NCBI RefSeq assembly: GCF_029168335.1
Contig: NZ_JARGYC010000007.1
Coordinates: 1-64,000 of the forward strand
DNA: 64,000 nt
Source of the DNA: Psychromarinibacter sediminicola
GTDB lineage: Bacteria; Pseudomonadota; Alphaproteobacteria; Rhodobacterales; Rhodobacteraceae
Direction of reading: 5' to 3'
The translations under genes were made by a program, and so were the position numbers. The notes under the pieces are model-generated. The model searched no databases and was not told the DNA's origin. It saw only the letters and a list, made by a program, of their open reading frames with translations. This document shows positions 1 to 64,000 of this stretch, piece after piece (the stretch's first letter is position 1; every line of letters starts with the position of its first letter).

Positions 1-95
1 TTCTTCGGTTCTTCGGTTCTTCGGTTCTTCGGTTCTTCGGTTCTTCGGTTCTTCGGTTCTTCGGTTCTTCGGTTCTTCGGTTCTTCGGTTCTTCG
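1..95. repeat. Octanucleotide tandem repeat TTCTTCGG, about 11.9 copies
   Basis: The 8-bp unit TTCTTCGG is repeated without error from the window edge to position 95, where the last unit ends TTCTTCGC. It probably extends beyond the window. Each unit contains CTTCGG, the sequence of a very stable RNA tetraloop with its closing pair. The period is not a multiple of three and all frames are open, so copy-number changes would shift any reading frame crossing it. I see no gene that clearly starts or ends in it here. Confidence 0.97.
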
Positions 96-102
96 CGTGG
101 TA

Positions 103-124
103 CTCTACATAGGGCTATGTAGAG
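103..124. repeat. Perfect 9-bp hairpin beside the octamer repeat
   Basis: CTCTACATA at 103-111 is the exact reverse complement of TATGTAGAG at 116-124, with a GGGC loop. No T-tract follows, so it is not a typical terminator. It sits 8 bp after the octanucleotide repeat. Confidence 0.7.
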
Positions 125-162
125 ATACTGTCAAGGGCGGCATTCCCAGCGAACAAGCGTAG

Positions 163-330
163 GATGGGTGCTCGCACCCATCACCCTGGCCGGCAAGCGT
201 AGGGTGCGTGCTCCGCACGCACCAAACCTCACAAATCATCCCAAATGGTGCATGACACCACGCCCCCGCCGTCTCGTCCCGGCGATCCGACATCCCCGGC
301 CCGCCCCGTAGGGTGGGCAATCTGCCCACC
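163..330. repeat. Three REP-like hairpins with a GTAGGGTG-type lead
   Basis: Three perfect inverted repeats lie close together: GATGGGTG/CACCCATC at 163-182, GGTGCGTGC/GCACGCACC at 203-223 and GGTGGGCA/TGCCCACC at 312-330. Each is preceded by CGTAGG or GTAGGG. Two related copies lie upstream of gatB near 2854 and 2925. This stretch contains no gene I can support between the octamer repeat and 359. Confidence 0.75.
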
Positions 331-358
331 GCCCCGGACCGGGCGCAGGCCCGGCCGC

Positions 359-937
359 TCAGCGCCCGAACAGCCCCGGGGCCTTCTTGCCGTTCGGCTC
401 GGGATGCCGCGCCGCGCCGAGCCGGGGCGTGCGGCCCTCCTGCGTGCGCGAGGTGAAGCTGACCGGCTCCTCCTCCTCCGCCGGGGCGTGGCTGGCCGAG
501 CGGAAGGCCGGCAGCGACACCGGCTCGTCCCCGGCCGGCTCCGGCGCCGCGTCGGCCGGCGGGGCGGCGCGGAACGGCACCGGCTCGGGCGGGCGCACCG
601 GCTCCGGCGCGGCCGTCTCCACCGGCTCCGGCGCGGGGGCGGGCGCGGGCGGCTCGGCCACGTGGGCCGCGGCGATGGCGTCGGCCGTGGGGGCCTCGGC
701 CGCCTCCGTCGCCCGGCGGAACACCAGCATGTTCTGGAACACGGTCGTCCGCCCGGTCAGCCCCGAGCGCTCCTCGCAGGGCAGGGTATCGGTGCGCTGG
801 TACTCCCAGCCGTCGGCGCCGTACCGGTTCATCAGCGTGGCCAGCTCGTGCGCGAACCGCGCCTCCGTCCCCTTGACGCCCTTCACCTTCCCGGCCTTCT
901 TCGGCGCGGGCACGACCTTGTATTCATAGCGCGGCAT
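359..937 (-). CDS. DUF4177 domain protein
   Basis: A 192-residue protein of unknown function. The N-terminal 70 residues (MPRYEYKVVPAP..., ...YGADGWEYQRTDTLP...) match the DUF4177 pattern: a short beta-rich domain with a conserved DGWE signature. It is followed by a Pro/Ala/Glu-rich, probably disordered region and a short basic tail. The start at 937 is chosen because GAGGGGG lies just upstream and the conserved domain begins there; an in-frame ATG 13 codons upstream adds nothing recognisable. It has no transmembrane segment or signal peptide. Confidence 0.8.
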   Translation of the reverse strand: MPRYEYKVVPAPKKAGKVKGVKGTEARFAHELATLMNRYGADGWEYQRTDTLPCEERSGLTGRTTVFQNMLVFRRATEAAEAPTADAIAAAHVAEPPAPAPAPEPVETAAPEPVRPPEPVPFRAAPPADAAPEPAGDEPVSLPAFRSASHAPAEEEEPVSFTSRTQEGRTPRLGAARHPEPNGKKAPGLFGR

Positions 938-1130
938 CAACGGCCCCCTCGGATTCGACGCGCTCGACCGTAGCAAACCGCCCCCGAAAGGGGAAGCGCA
1001 AGGCTGCCCCCCGGGGCGGGTCTCCGCCGGCGCCGGCCCGGCCCCGTTGGCGCCGGCCCGCCTCCGGGGCAGGGGGCGGCGCGCTGCGGCCTCCGGCCGG
1101 GACGGTCAATTCGGCCCGGACACACCCCGG

Positions 1131-1187
1131 ACAGTTACCGCTACCGATAACGAAATCAACGGGTTGGCCCCCCGTCCAACCTCGGAC
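1131..1187. repeat. 57-bp repeat, copy A (inverted relative to copy B), 3' of gatB
   Basis: The reverse complement of 1131-1187 aligns without gaps to 2790-2846: the first 18 positions (GTCCGAGGTTGGACGGGG) are identical and about 45 of 57 match overall. This copy starts 2 bp beyond the gatB stop codon. Inside it are small hairpins, for example GTTACCG/CGATAAC with one mismatch. Confidence 0.85.
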
Positions 1188-1189
1188 GC

Positions 1190-2701
<1,512 letters not shown>

Positions 2702-2789
2702 GGCGTCTGTCCCGCTGCTTGGATCGGGGTCGTTCTAGGCGAGCGGGCGGGGCGGGGCAAGCGGGTTGCTGGCCGGCCGGACTCCGGGT

Positions 2790-2846
2790 GTCCGAGGTTG
2801 GACGGGGTGGTAAGGTGTTGGTTTTGTTGGCGGTAGCGGTAACAGG
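2790..2846. repeat. 57-bp repeat, copy B, 5' of gatB
   Basis: This copy begins GTCCGAGGTTGGACGGGG and ends CGGTAGCGGTAACAGG. It is the inverted partner of 1131-1187 and lies about 90 bp upstream of the gatB start. Confidence 0.85.
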
Positions 2847-2850
2847 CTTG

Positions 2851-2950
2851 TAGGGTGCGTGATTTCACGCACCGCTGTTGTTTCCGTCGCGACGCTTGCC
2901 GTCGTGGTGCGTTTTCCCGCGAAAGGTGCGTGCAAGCACACACCCTACGC
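2851..2950. repeat. Facing pair of REP-like hairpins
   Basis: GGTGCGTGA/TCACGCACC (2854-2873) is preceded by GTAGG, and an imperfect hairpin with GGTGCGTGC/GCACACACC arms (2924-2943) is followed by CTACGCC. The two elements therefore face each other, like a BIME pair. Together with copy B of the 57-bp repeat they fill the 335 bp between gatB and the next gene; I see no reading frame there. Confidence 0.7.
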
Positions 2951-3036
2951 CTGGATCCGCACGACGCGACAGACTCGGGCTTGGCGGGGGCGAGCGGAGG
3001 GGGCAGGCTGAACCGGACGACAGGCGGAGGGTGCGG

Positions 3037-3597
3037 ATGGGACGGCGATGGTTGGTATGGGGGATGGGGCTGGTCCTGGCGGGGTGCGTGTTCACGGAGC
3101 GGCCGGTGCTGGACGAGAGTAACAGCGTGACCATTGAAAACTCCCCGGCGGTGCAGGCCTTTCTGGCGGCGGCCGACGGGTATAGCTGGGGGCCGGACGG
3201 GGCCCAGCCGGGGCCGGGGGGTGCGACGCTGTTCTCGGTGACCGACGGCCGGGCGCCCGACGCGATCCGGGTGCGCGAGACCGAGGGCGGCATCGTGCTG
3301 GTGCAGGAGACCGCCGCGGGCTGCGGGCTGCCGATGTGTACCGCCTATTACGGGGTGCGGGTGGGGCCCGACGGGACACCGCAGCTGTGCCTGTTCGACG
3401 CAAGCGGGCCGTGGGAGGCGGTCGTGGCGCGCGCGGCGCCCTTCGGCGTGACACTGGTGAAACAGGAGGAGACCGAGGGACTCATAGACGTGCCGCCGGT
3501 GGTGACGGTGGCGGGGGCGCCCGGCGATATCGCGGCGTTCCTGCTGGCGCATACGGATGAGGAGTTCATGCGGTGCCGGACTCCGCCGGAGCGGTGA
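3037..3597 (+). CDS. Putative lipoprotein of unknown function
   Basis: This is a 186-residue protein with a lipoprotein signal peptide: basic MGRRW, a hydrophobic core, and lipobox LAGC with Cys at residue 17. It is therefore predicted to be a lipid-anchored envelope protein. The ATG at 3037 is preceded by GGAGG with 6 bp spacing. The mature part is about 170 residues with a few cysteines (AAGCGLPMC) and no domain I recognise. It stands alone, about 200 bp before the creatinase gene. Confidence 0.75.
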   Translation: MGRRWLVWGMGLVLAGCVFTERPVLDESNSVTIENSPAVQAFLAAADGYSWGPDGAQPGPGGATLFSVTDGRAPDAIRVRETEGGIVLVQETAAGCGLPMCTAYYGVRVGPDGTPQLCLFDASGPWEAVVARAAPFGVTLVKQEETEGLIDVPPVVTVAGAPGDIAAFLLAHTDEEFMRCRTPPER

Positions 3598-3805
3598 GGC
3601 CCGGCATGGCGGCCGGAGCCCCCTTCCCCTTGAATGGGCCGCCCGTTTGCGGAATAGAACGGGGCACGGGGCGGGCGATGGCGTCGCCGACGCGGCTTTC
3701 GCGTGGCCCCGTTCATCCATCCTGAACGCCGGGATCTTGCTTTTCCGCTGCCGCGGCGAAGGGAGAGGACCGCGCCGCGCCGCACAGACGAGGAGGACCG
3801 TTCCG

Positions 3806-5005
3806 ATGGATCGTCCAGACTACTACCGGTTCCACCAGGGCGCGCGCGTCCTGCCGTTCGATGCCGCCGAGTACGACGCCCGCCTGGCCGGCCTACGCGC
3901 GCGCATGGCCGAGGCCGGGGTGGAAGCCTGTGTCTTCACCTCGATGCATAGCGTGGCCTATTACTCGGGCTTTCTCTACTGCGCCTTCGGCCGGCCCTAT
4001 GCGCTGGTGGTGACGCCCGACGACAGCGTCACGATCAGCGCCGGGATCGACGCGGCGCAGCCCTGGCGGCGCTGTCACGGCGACAACATCACCTATACCG
4101 ACTGGCGGCGGGACAACTTCTGGCGCGCGATCCTGTCGGTGACGGGGCCGGGCCGCGCCATCGGTTACGAGGCCGACCACCTGCCGGTGGCGCAGAAGGC
4201 GCTGCTGGAGGCGTTCCTGTCGCCCGCGGCGGTGACCGACATCGCGCCGGCGGCGATGCGGCAGCGGATGCACAAGTCCGCCGCCGAGATCGCGCTGATC
4301 CGGCAGGGCGCGGCGGTGGCCGACATAGGGGGCTGCGCCATCCGCGAGGCGATCCGGCCCGGCCTCCGCGAGATCGACGTGGCGATGGCCGGCCGCGACG
4401 CGATGGAGCTGGAGATCGCCCGGCGCTTTCCCGAGGCCGAGTACCGCGACACCTGGGTCTGGTTCCAGTCCGGCCCGAACACCGACGGCGCCCACAACCC
4501 GGTGACCGCGCGGGTGCTGGAGCGCGGCGATATCCTGAGCCTCAACGCCTTTCCGATGATCTCGGGCTATTACACGGCGCTGGAGCGGACGATGTTCGTG
4601 GGCGAGGTCGACGAAGCCTCGCGGGCGATCTGGGAGGCGAACGTGGCGGCGCACGACTACGGCATGCGCCTGCTGAAACCCGGCGCGCGCTGTTCGGAGG
4701 TGACCGAGAAGATCAACGCCTTCCTCGCCGCGCGCGACCTGCTGCAGTACCGGACCTTCGGCTATGGCCACTCCTTCGGCGTGCTCAGCCACTATTACGG
4801 CCGCGAGGCGGGGCTGGAGCTGCGCGAGGATGTCGACACGGTGCTGGAACCGGGCATGGTGATCTCGATGGAGCCGATGCTGACCATCCCCGAGGGGCAG
4901 CCGGGCGCAGGCGGCTACCGCGAGCACGACATCCTGGTGATCACCGAGGACGGCAACGAGGACATCACCGGCTTCCCCTACGGGCCGGGGGCCAACGTGG
5001 TCTGA
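3806..5005 (+). CDS. Creatinase (creatine amidinohydrolase), M24-fold
   Basis: The predicted reaction is hydrolysis of creatine to sarcosine and urea. The 399-residue length and sequence follow the characterised Pseudomonas putida creatinase closely. Shared segments include FLYCAFGRPYALVV (Phe61, Arg63), WFQSGPNTDGAHNPVT with the catalytic His230, YYTALERTMF (Glu260), FGYGHSFGVLSHYYGREAGL (His322) and SMEPM (Glu356). Unlike metal-dependent M24 peptidases, creatinases lack the metal-binding Asp/His set, which fits what is seen. Start at 3806 follows AGGAGG with 9 bp spacing. No sarcosine oxidase, creatininase or transporter gene is adjacent, so its substrate supply is not explained locally. 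Confidence 0.93.
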   Translation: MDRPDYYRFHQGARVLPFDAAEYDARLAGLRARMAEAGVEACVFTSMHSVAYYSGFLYCAFGRPYALVVTPDDSVTISAGIDAAQPWRRCHGDNITYTDWRRDNFWRAILSVTGPGRAIGYEADHLPVAQKALLEAFLSPAAVTDIAPAAMRQRMHKSAAEIALIRQGAAVADIGGCAIREAIRPGLREIDVAMAGRDAMELEIARRFPEAEYRDTWVWFQSGPNTDGAHNPVTARVLERGDILSLNAFPMISGYYTALERTMFVGEVDEASRAIWEANVAAHDYGMRLLKPGARCSEVTEKINAFLAARDLLQYRTFGYGHSFGVLSHYYGREAGLELREDVDTVLEPGMVISMEPMLTIPEGQPGAGGYREHDILVITEDGNEDITGFPYGPGANVV

Positions 5006-5030
5006 CCCGGCACGGCGCCGGGCGCGGCGG

Positions 5031-5675
5031 TCAGGTCGCGTCCGGCTGTTCCGGCGGCGCGGCCTTGCGGAACGGCTCCAATTCGTCCAGCGCGGCGAAG
5101 ATGCGCTCGATCGTGGGGTAGGGGGAGCTGTCCACCTTGAAGCGGCGGTTGTTCCAGATCTGGGCGTAGAGGCAGCAGTCGGCGAGGCCGGGCGTGTCGC
5201 CGTGGCAGTAGCGCCCGGTCTCGGGGCTGTCCGCCAGCAGGGCCTCCAGCGGGCGAAAGGTCTGGTGAACCCAGTGGTTGAACCAGGCGGCCTTGCCCTG
5301 GTCGTCCTGGTCGAACTGCGTGGCGAGGTATTGCAGGACGCGCAGGTTGTTCAGCGGATGCACCTCGCAGGCGATCATGTAGGCCAGCGCGCGGACCCGG
5401 GCGCGGCCCCTGGCGTCGGCGGGCAGCAGCGGCGGGTCGGGATATTCCTCTTCGAGATACTCGATGATGGCGAGCGACTGGGACAGGGCGGTGCCGTCGT
5501 CGAGCTCCAGCACCGGGACCAGGCCGGCCGGACTCCTTGCCAGGAAATCGGGCGTCTGCGTCTCTTTCTTGAGCAGGGCATAGGCCTTGTAGTCGTAGTC
5601 CAGCCCCTTGAGATTCAGCGCCGCGCGCAGCCGCGTCGACGTCGAGGAGCGGAAATAATTGTGCAACGTCAGCAT
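5031..5675 (-). CDS. maiA: Maleylacetoacetate isomerase (zeta-class GST)
   Basis: This enzyme isomerises maleylacetoacetate to fumarylacetoacetate with glutathione, in tyrosine/homogentisate degradation. The 214-residue protein has an N-terminal thioredoxin-like domain (residues 1-80) with the active-site motif SSTSTRLR, the GSH-binding QSLAIIEYLEE segment, and an all-helical C-terminal domain with CEVHPLNNLRVL. The usual neighbours (fumarylacetoacetase, homogentisate dioxygenase) are absent, so the exact substrate is inferred from sequence only. It converges on the creatinase gene, 25 bp away. Confidence 0.9.
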   Translation of the reverse strand: MLTLHNYFRSSTSTRLRAALNLKGLDYDYKAYALLKKETQTPDFLARSPAGLVPVLELDDGTALSQSLAIIEYLEEEYPDPPLLPADARGRARVRALAYMIACEVHPLNNLRVLQYLATQFDQDDQGKAAWFNHWVHQTFRPLEALLADSPETGRYCHGDTPGLADCCLYAQIWNNRRFKVDSSPYPTIERIFAALDELEPFRKAAPPEQPDAT

Positions 5676-5847
5676 GGTGGCACCTCCTGGGGGCGGAGTG
5701 TCGCGCGGCGCGGCGGCGATGGCAACGCGAAAGGCGGGGGTTGGCGGCGACCGGTTCGGGACCTAGGTGGCGTGAGGTCGATCAAAAGGGGCGGCCGCGC
5801 CTGCCGGTGGCGGGGCGGACCGGCCGGTCAACACGGAGGTACGTGAG

Positions 5848-6171
5848 ATGAAGCGGATGATGGCCGTTCTGTGCATGGGTGTGGCGCTGCCGGCGGCGGC
5901 GCAGGAGAGCGACGGCGTGGTCGCGATGTGCCTGGCGCAGGGCGAAAGCGAAGAGGTCTGCGGCTGCGTGTCCGAGACGCTGATGGACGAGATGGACGAC
6001 AGCTATGGCGAGTTCGAGGCATTCGGCGCCGCCTATGCCATGAAGGTCGAGGACGAGGGCATGGGCCCGGTGACGGCCTGGGGCGCGGCGCTGGACGAGG
6101 TCGGCATGGGCCGGGTGCAGGCGAACCCGATGGGCGACGCCTATCGCAGCGCGGTGGCCTCCTGCGAGTAG
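5848..6171 (+). CDS. Small exported protein of unknown function
   Basis: A 107-residue protein with a signal peptide (MKRMMAVLCMGVALPAAAQ, cleavage likely after AAAQ). The mature part is acidic, about 88 residues, with four cysteines (MC, VCGC, SC) that could form disulfides in the periplasm. ACGGAGG lies 8 bp before the ATG. I do not recognise the family. It is followed by another exported protein in the same direction, 166 bp downstream. Confidence 0.72.
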   Translation: MKRMMAVLCMGVALPAAAQESDGVVAMCLAQGESEEVCGCVSETLMDEMDDSYGEFEAFGAAYAMKVEDEGMGPVTAWGAALDEVGMGRVQANPMGDAYRSAVASCE

Positions 6172-6337
6172 TGTCGGGCGCCGCGGGCGCCTGCCATATC
6201 TTGTGGACGAGCCCGTAAGCTGCCGGGACGAATGGGGGATTCCCGCCGATGCCGGGCGCGCGGGCTGGACGGTCCGCGCGGAATTTGGCACGGGATTGTC
6301 GGCCGGCACGGGCCGGTGCTGCTGAAGAACCTGGGAC

Positions 6338-6937
6338 ATGCTGAAATCCGCTTTCTGGGCCGCGGTCGTCGCCGCGGCATTCTCTGCGGCGGGGTGCGCG
6401 AGCAAGCCCGCCCCCGACACCGCGCAGGTGCCGCCGATGCGCTGGGACTTCCGGCCGGAGGCGCGCGAGTGGACCCTGTCCACGATGAACGCGCTGGAGA
6501 CGCATGGCGCGGTGCTGCCGACGCTGACGCCGTCCGACATCGACGAATGGTGCCCGGCCTATCGCACCGCGCCGGTCGACCAGCGCAAGGCGTTCTGGGC
6601 GGGGCTGTTCTCGGCGCTGGCCAAGCACGAGAGCCGCTGGACGCCGGACGCCTCGGGCGGCGGCGGGCGCTGGCTGGGCCTGTTGCAGATCGCGCCGGCG
6701 ACGGCGCGGGGCGTGGGCTGCCGGGCGCAGACGGCGGCGGCGCTGTTCGATGGGTCGGCCAACCTGTCCTGCGGGGTGCGGCTGGCGGCGCACGAGATGC
6801 CGCGGAAGAACCGGATCCTGGGCGGGCCGGGCCGCTGGGGCGGCGTGGCGCAGCACTGGGCGCCGTTCCGCTACCCGGACAAGGTGGCCGACATGCGCAA
6901 CTGGCTGCGGGCGCAGCCGTATTGCGCCGCGAAGTAG
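6338..6937 (+). CDS. Lysozyme-like / lytic transglycosylase-type lipoprotein
   Basis: This 199-residue protein has a lipoprotein signal (hydrophobic core then SAAGC, Cys20), so it is probably membrane-anchored in the envelope. Residues about 85-185 resemble the soluble lytic transglycosylase fold: ALAKHESRWTP contains the expected catalytic Glu, and GLLQIAPATARGVGC matches the GLMQI...A signature. It may cut peptidoglycan glycan strands. Two cysteine pairs occur in the domain. The family assignment rests on short motifs, so an inactive lysozyme-like scaffold is possible. Confidence 0.75.
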   Translation: MLKSAFWAAVVAAAFSAAGCASKPAPDTAQVPPMRWDFRPEAREWTLSTMNALETHGAVLPTLTPSDIDEWCPAYRTAPVDQRKAFWAGLFSALAKHESRWTPDASGGGGRWLGLLQIAPATARGVGCRAQTAAALFDGSANLSCGVRLAAHEMPRKNRILGGPGRWGGVAQHWAPFRYPDKVADMRNWLRAQPYCAAK

Positions 6938-6996
6938 CCGGGGCGCGCCCGACGCGGCCGCCGCCGCCCTGACCGGGACGCGGGCCGGCGCGGCGT

Positions 6997-9573
6997 TCAG
7001 TCGTCGCCGAGGATGCGGCCCACCATCTCGGTCGTGTCGCGCGACAGTTCGGGCGTGCGGGCGATCCGCCGCAGCGCGTCGCGCATCAGGTCCTGCCGGT
7101 CGGCGTCGTAGCGGCGCCAGGTCTCGAACATCGTGGTCATCCGCGCCGTGGTCTGCGGGTTCACCGGGTCGAGCCGGATCAGCCAGTCGGCCACCAGCTC
7201 GTAGGAGGCGCCCGAGGGGTCGTGGAAGCCGGCCGCGTTCATCGCCAGCGCGCCGATCACCGAGCGGAAGCGGTTGGGGTTCTTCCAGTCGAAATCCTTG
7301 TGCCGGGTCAGCGCCTGCGCGGTCTCGGCGGCCCGGTGCGGCGCGGCGTGGCTGGTCTGCAGGGCGAACCACTTGTCGATGACCAGCCGGTCGTGTTCCC
7401 ACTGCCGGTAGAAGCGGCCGACCTCTTCCTGGCCGGCGCCGATGGTCAAGAGCGCGCCGAGCGCGCCCAACTGCTCGGTCATGTTGTCGGCGTCGCGGTA
7501 CTGCTTGGCCGCCGCCTTGCCGTGATCCAGCCGCGACAGAAGCCCCAGCGCTGTCTGGCGCAGGGCGCGGCAGCCGGCGGCGCGGGCGTCGGGCGCGTAG
7601 GGGCCGGGGATGTTCATCGCCTCGTAGAGATCCGGCAGGATTGCCGAGAGATGCTCGGCCATGGCGAGCATCAGCTTCTCGCGCGCGGCGTGGATCGCCA
7701 GCGGGTCGGGCGTGACGCCCGCGTCGAACAGCGTCTGGGCCATGTCGTCCTCGGACGGCAGCCGCAGGGCGAGGGCGCGGAACGCCGGGTCGAGCCCGTC
7801 GTCGCGCGCCACCCGCTCCAGCGCGTCCAGATAGGCGGGCCCGGGCGCGGCGTTGTCGGTGACCATGCGCGCCAGCACGTCCTTGGCCAGCGCGCGGCCC
7901 GCCTCCCACTTGTTGAACGGGTCGGTGTCGTGGGCCAGCAGGAAGGCGCGTTCCTCGGTCGAGGTGGTCCGCTCCAGGATCACCGGGGCGGAGAAATCGC
8001 GCAGGATCGACGGCACCGGCCGGGCGGCGAGGTTCTCGAAGGTAAAGCTCTGCTCCGCCTCGGTCATCTCCAGCACCGTGGTCGGCACCACCTCGTCGCC
8101 ATTGGGGTTCAGCAGGCCCACGGCGATCGGAATGACCTGCGGCGCCTTTGCGGGCTGGCCGGGCGTGGGCGGCGTTTCCTGTTTGATGTGAAGCGTGTAG
8201 CACCCGTCCTTGAAGTCTTCGGTGACGTGCAGGCGCGGCGTGCCCGCCTGGGTGTACCAGCGCCCGAACTGGGTCAGGTCGCGGTCGGTGGCGTCCTCGA
8301 ACACCTTCAGCCAGTCCTCGATGGTGGCGGCGTCGCCGTCATGGCGGCGGAAGTAGAGGTCGAGCGCCCTGGCATAGCCCGCGTCGCCGACGAGGCGCTT
8401 GAGCATGCCGATCACCTCGGCGCCCTTCTCGTAGACCGTCGCGGTGTAGAAGTTGTTGATTTCTATGTAGGAGGACGGCCGGACAGGGTGCGCCAGCGGG
8501 CCGTTATCCTCGCGGAACTGGCGGGCGCGCAGCGCCAGCACGTCGCCGATGCGCTTCACCGGGGCCGAGCGCATGTCGGAGGAGAACTGCTGATCGCGGA
8601 ACACGGTCAGCCCCTCCTTCAGGCAAAGCTGGAACCAGTCGCGGCAGGTGATGCGGTTGCCCGTCCAGTTGTGGAAATACTCGTGGGCGATGATGCCCTC
8701 GACGTTCTCGTAGTCGCCGTCGGTCGCCGTGTCGGGCGAGGCGAGAACGTATTTGGAGTTGAAAATGTTCAACCCCTTGTTCTCCATCGCGCCCATATTG
8801 AAGTCGTCGACGGCCACGATGTTGAAAATGGCCAAGTCGTATTCGCGGCCGTAGACGTCCTCGTCCCATTTCATCGAGCGTTTCAGGGCGTCGAGCGCAT
8901 AGTCGCATTTGCCCTCGTCGCCGGGGCGGACATAGATGCCGAGTTCCACCTCGCGGCCCGACTTCGTGGTGAAGCGGTCCTTCACCGCGCGCAGATCGCC
9001 GGCGACCAGCGCGAAGAGATAGGCGGGCTTGGGCCAGGGGTCGGACCACTCGGCAAACCCGTCGCCCGCCGCGCCGCGATTGCCGTTCGACAAAAGCACC
9101 GGCTGGTCGGATTCGATGCGCACGTCGAACGGCGCCATCACGTCGGGGCGGTCGGGGTAGTAGGTGATCTTGCGGAAGCCCTCGGCCTCGCATTGGGTGC
9201 AGTACATGCCGTTCGACATGTAGAGACCTTCCAGCGCGGTGTTGCCGGCGGGGTCGATCTCCACCTCGGCCTCCCACAGGAAGGGGCCGTCGGGCAGGCG
9301 GTCGGCCGGAATCGTCAGGCCGGTTTCGCTGTGCGCACAGACGCCGTCCTCCAGCGCCGTGCCGGCCACGGCGGCGCGGATCAGCCTGAGCTTCTCGCCG
9401 TCGAGGCGCAGCGGCTGTCCGGGCGCGGCGGCGGGGTTGGGGCGGAATTCGATCCGCGACAGGACGCGGGTCGCCGCGGGATCGAGCCGGAAGACGAGCG
9501 AGACGCGGTCCACGAGATAGGCGGGCGGCGTGTAGTCGGAGAGGAAGACCGCCTGCGGCGCGCTGTCTTTCAT
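6997..9573 (-). CDS. pepN: Aminopeptidase N (M1 family)
   Basis: PepN is a cytoplasmic zinc aminopeptidase that removes N-terminal residues from peptides. The 858-residue length is normal. The exopeptidase motif GAMEN is at 261-265 and the zinc site HEYFH...E uses His297, His301 and Glu320, the same numbers as in the Escherichia coli enzyme. The N-terminal beta domain, thermolysin-like domain, and helical C-terminal domain are all present. It is monocistronic, transcribed away from the small membrane-protein gene at 9675. Confidence 0.97.
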   Translation of the reverse strand: MKDSAPQAVFLSDYTPPAYLVDRVSLVFRLDPAATRVLSRIEFRPNPAAAPGQPLRLDGEKLRLIRAAVAGTALEDGVCAHSETGLTIPADRLPDGPFLWEAEVEIDPAGNTALEGLYMSNGMYCTQCEAEGFRKITYYPDRPDVMAPFDVRIESDQPVLLSNGNRGAAGDGFAEWSDPWPKPAYLFALVAGDLRAVKDRFTTKSGREVELGIYVRPGDEGKCDYALDALKRSMKWDEDVYGREYDLAIFNIVAVDDFNMGAMENKGLNIFNSKYVLASPDTATDGDYENVEGIIAHEYFHNWTGNRITCRDWFQLCLKEGLTVFRDQQFSSDMRSAPVKRIGDVLALRARQFREDNGPLAHPVRPSSYIEINNFYTATVYEKGAEVIGMLKRLVGDAGYARALDLYFRRHDGDAATIEDWLKVFEDATDRDLTQFGRWYTQAGTPRLHVTEDFKDGCYTLHIKQETPPTPGQPAKAPQVIPIAVGLLNPNGDEVVPTTVLEMTEAEQSFTFENLAARPVPSILRDFSAPVILERTTSTEERAFLLAHDTDPFNKWEAGRALAKDVLARMVTDNAAPGPAYLDALERVARDDGLDPAFRALALRLPSEDDMAQTLFDAGVTPDPLAIHAAREKLMLAMAEHLSAILPDLYEAMNIPGPYAPDARAAGCRALRQTALGLLSRLDHGKAAAKQYRDADNMTEQLGALGALLTIGAGQEEVGRFYRQWEHDRLVIDKWFALQTSHAAPHRAAETAQALTRHKDFDWKNPNRFRSVIGALAMNAAGFHDPSGASYELVADWLIRLDPVNPQTTARMTTMFETWRRYDADRQDLMRDALRRIARTPELSRDTTEMVGRILGDD

Positions 9574-9674
9574 GAAGCTATCCCGGATAAGTAATTGGAA
9601 CTCGTCGCTCCTGCGGGACGTTAGGCCGCTAAAGGGCGGTGTTCAATGCCCGCCCGAAGGGAAAGGAGCAACGC

Positions 9675-9872
9675 ATGTCCGCGCCGAATACGAATATGGA
9701 GCGTCAGAAACGCCACCACTGGGCCCCGCTGGCCGGGATCGCCCTGGTGATCCTGTTCGCCGTGGCGATGGGGGCCTATTACCTGGGCTACCTCGCCGCC
9801 GAGGGCAACGACCCCGGCGAGCCGGCCGCGCATATCGACGGCCGGACCGGAGAGGTCGAGCCGGTGGAATAG
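9675..9872 (+). CDS. Small single-span membrane protein
   Basis: A 65-residue protein with a basic N-terminus (MERQKRHH), one transmembrane helix (LAGIALVILFAVAMGAYYLG) and an acidic tail (TGEVEPVE) predicted to be periplasmic. AAAGGAG precedes the ATG at 9675 by 6 bp. It is followed 28 bp later by a hairpin terminator. Function unknown. Confidence 0.7.
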   Translation: MSAPNTNMERQKRHHWAPLAGIALVILFAVAMGAYYLGYLAAEGNDPGEPAAHIDGRTGEVEPVE

Positions 9873-9900
9873 CATCGTCCCACATTGTGGATCGCGGCAG

Positions 9901-9924
9901 GCCGCTCCCGAGGGGGCGGCTTTT
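9901..9924 (+). terminator. Rho-independent terminator
   Basis: GCCGCTCCC pairs with GGGGGCGGC (one T-G pair, tiny loop), followed by TTTTG. It ends the small membrane-protein transcript before the malate synthase gene. Confidence 0.75.
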
Positions 9925-10029
9925 GTCGTCGGCGCAGCATTCTGCGGCGGATCCGGTTGTCGTTGCGGCCGGTAATGCCTATGCAGGCCCGGGCGCCGGC
10001 AGCGGCGATGACGAAAACAAGGGGATCGC

Positions 10030-12177
10030 ATGGGACGGGTTACACGGGCCGGGCTGGATGTTGACCGGGAATTGGCGGAGTTCATCGAGGGCCGCGCGAT
10101 TCCGGGAACGGGCGTCGAGGTGGATGCATTCTGGGCCGGGCTGTCGCAGCTGATCCACGAATTGGGCCCGCGCAACCGCGAGCTTCTGGACGTGCGCCAG
10201 GCGCTGCAGGCGAAGCTCGATTCCTGGTTTGCCGAGCGGAAGGGCGCGCTGCCCGACACCGCCGAGCAGGAGGCCTATCTGCGCGAGATCGGCTATCTCG
10301 TCGACGCGGGGCCGGATTTCGAGATCGCCACCACGAATACCGACCCCGAGATCGCGGCGCTGCCGGGGCCGCAGCTCGTGGTGCCGGTCACCAACGCGCG
10401 CTATGCGCTGAACGCGGCGAATGCGCGCTGGGGGTCGCTCTACGATGCGCTCTACGGCACGGACGCGCTGGGCGCGGCGCCGCAGGGCGGCGGCTACGAT
10501 CCCGAGCGCGGCGCGCAGGTGATCGCCTGGGCCAAGGCGCATCTGGACAAGGTGGTGCCGCTGGCGGGCGGCTCCTGGGCCGACGTGTCCGGGCTGAGCG
10601 TGCGCGACGGCGTGCTGTTCGTGGCCGCCGAGGGCGGCGAGACCGGGCTGGCCGACCCGGCGCAGTTCGCCGGCCACCGGGAAGAGCCGCGGCTTTTCCT
10701 GTTGAAGGCCAACGGTCTGCATATCGAGATCGACGTGAACCCGGGAACTCCGGTCGGCCAGCAGGACCCGGCGGGGATCGCCGACATCCACGTGGAATCG
10801 GCGGTCTCGGCGATCATGGACTGCGAGGATTCGGTGGCCTGCGTCGACGGCGAGGACAAGACGCTGGCCTATTCCAACTGGCTGGGCCTGATGAAGGGCG
10901 ACCTGACCGAGGAGGTCGAGAAGGGCGGCCGCAGCTTCACCCGGCACCTGGCCGGCGACCGGCACTATACCGCGCCGGACGGCAGCGAGCTGGTGCTGAA
11001 GGGCCGGGCGCTGATGCTGGTGCGCAATGTCGGTCATCTGATGACCAACCCGGCGATCCTGGACCGCGACGGGGCCGAGGCGTTCGAGGGGCTGATGGAT
11101 GCGGCGGTCACGACGCTGATCGCGATGCACGATCTGGCTAAGGGCGGCGGGCCGCGCAACTCGGTAGCCGGCTCGGTCTATGTGGTCAAGCCGAAGATGC
11201 ACGGGCCCGACGAGGTTGCCTTCGCGGACGAGATTTTCACCCGTGTCGAGAAGATGCTGGGGCTGCCGCAATACACCGTGAAGCTGGGGATCATGGACGA
11301 GGAGCGCCGGACCAGCGTCAACCTCAAGGAATGCATCCGCGCGGCGCGGCACCGGGTGGCGTTCATCAACACCGGGTTCCTGGACCGCACCGGCGACGAG
11401 ATCCACACGGCGATGGAAGCGGGCCCGATGATCCGCAAGGGCGCGATGAAGAACGCGGCCTGGATCGCGGCCTACGAGGATCGCAACGTCGATATCGGGC
11501 TGGCCTGCGGGCTGAAGGGCCGCGCCCAGATCGGCAAGGGGATGTGGGCCATGCCCGACCTGATGGCCGACATGCTGGCGGCGAAGATCGGGCATCCGCA
11601 GGCGGGCGCGACCTGTGCCTGGGTGCCGTCGCCCACCGCGGCGACGCTGCACGCGACGCATTATCATGCGGTCGACGTCTTCGCCCGCCAGGACGAGATC
11701 GCGGCCGGCGGGGCGCGCGGGACGCTGGCGGACCTGCTGACGGTGCCGGTGATGGCGGGCGAGACCCTGTCCGACGACGACATCGCCGCCGAGATCGAGA
11801 ACAACGCGCAGGGCATCCTGGGCTACGTGGTGCGCTGGATCGACCAGGGCGTGGGCTGTTCCAAGGTGCCCGACATCCACGATGTCGGGCTGATGGAGGA
11901 CCGCGCGACCTGCCGGATCTCCAGCCAGGCGCTGGCCAACTGGCTGCATCACGGGGTGGTCAGCCGCGAGCGGGTGATGGACGCGCTGAAGAAGATGGCC
12001 GCCGTGGTCGACCGGCAGAACGCGGGCGACCCCGCGTACCGGCCGATGGCGCCGAAATTCGACGGGATCGCCTTCCAGGCGGCCTGCGACCTGGTGTTCA
12101 AGGGCGTGGACCAGCCGTCGGGCTATACCGAGCCGGTGCTGCACCAGCGGCGGCTGCAGCTGAAGGCGGCGGAGTGA
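10030..12177 (+). CDS. glcB: Malate synthase G
   Basis: Malate synthase G condenses glyoxylate with acetyl-CoA to form malate in the cytoplasm, assimilating glycolate/glyoxylate carbon. The 715-residue length is that of isoform G. Diagnostic segments are [13 protein letters not shown], the [14 protein letters not shown] metal-binding region, [37 protein letters not shown], and the C-terminal [20 protein letters not shown] that carries the catalytic Asp. AAGGGG lies 6 bp before the ATG. Three bp after the stop codon a triple-palindrome array begins. The next gene belongs to the GlcG-like family, which often accompanies glc genes. Confidence 0.98.
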
Positions 12178-12180
12178 GGC

Positions 12181-12255
12181 AAAATCTTCCAGAAGATTTT
12201 GAAGGCGCAGGATTTTCTAGAAAATCCTGAGGGGCACGATCTTCTAGAAGATCGT
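12181..12255. repeat. Triple-palindrome array 1
   Basis: Three perfect palindromes follow one another: AAAATCTTC-CA-GAAGATTTT (12181-12200), AGGATTTTC-TA-GAAAATCCT (12209-12228) and ACGATCTTC-TA-GAAGATCGT (12236-12255). Each is 20 bp with 9-bp arms; the gaps are 8 and 7 bp. The array starts 3 bp after the glcB stop and ends 53 bp before the next gene. None of the hairpins has a T-tract. Confidence 0.95.
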
Positions 12256-12308
12256 GTCGGGTCCGGTCGGGGACCGGAGCCGTGGAGAGGCGAGGACAGG
12301 AGGCCGGG

Positions 12309-12737
12309 ATGGCAAACATAAGCCTGCGCAAGGCGCGCACGATCATTCGCAAGACGCTCGAAAAGGGCCGGGAGATGGAGCTGAAGCCGCTATCGGTGGT
12401 GGTGCTCGACACCGGCGGCCACGTGGTGGCCTTCGAGCGCGCCGACGGCGCCGCGCCGGGCCGCTTCGCGATCGCGCATGGCAAGGCCTACGGCGCCGTC
12501 ATGCTGGGCATGGCAGGCCGCGCGCAGATGGCGCGGGCCGAGCAGCAGGCCTATTTCATGGCCGCCGTGAACGGCGTCTATGGCGGGCAGGTGGTGCCGG
12601 TGCCGGGCGGCATCCTGCTGCGCGACACGCGCGGCGCGCTGGTGGGCGCGATGGGCGTGACCGGCGATACCAGCGACAACGACGCCGAGGCCGGGCTGGC
12701 CGGGGCCGCCGCCGCCGGGCTGGAAGGCGAGGCCTGA
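12309..12737 (+). CDS. GlcG/HbpS-family (DUF336) heme-binding-like protein
   Basis: A 142-residue protein of the GlcG/HbpS family (heme-degradation/DUF336 fold). Visible family features are the N-terminal SLRKARTIIRKTLEKG helix, LSVVVLDTGGHVVAFERADGA, and PGGILLRD...VGAMGVTGDTSDND. Members bind heme or corrinoids, or are of unknown role next to glycolate-oxidation genes; placement after malate synthase G fits that context. AGGAGG lies 5 bp before the ATG at 12309. A GCCGCCG/CGGCGGC hairpin follows the stop at about 12743-12767. Confidence 0.85.
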   Translation: MANISLRKARTIIRKTLEKGREMELKPLSVVVLDTGGHVVAFERADGAAPGRFAIAHGKAYGAVMLGMAGRAQMARAEQQAYFMAAVNGVYGGQVVPVPGGILLRDTRGALVGAMGVTGDTSDNDAEAGLAGAAAAGLEGEA

Positions 12738-12893
12738 TATCTGCCGCCGCCGTGCCGGAGCGGCGGCGCGCCTGCCCGTTTCGCGGGCATGTGCCGTTCC
12801 GAAGGGGCGACTGTGCGGGCGCGCGACTCGACGCAAGCGGCGCGAGGCGCTAGATTCCGGGACGCGCGGAATGGAATGAGCAGGACCGGACCC

Positions 12894-13670
12894 ATGGAAC
12901 GCCCCATCGTCGGGATCATCGGAAACAGCCACCTGATCAACGACCGCTACCGGGTGCATGGCGGCGGCTATCACAACTCGCAGGCCGTCTCGAAAGTGGC
13001 CGGTTGCACGCCGGTGATCATCCCGGCCGATCCCGAGATCGTGGGGATCGAGGAGTTGATGAGCCATTTCGACGGCTTCCTGCTGACCGGCGGCCGCGCC
13101 AACGTGCATCCCGAGGAATACGGCCACGAGCCGACCGAGGCGCATGGCGCCTTCGACCGCGAGCGGGACCGCATCACGTTGCCGCTGATCCGGGCGCTGA
13201 CCGAGCGGGGGCAGCCCTATTTCGGTGTCTGCCGCGGGTTCCAGGAGGTCAACGTGGCCTTCGGCGGCACGCTGCATCCCGAGATCCGCGAATTGCCGGG
13301 GCGGATGAACCACCGGATGCCGCCCGACGGGACCGAGGAGCAGATCTTCGAGCTGCGCCAGCGCGTCACCTTCACCGAGGGCGGGCCGTTCCACCGGCTG
13401 CTGGGCGACACCGAGGTGATGACCAACACGCTGCACGGGCAGGGGGTCGACCAGCCGGGCGCGCGGATCGTGATCGACGGCTGGGCCGACGACGGCACGC
13501 CGGAGGCGCTTTATGTCGACGGGGCGCCGGGCTTCACGCTGTCGGCGCAGTGGCATCCCGAATACAACGCCGCGCACGATCCCGTCAGCCGGGTGCTGTT
13601 CGGCGCCTTCGGCGACGCGGTCCGCGACTGGGCCGGCCGGCGCGGGCGGCCGCAGCTGAAGAGCGCCTGA
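12894..13670 (+). CDS. Class I glutamine amidotransferase, peptidase C26 (PuuD-like)
   Basis: This is a 258-residue C26-family hydrolase, related to gamma-glutamyl-GABA hydrolase PuuD. The Cys-His-Glu triad is visible: GVCRGFQE supplies the nucleophile, and SAQWHPEYN supplies the His and Glu. FLLTGGRANVHPEEY is the family's glycine-rich segment. I chose the ATG at 12894, which has AGGA 8 bp upstream; an ATG at 12876 is possible. A second, different glutamine amidotransferase sits in the amine operon at 55713, so this one may act on another gamma-glutamyl compound. Confidence 0.88.
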   Translation: MERPIVGIIGNSHLINDRYRVHGGGYHNSQAVSKVAGCTPVIIPADPEIVGIEELMSHFDGFLLTGGRANVHPEEYGHEPTEAHGAFDRERDRITLPLIRALTERGQPYFGVCRGFQEVNVAFGGTLHPEIRELPGRMNHRMPPDGTEEQIFELRQRVTFTEGGPFHRLLGDTEVMTNTLHGQGVDQPGARIVIDGWADDGTPEALYVDGAPGFTLSAQWHPEYNAAHDPVSRVLFGAFGDAVRDWAGRRGRPQLKSA

Positions 13671-13794
13671 GACGCGTGGTGAGCGTTTGCGACGCCGCCG
13701 TGTCCCGGGGCTGTCGGCGCGGCCCGGCGGTCATGGAGCCGGGCGCGGCCCGGCCTTGCGCATAGGCCCCGAGCAAGCCCCCCAAGCAGCCCAC

Positions 13795-13986
13795 ATGTTC
13801 GACCTGGATCACCCGTTCTTCCGCCCGCTCTGGATTCGCCTCGCCGTGGTGGTCCTGTGCTTCGGCTGGGCCGCGGTGGAGCTGTCGGGCGGCTATACCG
13901 GCTGGGCCATGCTGTTCGGCGGGCTCGGCGGCTATTCGGCCTGGCGCTTCTTCGTCACCTTCGACCCCCGCGACCCGGAGGAGTGA
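13795..13986 (+). CDS. Small two-span membrane protein
   Basis: A 63-residue hydrophobic protein with two probable transmembrane helices (LWIRLAVVVLCFGWAAVEL and GWAMLFGGLGGYSAWRFFV) joined by a short Gly-rich turn. No family is recognised. Its stop lies 6 bp from the convergent stop of the dehydratase gene. The start has only a weak ribosome-binding site. Confidence 0.65.
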   Translation: MFDLDHPFFRPLWIRLAVVVLCFGWAAVELSGGYTGWAMLFGGLGGYSAWRFFVTFDPRDPEE

Positions 13987-13992
13987 GGCCCT

Positions 13993-15882
13993 CTATTGCC
14001 GCGGCATTCCCGGCTGGCGCATGAAGCGGCGCTGCGCGGCGATGCGGAACGGGGCGTTCGGCGCGCCGTAGCCGGCATAGCCGCCCTTGCGCTGGACGAT
14101 CTCGAAGAAGATGCCGTCGCCGAAGCTGCGCGAGTAGATCTGGAAGAAGGCGCCCTCGGCATCCTCGTCGTAGAGGATGTTGTGCGCCCGCAGCCGGTCG
14201 ACGAAGGCGTCGTCGAGGCCGAGGCGGGCGGCGAGGTCGTCGTAGTAGTTCTCGGGCATCGGCAGCGCCTGGAACCCGCCGGCCGCCAGCGCCTCGGCGG
14301 TGGCGAAGATGTCGTCGGTGGCGAGGGCCACGTGCTGCACCGAAGAGCCGAAGCTGTCGGCGATGAAGCGGCCGGCGAAGGTGCGGTGGGTGTCGGCCCC
14401 GTTCAGCGTGACGCGCAGCGCGCCGTCGGGCGACTCGATGGCCTGGCTGCGCACCAGCCCGCCGGGATCGACCACGTCGACGGTGGCGAGCTTGTGCGTG
14501 TCGAACAGCGAGAGGTAGAACAGCGACCAGGTCAGCATCTCTTCGTAGTTCATCGTCTGGGCGATATGGTCGATCCGGGTCAGGCCGGCGCCGCGGGCGC
14601 CGTCGTCGCCGACCGGCTCGAACTCGATCTCCCAGACCTGGGCAAGGTCGCTCTGCCGGTCGATGAAGTGCAGAAGGCCGCTGCCGACGCCGCGGATCGC
14701 GGGGATGTCCAGTTCGCCCGGCCCGACCGGCTGGTGGAACGGCGTGGCGCCGAGCGCCTCGGCGCGCGCGACGGTGGCCGTAGCGCTGTCCACCGTCAGG
14801 CCGATATCGCAGACGTTCAGCCCGTGCGCGATATGCGAGGTATGCGCGAAGCCTTCGGGATCGGTGTTCAGCACGATCCGGATGTCGCCCTGGCGCCAGA
14901 CCGCGACCTGCTTGGAGATATGCTGCCCGGCCTTCTGGAACCCCAGCGCGGTCAGCAGCCTGCCGAGGTCCTCCGCCTCGGCCTCGCTGGCGGCGAATTC
15001 GACGAAGGATACCCCTTCGGCGCGGATGCGCGGCGGGATCTCGGGGACGGCGATGGCGATGTCCGGCTCGGCGCGCTTGACCTGGTCCATCAGGTAGACG
15101 AGCGAGCGGTGGCCGTCGAGCGCGATGGCCCGGGGCGAGCCGCCGCGGAACTGGTCGTTGAACACCTCCAGGCTGATCGGCCCGTCATAGCCGGTGGCGG
15201 CGACGGCGCGCATGAAGCCGGTGACGTCCAGGTCGCCCTCGCCGGGCATGTTGCGGAAGTGGCGCGACCAGTAGAGCAGGTCCATCTCGATCATCGGCGC
15301 ATCGGCGAGCTGGACGAAGAAGACGCGGTCGCCCGGGATCGCGCGGATCGAGTCGGGGTCGATGCCGCGGCCCAGCGTGTGGAAGCTGTCGAGGATCAGC
15401 CCGATGTTGGGGTGGTCGGCGCGGCGCACCACCTCCCAGGCGTCGCGGTGGTCGTTGACATGGCTGCCCCAGGCCAGCGCCTCGTAGCCCACCCGCAGCG
15501 CGCGGGCGGCGGCGCGGTCGCCCAGCTCGGCGAAATCCTCGGCCATCCGGTCGATGCCGCCCAGCGCCTTGGGATGGACCGAGGAGCAGACCAGCACCAG
15601 GTCCGTGCCCAGCTCCTGCATCAGGTCGAACTTGCGCTCCATCCGGTCGAAGGCGCGAGCGCGCTCGGGCTCGGGCAGGCCCTCGAAGTCGCGGAACGGC
15701 TGGAACAGCGAGATCTCCAGCCCGTGGTCGCGCACCATGGCGCCCACTTCGCGCGGGGACGCGTCGAAGGTGATGAAATCCTGCTCGAAAATCTCGATCC
15801 CGTCGAAGCCGGCGGCGGCGATGGCGGCGAGCTTTTCCCGCAGGTCCCCGGCGATGCAGACGGTGGCGATGGCGGTCTTCAT
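13993..15882 (-). CDS. quiC: 3-dehydroshikimate dehydratase, two-domain QuiC type
   Basis: The enzyme is predicted to dehydrate 3-dehydroshikimate to protocatechuate in quinate/shikimate catabolism. Residues 1-280 form a sugar-phosphate-isomerase-like TIM barrel with AGFDGIEIFEQDF, GLILDSFHTLG, FFVQLADAP and SLEVFND, which carry metal ligands. Residues about 285-629 form a hydroxyphenylpyruvate-dioxygenase-like (VOC) half with RIDHIAQTM, SSVQHVALATDD and FFEIVQRKGGYAG. This fusion is the known architecture of the Pseudomonas QuiC class. The shikimate dehydrogenase-like gene immediately upstream in the same direction supports the pathway. Confidence 0.88.
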   Translation of the reverse strand: MKTAIATVCIAGDLREKLAAIAAAGFDGIEIFEQDFITFDASPREVGAMVRDHGLEISLFQPFRDFEGLPEPERARAFDRMERKFDLMQELGTDLVLVCSSVHPKALGGIDRMAEDFAELGDRAAARALRVGYEALAWGSHVNDHRDAWEVVRRADHPNIGLILDSFHTLGRGIDPDSIRAIPGDRVFFVQLADAPMIEMDLLYWSRHFRNMPGEGDLDVTGFMRAVAATGYDGPISLEVFNDQFRGGSPRAIALDGHRSLVYLMDQVKRAEPDIAIAVPEIPPRIRAEGVSFVEFAASEAEAEDLGRLLTALGFQKAGQHISKQVAVWRQGDIRIVLNTDPEGFAHTSHIAHGLNVCDIGLTVDSATATVARAEALGATPFHQPVGPGELDIPAIRGVGSGLLHFIDRQSDLAQVWEIEFEPVGDDGARGAGLTRIDHIAQTMNYEEMLTWSLFYLSLFDTHKLATVDVVDPGGLVRSQAIESPDGALRVTLNGADTHRTFAGRFIADSFGSSVQHVALATDDIFATAEALAAGGFQALPMPENYYDDLAARLGLDDAFVDRLRAHNILYDEDAEGAFFQIYSRSFGDGIFFEIVQRKGGYAGYGAPNAPFRIAAQRRFMRQPGMPRQ

Positions 15883-15950
15883 TGCGTACCTTTCCTTGGC
15901 CGGCCCGCGCTCGGTGCGGCGGGCCGGCGGGGCCGTTCCTGGATACGATC

Positions 15951-16829
15951 CTAGCTAAAGGAGTCGAACGCGTCCTGCATCCGCTGAATGTCCGGCGCGC
16001 GGCCGGTGAACAGCTCGAAGGCGCGGACCGCCTGGAACAGCGCCATGCCTGAGCCGGGCAGCACCGCGCAGCCCAGCGCGCGGGCGGTGGCCAGAAGCTC
16101 GGTCTCCAGCGGGAAGTAGACGATGTCGGCGACCCAGTGGTCGGGGCGCAGAAGCGCGGCCGGCAGCGGCAGGCCGGGATGCTTCGCCATGCCCACGGGG
16201 CTTGCATTGACGATGCCGTCCGCCTCGTGCGCGGCGGTGGCCACCTCCGTCGCGGGCACGGCGCGGCCCGGGCCGTGATGCGCGGCGAGGCTTTCGGCCA
16301 GGTTCCGGGCGGTGTTTTCGTCGACGTCGCGGATCAGCAGCCGCTCGACGCCTTCGTCGAGCAGCGCGTGCGCCACGGCGCCCCCCGCGCCGCCGGCGCC
16401 CAGCAGCAGCACGCAGCGCCGGGCGGCGCCGGGCAGCCCGCGCCGCAGGCTCTCGCGAAAGCCCCAGTGATCGGTGTTCTCGCCGATCCGGCGGCCGCCG
16501 CGGAACTGCACGGTGTTGACGGCGCCGACCTTGCGGGCGGCGTCCGACAGCTCGTCCATCAGCGGCAGCACGGCGCGCTTGTAGGGGTGGGTCACGTTCA
16601 GCCCGTCGAAGCCTTCGGCCTGCAGCAGGTCCAGTATCTCGCCGGTGTCCTGCGGCAGGTCGCGCGCCTGCGCGTCGATCAGGCGGTAGTCGTAGGAGAT
16701 CCCGGCCGCCTCCGCCGCGGCCATATGCATGCGCGGCGTGCGCGAGGCGCCGATTCCATGGCCGAGCAGGCCGATGGTGATCGGGCCGCCGGCGGTCGCG
16801 GCCGGCCGGACGGGCGATGGCTGGGCCAC
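15951..16829 (-). CDS. Shikimate dehydrogenase family protein (catabolic context)
   Basis: A 292-residue NAD(P)-dependent shikimate/quinate dehydrogenase. The substrate site LNVTHPYKRAV (catalytic Lys), ENTDHWGF (Asp), and dinucleotide-binding VLLLGAGGAGGAV are all present. The start is GTG at 16829, preceded by AAGGAG with 7 bp spacing; no in-frame ATG fits. It lies 68 bp upstream of quiC, so the pair probably feeds shikimate or quinate to protocatechuate rather than serving aromatic biosynthesis. The reading frame continues upstream through the tRNA region, but that is not coding. Confidence 0.87.
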   Translation of the reverse strand: MAQPSPVRPAATAGGPITIGLLGHGIGASRTPRMHMAAAEAAGISYDYRLIDAQARDLPQDTGEILDLLQAEGFDGLNVTHPYKRAVLPLMDELSDAARKVGAVNTVQFRGGRRIGENTDHWGFRESLRRGLPGAARRCVLLLGAGGAGGAVAHALLDEGVERLLIRDVDENTARNLAESLAAHHGPGRAVPATEVATAAHEADGIVNASPVGMAKHPGLPLPAALLRPDHWVADIVYFPLETELLATARALGCAVLPGSGMALFQAVRAFELFTGRAPDIQRMQDAFDSFS

Positions 16830-16942
16830 GGCCGGGCTCCTTCCCCTGGGCTGGTTCGGGTTCTGGCGCGAAAGGTGTTCCGAACGGTCGGGCCTGTCAA
16901 CGCCGCGGCGGGCGATCGGCGCGACGGACCGAACGGGATGAT

Positions 16943-17016
16943 TGGAGGCGAGTACCGGAATCGAACCGGTGTACACGGATTTGCAATCCGCTGCGTAACC
17001 ACTCCGCCAACTCGCC
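16943..17016 (-). tRNA. tRNA-Cys (GCA)
   Basis: On the minus strand, GGCGAGT pairs with ACTCGCC as the 7-bp acceptor stem. The anticodon loop reads ATTGCAAAT with anticodon GCA, the T-arm is CCGGTTCGATTCCGG, and the 3' end TCCA is encoded. Length is 74 nt. Its 5' 40 nt also occur at 26125-26163, marking it as the integration target of the 9.1 kb island. All bases upstream of the 5' end appear to be island-derived. Confidence 0.97.
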
Positions 17017-17022
17017 AGAGTG
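16977..17022. other. Attachment site, left copy (46 bp)
   Basis: The stretch beginning GGATTTGCAATCC and ending CTCGCCAGAGTG is repeated in the same orientation at 26124-26169 with one mismatch (GTAACC here, GTCACC there). It covers the 5' half of tRNA-Cys from the anticodon stem plus 6 bp upstream. Confidence 0.92.
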
Positions 17023-17028
17023 TTGCAT

Positions 17029-17057
17029 TCCTTAGGTTTCGTGCTCGCTGCCGTCAA
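17029..17057 (-). promoter_or_regulatory. Island-supplied promoter of tRNA-Cys
   Basis: On the minus strand TTGACG (17057-17052) is separated by 17 bp from TAAGGA (17034-17029), placed 13 bp before the tRNA 5' end. The spacing and position are right for a sigma-70 promoter. It lies outside the repeated att core, so it came with the island. Confidence 0.6.
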
Positions 17058-17058
17058 G

Positions 17059-17079
17059 CGGTTATCACTCCGGTTATCA
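17059..17079. promoter_or_regulatory. Candidate integrase arm-type sites, left end
   Basis: CGGTTATCA occurs at 17059-17067 and 17071-17079, 12 bp apart. The same 9-mer recurs just inside the right end of the island at 26041, with an inverted CGTTATCA at 26077-26084. Pairs of short repeats flanking an att core are typical of tyrosine-integrase arm sites. Confidence 0.5.
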
Positions 17080-17104
17080 GGTTTCTGTTCTGTGCCTGTT
17101 CCGT

Positions 17105-18097
17105 TCACTGCCGCTTCTCCCAGGCTTGCCGTGCGCGCATCATCTGCCGCGCCTCTCCGGCGTACTTTCGGATCATCTCCTTGGAGCTGTGGCCGCTGTA
17201 GGAGGCGATCTCATCGTCGTCGCAGCCCGCCCAAGCGAGCTCCATGACGCCGCGGTAGCGCAGCGCGTGGAGGTCATAGGCCATGAGGTCGAGACGCTTG
17301 CGCTCCCGCGCCATGACGCGCGACATGTATCGGTAATCCATCGGGGAGCCGTCCGGCCGGGTCAGGATCGTGAGCCCGTTCTTGGATGCCGAGTCGAGCG
17401 CGGTTTTCAGCTCGGCCGTACAGGGCAGCCACAGCGACTTGTCGGACTTGCCCTGGACGATCCGCAGGCTCTCGCCGTCGTAGTCGTTCCAGCGAAACAG
17501 GGTCCAGTCGCTCGGTCGCTGGACGCTGCCGACTCCGATCTCGAAGATCAGCCGGGGCAGGGGGCTCGCCTCTGCGCGCCACTTCTTCACCGCCCAGTCC
17601 GGCCACGGGATATGAGGCTGTGCGCGATCCTGCGGCACGCTCAGGCGCCGAACGCCCTTGGCGGGGTTGTCCTTCATCCAGCCGAGGTCGATGGCGTGCT
17701 CGAACAACACAGACATGACCTGCGGCACGTAGTTGGCGAAGCGGGTCCGGTGCCGGTTGGCCTCCATCGCGGCAATCACGTCCTTGCGGATCGTGCGGGT
17801 CGCGTCCCGGTTGCCGTTCTTCTCTTCGATGTAGATCAGCACCTTCTCATAGTCGCCGCGCGTCCTCACCTTGAGGCGCGTCCAGCGGTCGGATCTGCGG
17901 TAGGAGGCGATCAGCGCACTCCAGGAGGTTTTGCACTCCACCGCGCGGCCGGTGAGGATATCCCAGTACTGGCGATCGAACTCGGAGCTGGGGTAGGGCG
18001 CCGTGATGCGGCCGAGGTATTTCCCGCCCTTTCGGACATAGACGAAGCCCGGCTTGGTCTCGATCAGGTATTTCTTGCCGCCCCAACGGTTCACCAT
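17105..18097 (-). CDS. Tyrosine-type site-specific integrase
   Basis: This 330-residue recombinase catalyses integration and excision of the island at tRNA-Cys. The catalytic domain shows the expected residues: Arg in VQRPSDW, Lys in VQGKSDKS, HALRYRG (His-x-x-Arg), GHSS, and the Tyr of IRKYAGEAR. The N-terminal half carries a core-binding SAM-like domain. It is adjacent to the att site, as is usual. The start ATG at 18097 overlaps the end of the upstream excisionase-like gene by 7 bp, so the two are translationally coupled. Confidence 0.95.
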   Translation of the reverse strand: MVNRWGGKKYLIETKPGFVYVRKGGKYLGRITAPYPSSEFDRQYWDILTGRAVECKTSWSALIASYRRSDRWTRLKVRTRGDYEKVLIYIEEKNGNRDATRTIRKDVIAAMEANRHRTRFANYVPQVMSVLFEHAIDLGWMKDNPAKGVRRLSVPQDRAQPHIPWPDWAVKKWRAEASPLPRLIFEIGVGSVQRPSDWTLFRWNDYDGESLRIVQGKSDKSLWLPCTAELKTALDSASKNGLTILTRPDGSPMDYRYMSRVMARERKRLDLMAYDLHALRYRGVMELAWAGCDDDEIASYSGHSSKEMIRKYAGEARQMMRARQAWEKRQ

Positions 18098-18297
18098 GTC
18101 ATGCCCCCGCCTTCCATCGCGTCGCCGCGGGCGATGCGCTGCAGCTCTTCCACGTCCCACCGCTCAAGCCCGCCGAGGTCGCGCGGACCGGGCAGGTGCC
18201 CCGCATCCACCAGCCGACGAAACTCGTCCCGCTTCATGCAGAACAGCTCCGCAGCGGTCTTGTCGTCGGCAAAGAGGGGGGCGGGGCGGGTGGTCAT
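18091..18297 (-). CDS. Small helix-turn-helix protein, excisionase-like
   Basis: A 68-residue protein resembling AlpA/excisionase-type winged helix proteins: ADDKTAAELFCMKRDEFRRLVDAGHLPGPRDLGGLERWDVEEL matches the pattern of a helix-turn-helix followed by a wing. It overlaps the integrase start and is separated from the upstream regulator gene by one base. It probably directs excision or regulates int. Assignment is from fold pattern and position. Confidence 0.75.
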   Translation of the reverse strand: MTTRPAPLFADDKTAAELFCMKRDEFRRLVDAGHLPGPRDLGGLERWDVEELQRIARGDAMEGGGMTW

Positions 18298-18298
18298 G

Positions 18299-18850
18299 TC
18301 AGCTGCTTGACCCCACGCGATATACTTCATCCAGGACTGCAGATGGATCCAGGCCCAAGCGTGTGCACACCTTGTTGAAGACCTTGGAAACATTCACAGC
18401 GATGAATGCCGAAGGATCGCCAGTACCGCCGACATTAACGGCGCTTAGAGGGATTTTCCCGTCCGTGATCGCGACTATTTTTGCTTGTTCGCCAAAGATC
18501 AGCATAAACGTTTCACCGTGCTGGTGGTGATACGGCATGGCGATTTTCCGGTCGGGTTCTGCCGGGTCGTCCCATTCCGCGTAGCCGGCCGGCCCTTCAC
18601 CGAAATGCGCAAACTCTCTGGCCGCCGAGAATGCCTCCTGCGGTGTCGCGATTCCGAGACGCAGTACGGCAGCCGCCACGGCAAACTCCATCAGGTTCTC
18701 CCAGGAAAACAGCCTCGCGCGTCCTTTTCCGCCGCCGCCGCTGTGGCCAACGATCAACCCACGCGCCGCCCAGTTCTGAACCGACTTGTGGGTGAGATCG
18801 GTCGCGTCTGCGACTTGCTGCGATGTAAATTGCCGCGTGGTGAGCTGCAT
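18299..18850 (-). CDS. MerR-like HTH regulator of the integrase operon
   Basis: A 183-residue protein whose first 70 residues look like a MerR-type HTH: FTSQQVADATDLTHKSVQNWAARGLIVGHSGGGGKGRARLFSW. The remainder (a mostly helical segment followed by LIFGEQAKIVAITDGKIPLSAV) is not recognised. The start at 18850 is preceded by GAGG. It is first in the operon regulator-excisionase-integrase, and two inverted-repeat operators overlap the promoter just upstream, which suggests autoregulation. Confidence 0.72.
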   Translation of the reverse strand: MQLTTRQFTSQQVADATDLTHKSVQNWAARGLIVGHSGGGGKGRARLFSWENLMEFAVAAAVLRLGIATPQEAFSAAREFAHFGEGPAGYAEWDDPAEPDRKIAMPYHHQHGETFMLIFGEQAKIVAITDGKIPLSAVNVGGTGDPSAFIAVNVSKVFNKVCTRLGLDPSAVLDEVYRVGSSS

Positions 18851-18868
18851 GTGCGCCTCGCCGTTTTT

Positions 18869-18930
18869 TATCTCATGGTAAGATATCGCGGCGGCGAGGC
18901 GCTTGCAATACAAATCTCACCGAAAGATAT
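18869..18930 (-). promoter_or_regulatory. Promoter with two operators for the integrase operon
   Basis: On the minus strand TTGCAA (18908-18903) lies 17 bp from TATCTT (18885-18880). Two related inverted repeats surround it: TATCT-n7-AGATA at 18869-18885, covering the -10, and ATCT-n7-AGAT at 18914-18928, upstream of the -35. Their common form is ATCTCAnnGnAAGAT. The arrangement suits repression by the adjacent regulator. Confidence 0.6.
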
Positions 18931-18932
18931 TG

Positions 18933-19190
18933 CTAGCTTCGCGGCTTCGCCCAAAGACCCCGCTTGGCGTCGCGCTCCAGCCCCTCTGTGCCGCTGAGCA
19001 CCACTTCCATGAGCATCGCGGCCACTTCAAGCGTACGTTCGATTGCGCCGGCGCGCTGATCAGCGTTCACGGATCCATCCATGGGGTCCAGCGCTAGCCG
19101 GGCGCATAGAATCAGCCCGTCCACGTCGTAGGCGACCGCGTTCGCCACGTCTCGGCAGTCAGCCTTTACGATGTCGTCCAGCCGTCTCAT
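18933..19190 (-). CDS. Small island protein, unknown function
   Basis: An 85-residue mostly helical protein (MRRLDDIVKADCRDVANAV...). Its ATG overlaps the stop of the upstream 78-residue gene by 4 bp (ATGA), so the two are co-translated. No domain recognised. Its stop codon lies close to the operators of the convergent-side integrase operon. Confidence 0.65.
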   Translation of the reverse strand: MRRLDDIVKADCRDVANAVAYDVDGLILCARLALDPMDGSVNADQRAGAIERTLEVAAMLMEVVLSGTEGLERDAKRGLWAKPRS

Positions 19191-19423
19191 TCCACCACCT
19201 CCGGAAAGTTCACGCTGTCGAGTTCGATGTTGAGGCTGTGCGCCATCTCGGTTGCGACGCCGATCAGCACGGTCTTGCCGCCGGCGCAGGCGGACTCGTT
19301 GTCCAGGAAGTCGATGGCCTCCATGATCCCGAACAGCTTCATGGATGTGTTCTGCGCTCTGTTCAGGCGCTCCTTGAGCGAAGACATAGCGGGGCCGTTC
19401 CCGCAAACGGGGTCTTTGGTCAT
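19187..19423 (-). CDS. Small island protein, unknown function
   Basis: A 78-residue protein with the segment SSLKERLNRAQNTSMKLFGIMEAIDFLDNESACAGGK, probably alpha-helical. AGGAG lies 9 bp before the ATG. It is transcribed divergently from the XRE regulator, with two matching palindromic operators in the 80-bp gap. No family recognised; an early-gene or anti-defence role is possible but unsupported. Confidence 0.65.
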   Translation of the reverse strand: MTKDPVCGNGPAMSSLKERLNRAQNTSMKLFGIMEAIDFLDNESACAGGKTVLIGVATEMAHSLNIELDSVNFPEVVE

Positions 19424-19445
19424 TGTCAGGGTCTCCTGATTGGGG

Positions 19446-19505
19446 TATCAACAGTATATGTTGATAGAGGAACGACGCGGCCCGCGTCAACAGAAAATGT
19501 TGATA
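19446..19505. promoter_or_regulatory. Twin operators between divergent island genes
   Basis: O1 is TATCAACA-n5-TGTTGATA (19446-19466), perfect over 8-bp arms. O2 is TCAACA-n5-TGTTGA (19487-19503) with a shared flanking base pattern. The centres are about 40 bp apart, close to four helical turns. A leftward TTGACG -35 lies within O2 and a TATCAA -10 within O1. O2 also abuts the XRE start codon at 19505. Confidence 0.7.
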
Positions 19506-19741
19506 TGACACCAGCACAATGTCGGGCGGCACGCGCGCTCATCGGAATGACACAGCCTGATCTAGCCAAAGCGGCCGAATTCGGTCTGTCCACCATCGTG
19601 GACTTCGAAAGGGAAAGGCGGGTGGTTTCTACCGTCGCGCAAGTCAGAATGCGCGAAGCCCTCGAATCCGCCGGCGTCGAGTTCATCGAAGAGAATGGTG
19701 GCGGAGCGGGGGTCAGGTTGAGAAAGGAGACCACAGAATGA
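19505..19741 (+). CDS. XRE-family transcriptional regulator
   Basis: A 78-residue HTH_XRE protein: ARALIGMTQPDLAKAAEFGLSTIVDFERERR is the typical five-helix DNA-binding domain, followed by a short beta-rich tail. The ATG at 19505 immediately follows the O2 palindrome with no ribosome-binding site, so the mRNA may be leaderless. It probably binds O1 and O2 and controls both itself and the divergent gene pair, like a phage repressor. Confidence 0.85.
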   Translation: MTPAQCRAARALIGMTQPDLAKAAEFGLSTIVDFERERRVVSTVAQVRMREALESAGVEFIEENGGGAGVRLRKETTE

Positions 19742-19980
19742 AGGTCAAACTCATTGAAAGAGGTTCGAGTGATCAGGGCGGGATCGCGGATCTTGAAACC
19801 AAGCATCTGCCCTCAGTGGGGGACGAGATTTCCCTCGATTTTGGCGCCGGTCACTCGTCGCACTACGTGGTTACGAAGCGCATATTCCGGGCCTACGCAG
19901 AGAAGGGTGACATCGGAACCGCTTTCATTGAGGTGGAGAGGCGACAGGACAGTCCGCACTCGTGGATGGACAATTTGTAG
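19738..19980 (+). CDS. Small protein co-translated with the XRE regulator
   Basis: An 80-residue protein, mainly beta by appearance (MKVKLIERGSSDQGGIADLETKHLPSVGDEISLDF...HYVVTKRIFRAY). Its ATG overlaps the XRE stop by 4 bp. A strong terminator follows about 75 bp downstream. Function unknown. Confidence 0.65.
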   Translation: MKVKLIERGSSDQGGIADLETKHLPSVGDEISLDFGAGHSSHYVVTKRIFRAYAEKGDIGTAFIEVERRQDSPHSWMDNL

Positions 19981-20056
19981 TCTGCTCCTCTTCCCAACAT
20001 GCCCGGTTGATTTGGAGGTGTCCGCCGCGAACTGCTTGTTTCCGCGACCAGTCGGT

Positions 20057-20085
20057 AAAGTGGCGCAACTTGCGCCACTTTTTTT
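20057..20085 (+). terminator. Strong Rho-independent terminator
   Basis: AAAGTGGCGCA (20057-20067) pairs perfectly with TGCGCCACTTT (20071-20081) around a 3-nt loop and is followed by more T residues to 20085. It ends the XRE operon transcript. Confidence 0.92.
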
Positions 20086-20096
20086 CGTGCACGGGA

Positions 20097-20329
20097 GGTT
20101 TCGGGACAAATTGACCCGAAACCCAAAGGGGGGGCGACCAGCCAAGCGCGGCAAAATCGAGTGGTTCAAGTTGAGCCACCCGAAATTGGGTACAAGAAGC
20201 CGCCGCAGCCTCCGGAGGTGGCCGAAAGACTCCAAAGCTTCCATTTTGTGGATGTGAAAATTTGACACCCCACGCCGGTTCCCTGATCAAAGCCATGGAG
20301 ATCAACCCACCCCCTCCGGCTCGGCTGCA
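20097..20329. other. Non-coding stretch inside the island
   Basis: No gene can be supported here. It contains a hairpin with GGTTTCGGG/CCCGAAACC arms (20097-20123) and a second with GTGGTTCAA/TTGAGCCAC arms (20161-20179). The left part of a decayed leftward gene probably extends into it. Confidence 0.4.
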
Positions 20330-20678
20330 AACCGACCTGCTGGTCCCGGTCAACGTCCTTCAAGCGATCCAGGAATGTCCCTGTATCGAGGATCGTTCCC
20401 CGGATAATTTCGCGGGCTTCGTCGCAGACCTTGTCGGCTCGGGAGACAGCGCGGTTGATGGTGGTCTTGTTGACGCCAGTTGTCTTCGCCGTATCGCTCG
20501 AAAATTCTTTTGGTCGACCTCGCGAACGATTTTCGGTGCAAGTTGCACCACTATTCCGCGCCTCCCACAGTTCCTTGCGCTTGGCAAAGTGAAAGAGGAT
20601 GGCGCCCGTCCGAAAGTCCAGACGCGGACGGATGCGGCCCGCGAAGCGGGGCCAAGTAGAAAGCTGGCCCCGCTCGAA
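20330..20678 (-). pseudogene. Remnant of a ParB/Spo0J-like phage or plasmid protein
   Basis: Read on the minus strand, this segment is open and encodes GRIRPRLDFRTGAILFHF, AKRKELWEARNSG and then RGRPKEFSSDTAKTTGVNKT, TINRAVSRADKVCDEA and ILDTGTFLDRLKDVDRDQQV. That is the central pattern of ParB-like proteins of phages (an HTH with 'DTA..TG......RAV.R..K', then 'GT.LD.G..LD.L'). There is no start codon, the N-terminal nuclease/CTP domain is missing, an in-frame stop lies just upstream, and similarity ends near 20330. It looks like a truncated gene. Confidence 0.6.
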
Positions 20679-20681
20679 AAC

Positions 20682-20933
20682 TCACTTATTGGAGCCGGTC
20701 CAACCGCCTTCTTGTAGCGCTTGTCCATATGGTTGGTTATCTTTTACGGCATCACTCTGCGCTGGGCCGAACCCGCCTTTCTCCCGGTCTCCGCCTGCAG
20801 AGTTTCGCGTGGCGCGTTCTACGCCGATTGGCGCAGCGTTTTCGTTTGGCTGGCCGGCACCATTGTAGGCGACAGCAAATCCGGAGCCGGCCAGGAAAAC
20901 GGCGACTGAGGTCGCGGTTAGCATGATCTTCAT
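20682..20933 (-). CDS. Small exported protein, unknown function
   Basis: An 83-residue protein with a signal peptide (MKIMLTATSVAVFLAGSGFAVA). The mature part is polar and Gly/Asn/Gln-rich, without cysteines, probably disordered. GGAGGAG precedes the ATG. It is the only gene in the island predicted to be exported, so it may be cargo. No family recognised. Confidence 0.65.
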   Translation of the reverse strand: MKIMLTATSVAVFLAGSGFAVAYNGAGQPNENAAPIGVERATRNSAGGDREKGGFGPAQSDAVKDNQPYGQALQEGGWTGSNK

Positions 20934-21054
20934 GAGATTCTCCTCCACAAACAAAGCTGCCCGAAGGATAATCCGAATTCCGCCTGCCTCTAGGTCACTT
21001 TCGCTCATAAATGTCGTTATATCAAGCCTTTGCTCACAACCCTCTTCCCGAGCG

Positions 21055-22818
21055 CTAGACCAAGCGGATAATGGAGCCGTCTTCCTGCGCCTCATTGAGC
21101 AAGCTGATAAGGTCTATCATCTCCTGCCGCGTTGGACGCTGGTTCCCAATGCTTACGTTGTAGACCGTGCGCGGCGACGTGGGTTGAGCCGCCGCAGCGC
21201 CGGAACCTACACCACCGCCGCCACCGCCTGCGGCCTGACCACCGCCGCCACCGATGCTCTGGCTGGAAATGGAGCTGATCAGAGCGCCTGTGCGAGCCAG
21301 GGACGCCGCTGTGAAGGCCGCAGCGAGCGGCGGGCCGCCCTTGTCCATACCCTTGGCCCATGCCGCCACGGCGGCGCTGTAGCCGTTCACCACCGCCTCC
21401 GCGATGGCCGCCGCCTTCCCGATCTCGAACAGCCTTTTGTTCTCGGTCTGCATCAGGGATGCCAAGTCACCGAACATCCCCGCCAGGTCCTGCAACATCG
21501 CAGCGCGGCGCTTTCTCTCCAGCGCCATCATCTTCTCCTGGTGCTCGGCATGGATGCGGCGCTCGGTTTCGTTGAACTCTTCTTCCGTCGCGAGCTTGGC
21601 GTTGCGGAACTCCTCCAACTGCTCAAGCTGGCGCTCGTAATTCTCCTGGATGATCTCCTGTTCCGTCGCGAAGTTCTCGCGCAGGCGCTCGAAATCTTCC
21701 TCGGTCGGACCGCTACGCCCTCCGCCGCCTTTCCTGCCTGTCGACGGCGGCTTGTTCCCCGTTCCGGGATTGCCCGGTGTCGTAATGCCGGGGATCGGTT
21801 CTGCTTCTTCACCGTAGGACCGAACGTTGCCGTTCTCGTCTACATAGAACAGACCGGTATTGCTCGGGTCGCCCTCGCCCGGCCTTGTCTGAACCTCTTC
21901 GGGATAATCGCCACCATCCTTTGCCGATGACGTGTCCTTAACGTCCAGACCCATCAGAATTCGCAGCGCCCGATTTGCTGCCCCGGCGGCTGAGGCAACG
22001 TCACCAAGAAAGGTGACAAGATCGGTCAGAGCCGGGATCGCGGTATCCGCCACCCACGTCGCGAGCGTGCCGATCTCATCTCCAAGGTCGGACAGAGCCG
22101 TGATGACCGACGTTTCGATGGTGCGCCGCGCGTCGTCCAGCGTCTCGTCTAGCTCGCGCGCCTTCCGGATCGTCTCCCGATCCAGAATCCGGCCAGTCTC
22201 CTGTGCCTCGTCGCCAAGCTCGCGCATGGCCTGGCCGTTGTTGCGCAGCAGCGGTAGAAGCGCCGTGGCGTCGTTGGCCAGCGCCTCCATATAGAAGGTC
22301 ATTTGCGCCTGACTGGCACCGGCCTTTTCCAGACTATCGACGTAGAGCTGAAGCGCTTCCGGCCCGGACAGGCGCGCGAACTCATCCGCCGTCACGCCGA
22401 CCAGAGGCGCGATGTTCTCGAAGAAGTCGGCCATCGGGCCGCCGCCCGTGGCGACAAAATCCCCGATCCGGTCGTTAACGTCCTTGAGAATGTCCGAAAG
22501 CTTTTGCTGGTCTATCCCGACCGTGCGCGTGGCTTCGGCCATGCGCTGGAACTCGGTGGTTCCAACCCCCGCAATATTTGCGAGGTTGTCGACCTCCACA
22601 GCTGTTTGCGCCGCGCGGCCCGCAAGCGCCACAGTCCCCGCCGTAATGGCGGTGATGGCAGCCGTAACCTTGGTGGCGCTGCGGGCGAAATTCGCCATTG
22701 CACGGCTGGAATCTCGCTCGAAACCTCGAACGGATCGCGATCCCTGCCGCATTCCGCGCTGAAGGGGGCTAATGTCAGCCCCGACCGATACCGCGATATC
22801 GCCCACAACCTGCGCCAT
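21055..22818 (-). CDS. Phage tail tape measure-like protein
   Basis: A 587-residue protein. Its N-terminus (MAQVVGDIAVSVGADISPLQRGMRQGSRSVRGFERDSSR) is typical of tape measure proteins, followed by hydrophobic helices (TAAITAITAGTVALAG) and a lambda-like middle region with a Gly/Pro-rich spacer. The C-terminal third is coiled-coil (residues about 370-480) and Gly/Ala-rich. It is short for a tape measure, implying a short tail or a role in another assembly. Its ATG overlaps the terminase small subunit stop by one base (TAATG). Confidence 0.82.
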   Translation of the reverse strand: MAQVVGDIAVSVGADISPLQRGMRQGSRSVRGFERDSSRAMANFARSATKVTAAITAITAGTVALAGRAAQTAVEVDNLANIAGVGTTEFQRMAEATRTVGIDQQKLSDILKDVNDRIGDFVATGGGPMADFFENIAPLVGVTADEFARLSGPEALQLYVDSLEKAGASQAQMTFYMEALANDATALLPLLRNNGQAMRELGDEAQETGRILDRETIRKARELDETLDDARRTIETSVITALSDLGDEIGTLATWVADTAIPALTDLVTFLGDVASAAGAANRALRILMGLDVKDTSSAKDGGDYPEEVQTRPGEGDPSNTGLFYVDENGNVRSYGEEAEPIPGITTPGNPGTGNKPPSTGRKGGGGRSGPTEEDFERLRENFATEQEIIQENYERQLEQLEEFRNAKLATEEEFNETERRIHAEHQEKMMALERKRRAAMLQDLAGMFGDLASLMQTENKRLFEIGKAAAIAEAVVNGYSAAVAAWAKGMDKGGPPLAAAFTAASLARTGALISSISSQSIGGGGGQAAGGGGGGVGSGAAAAQPTSPRTVYNVSIGNQRPTRQEMIDLISLLNEAQEDGSIIRLV

Positions 22819-23240
22819 TATTCAGTCTCCCACGGCCTCAACTGCGCCGGCCGGCGCTTCTTGTTTCCTCGGTGATTGGTCAGCGCCTGCTGCGTGATGC
22901 GCATCTTGGTGGCCAGGCTGGCAATCGCTCGACCCTCGCGGTCCTGCATCCGGTAGAGCCGGTCCAGCGTGTCCAGATCCAAAGGGTCTTCCGCCTCCGC
23001 TGCGTCGATCAACTGCGCCGCGCGGCGGGCAGTGACGATGTGACGGACGTACTGCACCAGCAGCGGCAGGTTGTCGGCCGAGAACCAATCGGCCGGAAGC
23101 GCGTCCACGATCCCGGCCCAGATGGACTTCTGTTCCGGCGTCAGCTCGTCGGGCGCGGCGGGGCGCTTTACGCGCTCAACGCTATCCAACTTGACCACTT
23201 CAACCGATGATGCGGATTTCCTGCCGCGTTGTTCCATCAA
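22818..23240 (-). CDS. Phage terminase small subunit-like protein
   Basis: A 140-residue DNA-packaging protein. ELTPEQKSIWAGIVDALPADWFSADNLPLLVQYVRHIVTARRA followed by a second helical segment (MQDREGRAIASLATKMRITQQAL) matches P27-type small terminases. These recognise the packaging site and recruit the large subunit. No large terminase gene exists in the island, so a helper would have to supply it. It is coupled to the tape measure gene. Confidence 0.78.
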   Translation of the reverse strand: MMEQRGRKSASSVEVVKLDSVERVKRPAAPDELTPEQKSIWAGIVDALPADWFSADNLPLLVQYVRHIVTARRAAQLIDAAEAEDPLDLDTLDRLYRMQDREGRAIASLATKMRITQQALTNHRGNKKRRPAQLRPWETE

Positions 23241-23391
23241 TCCTGATCCTTACGATTTAGCGAAAACGGGCTCCCGCCGCCGGTTCCCCTCATCGGTCGC
23301 TAGAGACTGCACCACCCCCTCCGGGTGGGCGTGGCCGCCGAGCATGGCAGAGACCCGGCGACCACAAATCACGCGAAGGCAGGGCGCGCGA

Positions 23392-24570
23392 TTAGGTGCT
23401 GACCTTCAGCAACTTGATTGCGTTCGGGTCGTAGACGCAGCCACCGATCCGGCGAGCGAAGTAGAACTTCACGAATCCGGGTGCTGTCACGTCGTCGCGA
23501 ACCATGCGCATTCCGACACGTTCGGCGATTAGGTAGCCGCGTTGCCAGTTCCCGAACGCAATCGGCGTGTTGCCGTTCGAGACCGCCGGCATGTCATTCG
23601 CCTCGACCACCGGGAACCCGAGCAGGCTGGCGGGCTGGTCACCAAAACCGTCGCGCCAAAGGTAGTTGCCCTCGCCGTCCTTCAGCTTCCGGACACTCGC
23701 AATCGTGTTGCTGGCCATCATCCACGCCACGCCGGGGCCGGTGCGGTATGAGGGCGAAAGTGCGTACAGCGTGTCGATCAGGCTATCGGGCGACAGGCCG
23801 CCCGATACGCCAGTAACCACGTGCTGCAACTCGGACGTCGAGCGCGTGTCGTCGTCATCGGTACTGGTCGTGTATTGCAGGAAACCGCGCGGCTTGCCGG
23901 CTACCGCATCGCCGTTCACGAAGGCCGCGCCTTCCTGGTAGGCGAACTCTGTCGCAACGTGGTCGGAAAGAAACCTCTCAACGTCGAAACTCGCATCGTC
24001 GATGACGTGCGCGCTGACTTTCGGATAGGCGTAGAGTTCCGCGCTCTTCGGCTCGATGGCAATAAGCTGCGGGCTGTCCGTGGTCGTACGGGTCGCCTCC
24101 TCAGTCACCCAGCCGGAGCCTTCGCCACGTACGGAAAGCAGAGCTCGGTAATCCTGAGTCTCGGTCTGGACTACACGCGCCACGCGACGCACCGGCGAGA
24201 GTTCCTTGACCTGGGTGGTGACGAACTGAGCGATTTGCAGCGGTACCGCATAACCACCGTCCGCGCCGGTAGAGGTGGACATTGCCCGGGTCTCGCCGCG
24301 CAGCATCGACCGGAACTCGTCAGCGGCAGCGCCCAGCCGGCCGCTGTGACCTCGCGGCGCCATACGTGCGTCCATCGCGGCCTCGGTTTCGCGGAGACGT
24401 TCAGCGCTCGCCACTCGCTCGCCCAGGCTCTCGGCCTCGCCCATGTGTTCCTCAAACTTCTTCTTTTCGTCGGCGGTCATGGACCGACCCTCCGTCTCGG
24501 CGGCCTCAACAAGTGCCTTCGCGAGTTCGACCTTTTCGGCGCGTGCCGCCCTTAGCGATCTCATATCCAT
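23392..24570 (-). CDS. Major capsid protein, HK97 family
   Basis: A 392-residue HK97-fold capsid protein. Residues 1-75 form a helical delta domain (AEKVELAKALVEAAETEGRS, MTADEKKKFEEHMGEAESLG). The mature capsid starts near GGYAVPLQIAQFVT, with FVNGDAVAGKPRGFLQ, AWMMASNTIASVRKLKDGEGN and LLGFPVVEANDMP as typical segments. No head maturation protease or portal gene is adjacent. A 151-bp gap with a CCACCC/GGGTGG hairpin separates it from the small terminase gene. Confidence 0.95.
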   Translation of the reverse strand: MDMRSLRAARAEKVELAKALVEAAETEGRSMTADEKKKFEEHMGEAESLGERVASAERLRETEAAMDARMAPRGHSGRLGAAADEFRSMLRGETRAMSTSTGADGGYAVPLQIAQFVTTQVKELSPVRRVARVVQTETQDYRALLSVRGEGSGWVTEEATRTTTDSPQLIAIEPKSAELYAYPKVSAHVIDDASFDVERFLSDHVATEFAYQEGAAFVNGDAVAGKPRGFLQYTTSTDDDDTRSTSELQHVVTGVSGGLSPDSLIDTLYALSPSYRTGPGVAWMMASNTIASVRKLKDGEGNYLWRDGFGDQPASLLGFPVVEANDMPAVSNGNTPIAFGNWQRGYLIAERVGMRMVRDDVTAPGFVKFYFARRIGGCVYDPNAIKLLKVST

Positions 24571-24573
24571 CGT

Positions 24574-25026
24574 TTACTGCTCCTTTTCGTCGAGGCGTTG
24601 GTGAACACTCCGCTCGATCTCCTTGATGTTGATGATGACGACACCGACCGGCGCCTGTTCTGGAGCGGGTGTCTCGCTCCAATTGTCGTCGCCCTCGTCG
24701 GCGAGCGCCGCAAGAATGGTCTGTAGGCTGTCTGATTTCTCGACAGGCACACCACCCGGCGTCAGTCCGGTAATGAATGGCCCGGCTGCCGGAAACGCCC
24801 ACGCCGTCGGCAACTCATCAAGCTTTGTCATCCAGAACGCCGCCACACGGCGCGCCTCGGCTGCCGACGCGCCACAGTCTTGAAGCGCGCGCGCAGCAAG
24901 GAGTTCCACCGCCTGAGAAACGACGTCTGTCGTCGCAAGTGGTCCGTGGCGGAGCAGGTTGTTGACCGTGTGCCGGGTCGTGCCCGTAAGCTCTGCAATC
25001 CTAGAACTGCTCATGTCTGTTCTCAT
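24574..25026 (-). CDS. HTH protein heading the capsid operon
   Basis: A 150-residue protein with an N-terminal helix-turn-helix (SSRIAELTGTTRHTVNNLLRHG) and an unrecognised helical region, ending in an acidic segment. It ends 3 bp before the capsid gene. Starts at 25026 and 25014 are both possible; neither has a strong ribosome-binding site. Three CTCATGT repeats overlap its promoter and start, so it may repress its own operon. Confidence 0.7.
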   Translation of the reverse strand: MRTDMSSSRIAELTGTTRHTVNNLLRHGPLATTDVVSQAVELLAARALQDCGASAAEARRVAAFWMTKLDELPTAWAFPAAGPFITGLTPGGVPVEKSDSLQTILAALADEGDDNWSETPAPEQAPVGVVIINIKEIERSVHQRLDEKEQ

Positions 25027-25069
25027 GTTCGTGCGGTCTCATGTTACACACCCTTTTTAATCGTGTAAA
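25010..25069 (-). promoter_or_regulatory. Promoter of the capsid operon with CTCATGT repeats
   Basis: On the minus strand TTTACA (25069-25064) is 17 bp from TAACAT (25046-25041). CTCATGT occurs at 25010-25016, 25022-25028 and 25038-25044 on the plus strand. The last overlaps the -10 element and the first two contain the alternative start codons. Confidence 0.5.
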
Positions 25070-25500
25070 GCAGCTCAGAGCGGCTAGGGCCGAATTCACC
25101 AGCGATGTTCTTGCCGCGTTCATGCCTGCATTAACCTTTCGTTCGTCATCCGTTCGACCGGACGCACTACCGCCACCCGCTACCTGCCCCCGATACACAA
25201 GGCAGGTCCCGACGCTTCCCGCTCCGTATCCGCGCGATGCCCTGTGTCGTGGGCCAGACGCCTGCCCGCGGGCTTTGCTCCCGCCCCGCCCATCGCAGCC
25301 TTGCTCCGGTGCGGTCCCCGGTCGGTCACGGCGCGTTCTCTGCGCCTCACCCGCCGGTGGGTTTTGGTGTCGCGCTTCTGGCAGGGGCCAGTCGGGACCG
25401 CTTCCTGCCGGGCCGGGTGATCTCCCCGGAGCGTGTCCGCCCTTTGGTGGCCGGGAGGGCGGAAAACCGTGGCTGGGGCTTTTCATGGCGCATCGCCTGC
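25070..25500. other. Gene-free stretch in the island
   Basis: The 430 bp upstream of the capsid-operon promoter contain open frames on both strands, but none has a ribosome-binding site, a recognisable domain or the codon use of its neighbours. It is C+G-rich, unlike the operon beside it. It could hold the packaging (pac/cos) or origin region; nothing diagnostic is visible. Confidence 0.35.
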
Positions 25501-25502
25501 GT

Positions 25503-25578
25503 TATACTATTACGTATCGGAGAGCCCCCGCTTGAACCGATACCAATGCGAGCCCCCGCCTTGTCCCGGCGGGGGTTT
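25503..25578 (+). ncRNA. Candidate small RNA with two hairpins
   Basis: A TATACT -10 (25503-25508) with a TTTCAT at -35 (16-bp spacing) precedes GTATCGG (25514-25520) pairing with CCGATAC (25537-25543). A terminator hairpin CCCCCGCC/GGCGGGGG with TTT follows. The predicted RNA is about 65 nt and contains no open frame. A second CCCCCGC in the first loop (25524-25530) could compete for the terminator's 3' arm. Confidence 0.4.
25553..25578 (+). terminator. Rho-independent terminator
   Basis: CCCCCGCC (25553-25560) pairs with GGCGGGGG (25568-25575), followed by TTT. It separates the rightward region from the leftward small genes at 25582-26030. Confidence 0.75.
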
Positions 25579-25581
25579 CGT

Positions 25582-25800
25582 TTATCCGTCCTCGATCACC
25601 TCCAGGTCGTTGGTCTCGTGGAACAGCTCCGACACGAGGCGGCGCATGATGGCCTCCTGCTTCTGGCTGGGTTTCCAGTGGCGGCGCCGGGACTGGCGGA
25701 CGATGGATGCAGCGAAACCGCGCGACCAATCGTTCTCGGCCTTGTCCCGGACGGCCGGCATGTGGTGGATCAGTTCTTCGGTGGAGCGGGGGCGGGTCAT
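25582..25800 (-). CDS. Small island protein, unknown function
   Basis: A 72-residue basic, helical protein (MTRPRSTEELIHHMPAVRDKAENDWSRGFAASIVRQSRRRHWKPS). Its ATG overlaps the upstream gene's stop by 4 bp. Of a size and type common at prophage ends; no domain recognised. Confidence 0.6.
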   Translation of the reverse strand: MTRPRSTEELIHHMPAVRDKAENDWSRGFAASIVRQSRRRHWKPSQKQEAIMRRLVSELFHETNDLEVIEDG

Positions 25801-26030
25801 GCGGCCCTCCCGTGTTCCACGTCGAAGATCGCCGTCTCGGCGGTCGCCATGGCGTCGTCATCATCCAGGCTGCGCAGAGCGGCGTATGCGAGGGCAGCGC
25901 GCTCGGCGGGCGACAGGATGATGCGGATGAGGAAGGCGAAGCCGATCCAGGCGTCGAAGTCGCCCAGCGTCAGGGTGTAGCCCAGCAGCTGAGAGGCGCG
26001 CTTGTGCGCCGGTTTGGCGAAGCGCGACAT
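25797..26030 (-). CDS. Small island protein, unknown function
   Basis: A 77-residue protein (MSRFAKPAHKRASQLLGYTLTLGDFDAWIGFAFLI...) with one amphipathic or weakly hydrophobic helix. Start at 26030 has no clear ribosome-binding site; the frame stays open upstream through the tRNA remnant, which is not coding. It and the next gene lie downstream of the displaced tRNA-Cys promoter. Confidence 0.58.
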   Translation of the reverse strand: MSRFAKPAHKRASQLLGYTLTLGDFDAWIGFAFLIRIILSPAERAALAYAALRSLDDDDAMATAETAIFDVEHGRAA

Positions 26031-26040
26031 GGCGGATTTG

Positions 26041-26084
26041 CGGTTATCAGGTTCACCAGCCGTTCCGGCTTTGTCCTGATAACG
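26041..26084. promoter_or_regulatory. Candidate integrase arm-type sites, right end
   Basis: CGGTTATCA at 26041-26049 faces an inverted copy (TGATAACG) at 26077-26084; GTTATCAGG/CCTGATAAC arms would also form a stem. The direct 9-mers at the left end are identical. Confidence 0.5.
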
Positions 26085-26123
26085 ATTTTTGGGGAAGTCT
26101 CTGTTTTCTTGGCGGAAACGGCG

Positions 26124-26169
26124 GGATTTGCAATCCGCTGCGTCACCACTCCGCCAACTCGCCAGAGTG
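26124..26169. other. Attachment site, right copy (46 bp)
   Basis: Direct repeat of 16977-17022 with one mismatch. It marks the right border of the island. Confidence 0.92.
26125..26163 (-). pseudogene. 5' fragment of tRNA-Cys
   Basis: These 39 nt match the intact gene from its first base (26163) through the anticodon stem, then stop. The D-loop reads GGTGACGC instead of GGTTACGC in the intact gene. It is the displaced half left by integration. Confidence 0.9.
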
Positions 26170-26175
26170 GGGGAC

Positions 26176-26204
26176 GGATTAGGAGCTTTGCCGACCGGCG
26201 TCAA
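26176..26204 (-). promoter_or_regulatory. Original tRNA-Cys promoter, now facing the island
   Basis: On the minus strand TTGACG (26204-26199) is 17 bp from TAATCC (26181-26176), 13 bp before the 5' end of the tRNA fragment. It is the chromosomal counterpart of the promoter at 17029-17057 and now reads into the island. Confidence 0.6.
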
Positions 26205-26326
26205 GGCGTCATTCCACGCCGCCGGCGCCGGGCCGGCCTTAAGCCAATATTCACGGCTCGGCCCTACGGATACCGCCGAGCATTTTCTCCTGCGGCGCGA
26301 CGCCGCCCAACGAAGCGGGGCCGAAC

Positions 26327-29300
26327 TTGGGATTCCTCAACAACATCCGGATCACGTCGAAACTGCCGGCGATCATGCTGGGCCTCGTCTGTCTTGCCGT
26401 CGCCGTCTTCGGCGTGATCGCCGAGCGGGCCGAGCGGCAGAGCCTGACCGAGGCCGCGGCGCAGCGGGTCGCGGCCGTCCTCGCGTCGGAGGCGCATGCC
26501 CTGGAGCGGTCGTTCGAGCGGCGCGCGCTGCAGCTGTCCCGCATCGCGCGCGAGACGACCACGCTGCGCGGCATCAGCGGCATGGCCACGGCCTGGGCGG
26601 CCCTGCCGGACGCGCCGGACCGGCTGCGGCAGCTCTATGTCGAGGACAATCCGTTTCCGGCGGGGAACCGCCAGGCCTATGACAATGCCGGCGACCGGTC
26701 GCGCTATTCCGCGCTGCACGCGCTGATCCACCGGCACTTCGTCTCGCTGGTCGAGGATTTCGGCTATCACGACATCCTGTTGCTCGATACCGAGGGCAAC
26801 CTGGTCTACTCGGTCGCGAAAGCGGCGGATTTCGCGACCAACATGGCGCGCGGCCCGTGGCGCGACAGCGGCCTGGCCGATGTCTGGACCCGCGCGATGC
26901 AGGCGGCGGAGGGCGAGCAGGTCTTCGCCGATTTCGAAGCCTACGCGCCGCGTCAGGGCGCGCCCGCGGCCTTCCTGGCGCAGCCGGTCTTCCGCGAGGG
27001 CGAGCGGATCGGCGCGGTTGTCGTGCAGCTGCGCGACGACCGCGTGTCCGGCGCCGTCGCGCAGGCCGCGTGGCTGGGCGAGACCGGCGAGATATTCCTT
27101 GTCGGCCCCGATTACCTGCTGCGGTCGAACCGTCCGTCGGCCGATTCGCCCACGGTTCTGACCGAACGTGCCGAGGGCGCGGCGGTGCGCGCCGCCCTGG
27201 CGGACGAGTCGGGCGAGCTGATGACCGAAAACGCCGCCGGCGTCCCGGTGCTGCGCGCCTACCACCCGGTGGAGATATTCGGCACGCGCTGGGCGGCGAT
27301 CGCCGATGTCGCGCGGTCCGAGGCGCTCGCCGGCGTGGCGGATCTGCGGTGGACGCTCTTCTGGAACAGCCTCGCGGTGATCGGCGTCTGCGCGCTGGTG
27401 GCGACCGCCTTCTCGATGTCGCTGTCCCGGCCGCTGGGGCGGGTGACCGACGCCATCGCGCGGATCTCCGGCGGGGCGCTCGACACCGACGTGCCGGAGA
27501 CGGGCCGCGGCGACGAGATCGGCCAGATCGCCGGCCGGTTGGAGGATTTCCGCGAGAAGCTTTCGGCCGCGGAAGCGGAACAGGTCAAGAGCACGTTCCG
27601 CGGCGCCGCCTTCTCGGCCAGCACCGCGGCGATCTTCATGGTCGGCCCGGACGGGCGAATCGACCATGCCAATCGCGCCGCCCGGACCCTGTTCGAGGGC
27701 AACGCCGAGGAGTTCCGCGCCGGCAACCCGTCCTATGACGGCGGCGACATCCGCGGCCAGGCGCTCGACGCCGTCCTCCCCCGCGAGGTGGTCGCGCGGC
27801 TGCGGACGCTGATCGCCGACGCGGCGCTGCCGGCACGGCTGTCGGTGCCCCTGGGCGAGTTGCGGCTGGAGCTGGATATCGGCGCGGTGCTGACCGGCGA
27901 CGGCGAGGCCATCGGCCATGTGATCGAGCTGAAGGACGTCACGTCGAGCTTTCTGGGCGAGGCGGTGATGCAGTCGATCGACGCATACCAGCTGCGCGCG
28001 GATTTCCTGCCCGGGGGCGGCATCGTGGCGGCGAACGCCGCCTTCTGCAATGCGCTGGAAACGGAGGCCGACGCGCTGCGGGGCCGCGACGTGAAGGAGG
28101 TCGTCGCCTCCGACAGGGGGCCGGAGCAGACCGCCGAGATCGTGGCGCATCTGCGGGACGGCAAACCCTATTTCGGCCGCTACCTGCTCCGCGGACCGTC
28201 GGGCGCCGAGGCCGTCGCCGAGGGCAGCCTCACGCCGGTGACCGATGCCGAGGGGGCGCTGCTGCGCTATATCATGATCGCCACCGACGTGACCGAGGCG
28301 CAGCGCGCCATTCGCGCCTCCGAGACCGAGCGGCGCGAGGCGGCCGCGGCGCAGGAGACGGTGGTCGAGACCCTGCGCGCGGAACTCGGGCGGTTGGCCG
28401 GCGGCGACATGACGGCGCGCATCGACCAGGCCTTCGCCGGCGACTACGAGCAGCTGCGGCGCGACTTCAACACGGCCGCCGCGCGGCTCTCCGAAGCGCT
28501 GAGCGGCGTGGCCGCGAATGCCGAGGGGATTCGCGGCGGCGCGGCCGAGATCTCGTCGGCCGCCGACGACATGTCGGCCCGCACCGAGCGCCAGGCGGCG
28601 ACGCTGGAAGAGACCGCGGCCGCGCTCGATCAACTGACGGCCTCGGTGAAATCGGCCGCCGAAGGCGCGGCAGAGGCGAACCGGATCGTGGACGCGGCGC
28701 GCAACAACGCCGAGACCTCCGGCGCGGTCGTGCGGGAGGCGGTGAACGCGATGAGCGAAATCGCCGAGTCGTCCAAGCAGATCTCGCGCATCACCGAGAT
28801 GATCGACGACATCTCCTACCAGACCAACCTCCTGGCGCTCAACGCCGGGGTCGAGGCGGCGCGCGCCGGCGAGGCGGGCCGCGGCTTTGCCGTGGTCGCC
28901 TCCGAGGTGCGGGCGCTCGCCCAGCGGTCGTCCGACGCGGCGCAGGAGATCAACGACCTGATCTCCGCTTCCGGGCAGCAGGTCCGGCACGGCGTGGACC
29001 TCGTCGGCCAGGCGGGCGACGCGCTGACCCGGATCGCCGAAGGCGTCATCGAGATCTCCCGCCATGTCTCGGAGATCGCGGACTCGTCGCGCAAGCAGAG
29101 CACGGGGCTGGCGGAGATCAACGAGGCGGTGGGCGAGCTGGACCAGGTCACCCAGCAGAACGCGGCGATGTTCGAGGAGGCGACCGCCGCCGGCCATGGC
29201 CTGACGCGGGAGGCGGAGATGCTCGCCCGCGCGATGGCGCAGTTCCGCACCGGCGCGTCGGTGACGGCCCTGCACCGCGGCAGTGCGACGCCGGGCACGG

Positions 29301-29761
29301 GGCAGGGGCCCGCGGAGTCCGGGCCGTCTGCGGCGCGGACCGCCCCTGCCGGCGCGCGGGCCGGTGGTGGCGCGGCGCCTGAAAATGGCGGCGCGGCGCC
29401 AAAGAGTGGCGGCGTGGCGCCGGAGGGCGATGGCGAGGCCCGTCCCGCCGGCAGCCACGGCTCGAATCGCGGGGGCGCTACCGGCGGACCTGGCTCAGGT
29501 CGCGGCGGCGCGGCCGGCAGCGCGGATACGAATCGCGGTGGCGCGGCAGCGGCTGGCGCGCGTGTGACGGCGGCGGGCGCACGCGCCGGGACGGCCGGCC
29601 ATCACGAGGCGGCAGCCGGCGGGGGCAAGGCGCCGGCGCGCGGCGGTCCCGCCCGCAGCGTCGCGGCACGCCGGACGGAACCGGCGGCGGCGGCCGGCGG
29701 GGCCGCTGTCGCGGAGGAGCAGGTGGACTTCGACGACGCGGATGGATGGGCACATTTCTGA
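26327..29761 (+). CDS. Methyl-accepting chemotaxis protein with PAS domains
   Basis: A 1144-residue chemoreceptor. It has an N-terminal transmembrane helix (residues 13-32), a periplasmic double-Cache-like sensor of about 300 residues, a second helix (LFWNSLAVIGVCALVATAF), a HAMP domain, and two PAS-like domains (about 430-540 and 550-660). The cytoplasmic signalling hairpin carries the conserved tip ITEMIDDISYQTNLLALNAGVEAARAGE. Residues about 975-1130 are a Gly/Ala/Pro-rich flexible linker. The protein ends in GWAHF, matching the xWxxF pentapeptide that tethers CheR/CheB. The start is TTG at 26327; no other che gene is adjacent. Confidence 0.92.
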   Translation: MGFLNNIRITSKLPAIMLGLVCLAVAVFGVIAERAERQSLTEAAAQRVAAVLASEAHALERSFERRALQLSRIARETTTLRGISGMATAWAALPDAPDRLRQLYVEDNPFPAGNRQAYDNAGDRSRYSALHALIHRHFVSLVEDFGYHDILLLDTEGNLVYSVAKAADFATNMARGPWRDSGLADVWTRAMQAAEGEQVFADFEAYAPRQGAPAAFLAQPVFREGERIGAVVVQLRDDRVSGAVAQAAWLGETGEIFLVGPDYLLRSNRPSADSPTVLTERAEGAAVRAALADESGELMTENAAGVPVLRAYHPVEIFGTRWAAIADVARSEALAGVADLRWTLFWNSLAVIGVCALVATAFSMSLSRPLGRVTDAIARISGGALDTDVPETGRGDEIGQIAGRLEDFREKLSAAEAEQVKSTFRGAAFSASTAAIFMVGPDGRIDHANRAARTLFEGNAEEFRAGNPSYDGGDIRGQALDAVLPREVVARLRTLIADAALPARLSVPLGELRLELDIGAVLTGDGEAIGHVIELKDVTSSFLGEAVMQSIDAYQLRADFLPGGGIVAANAAFCNALETEADALRGRDVKEVVASDRGPEQTAEIVAHLRDGKPYFGRYLLRGPSGAEAVAEGSLTPVTDAEGALLRYIMIATDVTEAQRAIRASETERREAAAAQETVVETLRAELGRLAGGDMTARIDQAFAGDYEQLRRDFNTAAARLSEALSGVAANAEGIRGGAAEISSAADDMSARTERQAATLEETAAALDQLTASVKSAAEGAAEANRIVDAARNNAETSGAVVREAVNAMSEIAESSKQISRITEMIDDISYQTNLLALNAGVEAARAGEAGRGFAVVASEVRALAQRSSDAAQEINDLISASGQQVRHGVDLVGQAGDALTRIAEGVIEISRHVSEIADSSRKQSTGLAEINEAVGELDQVTQQNAAMFEEATAAGHGLTREAEMLARAMAQFRTGASVTALHRGSATPGTGQGPAESGPSAARTAPAGARAGGGAAPENGGAAPKSGGVAPEGDGEARPAGSHGSNRGGATGGPGSGRGGAAGSADTNRGGAAAAGARVTAAGARAGTAGHHEAAAGGGKAPARGGPARSVAARRTEPAAAAGGAAVAEEQVDFDDADGWAHF

Positions 29762-30111
29762 CACGCAACGCGGCGTTGCGGACCCGCGGGGCGCCTCGCA
29801 CGCGCGGCGCTCCGCGGTATCCGGCGATTGGCCGACTCGAAGCCGAACGGGGGCGCCCCGCACGTGCGGCGCTCCGCGGCCGCGCACCGGGGGGCGACGT
29901 CGCATATGCGTCCGGCCGGATCGGCGATGCGGCCGTCCCGCCTCCCGGCCGGCCCGCCTCCAGGCCGGCCCGCCCGCCCGCTCCCGGCCGGCCCGCCGGC
30001 CCGCTCCCGGCCGGCCCGTCGGCCCGTCACGGTCGCGGGCGCGGGCCAGTTGTCGACCGCGTCGAGATGTGGCATCAAACACGGAGAAACTAGACTGAAG
30101 AGTTCACTTCC
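29762..30111. other. Gene-free, highly GC-rich repetitive stretch
   Basis: The 350 bp between the chemoreceptor and pcm hold no gene. A near-repeat with GGGGCGCC...GGCGCTCCGCGG occurs twice (about 29796 and 29861). GGCCGGCCCG occurs at 29947, 29963, 29986 and 30009, the last two within a 23-bp tandem repeat (29980-30025). A TAGACT -10-like box lies at 30091. Confidence 0.6.
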
Positions 30112-30765
30112 ATGACCGACAACGCCGCGCGCCGCAGGATGATGGTGGACACCCAGGTCCGCCCTTCGGACGTCACCAAATACCCGATCATCGAGGCGAT
30201 GCTGGAGGTCCCGCGCGAGCGGTTCGTGCCCGACGACTGGCGCCCCACGGCCTATGTCGACGGCAATATCCCGCTGGCCCCCGGGCGCTGCGTCCTGGCG
30301 CCGCGGACCCTGGCCAAGCTCCTGGATGCGCTGAACATCCGCCCCGACGAGCTGGTGCTCGATCTGGGCTGCGGGCTGGGCTATTCGGCCGCCGTCATGG
30401 CGCGGCTGGCCGAGGCGGTGGTCGCCCTGGAAGAGGATGCCGACATGGCCGCCGAGGCCCAGGCGCAGCTGTCCGAAGACGGCGCCGACAACGTGGCCGT
30501 GGTCGAGGCGCCGCTGACCGCCGGCGCGCCCAAGCACGGCCCCTACGACGCGATCCTCGTCGAGGGCGCGGTCGAGGAGATCCCCGAGGCCCTGACCGAC
30601 CAGCTGAAGGACGGCGGCCGCATCGGGCTGATCGTGATGCAGGGGGCGCTCGGCCAGGCGCGGATCGGCGTGAAGGCCGACGGCGTGATGAGCTGGCGCT
30701 GGATCTTCGACGGCGGCGCCCCGGTCCTGCCCGGCTTCGAACGCAAGGCGGAGTTCGTGCTGTGA
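30112..30765 (+). CDS. pcm: Protein-L-isoaspartate O-methyltransferase family
   Basis: A 217-residue SAM-dependent methyltransferase of the Pcm family, which initiates repair of isoaspartyl residues in damaged proteins. Motif I is [16 protein letters not shown], preceded by the family's [12 protein letters not shown] and [10 protein letters not shown] segments. In many alphaproteobacteria a divergent Pcm-like gene precedes tolC, as here. Its TGA overlaps the GTG start of tolC (GTGA), so the two are translationally coupled. Repair activity itself is not certain for this subgroup. Confidence 0.88.
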
Positions 30766-32138
30766 CGCGACGAGGCAGCCTGCGCGGCCTGGCCGCGGCC
30801 GCGGCCGCCGCGATCTCGCTTTTGGCCGCCGGCGCCGCGGCCCGGGCCGAGACCCTGACCGACGCGCTGATCGCCGCCTACACCAATTCCAACCTGCTGG
30901 AGCAGAACCGCGCGCTGCTGCGCGCCGCCGACGAGGATGTGGCCACCGCCATCGCCGCGCTGCGCCCCGTGGTCGAATGGGCGCTGACCTCGCGCTATAC
31001 CGACACCAACCTGACCGATCCCGACATCACCACGACCCTGTCGCTGTCGGCGCAGATGACGATCTACGACTTCGGGCGCACGCCGCTGGCCGTCGACGTC
31101 GCCAAGGAAAGCGTGCTGGCCACCCGCGACGGGCTGCTGCAGGTCGAGCAGAACGTGCTCTTGCAGGCGGTGCGGGCCTATATGGAGGTGATCCGCGCCG
31201 CCCGTTTCGTCGATCTGCGCCGCAACAACGTCCGGCTGATCACCAACGAATTGCGCGCTGCGCGCGAGCGGTTCGAGGTGGGCGAGATCACCCGCACCGA
31301 CGTGTCGCTCGCCGAGGCCGCGCTCGCCGCCGCCCGCGCGGCGCTCTCCGCGGCGGAGGGCGACTACAACGTCGCGCGCGAGGCCTACAAGGCCGCCGTC
31401 GGCCACTATCCGAAGAACCTGGTGCGCCCGACCGTCCCGCCGATGACGGCGGACACGCTGGACGCGGCGCGCGCGGTCGCGGTCAAGACCCACCCGCTGA
31501 TCCACCAGCGCCAGCGCGAGGTGACGATCGCCGAGCTGAACATCGCCCGCGCCCGCGCCGACCTGCGCCCCCGGATCACCGGCGGCGCCTCGGCGAGCAT
31601 CAACGACGACGAGGTGCGCAGCGGCACGCTGGAACTGCGGCTGGGCCAGACGATCTATTCCGGCGGCGCGCTGGCCTCGGCCCTGCGCCGCGCCGTCGCC
31701 CTGGCCGAGGCCGACCGGGCAGAGCTGTTGCAGGCGGTGCTGACGGTCAAGCAGAACGTCGCCGACGCCTGGACGGCCCTGCGCGTCGCCGTCGCCTCGA
31801 CCGAAGCCAACCAGCGGCAGGTCAACGCCGCGCGCATCGCCTTCAATGGCGTGCGGGAAGAGGCCTCGCTGGGCGCCCGCACCACGCTGGACGTGCTCGA
31901 CGCGGAACAGGAGCTGCTGGACGCCCGCGCGGCGCTGATCGAGGCCGAGATCAACCAGTTCATCGCGGTCTACTCGCTGTTGTCCACCATGGGGCTGCTG
32001 ACCGTCCAGCATCTCGACCTGGGGATCGTGACCTACGATCCCTCCGCCTATTACGCGGCGGTCGAATCCGCGCCGGTGCGCCATGTCAGCCCGCAGGGCG
32101 AAAAGCTGGACCGGGTGCTTAAAAGCCTGGGGAAATAG
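30762..32138 (+). CDS. tolC: TolC-family outer membrane efflux/secretion channel
   Basis: A 458-residue outer membrane channel for type I secretion and RND efflux. A signal peptide (residues 1-27, ending ARAE) is followed by two internal repeats of the TolC fold: long helices and strands with [34 protein letters not shown] and its counterpart [32 protein letters not shown]. The GTG start overlaps the pcm stop. Length is normal. Inner-membrane partners are elsewhere. Confidence 0.94.
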
Positions 32139-32177
32139 GCCGAAAGCGCGTGCAAATTGCGGGTCCACCAGCGACAG

Positions 32178-32206
32178 TTGTGTGCTACTGTGCAACCGGG
32201 TACTAT
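32178..32206 (+). promoter_or_regulatory. Promoter of the PopZ-like gene
   Basis: TTGTGT (32178-32183) is 17 bp from TACTAT (32201-32206); AAAAGGG at 32224 is the ribosome-binding site for the ATG at 32238. Confidence 0.45.
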
Positions 32207-32237
32207 CCCGTCGAGCAGTAAATAAAAGGGTGTCCGC

Positions 32238-33989
32238 ATGCCCGATCCAGTATCGAACGCGGAGATCGAAGACGTCCTGTCGTCGATCCGCCGCCTCGTC
32301 TCCGAAGAACCGTCCAGCCTGCGACGCAAGCCCGCCGCCGCATCGGCGCGCGAGCGGCTGGTCCTGACACCGGCCCAGCGCGTCTCGGACGAGAGCGCCG
32401 AGGCGTCCGGCGGCGTGGGGGACAGGGCGCCGGAGCCGGAGGAGGCGCCGGAGGCGTCCGGGATCGCGGAGATCGACGCCGGCGACGGCGCAACCGGCGC
32501 CGCGACGGCCCGGACGGCGGCGAATGACGGGACGGTCGCGCCCGCGTCTGATGCCCCCGAGGATAGCGGAGAGGACATTGACGACGACTCCGCGGCGCCG
32601 GATGCGGCGCCGGCGGCCCGCGCGGCGATCACCCCGGCGATGACGCTCGAGGAACGGATCGCGGGGCTGGAGGCCGCGTTGATGCAGGCGGGCGGCGAAT
32701 GGGAGCCGGATGGCTCGGAGGACGGCGCCAGCGACGAGACCCGCCCGCTGAGCGCGGATGCGGATTACGATTTCTACGAGGCGTGGCAGCGCGAGACAGA
32801 GCGCGCCGAGGCGGAGGACCGTGCCGGCGAGTCGCAGAACCTGGAAGCGTTGATTCTGGAACCCGGCATGGTGGCCGGCCGTGACGCGGAGGAGGGGCCG
32901 GACGCGCCGGACGCCGACGCCGCGATCGCCGAGGCCCTCGACCCGGACGGCGCGGAGAGCGATGCGGCGCAGGCGGCGGAGGACGATGCCCCTGAGGCGG
33001 AGGCGTCGGAACTGGAACCAGCCGAGGCGGAGGCCGACGCGCCGAGCACCGGAGACGGCGACGAAGCCGAGGGGCCCCAAGATGACGAGTCCCAGGACGA
33101 GTCCCAGGGCGATGCGGGGGACACGGCGGCGGCTGTCTTGGAATCGCTGGGGATCGACATCGGGGCCGAGGATGCGGCGGCCGAGGATGCCGCGGACGAC
33201 GATCATGCGGTGGAGGATGCCGCGGAAGACGATACCGCGGAGGAGGATGACGCGACTCTCGTGGCGCTGGACATCCCCGGGCATGAGATGGCGCCGGACG
33301 GGCCGGAGCCGGAAACGGATCGGCAGGATGCGCCCGAGCCGTCGGTCACCGACGACGCGGCAAGCGCCGCGGAGGAGCTGGCGGACACCGGGGCCGCACC
33401 GGAGCCGGCGGACGACGATGTGACAGCGGCGGCGGAAGACGCAGCGCCCGAGCCCGCCTTCACGTCCGTCGCGCGGCGCAATTCGGTGTCGGGCGATCCC
33501 GACGAACTCGCGGCGACCCTCGACAGGGTCGTGCTGACGGGCTGGTCCCGCTGGCAGGGGAAACCGGACCAACCCGCTGCGGCGCCGGAGGCTGCCGACG
33601 CGGCGGAGGCCGGCCTGCCGGCGGACGACCCCTCGGAGGCCGCCGACACGCCGGAACACGCCGCCGAGGCGTGGGAGGATTGGCCCGCGGCGATGCCCGA
33701 GGATCCGGGCGACGATCCGGGCGAGGCGCGCGCGGCGGACGCCGAAGAGGCGCCGGCCGGCCTCTTCGGGGCGAACACGAACGTCGCGGCACCGGACGCG
33801 GAGGACGACGACGATTTCGACCTCTACGGAGAGGAAGCGTTGATCGACGAGGAGGCGTTGCGCGAAATGGTCGCCGAGCTCGTGCGCGAGGAACTGCAGG
33901 GCGTGCTGGGCGAACGCATCACCCGCAATGTCCGCCGCCTGGTCCGGCGCGAGATCGAGCGGGCGCTGGCGCTGCGCGACCTCGGCTGA
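32238..33989 (+). CDS. PopZ-like polar organising protein (DUF2497)
   Basis: The ends match the DUF2497/PopZ family. The N-terminal segment is EIEDVLSSIRRLVSEEP, and the C-terminal 60 residues (EEALIDEEALREMVAELVRE, ELQGVLGERITRNVRRLVRR) form the oligomerising helices. Between them are about 460 residues that are very acidic, Ala/Asp/Glu-rich and disordered, with degenerate repeats such as AEDAADD. PopZ forms a polar condensate that anchors the chromosome origin and recruits cell-cycle regulators. At 583 residues it is about three times the Caulobacter protein. valS, a common neighbour, lies 12 kb away. Confidence 0.85.
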   Translation: MPDPVSNAEIEDVLSSIRRLVSEEPSSLRRKPAAASARERLVLTPAQRVSDESAEASGGVGDRAPEPEEAPEASGIAEIDAGDGATGAATARTAANDGTVAPASDAPEDSGEDIDDDSAAPDAAPAARAAITPAMTLEERIAGLEAALMQAGGEWEPDGSEDGASDETRPLSADADYDFYEAWQRETERAEAEDRAGESQNLEALILEPGMVAGRDAEEGPDAPDADAAIAEALDPDGAESDAAQAAEDDAPEAEASELEPAEAEADAPSTGDGDEAEGPQDDESQDESQGDAGDTAAAVLESLGIDIGAEDAAAEDAADDDHAVEDAAEDDTAEEDDATLVALDIPGHEMAPDGPEPETDRQDAPEPSVTDDAASAAEELADTGAAPEPADDDVTAAAEDAAPEPAFTSVARRNSVSGDPDELAATLDRVVLTGWSRWQGKPDQPAAAPEAADAAEAGLPADDPSEAADTPEHAAEAWEDWPAAMPEDPGDDPGEARAADAEEAPAGLFGANTNVAAPDAEDDDDFDLYGEEALIDEEALREMVAELVREELQGVLGERITRNVRRLVRREIERALALRDLG

Positions 33990-33993
33990 CGGG

Positions 33994-35448
33994 TCAGCAC
34001 ACCGGCGCCGCCAGCTCCAGCAGCCGGTCGAGGTCCAGCGCGTCGTCGAGATGCGCGGCCAGCGCGTCGAGCGTGGCGTCCAGCCCCGCCTCGTAGGGCG
34101 CCTGGCCCGCCGTGCCGCCCAGCCGGTCCAGATAGCGCGCGCGGAAGCCGTCCGCCGCGAACAGCCCGTGCAGATAGCAGCCGCGGACCCGGCCGTCGGC
34201 GCTTTCCGCCCCTTCCGGCCGGCCGTCGATCTCCAGCCACGCCCGCGCGCCGTCGGGGCCGGTCGTGTCGCCCAGGTGGATCTCATAGCCCTCGACGGGC
34301 TCGCCGCTCGCCCGGTCCCGCGCGCGGGTCAGCGACAGCCGCTTTTCCGGCCGCATCACGGTAGTCACGTCCAGAAGGCCGAGGCCCCGCGTCCGGTCCG
34401 GCGGTCCTTCGAGACCCTCCGGGTCGGCGATCTCGCGTCCCAGCATCTGGTAGCCGCCGCACAGCCCCAGCACGTGCCCGCCGCGCCGGACATGGGCGAA
34501 CAGGTCGACGTCCCAGCCCTGCGCCCGGAAATCGGCCAGATCGGCGATGGTGGACTTGGAGCCGGGGATCAGCACCAGCGCCGCATCGCCGGGCAGGGCG
34601 CGGCCGGGCGGCACGATCTCGACGCTGACGCCGGGTTCGGCGTTCAGCGGGTCGAGGTCGTCGAAATTGGCGATCCGGTTCAGCCGCGGCACCGCGATCT
34701 TCAGCGCGCCGCCGGGCCTCGAGCGGATGTCCATCACGTCCTCGGCCGGCAGCTTCCAGGCCTGCGCGAAATGCGGCAGCACCCCCAGCGGCGCCCATCC
34801 GGTGCGCGCCGCGATGGCGTCCATCCCCTCGGCGAAGAGCGTGGGATCGCCGCGGAACTTGTTGACCGCAAAGCCTTTTATCCGCGCGCGGTCCTCCAGC
34901 GGCAGGACCGCATGGGTGCCGACCAGCTGCGCGATGACGCCGCCGCGGTCGATGTCGCCCAAGAGCACAACGGGCACATCCGCCGCCTCGGCGAATCCCA
35001 TGTTGGCGATGTCGCCCGCGCGCAGGTTTATCTCGGCCGGGCTGCCCGCCCCCTCGACCAGCACCAGGTCGGCCCCGGCGGCCAGGCGGTGGTAACTTTG
35101 CAGAACTTTCGGCATCAGAGACGCTTTCTGCTGTCCGTAGTCGCGCGCGCGCAGGGTGGCAAAGCGCTGTCCCTGCACGATCACCTGCGCGCCGGTATCG
35201 GTCTCGGGCTTCAGCAGCACCGGGTTCATGTCGACCACCGGATCGCGCCCGGCCGCGCGGGCTTGCAGCGCCTGGGCCCGCCCGATCTCGCCGCCGTCGA
35301 CGGTGACGGCCGCGTTGTTCGACATGTTCTGCGGCTTGAACGGCGCCACGCGCAGCCCGCGAGCGGCAAAGGCCCGGGCCAGACCCGCCACGACCAGCGA
35401 CTTGCCGACATTCGAGCCCGCGCCCTGGATCATGATTGCCTTGGCCAT
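33994..35448 (-). CDS. cobQ: Cobyric acid synthase
   Basis: CobQ amidates four carboxyl side chains of adenosylcobyrinic a,c-diamide using glutamine and ATP, in B12 biosynthesis. The 484-residue protein has an N-terminal ATPase domain ([13 protein letters not shown]-loop, [23 protein letters not shown]) and a C-terminal glutamine amidotransferase domain ([10 protein letters not shown] with the Cys nucleophile, GCYLHGLFA with the His). GGAGG lies right before the ATG at 35448. No other cob gene and no cobalamin riboswitch is seen next to it. Confidence 0.96.
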
Positions 35449-35495
35449 GCCTCCGACTATCTCTCGCGGGGCACCGAGGGAAGGGGGATCGCGCG

Positions 35496-36122
35496 ATGGG
35501 CGCGGGCATCGGACAGAACAGAGGTCTCCGGGCGGTCGGTGCGGCACTGACCGTGGCCTGGCTCTGGGCCGGGCCGGCCTTTGCGCAATCCGACGGGTTC
35601 ACCGTATTGGACGGCCGGGTCGCGCCCGGCGTGCTGTGCCCCACGGCGCGGTTCGGCTGCGAGGTCGTGGCCGACCGGGTGCGGCTGACGGTGGACCATG
35701 TGGCCGGTGTGGCGGCCGGCATCGGGCTCGCGCGGGTCACCTACGCGCCCTACTCGGACTGCCCGGACTGGGACGTTCTGACCTACATGGAGTTCGCCGG
35801 CACCGTCACCGAGGCGGGTCGCGCCGCGGGGCGCGTCGAGTCGCGGACGGTGGTGGAGATGGCGATGCCCGCGGGGGCCGGGTGCATGACCGAGCGGCGC
35901 GCGGTTCCCGACAGCGGCACATGGACGCTGGCCTGGGACGCGGACGGCGCGGCGCAGGCCATGGTGGCGTTCCGCTCCGGTGGCGGGGCGGGCACGGCGC
36001 TCGACCTGTCGGCGACATGGCAGGCGGAGCCGCCGCCGGACGTCACGGGCGCGGGCTGTGCCATGGACGCGCCCGGGCTGTGCACCCCGGACTTTACCCG
36101 GGAGTTCCTCGGGCGCGACTGA
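35496..36122 (+). CDS. Exported protein of unknown function
   Basis: A 208-residue protein with a signal peptide ([22 protein letters not shown]). The mature part is beta-rich by appearance with six cysteines, probably periplasmic with disulfides. AAGGGGG precedes the ATG by 8 bp. No family recognised. It ends before a bidirectional terminator. Confidence 0.68.
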
Positions 36123-36147
36123 CCCCGCAGGCCGCACCAAGCATGCG

Positions 36148-36183
36148 AAAAGGGGCGCCCCGCCTGGCGGTGCGCCCCTTTTT
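36148..36183. terminator. Bidirectional Rho-independent terminator
   Basis: AAAAGGGGCGC (36148-36158) pairs with GCGCCCCTTTT (36172-36182) and is flanked by A and T runs on both sides. It serves the convergent genes ending at 36122 and 36204. Confidence 0.92.
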
Positions 36184-36203
36184 CTTGAGCCTGACGCCTT
36201 GGA

Positions 36204-36533
36204 TCAGGCGGCTTCGGCCTGCTGCGCCAGAAGCGCGGCATTGCGGCGTTCCGATTCCTCGCGGCTGAGCGCGACGGAGGTGCGGACGCCTTTCGACACG
36301 AACTCCATCAGCCCGGAAACGACCCGTTCGTTGGGGTCGATGCCGGCGCAGCTGAGAACCTCGCGCCCGTCCCGCGACCGGGCCCAGCGGGCGATCTGGT
36401 CGGGGCCGTTGCCGTATTTCTTGTCGTCGGCGATCGCATCATCCAGGGCTGCAAGAACCACCGCCGCGAAGAGCTTGCGCGCGCGCTGACCCTGTTCGTA
36501 GTTGAATGCGGTCCCGTCAACGAAATCAGTCAT
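36204..36533 (-). CDS. Conserved small protein (DUF6280-like)
   Basis: A 109-residue soluble helical protein (MTDFVDGTAFNYEQGQRARKLFAAVVLAALDDAIADDKKYGNG...). I recall near-identical proteins as conserved across Rhodobacteraceae, labelled DUF6280, with no known function; that label is from memory. It is transcribed divergently from efp. The strong conservation suggests a core role. Confidence 0.7.
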   Translation of the reverse strand: MTDFVDGTAFNYEQGQRARKLFAAVVLAALDDAIADDKKYGNGPDQIARWARSRDGREVLSCAGIDPNERVVSGLMEFVSKGVRTSVALSREESERRNAALLAQQAEAA

Positions 36534-36625
36534 ACATCGTCCTTTTTATTGCTCTTGTCTTTCGTGGCGTGGCGGCCAATATGGCCTTTTTGCTTCGATT
36601 CGGTATTTCCCATTTGGAATGCCTC

Positions 36626-36705
36626 CCATGCACTGACTGCATGGCTGCACTCCCAGGGCTACCGTATTTAGTCGTCTTGCCTCCCGACAGTCCCGCAGAT
36701 ATAGG
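36626..36705 (+). promoter_or_regulatory. efp promoter region with upstream palindrome
   Basis: TTGCCT (36677-36682) is 17 bp from TATAGG (36700-36705). Upstream a perfect inverted repeat CCATGCA-n5-TGCATGG occupies 36626-36644, about 30 bp before the -35, where an activator or a regulator of the divergent gene could bind. Confidence 0.5.
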
Positions 36706-36747
36706 GTGCGTCCGAACCCGATCAACCTATTGCCATGGTTTCGCCAC

Positions 36748-37311
36748 ATGCCCAAGATCAACGGTAACGAGATTCGCCCCGGCAACGTGCTGGAGCACAA
36801 CGGCGGCCTTTGGGCGGCCGTGAAAGTCGATCACGTCAAGCCCGGCAAGGGCGGGGCCTTTGCCCAGGTGGAGCTTCGCAACCTTCGCAACGGATCGAAG
36901 CTGAACGAACGGTTCCGGTCGGCGGACAAGGTGGAGCGCGTCCGGCTGGAACAGAAGGACCAGCAGTTCCTGTACGAAACCGACGGGATGCTGGTCTTCA
37001 TGGACAGCGAGACCTTCGAACAAATCGAGCTTCCGGCCGAGATGCTGGGGGAGCGGCGCCCGTTCCTGCAGGACGGCATGGTCGTGCAGATCGAGTATTA
37101 CGAGTCCGAGCCGCTGAACGCGACGCTGCCGCAGAAGGTGACCTGCAAGGTGGCCGAGACCGAGCCGGTGGTGAAGGGCCAGACGGCGGCGAACTCGTTC
37201 AAGCCGGCGGTCCTGGACAACGGGGTGAAGGTCATGGTGCCGCCCTTTGTGGGCCAGGACGAGGATATCGTCGTCAACACGGAAACGATGGAATACGCCG
37301 AGCGCGCCTGA
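36748..37311 (+). CDS. efp: Elongation factor P
   Basis: EF-P relieves ribosome stalling at polyproline stretches. The 187-residue protein has three beta-barrel domains: KOW-like (residues 1-65), then two OB folds. The modification site is Lys34 in KPGKGGAF at the tip of domain I; no modification-enzyme gene (epmA or similar) is visible nearby. The start at 36748 matches the family N-terminus ([17 protein letters not shown]). Confidence 0.97.
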
Positions 37312-37412
37312 CGCGGGCGGCTTTCGGACCCGTCGGCGGATAAATGCCGTGAAGTAAATGCCGGATCCGTCCGTCCGACGCATCGGCGGTCAATTGCCGG
37401 TCGCGTCCGGAC

Positions 37413-38222
37413 TTATGCGCCGGTCTCCGCCAACAGCCGCTCGACCATCCCGCGATAGCCGCCGCCGAACAGCCGCAGATGCACCAGCGCGGGCCAGAGC
37501 TGGTAGATGGGCCGCCGCTCCGCCTCGCCGGGCTCGGCCGGCCCATGGCCGTCGCGGAACCCGTCGCCGAGGCGCCCGAACAGGCCCAGCATCGCCAGGT
37601 CCACCTCGGCATGGCCGTGATAGCAGGCCGGGTCGATCACTCCGCTGAACCCCTCCGGCCCCCACAGCACGTTGCCCGACCACAGGTCGCCATGCAGCAG
37701 CGCGGCCGGCGGCGCGGCGGGCAGCAGATCGGGCAGCCGCGCGGCCAGCGCCTCGACCCGGCGGGCGAGATCGGCCGGCAGCGCCGCGATATCCGCCGTC
37801 AGCCGCCGCTCGGCCCAGAAGGCCGGCCAGTCGGGCCGCGGCGCGTTGCGGATCGTCACCGGGCCGAAGGCATGGTCCCGCGGCCAGCCATAGGCGTCCC
37901 CGGCCGCGTCGTGCAGCCGCCGCAGCGCCTCGCCGAACGCGGCCCAGGCCGCCGCGTCCGGCCGTCCGCCATCGGCGAGGCGGGTCATCACCAGCACATC
38001 CTCGGCGGCGGCCAGAACCGCGGGGCAGGGGCAGCCGGTCGCCGCGATGGCGCGCAGCATCTCCGCCTCGGCCCCGGCCAGCGGGCCGGTCTTGACCACC
38101 ACGGCGCGGCCGTCGGCCAGCCGCGCCGCCGCGACCGAGGACAGATCGCCCCCGGACAGCGGAGACAGCTCCTCGACCGCCACCCCGGTCAACCGGGCGA
38201 CGCTGTCGGCCAGCGCGCTCAC
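37413..38222 (-). CDS. Fructosamine kinase family protein
   Basis: A 269-residue member of the fructosamine/ribulosamine-3-kinase family, which phosphorylates sugar-amine adducts on glycated proteins so that they break down. HGDLWSGNVLW is the catalytic loop, and GVIDPACYHGHAEVDLAML supplies the metal-binding Asp. The start is GTG at 38222, overlapping the stop of the ygfZ gene (GTGA). The start codon and coupling show that the two genes are one unit. Substrate is inferred from family only. Confidence 0.88.
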   Translation of the reverse strand: MSALADSVARLTGVAVEELSPLSGGDLSSVAAARLADGRAVVVKTGPLAGAEAEMLRAIAATGCPCPAVLAAAEDVLVMTRLADGGRPDAAAWAAFGEALRRLHDAAGDAYGWPRDHAFGPVTIRNAPRPDWPAFWAERRLTADIAALPADLARRVEALAARLPDLLPAAPPAALLHGDLWSGNVLWGPEGFSGVIDPACYHGHAEVDLAMLGLFGRLGDGFRDGHGPAEPGEAERRPIYQLWPALVHLRLFGGGYRGMVERLLAETGA

Positions 38223-38974
38223 GAGGCGAGCGTCACCGGCACGCCGTCCGCCTGCATCTCGCCCGTCGCGCGGTCGAAGCGCAGATAGGCGATCCCGGCG
38301 CCGCCGGCCTGGGTATAGAGCGTGCCGGCCGTCTTCTCGCCGGCGGTGATCGCGCTGCCCACCGGCGCCGCGCCGTCGACCGTGACCTTGGCCAGCCCCT
38401 TGCGCAGCTCGGTCTTGTGCTTCATCCGGGCGGTGACTTCCTGCCCGACATAGCAGCCCTTCTTGAAATCCACGCCGTTCAGCCGCTCGAACCCGGACTC
38501 CAGGATGAAGCTGCCGTCGGGAATCAGCTCCACCCCGCTTTCCGGCACGCAGGCCGCCACCCGCAGCGCGTCCCAGTCCACGCCGGCCGGCTCGGCGTCG
38601 AGTTCGCCGTAGTACCGCCAGCCCAGCGACGGATCGCGCGGATCCGCGAAGGCGCCCTCCGGCCCGTCGCCCAGCCCGCGCCAGACGGGCAGGTCGCGCT
38701 CTTCCAGCGTCACCTTCGAGCGCAGCTTGTACATCGACAGCCGCTGCATCAGCCCGGCCGCCAGATCCGCCTTCACGTCGATCAGGATCGCGTCCTCGGT
38801 TCGCAGCAGGAAGAAGTCGGCCAGGTACTTGCCCTGCGGCGTCAGCAGGGCGGCATAGACCAGCCCGTCCGCCAGCAGCGCCAGGTCGTTGGTCACCAGC
38901 CCCTGCAGAAACTCCATCCGGTCCTCGCCGCCGACGGCAAGGATTTGCCGATCGTCGCATCGGTCCGCGCGCAT
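38219..38974 (-). CDS. ygfZ: Folate-dependent Fe-S cluster protein YgfZ
   Basis: A 251-residue GcvT-like protein that helps maintain certain Fe-S enzymes with tetrahydrofolate. The diagnostic KGCYVGQEVTARM motif with its conserved Cys is present, and the N-terminal FLQGLVTNDL segment is typical. It heads a two-gene leftward operon with the fructosamine kinase gene. Confidence 0.92.
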   Translation of the reverse strand: MRADRCDDRQILAVGGEDRMEFLQGLVTNDLALLADGLVYAALLTPQGKYLADFFLLRTEDAILIDVKADLAAGLMQRLSMYKLRSKVTLEERDLPVWRGLGDGPEGAFADPRDPSLGWRYYGELDAEPAGVDWDALRVAACVPESGVELIPDGSFILESGFERLNGVDFKKGCYVGQEVTARMKHKTELRKGLAKVTVDGAAPVGSAITAGEKTAGTLYTQAGGAGIAYLRFDRATGEMQADGVPVTLAS

Positions 38975-39037
38975 TTTGCATTCCCCCTATGGTCTCGGGC
39001 GGTAATATAGGGGTCCAGGCAGCAGACGAAAGAACCC

Positions 39038-39721
39038 ATGCGCGCGCCGGTTTCCGTCATCGTCCCCACGCTCGACGCCGCTCGCGAGGTGCCGGCGACG
39101 CTGGCAAGCCTGGGCGAGGGGCTGGAAGAGGGCGTGATCCGCGAGCTGATCCTGAGCGACGGCGGCTCGGCCGACGGCACCGCGCGGATCGCCGATGCGG
39201 CGGGGGCGATCCTGGTCACCGGGCCGGCCGGCCGCGGCGGCCAGCTGGCCCGCGGCGCGGCGGAGGCGCAGGCCGAGTGGCTTCTGTTCCTGCACGCCGA
39301 CACCCAGCTCGGCCCCGGCTGGGCGCCGGCGCTGCTCGGCCACCTGCGGGACCACCCGGACAAGGCCGGCCATTTCCGCCTTGCGTTCCGGGCCGACGGC
39401 TCCGCGGCGCGGCTCGTCGCGCGCTGGGCCAACTTCCGGGCGCGGGCCTTCGGGCTGCCCTATGGCGACCAGGGCCTGCTGATCTCGCGCCGGCTCTACG
39501 ACGCGGTCGGCGGCTATCCCGAGATCCCGCTGATGGAGGATGTGGCGCTGGCCCGCGCGCTCGGGCGCCGCCTCGTGCCGCTGCCCGCCACCGCCTGGAC
39601 CAGCGCCGAGCGCTACGAGCGCCAGGGCTGGCTGCGCCGCGGCACCCGCAACCTGGTCACGCTCACGCGCTACCTTCTGGGCGCCGACCCGGAGCGCCTC
39701 GCCCGCGCCTATTCGCGCTGA
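39038..39721 (+). CDS. Family 2 glycosyltransferase (TIGR04283-like)
   Basis: A 227-residue GT-A enzyme: SVIVPTLDAAREVPATLASL, LSDGGSADGTA, the metal site FLHADTQL, and GDQGLLISRRLYDAVGGYPEIPLMEDVALARAL. This matches the short glycosyltransferases often labelled TIGR04283, associated with radical-SAM/selenodomain or arsenosugar clusters, though no such gene is present here. It is soluble. Substrate unknown. Confidence 0.85.
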   Translation: MRAPVSVIVPTLDAAREVPATLASLGEGLEEGVIRELILSDGGSADGTARIADAAGAILVTGPAGRGGQLARGAAEAQAEWLLFLHADTQLGPGWAPALLGHLRDHPDKAGHFRLAFRADGSAARLVARWANFRARAFGLPYGDQGLLISRRLYDAVGGYPEIPLMEDVALARALGRRLVPLPATAWTSAERYERQGWLRRGTRNLVTLTRYLLGADPERLARAYSR

Positions 39722-39726
39722 CCCCG

Positions 39727-39750
39727 GTCTTCTTCTCGTGAAAAATACGC
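39727..39750. repeat. Short 3'-end repeat, copy 1
   Basis: GTCTTCTTCTCGTG followed by AAAAATACGC, 6 bp after the glycosyltransferase stop. Related copies are at 43540-43561 and 54321-54344; the shared form is CTTCTTCTsGnTnnAAAATAC. Confidence 0.7.
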
Positions 39751-39778
39751 GCGCCGCAGGCACCGGCCGCAGGCCGGT

Positions 39779-41515
39779 TCATTCCTCGAACTGCAGCCGG
39801 TACAGGTCGGCATAGATTCCGCCGCGCGCGATCAGCGCCTCGTGCGTGCCCTCGTCCACCACCGTGCCCTGGTCCATCACGACGATCTTGTCCGCCTGCC
39901 GGATCGTCGCCAGCCGGTGCGCGATGACCAGCGTCGTGCGCCCCTGGCTCAGCCGCTCCAGCGCCTCCTGCACGACCGCCTCGCTGGCGGCGTCCAGCGC
40001 CGACGTCGCCTCGTCCAGAAGCAGGATCGGCGCGTCGCGCAGCAGCGCCCGGGCGATCGCCACCCGCTGCCGCTGGCCGCCCGACAGCGCCGAGCCGCGC
40101 GGGCCGGCGGGGCTGTCGAGCCCGTCCGCCAGCCGCGGCAGGAAATCCGCCACATGCGCCGCGTGCAGCACCTCGTCCAGCCGCGCCGCGTCGGCGGGTT
40201 GCCCGAGCAGGATGTTGTCCCGCACCGACTCGTCGAACAGCTGCGCATCCTGGGTGACCACCGAGAACAGCCCGCGCAGCTCTTCCAGCGACAGCGCCGA
40301 CACGTCGACACCGCCGACCCGCGCGCTGCCCGATTGCGGCTCCACCAGCCGCGTCAGCACGCGGAAGACGGTCGACTTGCCCGCCCCCGAAGCGCCCACC
40401 AGCGCCGTGGTCCTGCCCGCCTCGGCCACGAAGCTCGCGCCGCGGAGCACCGGCAGCTCGCCATAGGCCAGCGACACGTCGTCCAGCCGGACCTCGGCGC
40501 GGCGCGCGGGGACGGGCAGGGCGGCCGGCTCTGCCGGCGTGGTGATGGTGGGCTCGGCCTGGAACACCTCGTGCAGCCGCTCCAGGCTGGCCAGCGCCGC
40601 CTGCCAGGCGCCCGAGACGTTGCCGATCCGCCTCAGCGGCTCGAAGACCAGCGCCATGGCGGTGAAGAAGGACATGAACTCGCCCACCGTCTTCTCGCCG
40701 TCGATGATCTGCGCGCCGCCGTAGAGCAGCACGCCGAAGAAGCCGATGCCGGCGATCACGTCCATCACCGCGGGAATGCCGGCCTGGCCCGCCTCCGAGC
40801 GGATCTGCGCGCCGACGAAGCCGCCCAGCTCGCCCGAGAACCGGTCCGCCTCGCGCCCTTCGATGGTGTTCAGCTTGATCGTGTCGATCCCGTGAAAGGT
40901 CTCGTCCAGCCGGGTCGACAGCCGCGCCGCCGTCTGGCGCGCGACGCGGGTCGACCGGCGCACCCAGCGCTGCAAGAGCACCATGGGCCCCATCAGCACC
41001 GGCGCGCCGGCCACCGCGATCAGCGTCCAGATCCAGTCGATCGACAGCGCCACGGCGAACAGCGAAAGCAGGGCCACGACGTCGCGCCCCAGCGCCGAGA
41101 AGACGGTGGACCAGATCGTGCCGGCGGCCAGCGTGTCGCCGCGCACCCGCTCGATCAGCACGCCGGGGGAATGCGCCTGGAACCACGCGCTGTCGAGCCG
41201 CAGCATATGCGCCACGAGATCGCCCTGCAGCGCCGCCGAGACCCATTGCCCGACCGCCCGCATCAGCACCCGCTGCCCGAACCCCGCCAGCGCGCGGATC
41301 AGGAACACGCCGAAGACCGCGCCGGCGACCCAGGTGATGGCGCCGCGATTGCCGGCCACGAAGACCTGGTCGAACATCGGCTTGATGAGGTAGCTCAGCG
41401 CCCCCATCATCCCGCCCTCGATGGCCATCAGCACCACGGCGAGCACGATCACCCAGAGGTGCCGCCGCAGATAGCGCTGCCACAGCCAGCGGGTCAGGTC
41501 GCGCGCCTCGCTCAC
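39779..41515 (-). CDS. ABC transporter, fused permease-ATPase (MsbA-like exporter)
   Basis: A 578-residue half-transporter expected to work as a homodimer. Six transmembrane helices lie in residues 1-320. The ATPase domain has Walker A GASGAGKST, signature LSGGQRQRVAIARALL and Walker B ILLLDEATSALD. It resembles lipid-A flippase MsbA and related multidrug exporters; an export substrate such as a lipid or lipopolysaccharide precursor is inferred. The GTG start at 41515 overlaps the stop of the phosphatase gene (GTGA), coupling the two. Confidence 0.9.
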   Translation of the reverse strand: MSEARDLTRWLWQRYLRRHLWVIVLAVVLMAIEGGMMGALSYLIKPMFDQVFVAGNRGAITWVAGAVFGVFLIRALAGFGQRVLMRAVGQWVSAALQGDLVAHMLRLDSAWFQAHSPGVLIERVRGDTLAAGTIWSTVFSALGRDVVALLSLFAVALSIDWIWTLIAVAGAPVLMGPMVLLQRWVRRSTRVARQTAARLSTRLDETFHGIDTIKLNTIEGREADRFSGELGGFVGAQIRSEAGQAGIPAVMDVIAGIGFFGVLLYGGAQIIDGEKTVGEFMSFFTAMALVFEPLRRIGNVSGAWQAALASLERLHEVFQAEPTITTPAEPAALPVPARRAEVRLDDVSLAYGELPVLRGASFVAEAGRTTALVGASGAGKSTVFRVLTRLVEPQSGSARVGGVDVSALSLEELRGLFSVVTQDAQLFDESVRDNILLGQPADAARLDEVLHAAHVADFLPRLADGLDSPAGPRGSALSGGQRQRVAIARALLRDAPILLLDEATSALDAASEAVVQEALERLSQGRTTLVIAHRLATIRQADKIVVMDQGTVVDEGTHEALIARGGIYADLYRLQFEE

Positions 41516-42219
41516 GCCGTCTCCGGCGGGGGCCAGCCCTTCTTGGCATGGAACGAGGCGGTGATCGCGGCCGGGTCGTAGCGGGTGGCGAACCATTCGC
41601 GGATCGGGATCGGGTGTTCGGCGCAGTCGGCGGCGTAGACGTCCAGCAGGTGGTCGAGGATGCCGGTCTGCGTGGAGCTCAGGTGGACATAGCGCAGCGA
41701 CAGCATCCGCCGCGCCGCCGCGAGCGAGGCGCCCTCCTTGTCCATCAGCCACAGCGCCGCGGCGAGACCCGCCCGGTCGGCGCCGGACTTGCAGTGCATC
41801 AGGAAGGGCTTTTGCGCCTCCAGCTGGTCGAAGATCTCGAAAAGCTCCAGGAACCGCTCCGCCGGCACCAGCCGGCGCGCATAGATCTTGTGGTCGATCA
41901 GCTCGATCCCCAGCTTATCGCAGGCCTCCTTCTCGAACAGGTAGAACGAGAACTTGTCCCGCCCGCGCAGGTTCAGGATCGTGGCGATGCCGCGGCGGCG
42001 CACTCGTCTCAGGCGCGCGGGCGAGGGCTGGTTCGACCGCCAGACGCCCGGCGCGATCTCTTCGGAGTTGGTCCACAGCCCGCGCAGGATCCCGTGGTCG
42101 GTCAGGTGGAAATGCCACCACGCCGCCCGCCGCCCGGCCGGGGTGTCGATGTCGGTGCCGAAGGATTTCGAGAGACGACGCTCGATCTCGTGGATCCGTC
42201 GGAACAGCTGGCGCAGCAT
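41512..42219 (-). CDS. Dual-specificity/tyrosine phosphatase-like protein
   Basis: A 235-residue cysteine phosphatase. The active-site loop HCKSGADRAG fits HCX5R, and the general acid is probably in ILNLRGRDKFS or the DHKIYARR segment. An N-terminal extension of 60 residues precedes the domain. It is co-translated with the MsbA-like exporter, so it may dephosphorylate a lipid or sugar exported by that transporter rather than a protein. Homologues of this arrangement are common in the group. Confidence 0.85.
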   Translation of the reverse strand: MLRQLFRRIHEIERRLSKSFGTDIDTPAGRRAAWWHFHLTDHGILRGLWTNSEEIAPGVWRSNQPSPARLRRVRRRGIATILNLRGRDKFSFYLFEKEACDKLGIELIDHKIYARRLVPAERFLELFEIFDQLEAQKPFLMHCKSGADRAGLAAALWLMDKEGASLAAARRMLSLRYVHLSSTQTGILDHLLDVYAADCAEHPIPIREWFATRYDPAAITASFHAKKGWPPPETA

Positions 42220-42349
42220 GGGCGGTCCTGACCGGGTTGAATGCAGTCCGGGGATGTAACCGCAAACCGCGCGGCGGACAAGGCGCGGCCCGATTGACGC
42301 CGCGCGCATGCCGGACTAACCCGATCCGGTCGACGATCGGAGCCCGCCC

Positions 42350-43555
42350 ATGTCCCTTGCCAACGGCCGCGAATACCTCGCCATTCCCGGACCCTCGGTC
42401 ATGCCCGACCGGGTGCTGCGCGCCATGCACCGCGCCGCGCCGAACATCTACGAGGGCGACATCGTGGACGAGGTCGCCGGCATCTCGCGCGACCTGAAGG
42501 CCGTGGCCAAGACGCGCGGCGAGCTGGCGATCTACATCGCCAACGGCCACGGCGCGTGGGAGGCGGCGCTGGCCAACACCCATTCGCGGGGCGAGACCTG
42601 CCTGGTGCTGGCCACCGGCCGCTTCGCGCTCGGCTGGTCGCAGCATGCGGCCGGGCTGGGGCTGGAACTCGACGTGATGGATTTCGGCAAGCAGTCCGAC
42701 GTCGATCTCGACGCGCTCGCCCGGCATCTGGCGGCCGACGCCGACCACAGGATCAAGTCGGTGCTGGTGGTGCAGGTCGACACCGCCACCTCGGTCAAGA
42801 ACGACATCGCCGGCATCCGCCGCGTGCTGGACGAGACGGGGCACCCGGCGCTGCTGATGGTCGACTGCATCGCCTCGCTGGCCTGCGACCGCTACGAGAT
42901 GGACGCCTGGGGTGTCGACGTGACCGTCGCGGGCAGCCAGAAGGGGCTGATGACCCCGCCGGGGCTGTCCTTCGTCTTCTTCAACGACAAGGCCGCCGCG
43001 GCGCGCGAGACGGCGAACTGCGTGACAACCTACTGGGACTGGCGCCCGCGCTCGCATCCCGAGCATTTCTACCAGTATTTCGGCGGCACCGCGCCGACCC
43101 ATCACCTCTTCGCCCTGCGCGAGGCGCTGGCGATGATCGCGGAAGAAGGGCTGGAGGCCATCCATACCCGGCACGAGGTGCTGGCCCGCGCCGTCTGGGC
43201 CGCCTTCGACGCCTGGGGCGCCGAGGGGCCGCTACGCATGAACATCGCCGATCCGGCAAAGCGCTCGACGGCCGTGACGGCGCTGTCCATCGGGGCGCCC
43301 TACGGCAACGAGATCCGCAAATGGGTCGAGGCGAATGCCGGCGTCACGCTGGGCCTCGGCATCGGCATGGTCGACCGCGCCAACCCGGATTCGCACGGCT
43401 TCTTCCGGATCGCCCATATGGGCCACGTGAACGCGCATATGGTCCTGGGCGCGCTCGGCGCCATCGAGGCCGGGCTCACGGCGATCGGCGTCCCGCACGG
43501 GTCCGGCGCGCTGGAGGCGGCCGCCCGGGTCTGCGCCGGGTCTTCTTCTGGCTGA
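42350..43555 (+). CDS. Class V aminotransferase (serine/alanine-glyoxylate type)
   Basis: A 401-residue PLP enzyme. PGPSVMPDRVLRAM at the N-terminus, ATSVKNDIAGIRR, and AGSQKGLMTPPG with the PLP-binding Lys198 match the serine--glyoxylate/alanine--glyoxylate group; the RIAHMGHVNAHMVLGALGAIE end is typical. It would transaminate glyoxylate to glycine, linking to malate synthase G in glyoxylate use. Donor specificity (Ser, Ala or Asp) cannot be told from sequence. Confidence 0.86.
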   Translation: MSLANGREYLAIPGPSVMPDRVLRAMHRAAPNIYEGDIVDEVAGISRDLKAVAKTRGELAIYIANGHGAWEAALANTHSRGETCLVLATGRFALGWSQHAAGLGLELDVMDFGKQSDVDLDALARHLAADADHRIKSVLVVQVDTATSVKNDIAGIRRVLDETGHPALLMVDCIASLACDRYEMDAWGVDVTVAGSQKGLMTPPGLSFVFFNDKAAAARETANCVTTYWDWRPRSHPEHFYQYFGGTAPTHHLFALREALAMIAEEGLEAIHTRHEVLARAVWAAFDAWGAEGPLRMNIADPAKRSTAVTALSIGAPYGNEIRKWVEANAGVTLGLGIGMVDRANPDSHGFFRIAHMGHVNAHMVLGALGAIEAGLTAIGVPHGSGALEAAARVCAGSSSG

Positions 43556-43566
43556 AAATACTCTCG
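43540..43566. repeat. Short 3'-end repeat, copy 2
   Basis: GTCTTCTTCTGGCTGAAAAT followed by ACTCTC, overlapping the last codons and stop of the aminotransferase gene. Confidence 0.65.
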
Positions 43567-43618
43567 CCGAAGGCGGCACGAACGTCGAAGCCCGCGCGGC
43601 TCGGCGGGGTTTCGCGCC

Positions 43619-43849
43619 TCAGGGCTGCGGGTCGTGCGGCACCGAATGGGCGGTTTGCTTGCGGCGCAGCATCCAGTCCGCCACCGCCGCGAGGATGATC
43701 ACCGCCGGCAGGCCCAGCCAGGCCCAGAGCACCAGCAGCACGAGAAAGCACAGCACGCCCGCGACCACGAGAAACGGCATCGTGTAATCCTCCATGAGTC
43801 CGGCCCCGGGCAGGGGAGGTCGGCCGTCGCTGTCTCGCCGTTGTGTCAT
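43619..43849 (-). CDS. Small single-span membrane protein
   Basis: A 76-residue protein with one long hydrophobic helix (MPFLVVAGVLCFLVLLVLWAWLGLPAVIILAAVA), possibly two short ones, and a basic C-terminal tail. GGAGG precedes the ATG at 43849. Function unknown. Confidence 0.6.
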   Translation of the reverse strand: MTQRRDSDGRPPLPGAGLMEDYTMPFLVVAGVLCFLVLLVLWAWLGLPAVIILAAVADWMLRRKQTAHSVPHDPQP

Positions 43850-43930
43850 CCGCGCCTCCGTCCGCCCCGCAGGACACCGCACTTGTCCTGACGATAGCAC
43901 CGCGCCGGCCTCGGGCCAGCCCGGCCCGCT

Positions 43931-45052
43931 TCACTTTTCGGCGCGCGCCTCCGCCAGCGCCCGGGGCAGGGCGGCGGCGAGAAGGTCCAGATCGGCCTGA
44001 GTGCCGGCCGAGATCCGGATGCAGCGGTCCTGCGGCGCGACGAAGGGCATTCGCACGAACACCCCTTGCGCCAGCAGTCCCGCCAGCACCGCGCGCGCGA
44101 AATCGCCGTCGGCGCCGCAATCTACGGCCACGAAATTCGTCGCCGAGGGCAGGGCGGACAGGCCGTTGTCGCCTGCGATCCCGGCGATCCGCTCGCGCGC
44201 GGCGGCGACGCGGGCGATGGTCTCGGCCAGGAAGGCGCCGTCCTCCAGCGCGGCCAGCGCGCCGGCCTGGGATATCCTGGACATGCCGAAATGGTTGCGC
44301 ACCTTGTTGAAGGCGGTGATCAGCGGAGCGGCCCCGAGGCCATAGCCCACCCGCGCCCCCGCCATCCCGTAGGCCTTGGAGAAGGTGCGGAACCGGATCG
44401 CCCGCGGGTCGTCCACCGCGATCCGCGGCTGCGCGCCCTCGGGCAGGAACTGTGCATAGGCCTCGTCCAGGACCAGCAGCGTGCCCTGCGGCAGCCGCGC
44501 CAGCATCGCCTCGATGGCCGCGGGATCGTGCCATGTGCCCATCGGGTTGTCGGGGTTCGACAGGTACAGAAGCTTCGCATCCACCTCCGCCGCCTTGGCC
44601 AGCAGGGCGTCGATATCCTCGCGGTCGTCGCGATAGGGCACCTTGTGCAGCACCCCGCCATAGCCCGCCACGTGGTAGTTGAAGGTCGGATAGGCCCCGT
44701 CCGAGGTCACCACCGCGTCGCCCGGGGCCACCGTCAGCCGCACCGTGTAGCCCAGCAGCCCGTCGATCCCCTCGCCGACGACGACGTTCTCGGGCGCAAC
44801 GCCCTCTGCCTCGGCCAGCGCGTGGCGCAGGTCGTGGTTCTCGGGGTCGCCGTACATCCACGCATCGGCCGCGGCGGCGGCCATCGCGGCGGCGGCGCGG
44901 GGCGAGGGGCCGAAGACCGACTCGTTCGCCCCGACCCGGGCGCGGAACGGCCGGCCGCGGGCGCGCTCCTGCGCCTCCGGCCCGACGAAGGGGACCGAGG
45001 CGGGCAGCGAGGCGGCAAGGTCGGTGAAGCGCGGACCGGTCATGGGGCGCAT
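43931..45052 (-). CDS. Class I/II aminotransferase (HisC-like)
   Basis: A 373-residue fold-type I PLP enzyme similar to histidinol-phosphate aminotransferase: ANESVFGPSP, LLYLSNPDNPMGTW, LVLDEAYAQFL, and the PLP Lys in FRTFSKAYGMAGARVGYG. No his genes are nearby, and such proteins in this group are usually unassigned aminotransferases, perhaps acting on aromatic or other amino acids. Starts at 45052 and 45043 are both possible. Confidence 0.85.
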   Translation of the reverse strand: MRPMTGPRFTDLAASLPASVPFVGPEAQERARGRPFRARVGANESVFGPSPRAAAAMAAAAADAWMYGDPENHDLRHALAEAEGVAPENVVVGEGIDGLLGYTVRLTVAPGDAVVTSDGAYPTFNYHVAGYGGVLHKVPYRDDREDIDALLAKAAEVDAKLLYLSNPDNPMGTWHDPAAIEAMLARLPQGTLLVLDEAYAQFLPEGAQPRIAVDDPRAIRFRTFSKAYGMAGARVGYGLGAAPLITAFNKVRNHFGMSRISQAGALAALEDGAFLAETIARVAAARERIAGIAGDNGLSALPSATNFVAVDCGADGDFARAVLAGLLAQGVFVRMPFVAPQDRCIRISAGTQADLDLLAAALPRALAEARAEK

Positions 45053-45082
45053 GCTGAAACGGGGTGGCGTCGCTGGCAAGCC

Positions 45083-45415
45083 CTATTCTTTCAGGAACTT
45101 GCGCCGCGCCTCCTGCGCGATGGCCAGCCGCATGTCCAGCTCTGCCAGATGCGCCATCGCGGCCTTGCGCGCCTCCGGTTTCGCGGTCCGCACGGCCTCC
45201 CGCGCGACCGCGACCTTGCGCTTGAGCAGGATTTCCTCGGGCAGCGCGCCCGCCTCGGCCATGATCCTGTGGCCCACCGCGTCGCCCGGCGAGATGAAGG
45301 CGTCGCCGGGCCGGTCGGGCAGGGGCTTGCTTGCGCCCGCCAGGTTCGTCAGCTTGCCCTCAGCTTCCGCCTTCCGGATCTGCTGTTCCGTCAGGTTGCG
45401 GAAGCGGCGGGTCAT
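45083..45415 (-). CDS. DUF1992 (DnaJC28-like) protein
   Basis: A 110-residue helical protein. GKLTNLAGASKPLPDRPGDAF matches the DUF1992 core (G.l.nL.G.GKPL...), found in bacterial YhdN-like and eukaryotic DNAJC28 proteins of unknown role. Its ATG overlaps the valS stop by one base (TGATG), so it is translated from the valS mRNA. Confidence 0.85.
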   Translation of the reverse strand: MTRRFRNLTEQQIRKAEAEGKLTNLAGASKPLPDRPGDAFISPGDAVGHRIMAEAGALPEEILLKRKVAVAREAVRTAKPEARKAAMAHLAELDMRLAIAQEARRKFLKE

Positions 45416-48400
45416 CACGCCACCTCGGCCAGCCGCGCCAGCGCGGTGCGCAGCTTCGCCGCCTCGTCCTGGCGGGCGGCGAGGTTGTCCCGCGTCTCCT
45501 CGACCACCTCGGCCGGCGCGCTCTCGGCGAATTTCGGGTTCGACAGGCGCTTCTCCAGCCCGCCGATCTCCTTTTCCAGCTTGCCCAGCGTCTTCTCCAG
45601 CCGCGCCCGTTCCTCGGCCACGTCGATGATGTCGGCCAGCGGCAGGCCGAACAGCCCGCCCTCGACAGCGACGGTGATCGCGCCCTTGGGCATCTCCGGC
45701 ACGCCGGTCAGCGAGTCGATCCGCGCCAGCCGCTTGATCAGCGTCTCGTTGCGGGTCCAGGCGGATTGCCCGGCCGCGTCCAGCTCGACCTGCAGCATCG
45801 GCACGTGCAGCCCCGCGGGCACGTGCATCTGCGCCCGGGCCGAGCGGACCTCTTCGATCAGTTCGATCACCCAGTTCATCTCGCGGTCGGCATCCGCGTC
45901 CAGCAGCTCGGTCGTCGTGTAGCCGGGCCAGTCCGCATGCACGAGCATCTCCTCGCGCGCCGCCGTCTTGCCCCAGAGCTCCTCGGTCACGAAGGGCATG
46001 AACGGGTGCAGCAGGATCAGGCACTGGTCCAGAACCCAGCCCATCGTCGCGCGGGTCTCGGCCACCACGGCGGCGTCGTCGCTGTCCAGCAGCGGCTTGG
46101 CGAATTCCACGTACCAGTCGCAGACCTTGCCCCACGTAAAGGCGTAAAGCGCGTTCGCCGCGTCGTTGAACCGGAAGGCGTCGAGCGCGGCATCGACCGT
46201 CTCGCGCACCCGCGCGGTCTCGCCCAGGATCCAGCGGTTCGCGGTGGCGGTCGCCTCGGGCGGCGTGCGATTTTTCGACGAAAAATCGGCGGCCTCGTAC
46301 ACCCCGTTCATCTCGGCAAAGCGCACCGCGTTCCACAGCTTGGTGGTGAAATTGCGATATCCGGCAATGCGTTGCGGGCTGAGCTTCAAGTCGCGTCCCA
46401 TCGCCGCCATCGAGGCCAGCGTGAAGCGCACCGCGTCGGCGCCATAGTCGTCGATCAGTTCCAGCGGGTCCAGCACGTTGCCCAGCGACTTCGACATCTT
46501 CTTGCCGGTCTCGTCGCGCACCAGCGCGTGGACATAGACGGTGTCGAACGGCCGCTCGCCGACCACGGCGTATTGCATCATCATCATCCGGGCGACCCAG
46601 AAGAAGATGATGTCGAAGCCGGTGATCAGCACGCTCGTCGGGAAGTACTTCTGCAGCTCCGGCGTCTGCTCCGGCCAGCCCAGCGTACCGATCGGCCAGA
46701 GGCCCGAGGAGAACCAGGTGTCCAGCACGTCCGGGTCGCGCCAGACGGGATAGACCAGGTGCGTCGGGTCCTGGCTGACGCCGTAGTCGCCGAGGCTGGA
46801 GGCGATCACGTGCATCGCCTCGTCCCGGTCCGCCACCTCGACCACGCGGGCGTGGTTGAGCGGCGTCGGCAGGGTGCCGAGAACGTCGGCGAACTGCTCG
46901 GACACGCGGGCGAAATCGAAGCCGCAGTGGTGCACCTCGTTGCCCTTCAGAAGCGACTGTTCCGACAGCAGGCGGCCCAGCTCCACCTCGTCCAGCGCGC
47001 CGTCGCACTCGTCGTCGCGGAAGCCCTCGCCGGACAGGTCGAAGCCGTACCAGACCGGAATCTGGTGGCCCCACCAGAGCTGGCGCGAGATACACCAGGG
47101 CTCGATGGTCTCCAGCCAGTGGAAATAGACCTTCTTGTCCTGCTCGGGCAGGATCTCGACCTCGCCGCTGCGCACCGCCTCCAGCGCGGGGCCGACGATC
47201 TTCTCGGCGTCGACGAACCACTGGTCGGTCAGCATCGGCTCGATCACCACCTTCGAGCGGTCGCCGTAGGGCTGCATGATCTGTTTCGCCTCGACCAGCG
47301 GCACCAGCTCCTGCGCCTCGTCGCGGGCCTCGCCGCCCTCTTCGGGCGCGACCGGCTTCCGCGCCGCCTTGCCCAGCCGCGGGTCGCTGGCGACGGTCAT
47401 CACCGCCAGCCCCTCGTCGGTGATCTGCCGGACCACCCGCTTGCGCGCCTCGAACCGGTCCAGCCCGCGCAGGTCGTCCGGCACCAGGTTCAGCACGTCG
47501 ACCTCGGCCGCGGTGAAGGGGGCGCCGGCGGCGTATTCCTGCGCCTGCGCCGCGGCCTCGGCATAGGGGACGCCGTCGTCGCGCATGTGGCCGGAGGTGT
47601 CCATCAGCCGGTACATCGGGATGTTGCCGCGGCTGGCCACCGCATAGTCGTTGAAGTCGTGCGCGCCGGTGATCTTCACCGCGCCCGAGCCGAAATCGGG
47701 GTCGGGATACTCGTCGGTGATGATCGGGATCAGCCGGCGCTGGTCCTTCGGCCCGACGGGGATTTCGCAGAGTTTCCCGACGATTGGTGCGTAGCGTTTA
47801 TCCGATGGATGAACTGCCACGGCGCCGTCGCCCAGCATCGTCTCGGGCCGCGTCGTGGCGATCGAGATGTAGTCCCGCTCCTCGCGCAGCACGACGTTGC
47901 CGTCCTCGTCGGTCTCGACGTATTCATAGGTCTCGCCGCCGGCCAGCGGGTACTTGAAGTGCCACATGTGGCCGTTCGTCTCGACGTTCTCCACCTCCAG
48001 ATCCGAGATCGCCGTCTCGAAATGCGGGTCCCAGTTGACCAGCCGCTTGCCGCGATAGATCAGGCCCTTGTCGTACATGTCCACGAAGACCCGGATCACC
48101 GCGTCGTGGAAGTTGCCGCCGCGGCCCTCGTCGGGGTCGCCGGGCGCGCCGGACATGGTGAACGCCTCGCGCGACCAGTCGCAGGAGGCGCCCAGCCGCT
48201 TCAGCTGCCCGATGATCGTGCCGCGCGACTTGACCTTCTGCTGCCAGACCCGGTCGAGGAACGCCTCGCGGCCCATCTCGGTGCGCGACGGTTCCTGGTT
48301 CTCGGCCATCTCGCGCTCGGTCACCATCTGGGTGGCGATGCCGGCGTGGTCGGTCCCCGGCTGCCACAGCGTGTCGTATCCGCGCATCCGGTGCCAGCGC

Positions 48401-48597
48401 ACCAGCACGTCCTGCAGCGTGTTGTTGAAGGCGTGGCCCATATGCAGGCTGCCGGTCACGTTCGGCGGCGGGATCATGATCGAGAAGGTCTCGTCCCGCG
48501 AGGCGTTGGCGCCGGCGGCGAAGGCCCCGGCCTCTTCCCACGCCGCGTAGATCCGCGGCTCTGCCTCGTTTGCGTCGAAGGTCTTGTCCATCGCCAT
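45415..48597 (-). CDS. valS: Valyl-tRNA synthetase
   Basis: A class Ia synthetase of 1060 residues. [16 protein letters not shown] carries the HIGH motif, [13 protein letters not shown] is KMSKS, and the editing domain (CP1) with [16 protein letters not shown] lies between. The tRNA-binding helical domain and the C-terminal coiled coil ([20 protein letters not shown]) complete the protein. Two nearby ATGs (48597 and 48591) are possible starts. No T-box is seen upstream. Confidence 0.97.
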
Positions 48598-48732
48598 CAG
48601 AGCGGTCCCCCAGGAACGGTCGCCGTAGAAAATCGCGCTTCCCTTACCGCGCGCGCGGGCGAAGGGGAAGGGGCGGTTCCGGGGCCCGCCGTTTCGCGCT
48701 ACCCTGCCGCCGGCGCGGCACGGAGGGCGGGC

Positions 48733-49482
48733 ATGGGCGCATATCGCAGACGGCACGACCGGCACCGGCCGCGGGGCTGGTGGAGCCTGTTCATCCGGCT
48801 GGGCGGCTGGGTCGGGCTGATCCTGGGCGCGCTGCTGCTCGTCGTCACGACGTTCAGCGCGGGCGCGCTGTTCCTGGCCGACCGGCTCGACCGAAGCGGC
48901 GCGCTGGCCTACGCGGTGGTGACCGACACGCGCGAGGCGCCGTCGGCCGAGGGCACCGAGCACTACGTGACCTTCACGTTCAAGGCGAAGGGCGGCGGCG
49001 GCCGGACGGTCGAGACCGCGGTGAGCCCGGGCTATTACGCCGATGCCCGGATCGGGGACGAGCGGCCGATCCGTTACCTTCTGGACGATCCCACGCAAGT
49101 CGAGGAAGACCTCGGCGCCTATCGCCGCGTCGGCACGCGGCTGCGCTGGATCGGCCTGGCCGTGGGGCTGGCCGGGCTGGCGGCGCTCTGGGTGTTCGGC
49201 AAGCGGGCGAATCGTGCGGTGCGCGTGCGGCGCGACGGCCGGCGGGTGCTGGCGGACGTGATGGGCGTACGCGAGCTGCGCGTCACGGTGAACGGCGCGC
49301 GGCAGGGCCGGCTGACCTGGCGCGAGCCCGACGGGAAGACGGGCGAGAGCCTGATGCGCCCGGTGGCGTGGCTGCGCGAGACCTACCGCCCCGGCGACCG
49401 GATCGTCGTGTACCGGCTCGGCCGCCATGCCTATTGGGAAGGCGATGTCGGGCCGCCGCGCCATGCCCTCGACTCCGGCTGA
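48733..49482 (+). CDS. DUF3592 membrane protein
   Basis: A 249-residue protein with two transmembrane helices ([42 protein letters not shown]). Between them lies a beta-rich DUF3592 domain ([28 protein letters not shown]...[15 protein letters not shown]), and a second beta segment follows. CGGAGG precedes the ATG at 48733. Role unknown. A triple-palindrome array starts 8 bp after its stop. Confidence 0.82.
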
Positions 49483-49490
49483 GCCCGTCG

Positions 49491-49564
49491 CGCAAGGGCC
49501 TTGCAAGGCCCTTGCGCCGGCGGTCCGCCGGACCGCCGGCGCCAAGCCGCTTCGAAGCGGCTTG
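49491..49564. repeat. Triple-palindrome array 2
   Basis: Three palindromes: CGCAAGGGCCTTG/CAAGGCCCTTGCG (49491-49516), GCCGGCGGTCCG-C-CGGACCGCCGGC (49516-49540) and CAAGCCGCTTC/GAAGCGGCTTG (49543-49564). All are perfect, 22-26 bp. The array lies between the DUF3592 stop and the CoxL-like gene, in the same direction. No T-tract follows. Confidence 0.95.
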
Positions 49565-49627
49565 CTCCCGGGAACTGAAAGGCTAATCTCGCCGGCAAAA
49601 CGGGATTACGGACAGGGAGCCCCCAGC

Positions 49628-51913
49628 ATGGAAAAGTTCGGAAAGAGCCAGCCGGTCAAGCGCGTCGAGGATCTCCGCCTGCTGACCGGGCATGGCCGCT
49701 ACGTGGACGACATCGCGCCGGCCGGCTCGCTCGTGGCGCATTTCTTCCGCTCGCCCGTGGCGCATGCCGAGATCACCGGTCTCGACATCTCCGACGCGAA
49801 ACAGGCCCCCGGCGTCGCCTGCGTGCTGACGGCCGCGGATCTGGAGGCCAACGACATCAACATCGGCATGCAGGCCAGCCAGGCCCCGACCCGCGACGGC
49901 GGCAAGGGCGCGGCGCCGATGCGGCCGATGCTGGCCAAGGACCGGGTGCGCTTTGTCGGCGAACCGGTCGTCTGCATCGTGGCCGAGACGCTGGCCCAGG
50001 CCAAGGACGCCGCCGAGCTGATCGAGTTCGACTATGACGAGCTGCCGGTGAAGGTCGATCTCGCCGAGGGCGGGACGGAGCTTCACCCCGACGACGCGCC
50101 GGGCAACGTGGCCTACGACTTCGCCGACGGCAACGCCGAGGCGGTCGACAAGGCGTTCGCCGACGCCGCGCATGTGGTCAAGCTGGAGGTCGGCGACAAC
50201 CGGATCATCGTGAACTCGATGGAGCCCCGCGGCGCCTATGCCGAGTGGGAGGGCGACCGCGTACACATCTGCTTCGGCGGGCAGGGCGTCTGGGGGATGA
50301 AGGACGAGCTGTCGGCGGCCTACGGCATCGACGCCGCGCAGGTCCGGGTGACCAACCCCGACGTGGGCGGCGGCTTCGGCATGAAGGGCTTTACCTATCC
50401 CGAATACTTCTCGCTGCCTCTGGCGTCGAAGCTGACTGGCAAGCCCGTCAAATGGATGTCCGAGCGCACCGAGGCGATGCTGACCGACAATGGCGGCCGC
50501 GCGCTGACATCGACGACCGAGATGGCATTCGACAGCGATTACAAGCTGATCGGCTACAAGGTTAAGACGCTGAGCGATCTCGGCGCCTACAACTCCACCT
50601 TCGGCCAGATGATCCAGTCCTTCCTGTTCGCCCGCGTGATGATGGGAACCTACGACAACCAGAATACGCTTCTGGAGGTGAAGGGCATCTACACCAACAC
50701 CGTGCCGGTCGACGCCTATCGCGGCGCCGGGCGGCCCGAGGCGATCTATGCCCTGGAACGCTCGATGGACAACGCGGCGCGCGAGCTGGGCATCGACCCG
50801 CTGGAGCTGCGGCGGCGGAACTTCATCAAGCCGGACCAGTTCCCCTACACCTCCGCCACCGGCGAGACCTACGATGTGGGCGACTTCGAGCGCGTCCTGA
50901 GCCGGGCCGAGGACGAGGCCGACCTGGCCGGCTTTGCCGCGCGCAAGGCGGCGTCGGAGAAGGACGGCAAGCTGCGCGGCCTCGGCGTCTCCTACTACAT
51001 CGAGTCGATCCTCGGCGACCCGTCCGAGCATACCCAGGTCGACTTCAACGACGACGGCACCGCCACGATCTATGTCGGCACCCAGTCGAACGGGCAGGGG
51101 CACGAGACGGTCTTCGCCGCCTTCCTGTCCGACCAGACCGGCATCCCGGTGGACAAGATCAACTTCGTCCAGGGCGACAGCGACCGGATCGCGGTGGGCG
51201 GCGGCACCGGCGGCTCGCGCTCGGTCACCACGCAGAACAACGCGGTGCTGCAGACGGTGACGGTGATGGTCGAGAAGTATTCCGCCTTCCTCGCCGAGGA
51301 GAACGGCGTCGACGCGAGCGACGTCTCGTTCGACGACGAGCAGTTCCGGGTCAAGGGCACGAACGTCGCCCCCACCTTCCTGGAGGCCGCCGAGATGGCC
51401 CGGGCCAAGGGGCGCACCGACCTTCTGTCGTTCCGCGAGAAGGCGACGATCCCGGGCCGCTCCTATCCCAACGGCGCCCATATCGCCGAGGTCGAGGTCG
51501 ACCCGGATACCGGCGTGACCGAGGTGGTGAAATACACCGTCGTCGACGATTTCGGCAATCTCATCAACCCGATGCTCGCCGAAGGTCAGGTGCATGGCGG
51601 GGTCGCCCAGGGCATCGGCCAGGCGATGCTGGAACACACGGTCTATGACGAGACCGGCCAGCTTCTGACCGCGACCTTCATGGACTACTCGATGCCGCGC
51701 GCCACCGACATGCCCTTCATCGTGTTCAATTCCGAACCGGTGCCCTCGACGGCCAACATCATGGGCATGAAGGGCTGCGGCGAGGCCGGGACGGTGGGCG
51801 CGCTGGCCGCGGTGACCAACGCCGTGCAGGACGCGCTGTGGGAGAAGGGCGTGCGCCATGTCGACATGCCCTTCACGCCGCTCCGGGTCTGGGAGATGCT
51901 GAACGCCGCGTGA
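49628..51913 (+). CDS. Form II CoxL-like molybdenum hydroxylase large subunit
   Basis: A 761-residue member of the xanthine dehydrogenase/CO dehydrogenase large-subunit family, binding molybdopterin cytosine dinucleotide. The active-site loop is AYRGAGRPEA (residues 363-372), which marks form II rather than genuine CO dehydrogenase (form I, AYxCSFR). GGGFGMKG and the catalytic Glu in KGCGEAGTVGAL are present. The medium (FAD) and small (2Fe-2S) subunit genes normally adjacent are missing, so it must pair with subunits encoded elsewhere. Substrate unknown. Confidence 0.92.
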   Translation: MEKFGKSQPVKRVEDLRLLTGHGRYVDDIAPAGSLVAHFFRSPVAHAEITGLDISDAKQAPGVACVLTAADLEANDINIGMQASQAPTRDGGKGAAPMRPMLAKDRVRFVGEPVVCIVAETLAQAKDAAELIEFDYDELPVKVDLAEGGTELHPDDAPGNVAYDFADGNAEAVDKAFADAAHVVKLEVGDNRIIVNSMEPRGAYAEWEGDRVHICFGGQGVWGMKDELSAAYGIDAAQVRVTNPDVGGGFGMKGFTYPEYFSLPLASKLTGKPVKWMSERTEAMLTDNGGRALTSTTEMAFDSDYKLIGYKVKTLSDLGAYNSTFGQMIQSFLFARVMMGTYDNQNTLLEVKGIYTNTVPVDAYRGAGRPEAIYALERSMDNAARELGIDPLELRRRNFIKPDQFPYTSATGETYDVGDFERVLSRAEDEADLAGFAARKAASEKDGKLRGLGVSYYIESILGDPSEHTQVDFNDDGTATIYVGTQSNGQGHETVFAAFLSDQTGIPVDKINFVQGDSDRIAVGGGTGGSRSVTTQNNAVLQTVTVMVEKYSAFLAEENGVDASDVSFDDEQFRVKGTNVAPTFLEAAEMARAKGRTDLLSFREKATIPGRSYPNGAHIAEVEVDPDTGVTEVVKYTVVDDFGNLINPMLAEGQVHGGVAQGIGQAMLEHTVYDETGQLLTATFMDYSMPRATDMPFIVFNSEPVPSTANIMGMKGCGEAGTVGALAAVTNAVQDALWEKGVRHVDMPFTPLRVWEMLNAA

Positions 51914-51941
51914 TGCCATGACCTGCCTGCAGACCTGAACC

Positions 51942-52994
51942 ATGCGTTGGCGCGACCGCATCCTCGGCTGGCTGCGGCTGCGCCAGCGCGAGGAGCACTC
52001 GCCCCTCACGCGCGGGCGGGTCGATCACGTGGTGATCCTCGACGGCACGATGTCGTCGCTGGAAGAAGGCCGCGAGAGCAATGCGGGGCTGCTCTACAAG
52101 CTGCTGACCGAGGTGGCGGCGGAGCGGCGGCTGTCGCTGCGCTACGAGGCCGGCATCCAGTGGCATTCCTGGCGCAACTCGCTGGACGTGATCGAGGGGC
52201 GCGGCATCAACCGCCAGATCCGGCGGGTCTACGGCTTCATCGCCTCGCGCTACCGTCCCGGCGACCGCATCTTCCTGTTCGGCTATTCCCGCGGCGCCTA
52301 CGCCGTGCGGTCACTGGCCGGGCTGATCGACCGGGTGGGCCTTTTGCGGTCCGAACACGCGACCGAACGCAATATCCGGCTCGCCTATCGCTATTACCAG
52401 CGCGACACCGACAGCCCGATGGCGCCGGTCTTCCGCCGGAAATTCTGCCACGACGACGTCGAGATCGAGCTGGTCGGCGTCTGGGACACGGTCAAGGCGC
52501 TGGGGCTGCGGCTGCCGGTGATCTGGCAATGGACCGAGAAGCCGCACCTGTTCCACAGCCACGAACTGGGGCCGCATATCCGCCACGGCTTCCACGCGCT
52601 TGCGCTGGACGAAACGCGCGAGGTGTTCGATCCGGTCATGTGGGTGACCGACCCCGACCATCCCGGCGCGGTCGAGCAGGTATGGTTCCGCGGCGCGCAT
52701 GGCGATATCGGCGGGCAGCTGGCCGGGTTCGACCCGGCGCGGCCGCTGGCGAACGTGCCGCTGACCTGGATGCTGTCGAAGGCCGAGGGCTGCGGGCTGC
52801 CGCTGCCCGAGGGCTGGGTCGGCCGCTTTCCCTGCGACCCCGCAGCGCCCTCGGTCGGCACCTGGCGCGGCTGGGGCAAGGTCCTCCTGCTGCGCAAGCG
52901 GCGCGTGGTCGGCGCGGATCCGTCCGAGTCGCTGCATCCAACCGTCGGACCGCGCGCGTCCGGTCGCCTCCGGGTGCAAGCCCCGCGCCCGTAA
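51942..52994 (+). CDS. DUF2235 alpha/beta hydrolase (Tle1-like domain)
   Basis: A 350-residue protein of the DUF2235 family, related to Tle1 phospholipase effectors. VVILDGTMSSLEEG, LFGYSRGAYAVRSLAGLI with the nucleophile Ser in GYSRGAY, ELVGVWDTVKALG, and WFRGAHGDIGG match the family. No type VI secretion gene or immunity gene is nearby, and there is no signal peptide, so a housekeeping lipase role is as likely. The last 30 residues are basic and low-complexity. Confidence 0.85.
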   Translation: MRWRDRILGWLRLRQREEHSPLTRGRVDHVVILDGTMSSLEEGRESNAGLLYKLLTEVAAERRLSLRYEAGIQWHSWRNSLDVIEGRGINRQIRRVYGFIASRYRPGDRIFLFGYSRGAYAVRSLAGLIDRVGLLRSEHATERNIRLAYRYYQRDTDSPMAPVFRRKFCHDDVEIELVGVWDTVKALGLRLPVIWQWTEKPHLFHSHELGPHIRHGFHALALDETREVFDPVMWVTDPDHPGAVEQVWFRGAHGDIGGQLAGFDPARPLANVPLTWMLSKAEGCGLPLPEGWVGRFPCDPAAPSVGTWRGWGKVLLLRKRRVVGADPSESLHPTVGPRASGRLRVQAPRP

Positions 52995-53009
52995 AGGCGC
53001 GGCCGGGGC

Positions 53010-54305
53010 TCAGACGCCGAGCCGGTCGCGCAGCGCGTACCATTTCATCGCCAGCGCCATCATCGGCGTCCGGGCGGGCCCGAGCGCGGGCAGGGCCGGG
53101 GGCCGCACACGCGCCATGGTGTCGAAGCGCGCCAGGTCGCCGTGTATCGCCTCTGCCAGGATCCGTCCCGCCAGCGTGGCCAGCGCGACCCCGTGCCCGG
53201 AATAGCCCGACGCCGACCACAGGCCCGGTGCCGGCCGCGCGAAATCCGGCAGGCGCGAACGGGTGATCGCCAGCGTGCCGCCCCAGGCGTGGTCGATCCG
53301 CACGTCGCGCAGCTGTGGATAGATCTTCAGCATCGGCTTGCGCACCTTCGCCGCGATGTCGCGCGGAAAGCGGTCGCCATAGCTCTCGCCGCCGCCGAAC
53401 AGCAGCCGGCCGTCGTGGCTCAGCCGCCAGTAATCCACCACGAACCGGCTGTCGGCCACGGCGATATCCTTGGCCAGAAGCTCCGCCGCGCGCCGGCCCA
53501 GCGGCTCGGTCGCGACGATGAAGTTGTTGATCGGCAGGATGCGGGCCGCCGTCGTCCGCTCCAGCCCGCCCAGATAGCCGTTGCAGGCCAGCACGACCTG
53601 GTCCGCCCGGACCGTGCCCTTCGCGGTGCGCACCAGCCCCGGCCCGACCTCCACCGCCTCGCTGCGCTCGAAGATCCGCGCCCCGGACGCGGCCGCGGCC
53701 GTGGCGAGCCCGAAGGCGAAGCGCAGCGGATGCATGTGGCCCGAGCCCCAGTCCACCGCACCGCCCCGGAACGCCTCCGAGCCGATCAGCGCGCGGATGC
53801 CGTCGCGGTCCAGCGGCTCCGCCTTGTCATAGCCGTAGTCGCGGGCCAGCCGCGCGACATGCGCCCGCGTCTCCGCCGCGCCGCTGTCGGTCCAGTCGGC
53901 ATGCGCCACCCCGTCGCGCCACTCCGCCGCGATGGCGTGCTCGGCGATCAGCGCGCGGACCAGCGCAACCGCCTCCAGCCCGATCTCCCACAGTTTGCGC
54001 GCATCGTCCCGGCCGACAGCGGCCTCCAGGTAATCCTGGTCCTGCCGCTGCCCCACCGAGACCTGCCCGCCGTTTCGCCCCGAGGCGCCGAAGCCGACCC
54101 GGTGCGCCTCCACCAGCGCCACGTCATAGCCCAGCCGCGCCGCGTGCAGCGCCGTGGAAAGCCCGGTGTATCCGCCGCCAACCACGACGATATCCGCCCG
54201 CACCGCGCCCGCCAGCTCCGGAAACGGCGCCGGCGGCTCGGCCGTGGCGGCATACCAGCTGTCGGGGTAGACGCCCGGCCGGTCATTGGCATGGAGCAGG
54301 TTCAT
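53010..54305 (-). CDS. FAD-dependent amine oxidoreductase (PuuB/DadA-like)
   Basis: A 431-residue flavoenzyme of the D-amino-acid-oxidase fold. IVVVGGGYTGLSTALHAARLG near residue 35 is the FAD-binding Rossmann motif, and GLWSASGYSGHGVALATLAG is the C-terminal FAD contact. It matches gamma-glutamylputrescine oxidase PuuB, and lies last in an operon with PuuA- and PuuD-like genes. It would oxidise the gamma-glutamylated amine to an aldehyde, H2O2 and ammonia. Exact substrate inferred. Confidence 0.88.
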   Translation of the reverse strand: MNLLHANDRPGVYPDSWYAATAEPPAPFPELAGAVRADIVVVGGGYTGLSTALHAARLGYDVALVEAHRVGFGASGRNGGQVSVGQRQDQDYLEAAVGRDDARKLWEIGLEAVALVRALIAEHAIAAEWRDGVAHADWTDSGAAETRAHVARLARDYGYDKAEPLDRDGIRALIGSEAFRGGAVDWGSGHMHPLRFAFGLATAAAASGARIFERSEAVEVGPGLVRTAKGTVRADQVVLACNGYLGGLERTTAARILPINNFIVATEPLGRRAAELLAKDIAVADSRFVVDYWRLSHDGRLLFGGGESYGDRFPRDIAAKVRKPMLKIYPQLRDVRIDHAWGGTLAITRSRLPDFARPAPGLWSASGYSGHGVALATLAGRILAEAIHGDLARFDTMARVRPPALPALGPARTPMMALAMKWYALRDRLGV

Positions 54306-54320
54306 AAGCGCAGACCGCGT

Positions 54321-54344
54321 GCTTCTTCTCGTTCAAAAATACGC
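54321..54344. repeat. Short 3'-end repeat, copy 3
   Basis: GCTTCTTCTCGTTC followed by AAAAATACGC, between the two leftward genes of the amine operon. Confidence 0.7.
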
Positions 54345-54367
54345 AAATCCCGGCGGCGCCATCGGCC

Positions 54368-55720
54368 TCAGACGTTCAGCAGAAGGTGCTCGCGCTCCCA
54401 CGGGCTGATCACCTGCAGGTACTCGCCGTATTCCACCCGCTTCACCGCCTCGTAGGTCCGGCAGAACGGCCGGCCCAGCACCTCGCGCATCGCGTCGGCA
54501 GTGGCGAACTGATCCAGCGCGTCGCCCAGGATATGCGGCAGGCCGGGATCCTTGTCATAGGCGTTGCCGGTAAAGCGCGGCGCCGGGTCGTGCTTTTCGA
54601 CCAGGCCGAGATAGCCGCAGGCCAGCGAGGCCGCGATCGCGAGATAGGGGTTGCAGTCCATCCCCGCCAGCCGGTTCTCCACCCGCCGCGCCTCGGGCCC
54701 CGAGACCGGCACGCGGATGCCCGTGGTGCGGTTGTCGACGCCCCATTCCAGGTTGATCGGCGCCGCGAAGTCGCGGACATAGCGGCGGTAGCTGTTCACG
54801 TAAGGCGCCAGGATCGCGATGACCGAGGGCAGGTGCCGCTGCATCCCGGCGATGAAATGCAGGAATTCCGGCGTCTCCGCCCCGGCAGCGTCGGAGAAGA
54901 TGTTCCGCCCCGTCGCGCGGTCGACCACCGAGTGATGCATGTGCATCGCCGATCCCGGCTCGTCCTGGATCGGCTTGGCCATGAAGGTGGCGAAACAGTC
55001 GTGGCGCAGCGCCGCCTCGCGGATCAGCCGCTTGAAATAGAAGATCTCGTCGGCCAGCTTCACCGGGCTGCCATGGCGCAGGTTCATCTCCACCTGGCCC
55101 GAGCCGCCCTCCTGCAGGATGCCGTCGATCTCGAAGCCCTGCGCCTCGGCGAAGTCGTAGATGTCGTCGATCACGGGGCCGTACTCGTCCACCGCCGACA
55201 TCGAATAGGCCTGCCGCGCCGCCGCCCGGCGGCCCGAGCGGCCCATCGGCGGCTCCACCGGCTGGTTCGGGTCGGTGTTGCGGGCGACGAGGAAGAACTC
55301 CATCTCCGGCGCCACGATCGGGCGCCAGCCCTTCGCCTCGTACAGCTCCACCACCCGTTTCAGCACGTTGCGCGGCGCCACCGGGACCGGCACGCCGTCG
55401 CGATCCGCAATGTTGTGGATCACCTGCAGCGTCCAGTCGCCGGTCCAGGGCGCCGCCGTCGCCGTGTCGAAGTCGGGCGTCAGGATCATGTCCGGCTCGG
55501 TGAAGTCCGAGCCGTCGTCGACCCAGTCGCCGGTGATGGTCTGCAGGAAGATCGAGTTGGGCAGGTAGAAATGGCTCTGCTGCGCGAACTTGGCCGCCGG
55601 CATCGCCTTGCCCCGCGCGACCCCGGCGATGTCGGCGACGATGCACTCGACCTCGTCCAGCCGCCGCCCTTCCAGATAGGCCCGCGCCGCCTCCGGGATC
55701 GCCTCCATCCAGTCACGCAT
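54368..55720 (-). CDS. Glutamine synthetase-like gamma-glutamyl ligase (PuuA type)
   Basis: A 450-residue glutamine-synthetase-fold enzyme that would attach glutamate to an amine such as putrescine with ATP. The N-terminal beta-grasp domain (VECIVADIAGVARGKAMP) precedes the catalytic domain. APEMEFFLV, GGSGQVEMNLRHG, MHMHHSV and EWGVDNRTTGIRVP provide metal and ATP contacts. Ammonium-assimilating GS is longer and has an adenylylation loop that is absent here. Overlaps the amidotransferase gene by 8 bp. Confidence 0.9.
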   Translation of the reverse strand: MRDWMEAIPEAARAYLEGRRLDEVECIVADIAGVARGKAMPAAKFAQQSHFYLPNSIFLQTITGDWVDDGSDFTEPDMILTPDFDTATAAPWTGDWTLQVIHNIADRDGVPVPVAPRNVLKRVVELYEAKGWRPIVAPEMEFFLVARNTDPNQPVEPPMGRSGRRAAARQAYSMSAVDEYGPVIDDIYDFAEAQGFEIDGILQEGGSGQVEMNLRHGSPVKLADEIFYFKRLIREAALRHDCFATFMAKPIQDEPGSAMHMHHSVVDRATGRNIFSDAAGAETPEFLHFIAGMQRHLPSVIAILAPYVNSYRRYVRDFAAPINLEWGVDNRTTGIRVPVSGPEARRVENRLAGMDCNPYLAIAASLACGYLGLVEKHDPAPRFTGNAYDKDPGLPHILGDALDQFATADAMREVLGRPFCRTYEAVKRVEYGEYLQVISPWEREHLLLNV

Positions 55721-56399
55721 ATCGCCGCTCCTTGAAGAACCGGGCGATCATCTCGGCCAGGCGGGCCTTGTCCACCGGCCGGTCCAGTCCGTCCCGGGCC
55801 TGCTGCAGCCTCTCGGGCGGCACCACGCCCTGGCCGCGGAAGTCGATCAGCGCGCCCAGGAAATCGGCATCGAATTCGGGATGCGGCTGCAGCGAGAAGG
55901 CGTGCCGGTCATAGACCAGCCCGGCAAAGGGGCTGTGCGGGCCTGTGGCGACGACCTCCGCGTCGGCGGGCTTTGCCACCACCTGGTCCTGGTGCCAGGC
56001 ATTGGCGTGGACCGTGCCGAGCGCGCCGAAGTCGTAGGGCTGCCGCCCGACGGTCCAGCCGCCGTCGTATTTCTCCACCCGGCCGCCGAGCGCCTGGGCC
56101 ATGATCTGGTGGCCGAAACAGATCCCCACGACCGGCACGTCGGCGCCGTAGGCGTCGCGGATGAACTGCTCCAGCGGCGCGATCCAGGCGTGATCCTCGT
56201 AGGCGCCGTGGCGCGAGCCGGTGATCAGCCAGCCGTCGGCGGCGTGGATCGAGCCGGGCAGCACCATGTCGACGACGGGGTAGGTGTCGAAGGAAAAGCC
56301 GTGGCCGTCGAGCAGGCGCTCGAACATGGCGGGGTATTCCGGGTACGAGTCCAACAGCGTGTCGGGCAGGTGCCCGGTCTGCAGTATTCCGATTTTCAT
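55713..56399 (-). CDS. Class I glutamine amidotransferase (operon GATase)
   Basis: A 228-residue GMP-synthase-like GATase. The triad is visible as GICFGHQIMAQAL (Cys) and SLQPHPEFDADF (His and Glu). Its place before the PuuA-like gene suggests it hydrolyses a gamma-glutamyl product, as PuuD does in putrescine breakdown, or supplies ammonia. It is not closely similar to the C26 enzyme at 12894. It overlaps the ligase gene by 8 bp. Confidence 0.87.
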   Translation of the reverse strand: MKIGILQTGHLPDTLLDSYPEYPAMFERLLDGHGFSFDTYPVVDMVLPGSIHAADGWLITGSRHGAYEDHAWIAPLEQFIRDAYGADVPVVGICFGHQIMAQALGGRVEKYDGGWTVGRQPYDFGALGTVHANAWHQDQVVAKPADAEVVATGPHSPFAGLVYDRHAFSLQPHPEFDADFLGALIDFRGQGVVPPERLQQARDGLDRPVDKARLAEMIARFFKERRYA

Positions 56400-56458
56400 G
56401 AAGCACCCATGCGGTTTGCGCGAAGCGTATATGGGGGGCCGGAGGGCGGCAAGGGCCG

Positions 56459-56528
56459 CCGGAGTTTTTGAAAAACTCCGGGCCGGATCGTTTGAAACGA
56501 TCCGGTTCGTTTTCTTTCCAAGAAAACG
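56459..56528. repeat. Triple-palindrome array 3
   Basis: Three palindromes: CCGGAGTTTTT-G-AAAAACTCCGG (56459-56481), CCGGATCGTTT-G-AAACGATCCGG (56483-56505) and CGTTTTCTT-TCC-AAGAAAACG (56508-56528). Read leftward, the array starts 12 bp after the permease stop (56541) and ends 59 bp before the GATase start, inside the operon. Confidence 0.95.
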
Positions 56529-56540
56529 GTTGCGGGCGGC

Positions 56541-57347
56541 TCAGCGCAGGATCTGCGGCTTCAGGCGCATCCGCGGGCGCTGGTCCTGCGGCAGGTGCCG
56601 GTTCAACCGCCGGTTCACCAGGCCGAACAGCCCGATCAGCACCAGCGTCAGCAGCACGAAATAGAAGGCTACGATCGGATAAGGGATGAAGGGGTTGAAC
56701 GTCTTGTCCGCGAAATAGCTCGCGTAATACAGCGCGTCGCCCTTCTGCTGCCACGCCGGAAAGCCCGAGAAGAAGACCAGCGTCGTGGCGTGGAACAGAA
56801 AGATCGCCTCGTTGGTGTAGGACGGCCAGCCCAGCCGCAGCATCGTCGGAAAGATCACCCGCCTAAACTTCGTCCACCCGGTCATGCCGTAGGCCTCCGC
56901 CGCCTCCACGTCGCCCCTCGGCACTGAGCGCAGCGCGCCATGGAAGATCTCGCCCGAATAGGCCGCGGTGTTGAAGAACAGCACGATCAGCGCGCCCAGC
57001 ACGGCCGAGGTCAGCGGGTCGAAGACCGGCTGCCACTGCTTCAGCTTGAGAAACAGGAAATAGGCCAGGAAGAACTGGATGAAGAGCGGCGAGCCGCGAA
57101 ACACGAAGATGAACCATTCCGCGGGCTTGCGGAACAGCGGATTTGCCGCCGCCTTGCCCACCGCCAGCGAGACCGCGAGGAAGAAGCCGAAGCCCAGCGC
57201 CAGCGCGCCGTAGTAGACGTTCCAGATCAGGCCGGAGCCGATCAGGGTGAATTGCTGGCAAAGCGTGAAATCCGACCGCGGCAGCAGCCGCTCGCCGAAG
57301 CCGAGCGAGCGGAAGGCATAATCCGCGACGGTCTCCCAGCAGCTCAT
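56541..57347 (-). CDS. Polar amino-acid ABC transporter permease (HisM-like)
   Basis: A 268-residue inner-membrane permease with five or six helices. The EAA loop EAAEAYGMTGWTKFRRVIFPTMLRLGWPSY is the ATPase-docking segment. Its ATG overlaps the stop of the previous permease by 4 bp (ATGA). With the second permease, ATPase and binding protein it forms an importer of the amino-acid/opine type. Confidence 0.92.
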   Translation of the reverse strand: MSCWETVADYAFRSLGFGERLLPRSDFTLCQQFTLIGSGLIWNVYYGALALGFGFFLAVSLAVGKAAANPLFRKPAEWFIFVFRGSPLFIQFFLAYFLFLKLKQWQPVFDPLTSAVLGALIVLFFNTAAYSGEIFHGALRSVPRGDVEAAEAYGMTGWTKFRRVIFPTMLRLGWPSYTNEAIFLFHATTLVFFSGFPAWQQKGDALYYASYFADKTFNPFIPYPIVAFYFVLLTLVLIGLFGLVNRRLNRHLPQDQRPRMRLKPQILR

Positions 57348-58225
57348 GCCGCCTTCCCCTGCTTGACGCCGCCGAGGGTCGCCTGCCCGTGGCTCAGCCG
57401 CTCGGTCAGCCGCCCCAGCACGATCTCGGACAGCCGGGTGAAGGCCAGGTAGAAGACCAGCAGCGCCAGGAAGTACCACAGCCGCCAGTCGCCATGCGGA
57501 TAGTCGGTGAAGCGCGGATTGGCCGAGCCGCCCAGCTCGCGCGCCCAGTAGACGATGTCCTCGACGCCCAGCAGGAACAGAAGCGGCGTCGCCTTGATCA
57601 GGATCATCCACAGGTTCGACAGGCCGGGCAGGGCATAGATCCACATCTGCGGAACCAGAATCCGCCAGAACGCCTGGCGCGGGGTCATGCCATAGGCTTC
57701 CGCCGTCTCGATCTGCGCCCGCGGGACCGCGCGCATCGCGCCGAACAGGACATTTGCGGCGAAGGCGCCAAAGACGATGCCGAAGGTGAAGATGGCGAGC
57801 GAGGCGTTGTAGACCTCGTGCCAGACCTGCGGCGCGGCGGACAGCGGCAGCTTCGCCTGCGCGCAGACGATGAAATCGCTGCCCTGCCGGATCGGCTGAT
57901 CCCAGTCGGGGCATTTCCACTTGTGCCGCAGCCATTCCAGCGCCTGGTCCAGCGCGATCACGAAGAACATGAAATAGACGATGTCGGGCACGCCCCGCAC
58001 CATCGCGATATAGAGCTTGCCGACCCAGCGCAGCGGCGCGATGCGCGACCGCGCCGCGATGGCGCCGCCGAAGCCGAAGGCCAGCGCGACGGGCGCGGTG
58101 ATGAACAGAAGGATCAGCACCGTCCCGAACGACTGGTAGAACAGGAACTGCTTGCCCGTCGTCAGGTAGCAGGACAGCCAGACGAGGCCGTCGAGCGTGG
58201 AGGGGTCTTCGCAGTAGCTGAACAT
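57344..58225 (-). CDS. Polar amino-acid ABC transporter permease (HisQ-like)
   Basis: A 293-residue permease. A first helix (FGTVLILLFITAPVALAFGFG) precedes the core, and the EAA loop ETAEAYGMTPRQAFWRILVPQMWIYALPGL is clear. It carries an unusual cysteine-containing loop (KWKCPDWDQPIRQGSDFIVCAQAK) of about 40 residues between helices, likely periplasmic. It is the first permease gene after a 218-bp gap with hairpins. Confidence 0.92.
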   Translation of the reverse strand: MFSYCEDPSTLDGLVWLSCYLTTGKQFLFYQSFGTVLILLFITAPVALAFGFGGAIAARSRIAPLRWVGKLYIAMVRGVPDIVYFMFFVIALDQALEWLRHKWKCPDWDQPIRQGSDFIVCAQAKLPLSAAPQVWHEVYNASLAIFTFGIVFGAFAANVLFGAMRAVPRAQIETAEAYGMTPRQAFWRILVPQMWIYALPGLSNLWMILIKATPLLFLLGVEDIVYWARELGGSANPRFTDYPHGDWRLWYFLALLVFYLAFTRLSEIVLGRLTERLSHGQATLGGVKQGKAA

Positions 58226-58443
58226 CGGCGTCCGTTCATATCCCGAAGGGCTGCGCGGGCGGCAGCGCGGTCTGCCGCCGCCCTGAGCCTCCCCCTGGCC
58301 GGGGGAGGGAAGAAGCTATGCCGTCGGTTCCGCGCCGGACCCGCTGTCGAATGGGGTCCGGCCGGTTCGGCATGGCCGCCGTTATCGCCGGATCCGCCCG
58401 GCCTCTGCCAGGCGGGGCCGGGGCGGCATCCGGCGCGTCCGGA
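58226..58443. other. Intercistronic hairpin region after the binding-protein gene
   Basis: Two stable hairpins lie here: a GC-rich one with GGGCGGCAG/CTGCCGCC arms (from about 58257) and CCTCCCCC-n5-GGGGGAGG (58288-58308). No gene is present. Such hairpins after a binding-protein gene commonly protect its mRNA so that it is made in excess over the membrane subunits. Confidence 0.6.
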
Positions 58444-59160
58444 TCAGAAGGTCGAGGCGACCTCCCATTTCTCGATCAGCGCGTTCAGCGAGCCGTCGTC
58501 CTTCATCGACTGGATCGCCGCATCGAACGTCTCCAGCAGCTCGTCGTCGCTTTCGCGCAGGCCCATGCCGACGCCGCCGCCGATCTGCTCCTCGCGCTCC
58601 AGCAGCATCAGGTCGTCGTTCTCGGCCGCGGCCGCCGCCAGGTAGGACTTGTCGGCCAGGACCGCATCGGCCTCGCCGTTGCGCACCGCCGCGATGGTCT
58701 CCTCGGGCGTCGGGAATTCCACGAGCGTCCAGCCCTGCTCGGCCACGAAGGCGGCCTGGATGGTGTTGGTCTGTGCCGCGATCACGGCATTCTCGACATC
58801 CACGTCCATCGACAGCGCGAGATAGGAGGACGGGTCCGGCGGCGTGTAGGCCTGGGTGAAGTCGATCACCTCGTCGCGCTCGTCGGTGATCGACATGCCG
58901 GCGATGATGGTGTCGTAGTTGCCCGAGACGAGATTGGGGATGATCGAATCCCACTCGTTGGTCACCCATTCGCATTCCAGCTCGGCGCGGGCGCACAGCT
59001 CGTCGCCCAGCTCGCGCTCGAAGCCGTCGACCTCGCCGTCGTCGTTGATGAAGTTCCACGGAGGATAGGCGCCCTCGGTGCCCATCCGCACGACGTCCTG
59101 CGCCATCCCCATGCCGGCCGTGACGGCCAGCGCGGCGGCGGAGATCAGTAGCTTTTTCAT
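58444..59160 (-). CDS. Periplasmic solute-binding protein, amino-acid/amine type
   Basis: A 238-residue family 3 binding protein. Signal peptide residues 1-21 (MKKLLISAAALAVTAGMGMA). The mature part shows VRMGTEGAYPPWNFINDDGEVDGFERELGDELC, WDSIIPNLVSGNYDTIIAGMSIT and VRNGEADAVLADKSYL, all typical. Ligand is inferred to be a basic amine or amino acid from the enzymes downstream. Confidence 0.92.
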   Translation of the reverse strand: MKKLLISAAALAVTAGMGMAQDVVRMGTEGAYPPWNFINDDGEVDGFERELGDELCARAELECEWVTNEWDSIIPNLVSGNYDTIIAGMSITDERDEVIDFTQAYTPPDPSSYLALSMDVDVENAVIAAQTNTIQAAFVAEQGWTLVEFPTPEETIAAVRNGEADAVLADKSYLAAAAAENDDLMLLEREEQIGGGVGMGLRESDDELLETFDAAIQSMKDDGSLNALIEKWEVASTF

Positions 59161-59190
59161 GGCTTTGCTCCCTGTTGTTGATCCGTTTTC

Positions 59191-59994
59191 TCAGGCGGCC
59201 CGGGAGGCCGACAGGAACTGTTGCAGACGCGCGGTCTGCGGGGTGTCGAAGACGGCCTCTGGCGGGCCTTCTTCCTCGATCCGGCCCTGGTGCAGGAACA
59301 GCACGTGGTCGCTGACGTCATGGGCCAGACGCATGTCGTGGGTCACCAGCAGCATCGTGCGGCCCTCCTCGGCCAGCGCCTTGATGACCTTGACGACTTC
59401 CTGCTCCAGCTCGGGGTCGAGCGCGGAGGTCGGCTCGTCGAACAACAGCGCGCGCGGCTCCATGCACAGCGCCCGTGCGATGGCGGCGCGCTGCTGCTGG
59501 CCGCCCGAAAGCTGCGCCGGCCAGGCGTCGCACTTGTCGCCGATTCCGACCTTGTCGAGATAGCCGCGCGCCGCCGCCTCCACCTCGGCGCGGTCGCGGC
59601 CCAGCACCGTGACCGGCGCCTCCATCACGTTCTGCAAGATGGTCATATGCGCCCACAGATTGAACTGCTGGAACACCATGGCCAGGTTGGTGCGGATGCG
59701 CAGCACCTGCGCCCGGTCGGCCGGCTGCCGGGCCGGCCCCGTGCCCTTCCAGCGGATCGGCTCGCCCTCGAACCGGATCTCGCCCTGCTGGCTGTCCTCC
59801 AGCAGGTTGCAGCAGCGCAGCAGCGTCGACTTGCCGGATCCGGACGATCCGATCAGCGATATGACGTGGCCCCGCGGTGCCGCCATGCTCACACCTTTCA
59901 GCACCTCCAGCGAGCCGAAGCTCTTGTGCAGGTCGCTGATTTCTATGACCGGCGGCGTGTCTGTCACGCGGGCCTTGTCCCCCACTTCTCGCAT
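59191..59994 (-). CDS. ABC transporter ATPase, polar amino-acid type (HisP-like)
   Basis: A 267-residue ATPase. Walker A GSSGSGKST, Q-loop VFQQFNLW, signature LSGGQQQR, Walker B ALLFDEPTSALDP and the H-loop LVTHD are all intact. It is the first gene of the seven-gene leftward operon, 30 bp upstream of the binding-protein gene. Starting with the ATPase is a less common order. Confidence 0.94.
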   Translation of the reverse strand: MREVGDKARVTDTPPVIEISDLHKSFGSLEVLKGVSMAAPRGHVISLIGSSGSGKSTLLRCCNLLEDSQQGEIRFEGEPIRWKGTGPARQPADRAQVLRIRTNLAMVFQQFNLWAHMTILQNVMEAPVTVLGRDRAEVEAAARGYLDKVGIGDKCDAWPAQLSGGQQQRAAIARALCMEPRALLFDEPTSALDPELEQEVVKVIKALAEEGRTMLLVTHDMRLAHDVSDHVLFLHQGRIEEEGPPEAVFDTPQTARLQQFLSASRAA

Positions 59995-60068
59995 TCAGGG
60001 AAGTAGGGCAAAAAACATAAGCAATTGCAACGATCAAAGGCGGTGTGACGTAACGGGACGGTGGCGGG

Positions 60069-60860
60069 TCAGGCGATTTTCCGGGCGGTTGCCCGCGGAA
60101 AGGGCGGCGTGGGGATCGCGTGATAGGCCGCGGCGCCGATCGCGCAGAGCCCGTGCAGGTCCAGCACGGCGCGGTCATCCTCCGGCAGGGCGGCGATGGC
60201 CTGCGCCACGGCGGCGCGCATGGCGTCGGGGCTGCGGCCGGCGGCGGTGATCAGAGGCAGGCCGGGCGTCGGCGCGGTGCGGCCCACGTCGCGCAGCGCG
60301 TCCGCCACCGCGTCCCAGCGGCGGATCATCCGCCAGGTCTGGGCGTCGATGCAGGCGATGTCGGCACGGCCCTCCGCCACCGCCTCGGCCGAGACGCGAT
60401 GCGCCCCGGTCAGCAGGATGTCGGTGAATGCGTGCCCCAGCCCGGCCATGTGCGTCTGCGGCGCGGCCCAGCCGGATTGCGAATTGCGGCTGTTGCAGGC
60501 CAGCCGCATCGCCGGCCAGTCCGCCGGGTCGTCGCGCGCGTCGTCGGCGCGGATCACGAAGACCGAGTTGTAGTGCCCCGGCGGGCAGCCGGGCAGGCCG
60601 TAGTCGGGCGTGCCGATCAGCGTGACCCGTCCGCGCAGACGGTCGCGGAACGGCAGACCGCAAGTCTGGGACAGGACGAGATCCGGCGCCGTCCAGTGCG
60701 CCCAGAGATCCGCGGGCTGCGACAGGCGCTCGGGCAGGGGCCGGCAGCCTGCCGGCGCCGCGCGCCAGATCTCCAGCAGACCGGCGCGGATCGCATCCCA
60801 GAGACGCGCGTGCGCCCCCCGCGTTTCCGGGCGGTCGTACATCGGCAGCGCCGCGGTCAT
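60069..60860 (-). CDS. PhnD-like substrate-binding-domain protein without signal peptide
   Basis: A 263-residue protein of the phosphate/phosphite/phosphonate-binding (PhnD-like) fold: MYDRPETRGAHARLWDAI, LVLSQTCGLPFRDRL, NSVFVIRADDARDDPADW, and LACNSRNSQSGW are typical. It has no signal peptide, so it is probably cytoplasmic and is not part of an import system here. Its ATG overlaps the TerB-like gene's stop by 4 bp. Ligand unknown. Confidence 0.85.
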   Translation of the reverse strand: MTAALPMYDRPETRGAHARLWDAIRAGLLEIWRAAPAGCRPLPERLSQPADLWAHWTAPDLVLSQTCGLPFRDRLRGRVTLIGTPDYGLPGCPPGHYNSVFVIRADDARDDPADWPAMRLACNSRNSQSGWAAPQTHMAGLGHAFTDILLTGAHRVSAEAVAEGRADIACIDAQTWRMIRRWDAVADALRDVGRTAPTPGLPLITAAGRSPDAMRAAVAQAIAALPEDDRAVLDLHGLCAIGAAAYHAIPTPPFPRATARKIA

Positions 60861-61300
60861 GCCTGCCGCGATTCCACCCGCTGCCGGGCCAGCGCGCTGT
60901 CGCGGTCGTTCACGCCAAGGAGGTTGGCGATCAGGCGCAGAAGCCCCGTCTCCTCCTCGTCGCGATGCCCGTCGGCCAGGACCACGGACCACAGCGCCTC
61001 GATCACGCCCTCGCGCTCTTCGTAATCGACGGCGTCCTTGATCGCGCGGGTGAAGCGCACGGTGTCCGGCGCCTCGGATTCCAGCTGTTCCGCCTCGGCG
61101 CGCAGCTTCGGCGCCTCGAAGGGCGACAGCGTGTAGCGCGCGGCGAGGATCCGGTCGATCAGCTCCGCCTCCGCCGCGGCATAGTCGCCGTCCGACCGGG
61201 CGACCCGCACCAGAAGCGCGGCCAGCGCCCGGCGGGCGTCGGTTTCGGGAAGGGGCGGCGGGTCGGGCTGCGTCAGCCGCTTGAGGAGGTCTGCGAACAT
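60857..61300 (-). CDS. TerB-like protein
   Basis: A 147-residue helical protein with TerB-family pattern: two acidic repeats, RVARSDGDYAAAEAELIDRIL and VVLADGHRDEEETGLLRLIANLLGV, which resemble metal-binding segments. TerB proteins are linked to tellurite or stress responses, but many single copies have no such role. It is translationally coupled to the PhnD-like gene. Confidence 0.83.
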   Translation of the reverse strand: MFADLLKRLTQPDPPPLPETDARRALAALLVRVARSDGDYAAAEAELIDRILAARYTLSPFEAPKLRAEAEQLESEAPDTVRFTRAIKDAVDYEEREGVIEALWSVVLADGHRDEEETGLLRLIANLLGVNDRDSALARQRVESRQA

Positions 61301-61359
61301 GCCGCCAGATATAAGCCCGTCCGCGCCCGGCGGAAAGGCCAATGCCAAGGTCACGTCTG

Positions 61360-61392
61360 CGCGAACAATCCGGCGGTTACGCGAACAATCCG
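61360..61392. repeat. 13-bp direct repeat upstream of the terB-like gene
   Basis: CGCGAACAATCCG occurs at 61360-61372 and 61380-61392, exactly 20 bp apart. It lies 60 bp upstream of the TerB-like start and beside the 3' end of the LuxR-like gene. The spacing of two helical turns suggests a regulator-binding pair. Confidence 0.6.
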
Positions 61393-61415
61393 CCGGGCCG
61401 GGCGCGATTGTGCAC

Positions 61416-61901
61416 CTAGCGGTGCGTCATCCGAATCGACATCTTCTGAAGCGCGTCGGTATCCTTCTTCGACAGGATCTCGATTCCGGCAGTCATCACG
61501 TCAAGTTCTTCGAAAAGCTGCGCGATTTCGTCGATCTCCACATCCAGGAAGTCGCGGTCGCTCCGCGCGAAGCCGGCGATCGAGCGCGCCCGGTCGTTGT
61601 GGATCGACACGGTGAAACCGTAGTTCAGACCGTAGAGCCGGGCCTGTTCCATCACCCCCGACCGGTCGCCCACGGCGAGGTCGCGCCAGCGAATAAATCC
61701 AGTGTTTTCAAAGGCCCAGTGGACGGCGGGGTCGCGAATCACGAAGCCGTTTCGGGAATAGGCCTCCATCCAGTTTTCGGGGAAGGTCTGGAACAGGAAC
61801 GTGGGCGCGTTGTATCGAATGTGGAGCGCGATCGCGAAGCCCAGAGGACAGCGATCGTCCAAATCCGAGAGAATGCCTGCCACGCTCGCTCTTTTGTCCA
61901 C
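61416..61901 (-). CDS. LuxR-type autoinducer-binding protein lacking the HTH domain
   Basis: A 161-residue protein consisting only of the autoinducer-binding domain. The ligand-contact residues typical of TraR/LuxR are present: Trp44, Tyr48, Asp57, Pro58 and Trp72. They lie at the same positions as in the adjacent full LuxR (62032). The C-terminus (ILSKKDTDALQKMSIRMTHR) replaces the HTH, and no HTH remnant follows the stop. The start is GTG at 61901. It is divergent from luxR and could bind the signal or form heterodimers that cannot bind DNA. Confidence 0.85.
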   Translation of the reverse strand: MDKRASVAGILSDLDDRCPLGFAIALHIRYNAPTFLFQTFPENWMEAYSRNGFVIRDPAVHWAFENTGFIRWRDLAVGDRSGVMEQARLYGLNYGFTVSIHNDRARSIAGFARSDRDFLDVEIDEIAQLFEELDVMTAGIEILSKKDTDALQKMSIRMTHR

Positions 61902-61993
61902 GGTTTCGATCCGAACTCTCTATAAAGTTGCGTCGTTAGCCAAGTTTGGCGTATCGTCCCTTCAGAAGATAACACCACGATTCCTAAGTCAGT

Positions 61994-62015
61994 TAGCATA
62001 AAATCGCACGAAACG
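61994..62015 (+). promoter_or_regulatory. Motif shared by the luxR and luxI leaders, copy 1
   Basis: GCATAAAATCGCACGAAA (61997-62014) lies 17 bp before the luxR start. A close copy, GCGTAAAATCTTACGAAA, is at 62678-62695 upstream of luxI. It may be a common regulator-binding sequence. Confidence 0.45.
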
Positions 62016-62031
62016 AAAAAGGGCGCGACAT

Positions 62032-62652
62032 ATGGGCATGAATATGGGGTTCGAAGTCGACACGGACCTGTTCGCGGCGTTGTCGCCGGCGGGCCATTTT
62101 CTGGCGCTCCGCATCGGATTCGCGTTCCCGATTTTCGAGCAGAACCTCCTGCCCGCCGACTGGGTGGAGTGCTATGGCACCCACGGCTATGTGCTGGCCG
62201 ACCCTGTGATGAACTGGCTCTACGCCTCCACCGGCGCCGTGCGCTGGAGCGAGATCGACATTCCCGATCATCGCGGCGTTCTGGACCACGCGGCGGAGTA
62301 CGGGCTGGCCTATGGCGTCGCCGTCTGCTGCCGGGACGCGGGCGCGCAGGGGCAGCGCAGCTTCGGCTCGTTTGCCCGGTCGGATCGCGAATTCGAGGAC
62401 GGTGAAATCGCCGCGCTCCAGCAGACTCTGCAGAGCCTGCATGATTCGCTGGTGCCGCCCAGAAACCTCACCCGAGCCGAACTCGAAGCGCTCGGAATGG
62501 TCAAGAACGGTCTGCTGATGAAGGAAATCGCAGACTTACTTAGCGTAAGCGAGGGGGCCGTCAAACAGCGCCTCAAGAACGCAAAATCGAAGCTAAACGC
62601 TAAGACTAGTACCCATGCGGCCACCATGGCCACAAGTTATGGTTTGATATAG
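62032..62652 (+). CDS. LuxR-family quorum-sensing regulator
   Basis: A 206-residue acyl-homoserine-lactone-responsive regulator. The N-terminal domain has Trp44, Tyr48, Asp57, Pro58 and Trp72. The C-terminal HTH (LTRAELEALGMVKNGLLMKE, then IADLLSVSEGAVKQRLKNAK) is the LuxR/FixJ DNA-binding domain. AAAAAGGG precedes the ATG at 62032 by 7 bp. It is followed by luxI in the same direction after 111 bp, so it probably senses the LuxI product. Confidence 0.93.
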   Translation: MGMNMGFEVDTDLFAALSPAGHFLALRIGFAFPIFEQNLLPADWVECYGTHGYVLADPVMNWLYASTGAVRWSEIDIPDHRGVLDHAAEYGLAYGVAVCCRDAGAQGQRSFGSFARSDREFEDGEIAALQQTLQSLHDSLVPPRNLTRAELEALGMVKNGLLMKEIADLLSVSEGAVKQRLKNAKSKLNAKTSTHAATMATSYGLI

Positions 62653-62675
62653 CACCGTTGCCCGTTTCGCTAAGG

Positions 62676-62696
62676 TTGCGTAAAATCTTACGAAAT
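62676..62696 (+). promoter_or_regulatory. Motif shared by the luxR and luxI leaders, copy 2
   Basis: GCGTAAAATCTTACG contains the inverted repeat CGTAA-n4-TTACG, and the motif is about 68 bp upstream of the luxI ATG. Copy 1 keeps only part of the symmetry. Confidence 0.5.
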
Positions 62697-62709
62697 TGGT
62701 GAATGGTCA

Positions 62710-62760
62710 TTAACAAGCGAAGCCGGACCCGCTTTAATCACTCTCCATAGAGGAGAGTGA
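62710..62760 (+). promoter_or_regulatory. luxI promoter with palindrome over the ribosome-binding site
   Basis: TTAACA (62710-62715) is 17 bp from TTTAAT (62733-62738), a plausible promoter. A perfect inverted repeat, TCACTCTCC-n5-GGAGAGTGA (62738-62760), overlaps the -10 end and contains the GGAG ribosome-binding site of luxI (ATG at 62764). It could be an operator, or an RNA hairpin if transcription starts further upstream. Confidence 0.6.
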
Positions 62761-62763
62761 CCC

Positions 62764-63375
62764 ATGCAGACTATCACGTTCGACTTGTCTTCCCTGCACG
62801 AGCACGGCCCGGCCTACTTCCAGTACCTGGCCCTGCGAAAACGGTTCTTCGTGGATACCCTGAAGTGGGATATCCCGCATAACGACCAATACGAGATGGA
62901 CCAGTACGACAACCCGACGGCCTGGTACTCGTTGTGCGTTCGCGACGGCGAGGTCATCGGCGGCACGCGGGTGATGCCCACCACATCGCGCTGGGGCAAG
63001 CATACCTACATGCTGCGCGATGCCCGCGAAGGCACGCTGGACTCGATCCCGCGCGAGGCGATGCCGGCCGACATCGTGTCTCCCTTCGTCTGGGAGATGA
63101 CGCGGCTGGTTATCTCGCCGGATCTGAAAACCCAGGAGGCGCGGTCCGCCTGCCTTCAGGCGATCGGCAACGGGCTGTACGACATCGCGGCCGCGCAAGG
63201 CGTGTCGGAGTATATGGGGATCTCGGCCGTCGCGCTGATCCGCGTGCTGCGGCAGCTGGGCTTCCCGCTGGAGCGCGCCGGCGAGCCGTATCACGACCCG
63301 TCCGACCGCCGGAACTATACGGTGATGCGGATGCCGGTGATGTTGCCCGGCCAGCAGCTGATGGCGGCCGAGTGA
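62764..63375 (+). CDS. luxI: Acyl-homoserine-lactone synthase
   Basis: A 203-residue LuxI-family enzyme that makes an N-acyl-homoserine lactone from SAM and an acyl-ACP. Conserved residues are present: Arg25, Phe28, Trp35, Asp46 and Asp49 in the N-terminal part, then GGTRVMPT (Arg), and WEMTRLVI (Glu-Arg). Acyl-chain length cannot be judged. It follows luxR. Confidence 0.95.
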   Translation: MQTITFDLSSLHEHGPAYFQYLALRKRFFVDTLKWDIPHNDQYEMDQYDNPTAWYSLCVRDGEVIGGTRVMPTTSRWGKHTYMLRDAREGTLDSIPREAMPADIVSPFVWEMTRLVISPDLKTQEARSACLQAIGNGLYDIAAAQGVSEYMGISAVALIRVLRQLGFPLERAGEPYHDPSDRRNYTVMRMPVMLPGQQLMAAE

Positions 63376-63386
63376 TCGCGCGACAC

Positions 63387-63427
63387 GCCGGGGGGCCGAT
63401 CCAGCATGGGACGATCCGGCCCCCGGC
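63387..63427 (+). terminator. Imperfect GC-rich hairpin after luxI
   Basis: GCCGGGGG (63387-63394) pairs with CCCCCGGC (63420-63427), extended by a few weaker pairs inside. No T-tract follows, so termination is uncertain. The remaining 130 bp before pyrG hold no gene. Confidence 0.4.
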
Positions 63428-63554
63428 GCCGTCCGGCCGACCGCGCCGCGCCTGTCGCGCCCGGGGTCACTCGGCGGCGCGACAGGCCGTGGCGCGCGCG
63501 TAAGGTGTAGATCGGGTCGGCCTCGGCCCCGCCGCGCGACCGCGGGGTCACAGG

Positions 63555-64000
63555 TCAGACCAGCCGCGACATGTCCTTCGCCGCCCGCACGAAATCGGCG
63601 AAGAGCGGGTGCGGCGCGAAGGGCTTCGATTTCAGCTCCGGGTGGAACTGCACGCCGATGAACCACGGGTGGTCGGTCCATTCCACGATCTCCGGCAAGC
63701 GCCCGTCCGGCGACATGCCCGAGAACTTCATGCCCTGGTCCTCCAGCGCCTCGCGGTATTTCACGTCGACCTCGTAGCGGTGCCGGTGCCGCTCGTCGAT
63801 GGCGACGTTGCCGTAGATCTCCGCGACCTTCGATCCCTCGGCCAGGGTCGCGTCATAGGCGCCCAGCCGCATCGTGCCGCCCTTGTCGTCGCCGACCTTG
63901 CGGCTCACCTTGCGGTTGCCCTGCACCCATTCCTTCAGGTGATAGACCACCGGCTCGAACCGCTTCTGCCCGGCCTCGTGGTCGAATTCCTCCGACCCGG
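63555..64000 (-). CDS. pyrG: CTP synthase, C-terminal part (cut by window edge)
   Basis: The visible 148 residues are the end of the glutamine amidotransferase domain: [35 protein letters not shown]-like [11 protein letters not shown], and [12 protein letters not shown] with the His and Glu of the triad. CTP synthase converts UTP to CTP with glutamine. The gene continues upstream beyond 64000. Confidence 0.95.

Follow-up and report, generated by a model that had tools for sequence, protein, structure and literature searches.

A 9.1 kb mobile element (17023-26123) occupies a tRNA-Cys site in the chromosome of Psychromarinibacter sediminicola and encodes a capsid protein, a terminase small subunit (TerS) and a tape measure protein. 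From the sequence, we tentatively read this island, at close to an even chance, as a capsid-encoding phage satellite that would supply the shell, the tape measure and the choice of DNA for packaging, and would borrow the portal, the motor and the remaining tail. Look-alike elements in other bacteria suggest a working virus parasite rather than a dead one. The window referred to below is the whole 64,000-nucleotide stretch that was analysed.

Boundaries and gene content of the island

The island is flanked by a 46-bp direct repeat whose copies are identical at 45 of 46 positions, and its G+C content is 0.57-0.65, compared with 0.69-0.79 in the displayed flanks. The site is empty in a genome of the same genus (G676, locus L113), where a single tRNA-Cys adjoins the homologue of the island's right-hand neighbour gene. 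Together with the profile matches in the table, the repeats and the empty site confirm the 9.1 kb island described in an earlier note, with its int, xis, regulators and hth, capsid, TerS and tape measure genes. These genes are beyond chance, with long frames of coding base composition and conserved sites kept. A tRNA was the sole match in an Rfam scan, and a search of 25020-25600 for cos/pac sites or origin repeats gave two short two-copy repeats and nothing else.

Features of the island and its attachment site
Feature	Position	Strand	Evidence or remark
tRNA-Cys(gca)	16943-17016	-	5' half overlapped by left att repeat
Left att repeat	16977..17022	.	overlaps 5' half of tRNA-Cys(gca); core common to other elements
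Tyrosine integrase	17105..18160	-	PF00589 3.1e-10; lineage tree
Xis-like excisionase	18091..18393	-	phrog_66 9.7e-4; 74% identity to L122 xis over 73 aa
HTH/MerR-like regulator	18299..18913	-	PF12728 1.8e-4, under curated Pfam cut-off
Small protein, regulator block	19187..19423	-	coding base composition; weak L173 relative, 25 bits
XRE-like regulator, divergent	19505..19741	+	PF13560 3.4e-3, under curated Pfam cut-off
Small protein 3' of XRE-like gene	19738..19980	+	open frame; no PHROG match
Small protein	20682..20930	-	N-terminus resembles signal peptide by eye; no Pfam match
Tail length tape measure protein, 587 aa	21055..22818	-	phrog_2854 4.9e-85 (N part); phrog_9483 1.6e-83
Terminase small subunit (TerS), 140 aa	22818..23240	-	phrog_12559 4.4e-36, residues 2-140
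HK97-fold major capsid protein, 392 aa	23392..24570	-	PF05065 5.6e-68
HTH protein, first gene of operon	24574..25026	-	weak HTH only; relatives not found
Promoter-like site upstream of operon	25041..25069	-	consensus match 9/12
Small conserved protein p72	25582..25800	-	relatives in 8/17 viral-contig integrase loci; no PHROG match
Small conserved protein, C-terminal part of frame p135	25797..26030	-	cluster c6, members in other integrase loci
Right att repeat	26124..26169	.	direct repeat; same base as G676 empty site

Relatives of the HTH/MerR-like regulator adjoin xis in four loci (L125, L127, L137 and L173), and this protein matched nothing when used as a lone query against viral contigs. 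Those of the XRE-like regulator occur in L122, L123, L125, L133, L134 and L173, and a terminator-like stem (20057-20081) follows the small protein gene 3' of it. Some short matches of p135 are the tRNA repeat itself. We could not confirm the decayed ParB-like gene proposed earlier: the open frame at about 20169-20678, which lacks a proper start, had a best Pfam E-value of 0.17 and no PHROG match at 1e-3.

Structural genes and absent modules

The four structural genes had been described as a tightly coupled operon. This holds for the hth-capsid pair (3 bp apart) and the TerS-tape measure pair (1-bp overlap), to which tight coupling is limited given the 151-bp gap between capsid and TerS. Promoter-like sites in the region numbered four, with 1.6 expected. 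The HTH protein matched only its own genome among the 295 family genomes, had one further match, with internal stops, among the 385 class genomes, and had none in viral contigs or phages; its single-sequence structural model was of low confidence (mean pLDDT 40). TerS was present in three of the 295 family and three of the 385 class genomes, its own genome counted, with 12 relatives in viral contigs at 48-53% and three named genome relatives at 49-52%; the operon of the window was absent at the loci of these relatives, several of which are short. Used as a marker, the capsid matched 236 of the 295 family genomes and was swamped by gene transfer agents (GTAs): under a rough scoring rule, 95 of 105 loci had one or more further GTA-like genes, although the rule also picks up some loci of phage type, including L214, L216 and L217. 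As a lone query against viral contigs, the capsid gave no match. In the C part of the tape measure, the best stretch of phrog_9483 reaches position 652 of 657.

The claim that the structural frames are intact stands, on coding base composition and on conserved sites that are kept within the range of their relatives. The integrase keeps 0.98 of 112 conserved columns (rank 13 of 25) and the tape measure 0.94 of 70 (rank 14 of 29), the latter at a looser column threshold than for the other three proteins; the capsid keeps 0.85 of 48 (sixth from the bottom among 21) and TerS 0.86 of 21 (fifth from the bottom among 15). Retention in the capsid and TerS is thus within range yet in the lower third, which weighs against a working satellite.

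When all six frames of the island were searched with profiles and collected proteins, genes for portal, large terminase (TerL), protease, connector, tail tube and HNH were not found; two elements included as positive controls did give matches. TerL and HNH were likewise missing from a PHROGs scan of ten island proteins, and no lysis gene occurred among the scanned frames, so that the absences listed in the earlier note are borne out. A full prophage hidden in the island was considered and rejected, the scans having revealed neither portal nor TerL, and the one PF04860 portal of the genome lying in a GTA cluster; of the modules of an intact prophage, portal, TerL, tail tube and lysis genes were all looked for in vain in the scanned frames. 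Pfam and PHROGs scans of the window frames also found no primase/helicase replication gene, a feature of P4-like satellites. Unlike in the island, a replication gene was recognised in four comparable elements described below (G077, G235, G152 and G144).

The integrase lineage and comparable elements

The integrase falls within a clade of 31 entries (support 100/100) and groups with those of G065 and L122 (98/92). Relatives occur at 17 viral-contig loci; two of these are elements that are also represented by two genome loci, and two look like parts of larger prophages. Compact head or packaging genes lie beside int in 15 of the 17; these cassettes are of HK97 type in nine, lambda type in two, TerS-TerL-tape measure in two and partial in two. 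The island shares with the lineage an att core that lies within the 5' half of tRNA-Cys and has a copy at each end, as well as xis beside int and p72/p135 at the far end; L126 and L128 use tRNA-Trp instead. A complete head cassette, the commonest type in the lineage, is missing from the island. The sister element, G065 (integrase 74%), carries an unrelated lambda-type head cassette, which argues for swapped modules and not simple decay. In five elements of the lineage, restriction-modification or AAA-type genes replace the virion genes. A 40 kb contig, L124 (integrase 64%), looks prophage-like: a tail fibre (phrog_5616) and a methyltransferase lie there together with further genes of phage type. 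An Erf-like gene occurs in L138 (38%). Given L124, the lineage is not confined to satellites, and the integrase alone is no proof of one.

Reduced gene sets like that of the window recur with differing capsid clades and integrases. A capsid and a tape measure without portal or terminase are found in G077 and G235, from two other genera, the former with the same att core as the window and the latter with a different integrase; G152 has a capsid and two TerS genes, and G144 a protease and a capsid. Seven bounded elements measure 9147-11073 bp. In the capsid tree, the window capsid groups with those of G235, G144 and one phage contig (95/96), and the capsids of G077 and G152 fall with rhodobacterial GTA capsids (100/99). 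No close relatives of the island were found. The exact order hth-capsid-TerS-tape measure, which the earlier note had proposed to look for in other genomes, was not found at any other locus searched, nor did the searches reveal a full prophage at the same site with the same genes at high identity. By comparison, the earlier suggestion of a satellite-type mobile element gains support: the cassettes of the lineage, the tRNA-Cys core shared by several members, the reduced sets in other genera and genes that look intact all point that way.

Interpretation and relation to known systems

The satellite reading draws on the tRNA-Cys insertion with a duplicated att core, on frames for int, xis, capsid, TerS and tape measure that are all intact, on the virion and lysis modules that were not found and on the recurrence of comparably reduced sets in other genera. 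When a helper siphophage is active, the satellite would excise and express hth-capsid-TerS-tape measure; its capsid would form a head shell, probably small, on the helper portal and be matured by the helper protease; its TerS would direct satellite DNA to the helper large terminase; its tape measure would be built into tails whose other parts are the helper's; and helper lysis would release chimeric particles. A foreign portal and protease are demanding for a capsid, and this weighs against the satellite reading, as do the lack of a recognised replication gene, the four-gene order seen at no other locus, the prophage-like L124 and the failure to find a resident helper with a PF04860-type portal.

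Some of these points would suit a remnant, derived from a prophage or from a capsid-encoding satellite that was once more complete; the capsid, TerS and tape measure would then be deletion leftovers, and the element would no longer move as particles. We consider this unlikely, though a serious contender: besides the missing replication gene, L124 and the start-less open frame, the operon resembles the L161 order (capsid..TerS-TerL-tape measure) minus TerL and connectors, and each gene has relatives in phages whose gene order is ordinary. However, the frames are intact with conserved sites kept, comparably reduced sets turn up again with other capsid clades and other integrases, and the best PHROGs differ between the window and L161 (TerS, phrog_12559 vs phrog_83; tape measure, phrog_2854/9483 vs phrog_10574). 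Less probable still is a role in interference or defence, in which the structural proteins act as decoys, poisoning incoming phages at the stage of assembly or packaging and shielding the host, particle spread being secondary. The five elements with restriction-modification or AAA-type genes fit such a role, as does a published family of systems that disturb tail assembly and may be located in PICIs (PMC11364771); a decoy, however, would presumably need less than full-length proteins with conserved sites kept, and the presence of TerS and xis speaks for packaging and excision.

A further alternative is that the helper is the host GTA and not a phage, the element lending its capsid, TerS and tape measure to the GTA machinery. 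The GTA cluster of the host holds TerL, portal, protease and tail genes, including the sole PF04860-type portal of the genome (the genome-wide portal search covered this family, as distinct from the lambda and SPP1 types), so that the search revealed no resident helper carrying such a portal. The second capsid of the host, considered as a sign of a helper prophage, was rejected since it belongs to the GTA. Among solved structures, the window capsid is matched best by the RcGTA capsid (6tb9, 2e-58), and the GTA-like capsids of G077 and G152 would also suit this alternative. We nevertheless judge it very improbable: the window capsid itself groups elsewhere, the tape measure had no match in the GTA locus L019, and an RcGTA head holds about 4 kb, under half of the island length. 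Rhodobacterial GTAs have an HK97-fold capsid related to that of the window, whose gene set is itself no GTA.

To our knowledge, P4, classical PICIs, PLEs and PICMIs encode no major capsid of their own, in line with the earlier statement that the layout differs from those of P4, PICIs and PLEs; capsid-encoding (cfPICI-like) satellites had not been named there. As the relevant source passages describe them, these four are small, integrative, phage-dependent elements (PMC11389934, PMC10803314), PICMIs being without capsid remodelling genes. cfPICIs, according to the part of PMC10690885 drawn on, encode portal, protease, connectors, TerS, TerL and HNH, with the helper supplying tails only. The island resembles them in being integrative, with int, its own PF05065 capsid and TerS, and in the absence of a lysis module, but it is without portal, protease, connectors, TerL and HNH, has a tape measure in addition and falls outside the cfPICI definition. 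The main cfPICI hosts named in the passages drawn on from PMC10803314 do not include alphaproteobacteria. In the sense in which excerpts of PMC10654092 use the term, the island qualifies as a candidate PICI: the Mycobacterium candidates, phiRv1 and phiRv2 included, are phage-like regions with integration machinery and a major capsid protein, some with terminase, although they have other hosts and other integrases and no tape measure is mentioned in those excerpts. The Streptomyces satellites MulchRoom and MiniFlayer encode capsid and packaging genes (PMC10690885, in part); unlike the island, they are described there with a portal, both terminase subunits and virulent helpers, and with an integrase in MulchRoom only. 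As a satellite, the island is a fresh variant among the capsid-encoding ones and belongs beside those that are cfPICI-like.

More speculatively, the island may represent a recurrent satellite class that encodes only a capsid for head size, a tape measure for tail length and, optionally, TerS for DNA choice, while a helper provides portal, motor, protease, tube, tip and lysis; such a set would have arisen repeatedly, with capsids of different clades and with different integrases, and would yield particles that are chimeras part by part. Known capsid-encoding satellites bring the whole head and borrow the tail. If a shell and a tail ruler can indeed travel without portal or motor, heads and tails would be mixable part by part across unrelated phages, which bears directly on how a capsid can take on a foreign portal and on what a tape measure recognises. 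One integrase lineage with swappable head cassettes would offer a natural series for the gain and loss of virion genes by satellites in alphaproteobacteria.

Gene content and boundaries of the island

The island lies next to the sole tRNA-Cys(gca) gene found by ARAGORN, and the 5′ half of this gene plus six bases beyond is repeated at the other end (46 bp, 45 identical). The G+C content between the repeat copies is 0.57–0.65, against 0.69–0.79 in the flanks shown. In G676 (locus L113), a genome of the same genus, a single tRNA-Cys adjoins a homologue of the chemotaxis-receptor gene found right of the island, indicating an insertion of about 9.1 kb in the window. The tRNA-Cys core of G676 has the same base as the island's right repeat copy; from this sequence comparison, the 5′ half of today's tRNA gene in the window was probably supplied by the element.

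Features of the island and its insertion site
Feature	Position	Strand	Remarks
tRNA-Cys(gca)	16943–17016	−	only one found by ARAGORN
Integrase	next to tRNA	−	PF00589
xis-like gene	beyond integrase	−	phrog_66
HTH/MerR-like regulator	beyond xis-like gene	−	
Small protein	beyond HTH/MerR-like regulator	−	
XRE-like gene	beyond small protein		divergent
Open frame	20169–20678	−	170 codons
Tape measure	21055–22818	−	phrog_2854, 4.9e-85 (N part); phrog_9483, 1.6e-83 (best stretch in C part)
TerS (small terminase)	22818–23240	−	phrog_12559, 4.4e-36
Capsid	23392–24570	−	PF05065, 5.6e-68
hth	24574–25026	−	head of late block
Two small genes	25582–25800; ~25797–26030	−	terminal genes of element
Right repeat copy	26124–26169		

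A promoter-like site lies directly upstream of hth. The earlier note described the hth-capsid-TerS-tape measure genes as a tightly coupled operon, which holds for hth and capsid (3 bp apart) and for TerS and tape measure (1-bp overlap), but capsid and TerS are 151 bp apart. Its statement that portal, protease and large terminase (TerL) are missing agrees with a six-frame search of the island, in which profiles for protease, portals, TerL, HNH, tail tube, connectors and gene transfer agent (GTA) genes, together with full-phage proteins, found none of these, while both positive controls were detected. The decayed ParB-like gene that it proposed was not confirmed: the open frame gave a best Pfam E value of 0.17 (LacI HTH) and no PHROG match. 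This frame, which separates the regulators from the tape measure gene, lacks a proper start.

Look-alike elements and capsid sources

Portal and TerL were also absent, in the same kind of six-frame search, from four look-alike elements, among which only that of G144 has a protease. The element of G077 (L173) comprises int, xis, MerR-like and XRE-like genes, a tape measure (650 aa; phrog_9483, 9.3e-40), a capsid (380 aa; phrog_10, 2e-64) and a primase-helicase, and is bounded by copies of the window's att core 10,167 bp apart. That of G235 (L201; also L190 and L181) has a different integrase, an excisionase-like gene, a primase, a capsid (416 aa; phrog_10, 2.2e-64) and a tape measure (717 aa; phrog_10574, 5.3e-19) between 14-bp repeats that are 9,754 bp apart; one of these repeats is at the 3′ end of tRNA-Cys. 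In G144 (L315), tRNA-Leu repeats of 53 bp, 10,083 bp apart, enclose genes for an integrase, a primase, a protease and a capsid (phrog_10). G152 (L194), of the same genus as the window's host, has genes for an integrase, a helicase and a capsid (phrog_10) plus a tandem pair of TerS genes (phrog_83); L194 showed no tape measure, and its element boundaries were not found.

Several arrangements were seen besides. One tRNA-Cys in G235 is apparently occupied twice (L201, 393–11372), by the capsid–tape measure element at its 3′ end and a lineage integrase on its 5′ side. The TerS pair of G152 (L194, 8099–9132) shares 41% identity and lies behind the capsid; its element lacks both portal and TerL. A further tRNA-Cys element in the same genome (L108, 4377–15649) has a divergent integrase, and its TerL-portal-capsid cassette is lambda-type.

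Fifteen capsid loci judged non-GTA were read with wide flanks (window, L173, L201, L194, L197 and L315–L324; several cut by contig ends). Five of the 15 lack portal and TerL, which is no rate because the loci were picked via capsid or integrase matches; the other ten have a portal at the minimum. From repeat to repeat, seven bounded elements are 9147 (window), 9754, 10083, 10154, 10167, 10317 and 11073 bp long, a narrow range that would fit a packaging limit.

In a capsid tree of 61 rows, G235, G144 (L214) and the phage contig L012 form a group with the window (95/96), whose exact position is unsure because of a long branch (0.83). G077 and G152 share another set (100/99) with the capsids of ten rhodobacterial GTAs; one of the rows that bear a GTA label, L035, is in fact the G152 element. 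This split indicates at least two capsid sources for the reduced sets. Capsid identity among the five elements is 27–45%, and the tape measures of the window and G077 share two short stretches only (25–32%). A GTA-like capsid frame with one in-frame TGA was also noted in G144 (C23:155168–156388; L210).

Comparison with known satellites and rival explanations

Capsid-forming PICIs (cfPICIs) encode their own capsid, protease, portal, connectors, TerS, TerL and HNH and borrow tails alone (PMC10690885). Unlike these, the window element has no portal, protease, connectors, TerL or HNH and is thus not classed as a cfPICI, although it may function as a pared-down version of one. It agrees with the loose definition of Mycobacterium candidate PICIs, namely integration machinery plus major capsid protein (PMC10654092). 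The open-access literature searched (PMC) yielded no description of a satellite with capsid and tape measure but without portal.

The window element is most likely a satellite. A helper would trigger its excision, and the element would contribute its own shell protein and tape measure, with its TerS steering the helper's large terminase; portal, protease, tail tube and tip, and lysis would be the helper's. Several points count against this reading: the capsid must fit a foreign portal, which is demanding; the integrase lineage occurs in a prophage-like contig; and the host genome (G000) has no resident PF04860-type portal besides that of its GTA. The latter cluster (C110:53198–73196; L019) is rhodobacterial, with TerL, portal, protease, capsid and tail genes, and is the host's only PF04860 portal locus.

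The main rival is decay of a fuller element. All four window proteins are inside their relatives' range for conserved columns, with capsid and TerS in the lower third: the capsid kept 0.85 of 48 (others' median, 0.96), TerS 0.86 of 21 (0.90), the integrase 0.98 of 112 (0.98) and, with columns chosen at a looser threshold, the tape measure 0.94 of 70 (0.99). After decay we rank a decoy function against phages, followed by use of the GTA by the element.

The integrase lineage and its head modules

At E ≤ 1e-60, the window integrase had matches in 22 of 289 family genomes, the host's among them, and it matched 29 of 50,697 phage records, all below 60% identity (top-ranked, 32%). Its relatives include 17 viral-contig loci (38–72% identity), whose cargo was read by clustering and profiles, with representatives checked against PHROGs. 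Nine carry HK97-type TerL, capsid and portal, with an HNH cluster in six and a protease cluster in six; the Pseudorhodobacter turbinis plasmid NZ_CP039965 is a named HK97-type example of the lineage. Two (L122 and L129) have lambda-type TerL, portal and a protease-capsid fusion, and two (L128, whose contig begins within its cassette, and L132) have TerS-TerL-tape measure; L161, a fuller copy of L132, adds protease, capsid and major tail protein. TerS-TerL stands immediately before the tape measure and after connectors in L161, L128, L318, L320, L321 and L322, the usual order being terminase-first. Partial head genes occur in L126 (capsid-like, connector, protease and portal) and L137 (portal and connector). 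In L137 (1–18292), the lineage integrase, portal and connector are flanked by tail-type genes at both contig ends; the element may be inserted within a prophage or adjoin one. The remaining two look like parts of larger prophages: L124 (integrase 64%), a 40 kb contig in which a tail fibre gene is accompanied by further phage genes, and L138 (integrase 38%), with an Erf-like gene. Two of the 17 duplicate genome loci (L122, that of G065; L135, that of G205).

Among 13 genome loci fetched at ≥ 53% integrase identity, G065 and G223 are lambda-type, G205 is HK97-type and G077 has capsid plus tape measure; those of G252, G137, G235 and G221 are cut or ambiguous. Profile searches found no structural gene in G151, G001, G100, G203 and G210, which carry restriction-modification or AAA-type genes (listed as EcoRI-type methylase, type I R subunit, AAA_21, Eco57I with OLD-like ATPase, and ResIII with DNA methylase). 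The loci of this lineage noted for restriction-modification or AAA/OLD-type genes in place of virion genes are L174, L175, L176, L177 and L180.

In the integrase tree, the window pairs with G065 (98/92), an element with a head cassette unrelated to the window's, while G077 is placed elsewhere, in a group (100/99) that also holds L132 and three elements of HK97 type. These placements, set against the unlike cassettes, suggest that head modules have been swapped on a stable integration backbone.
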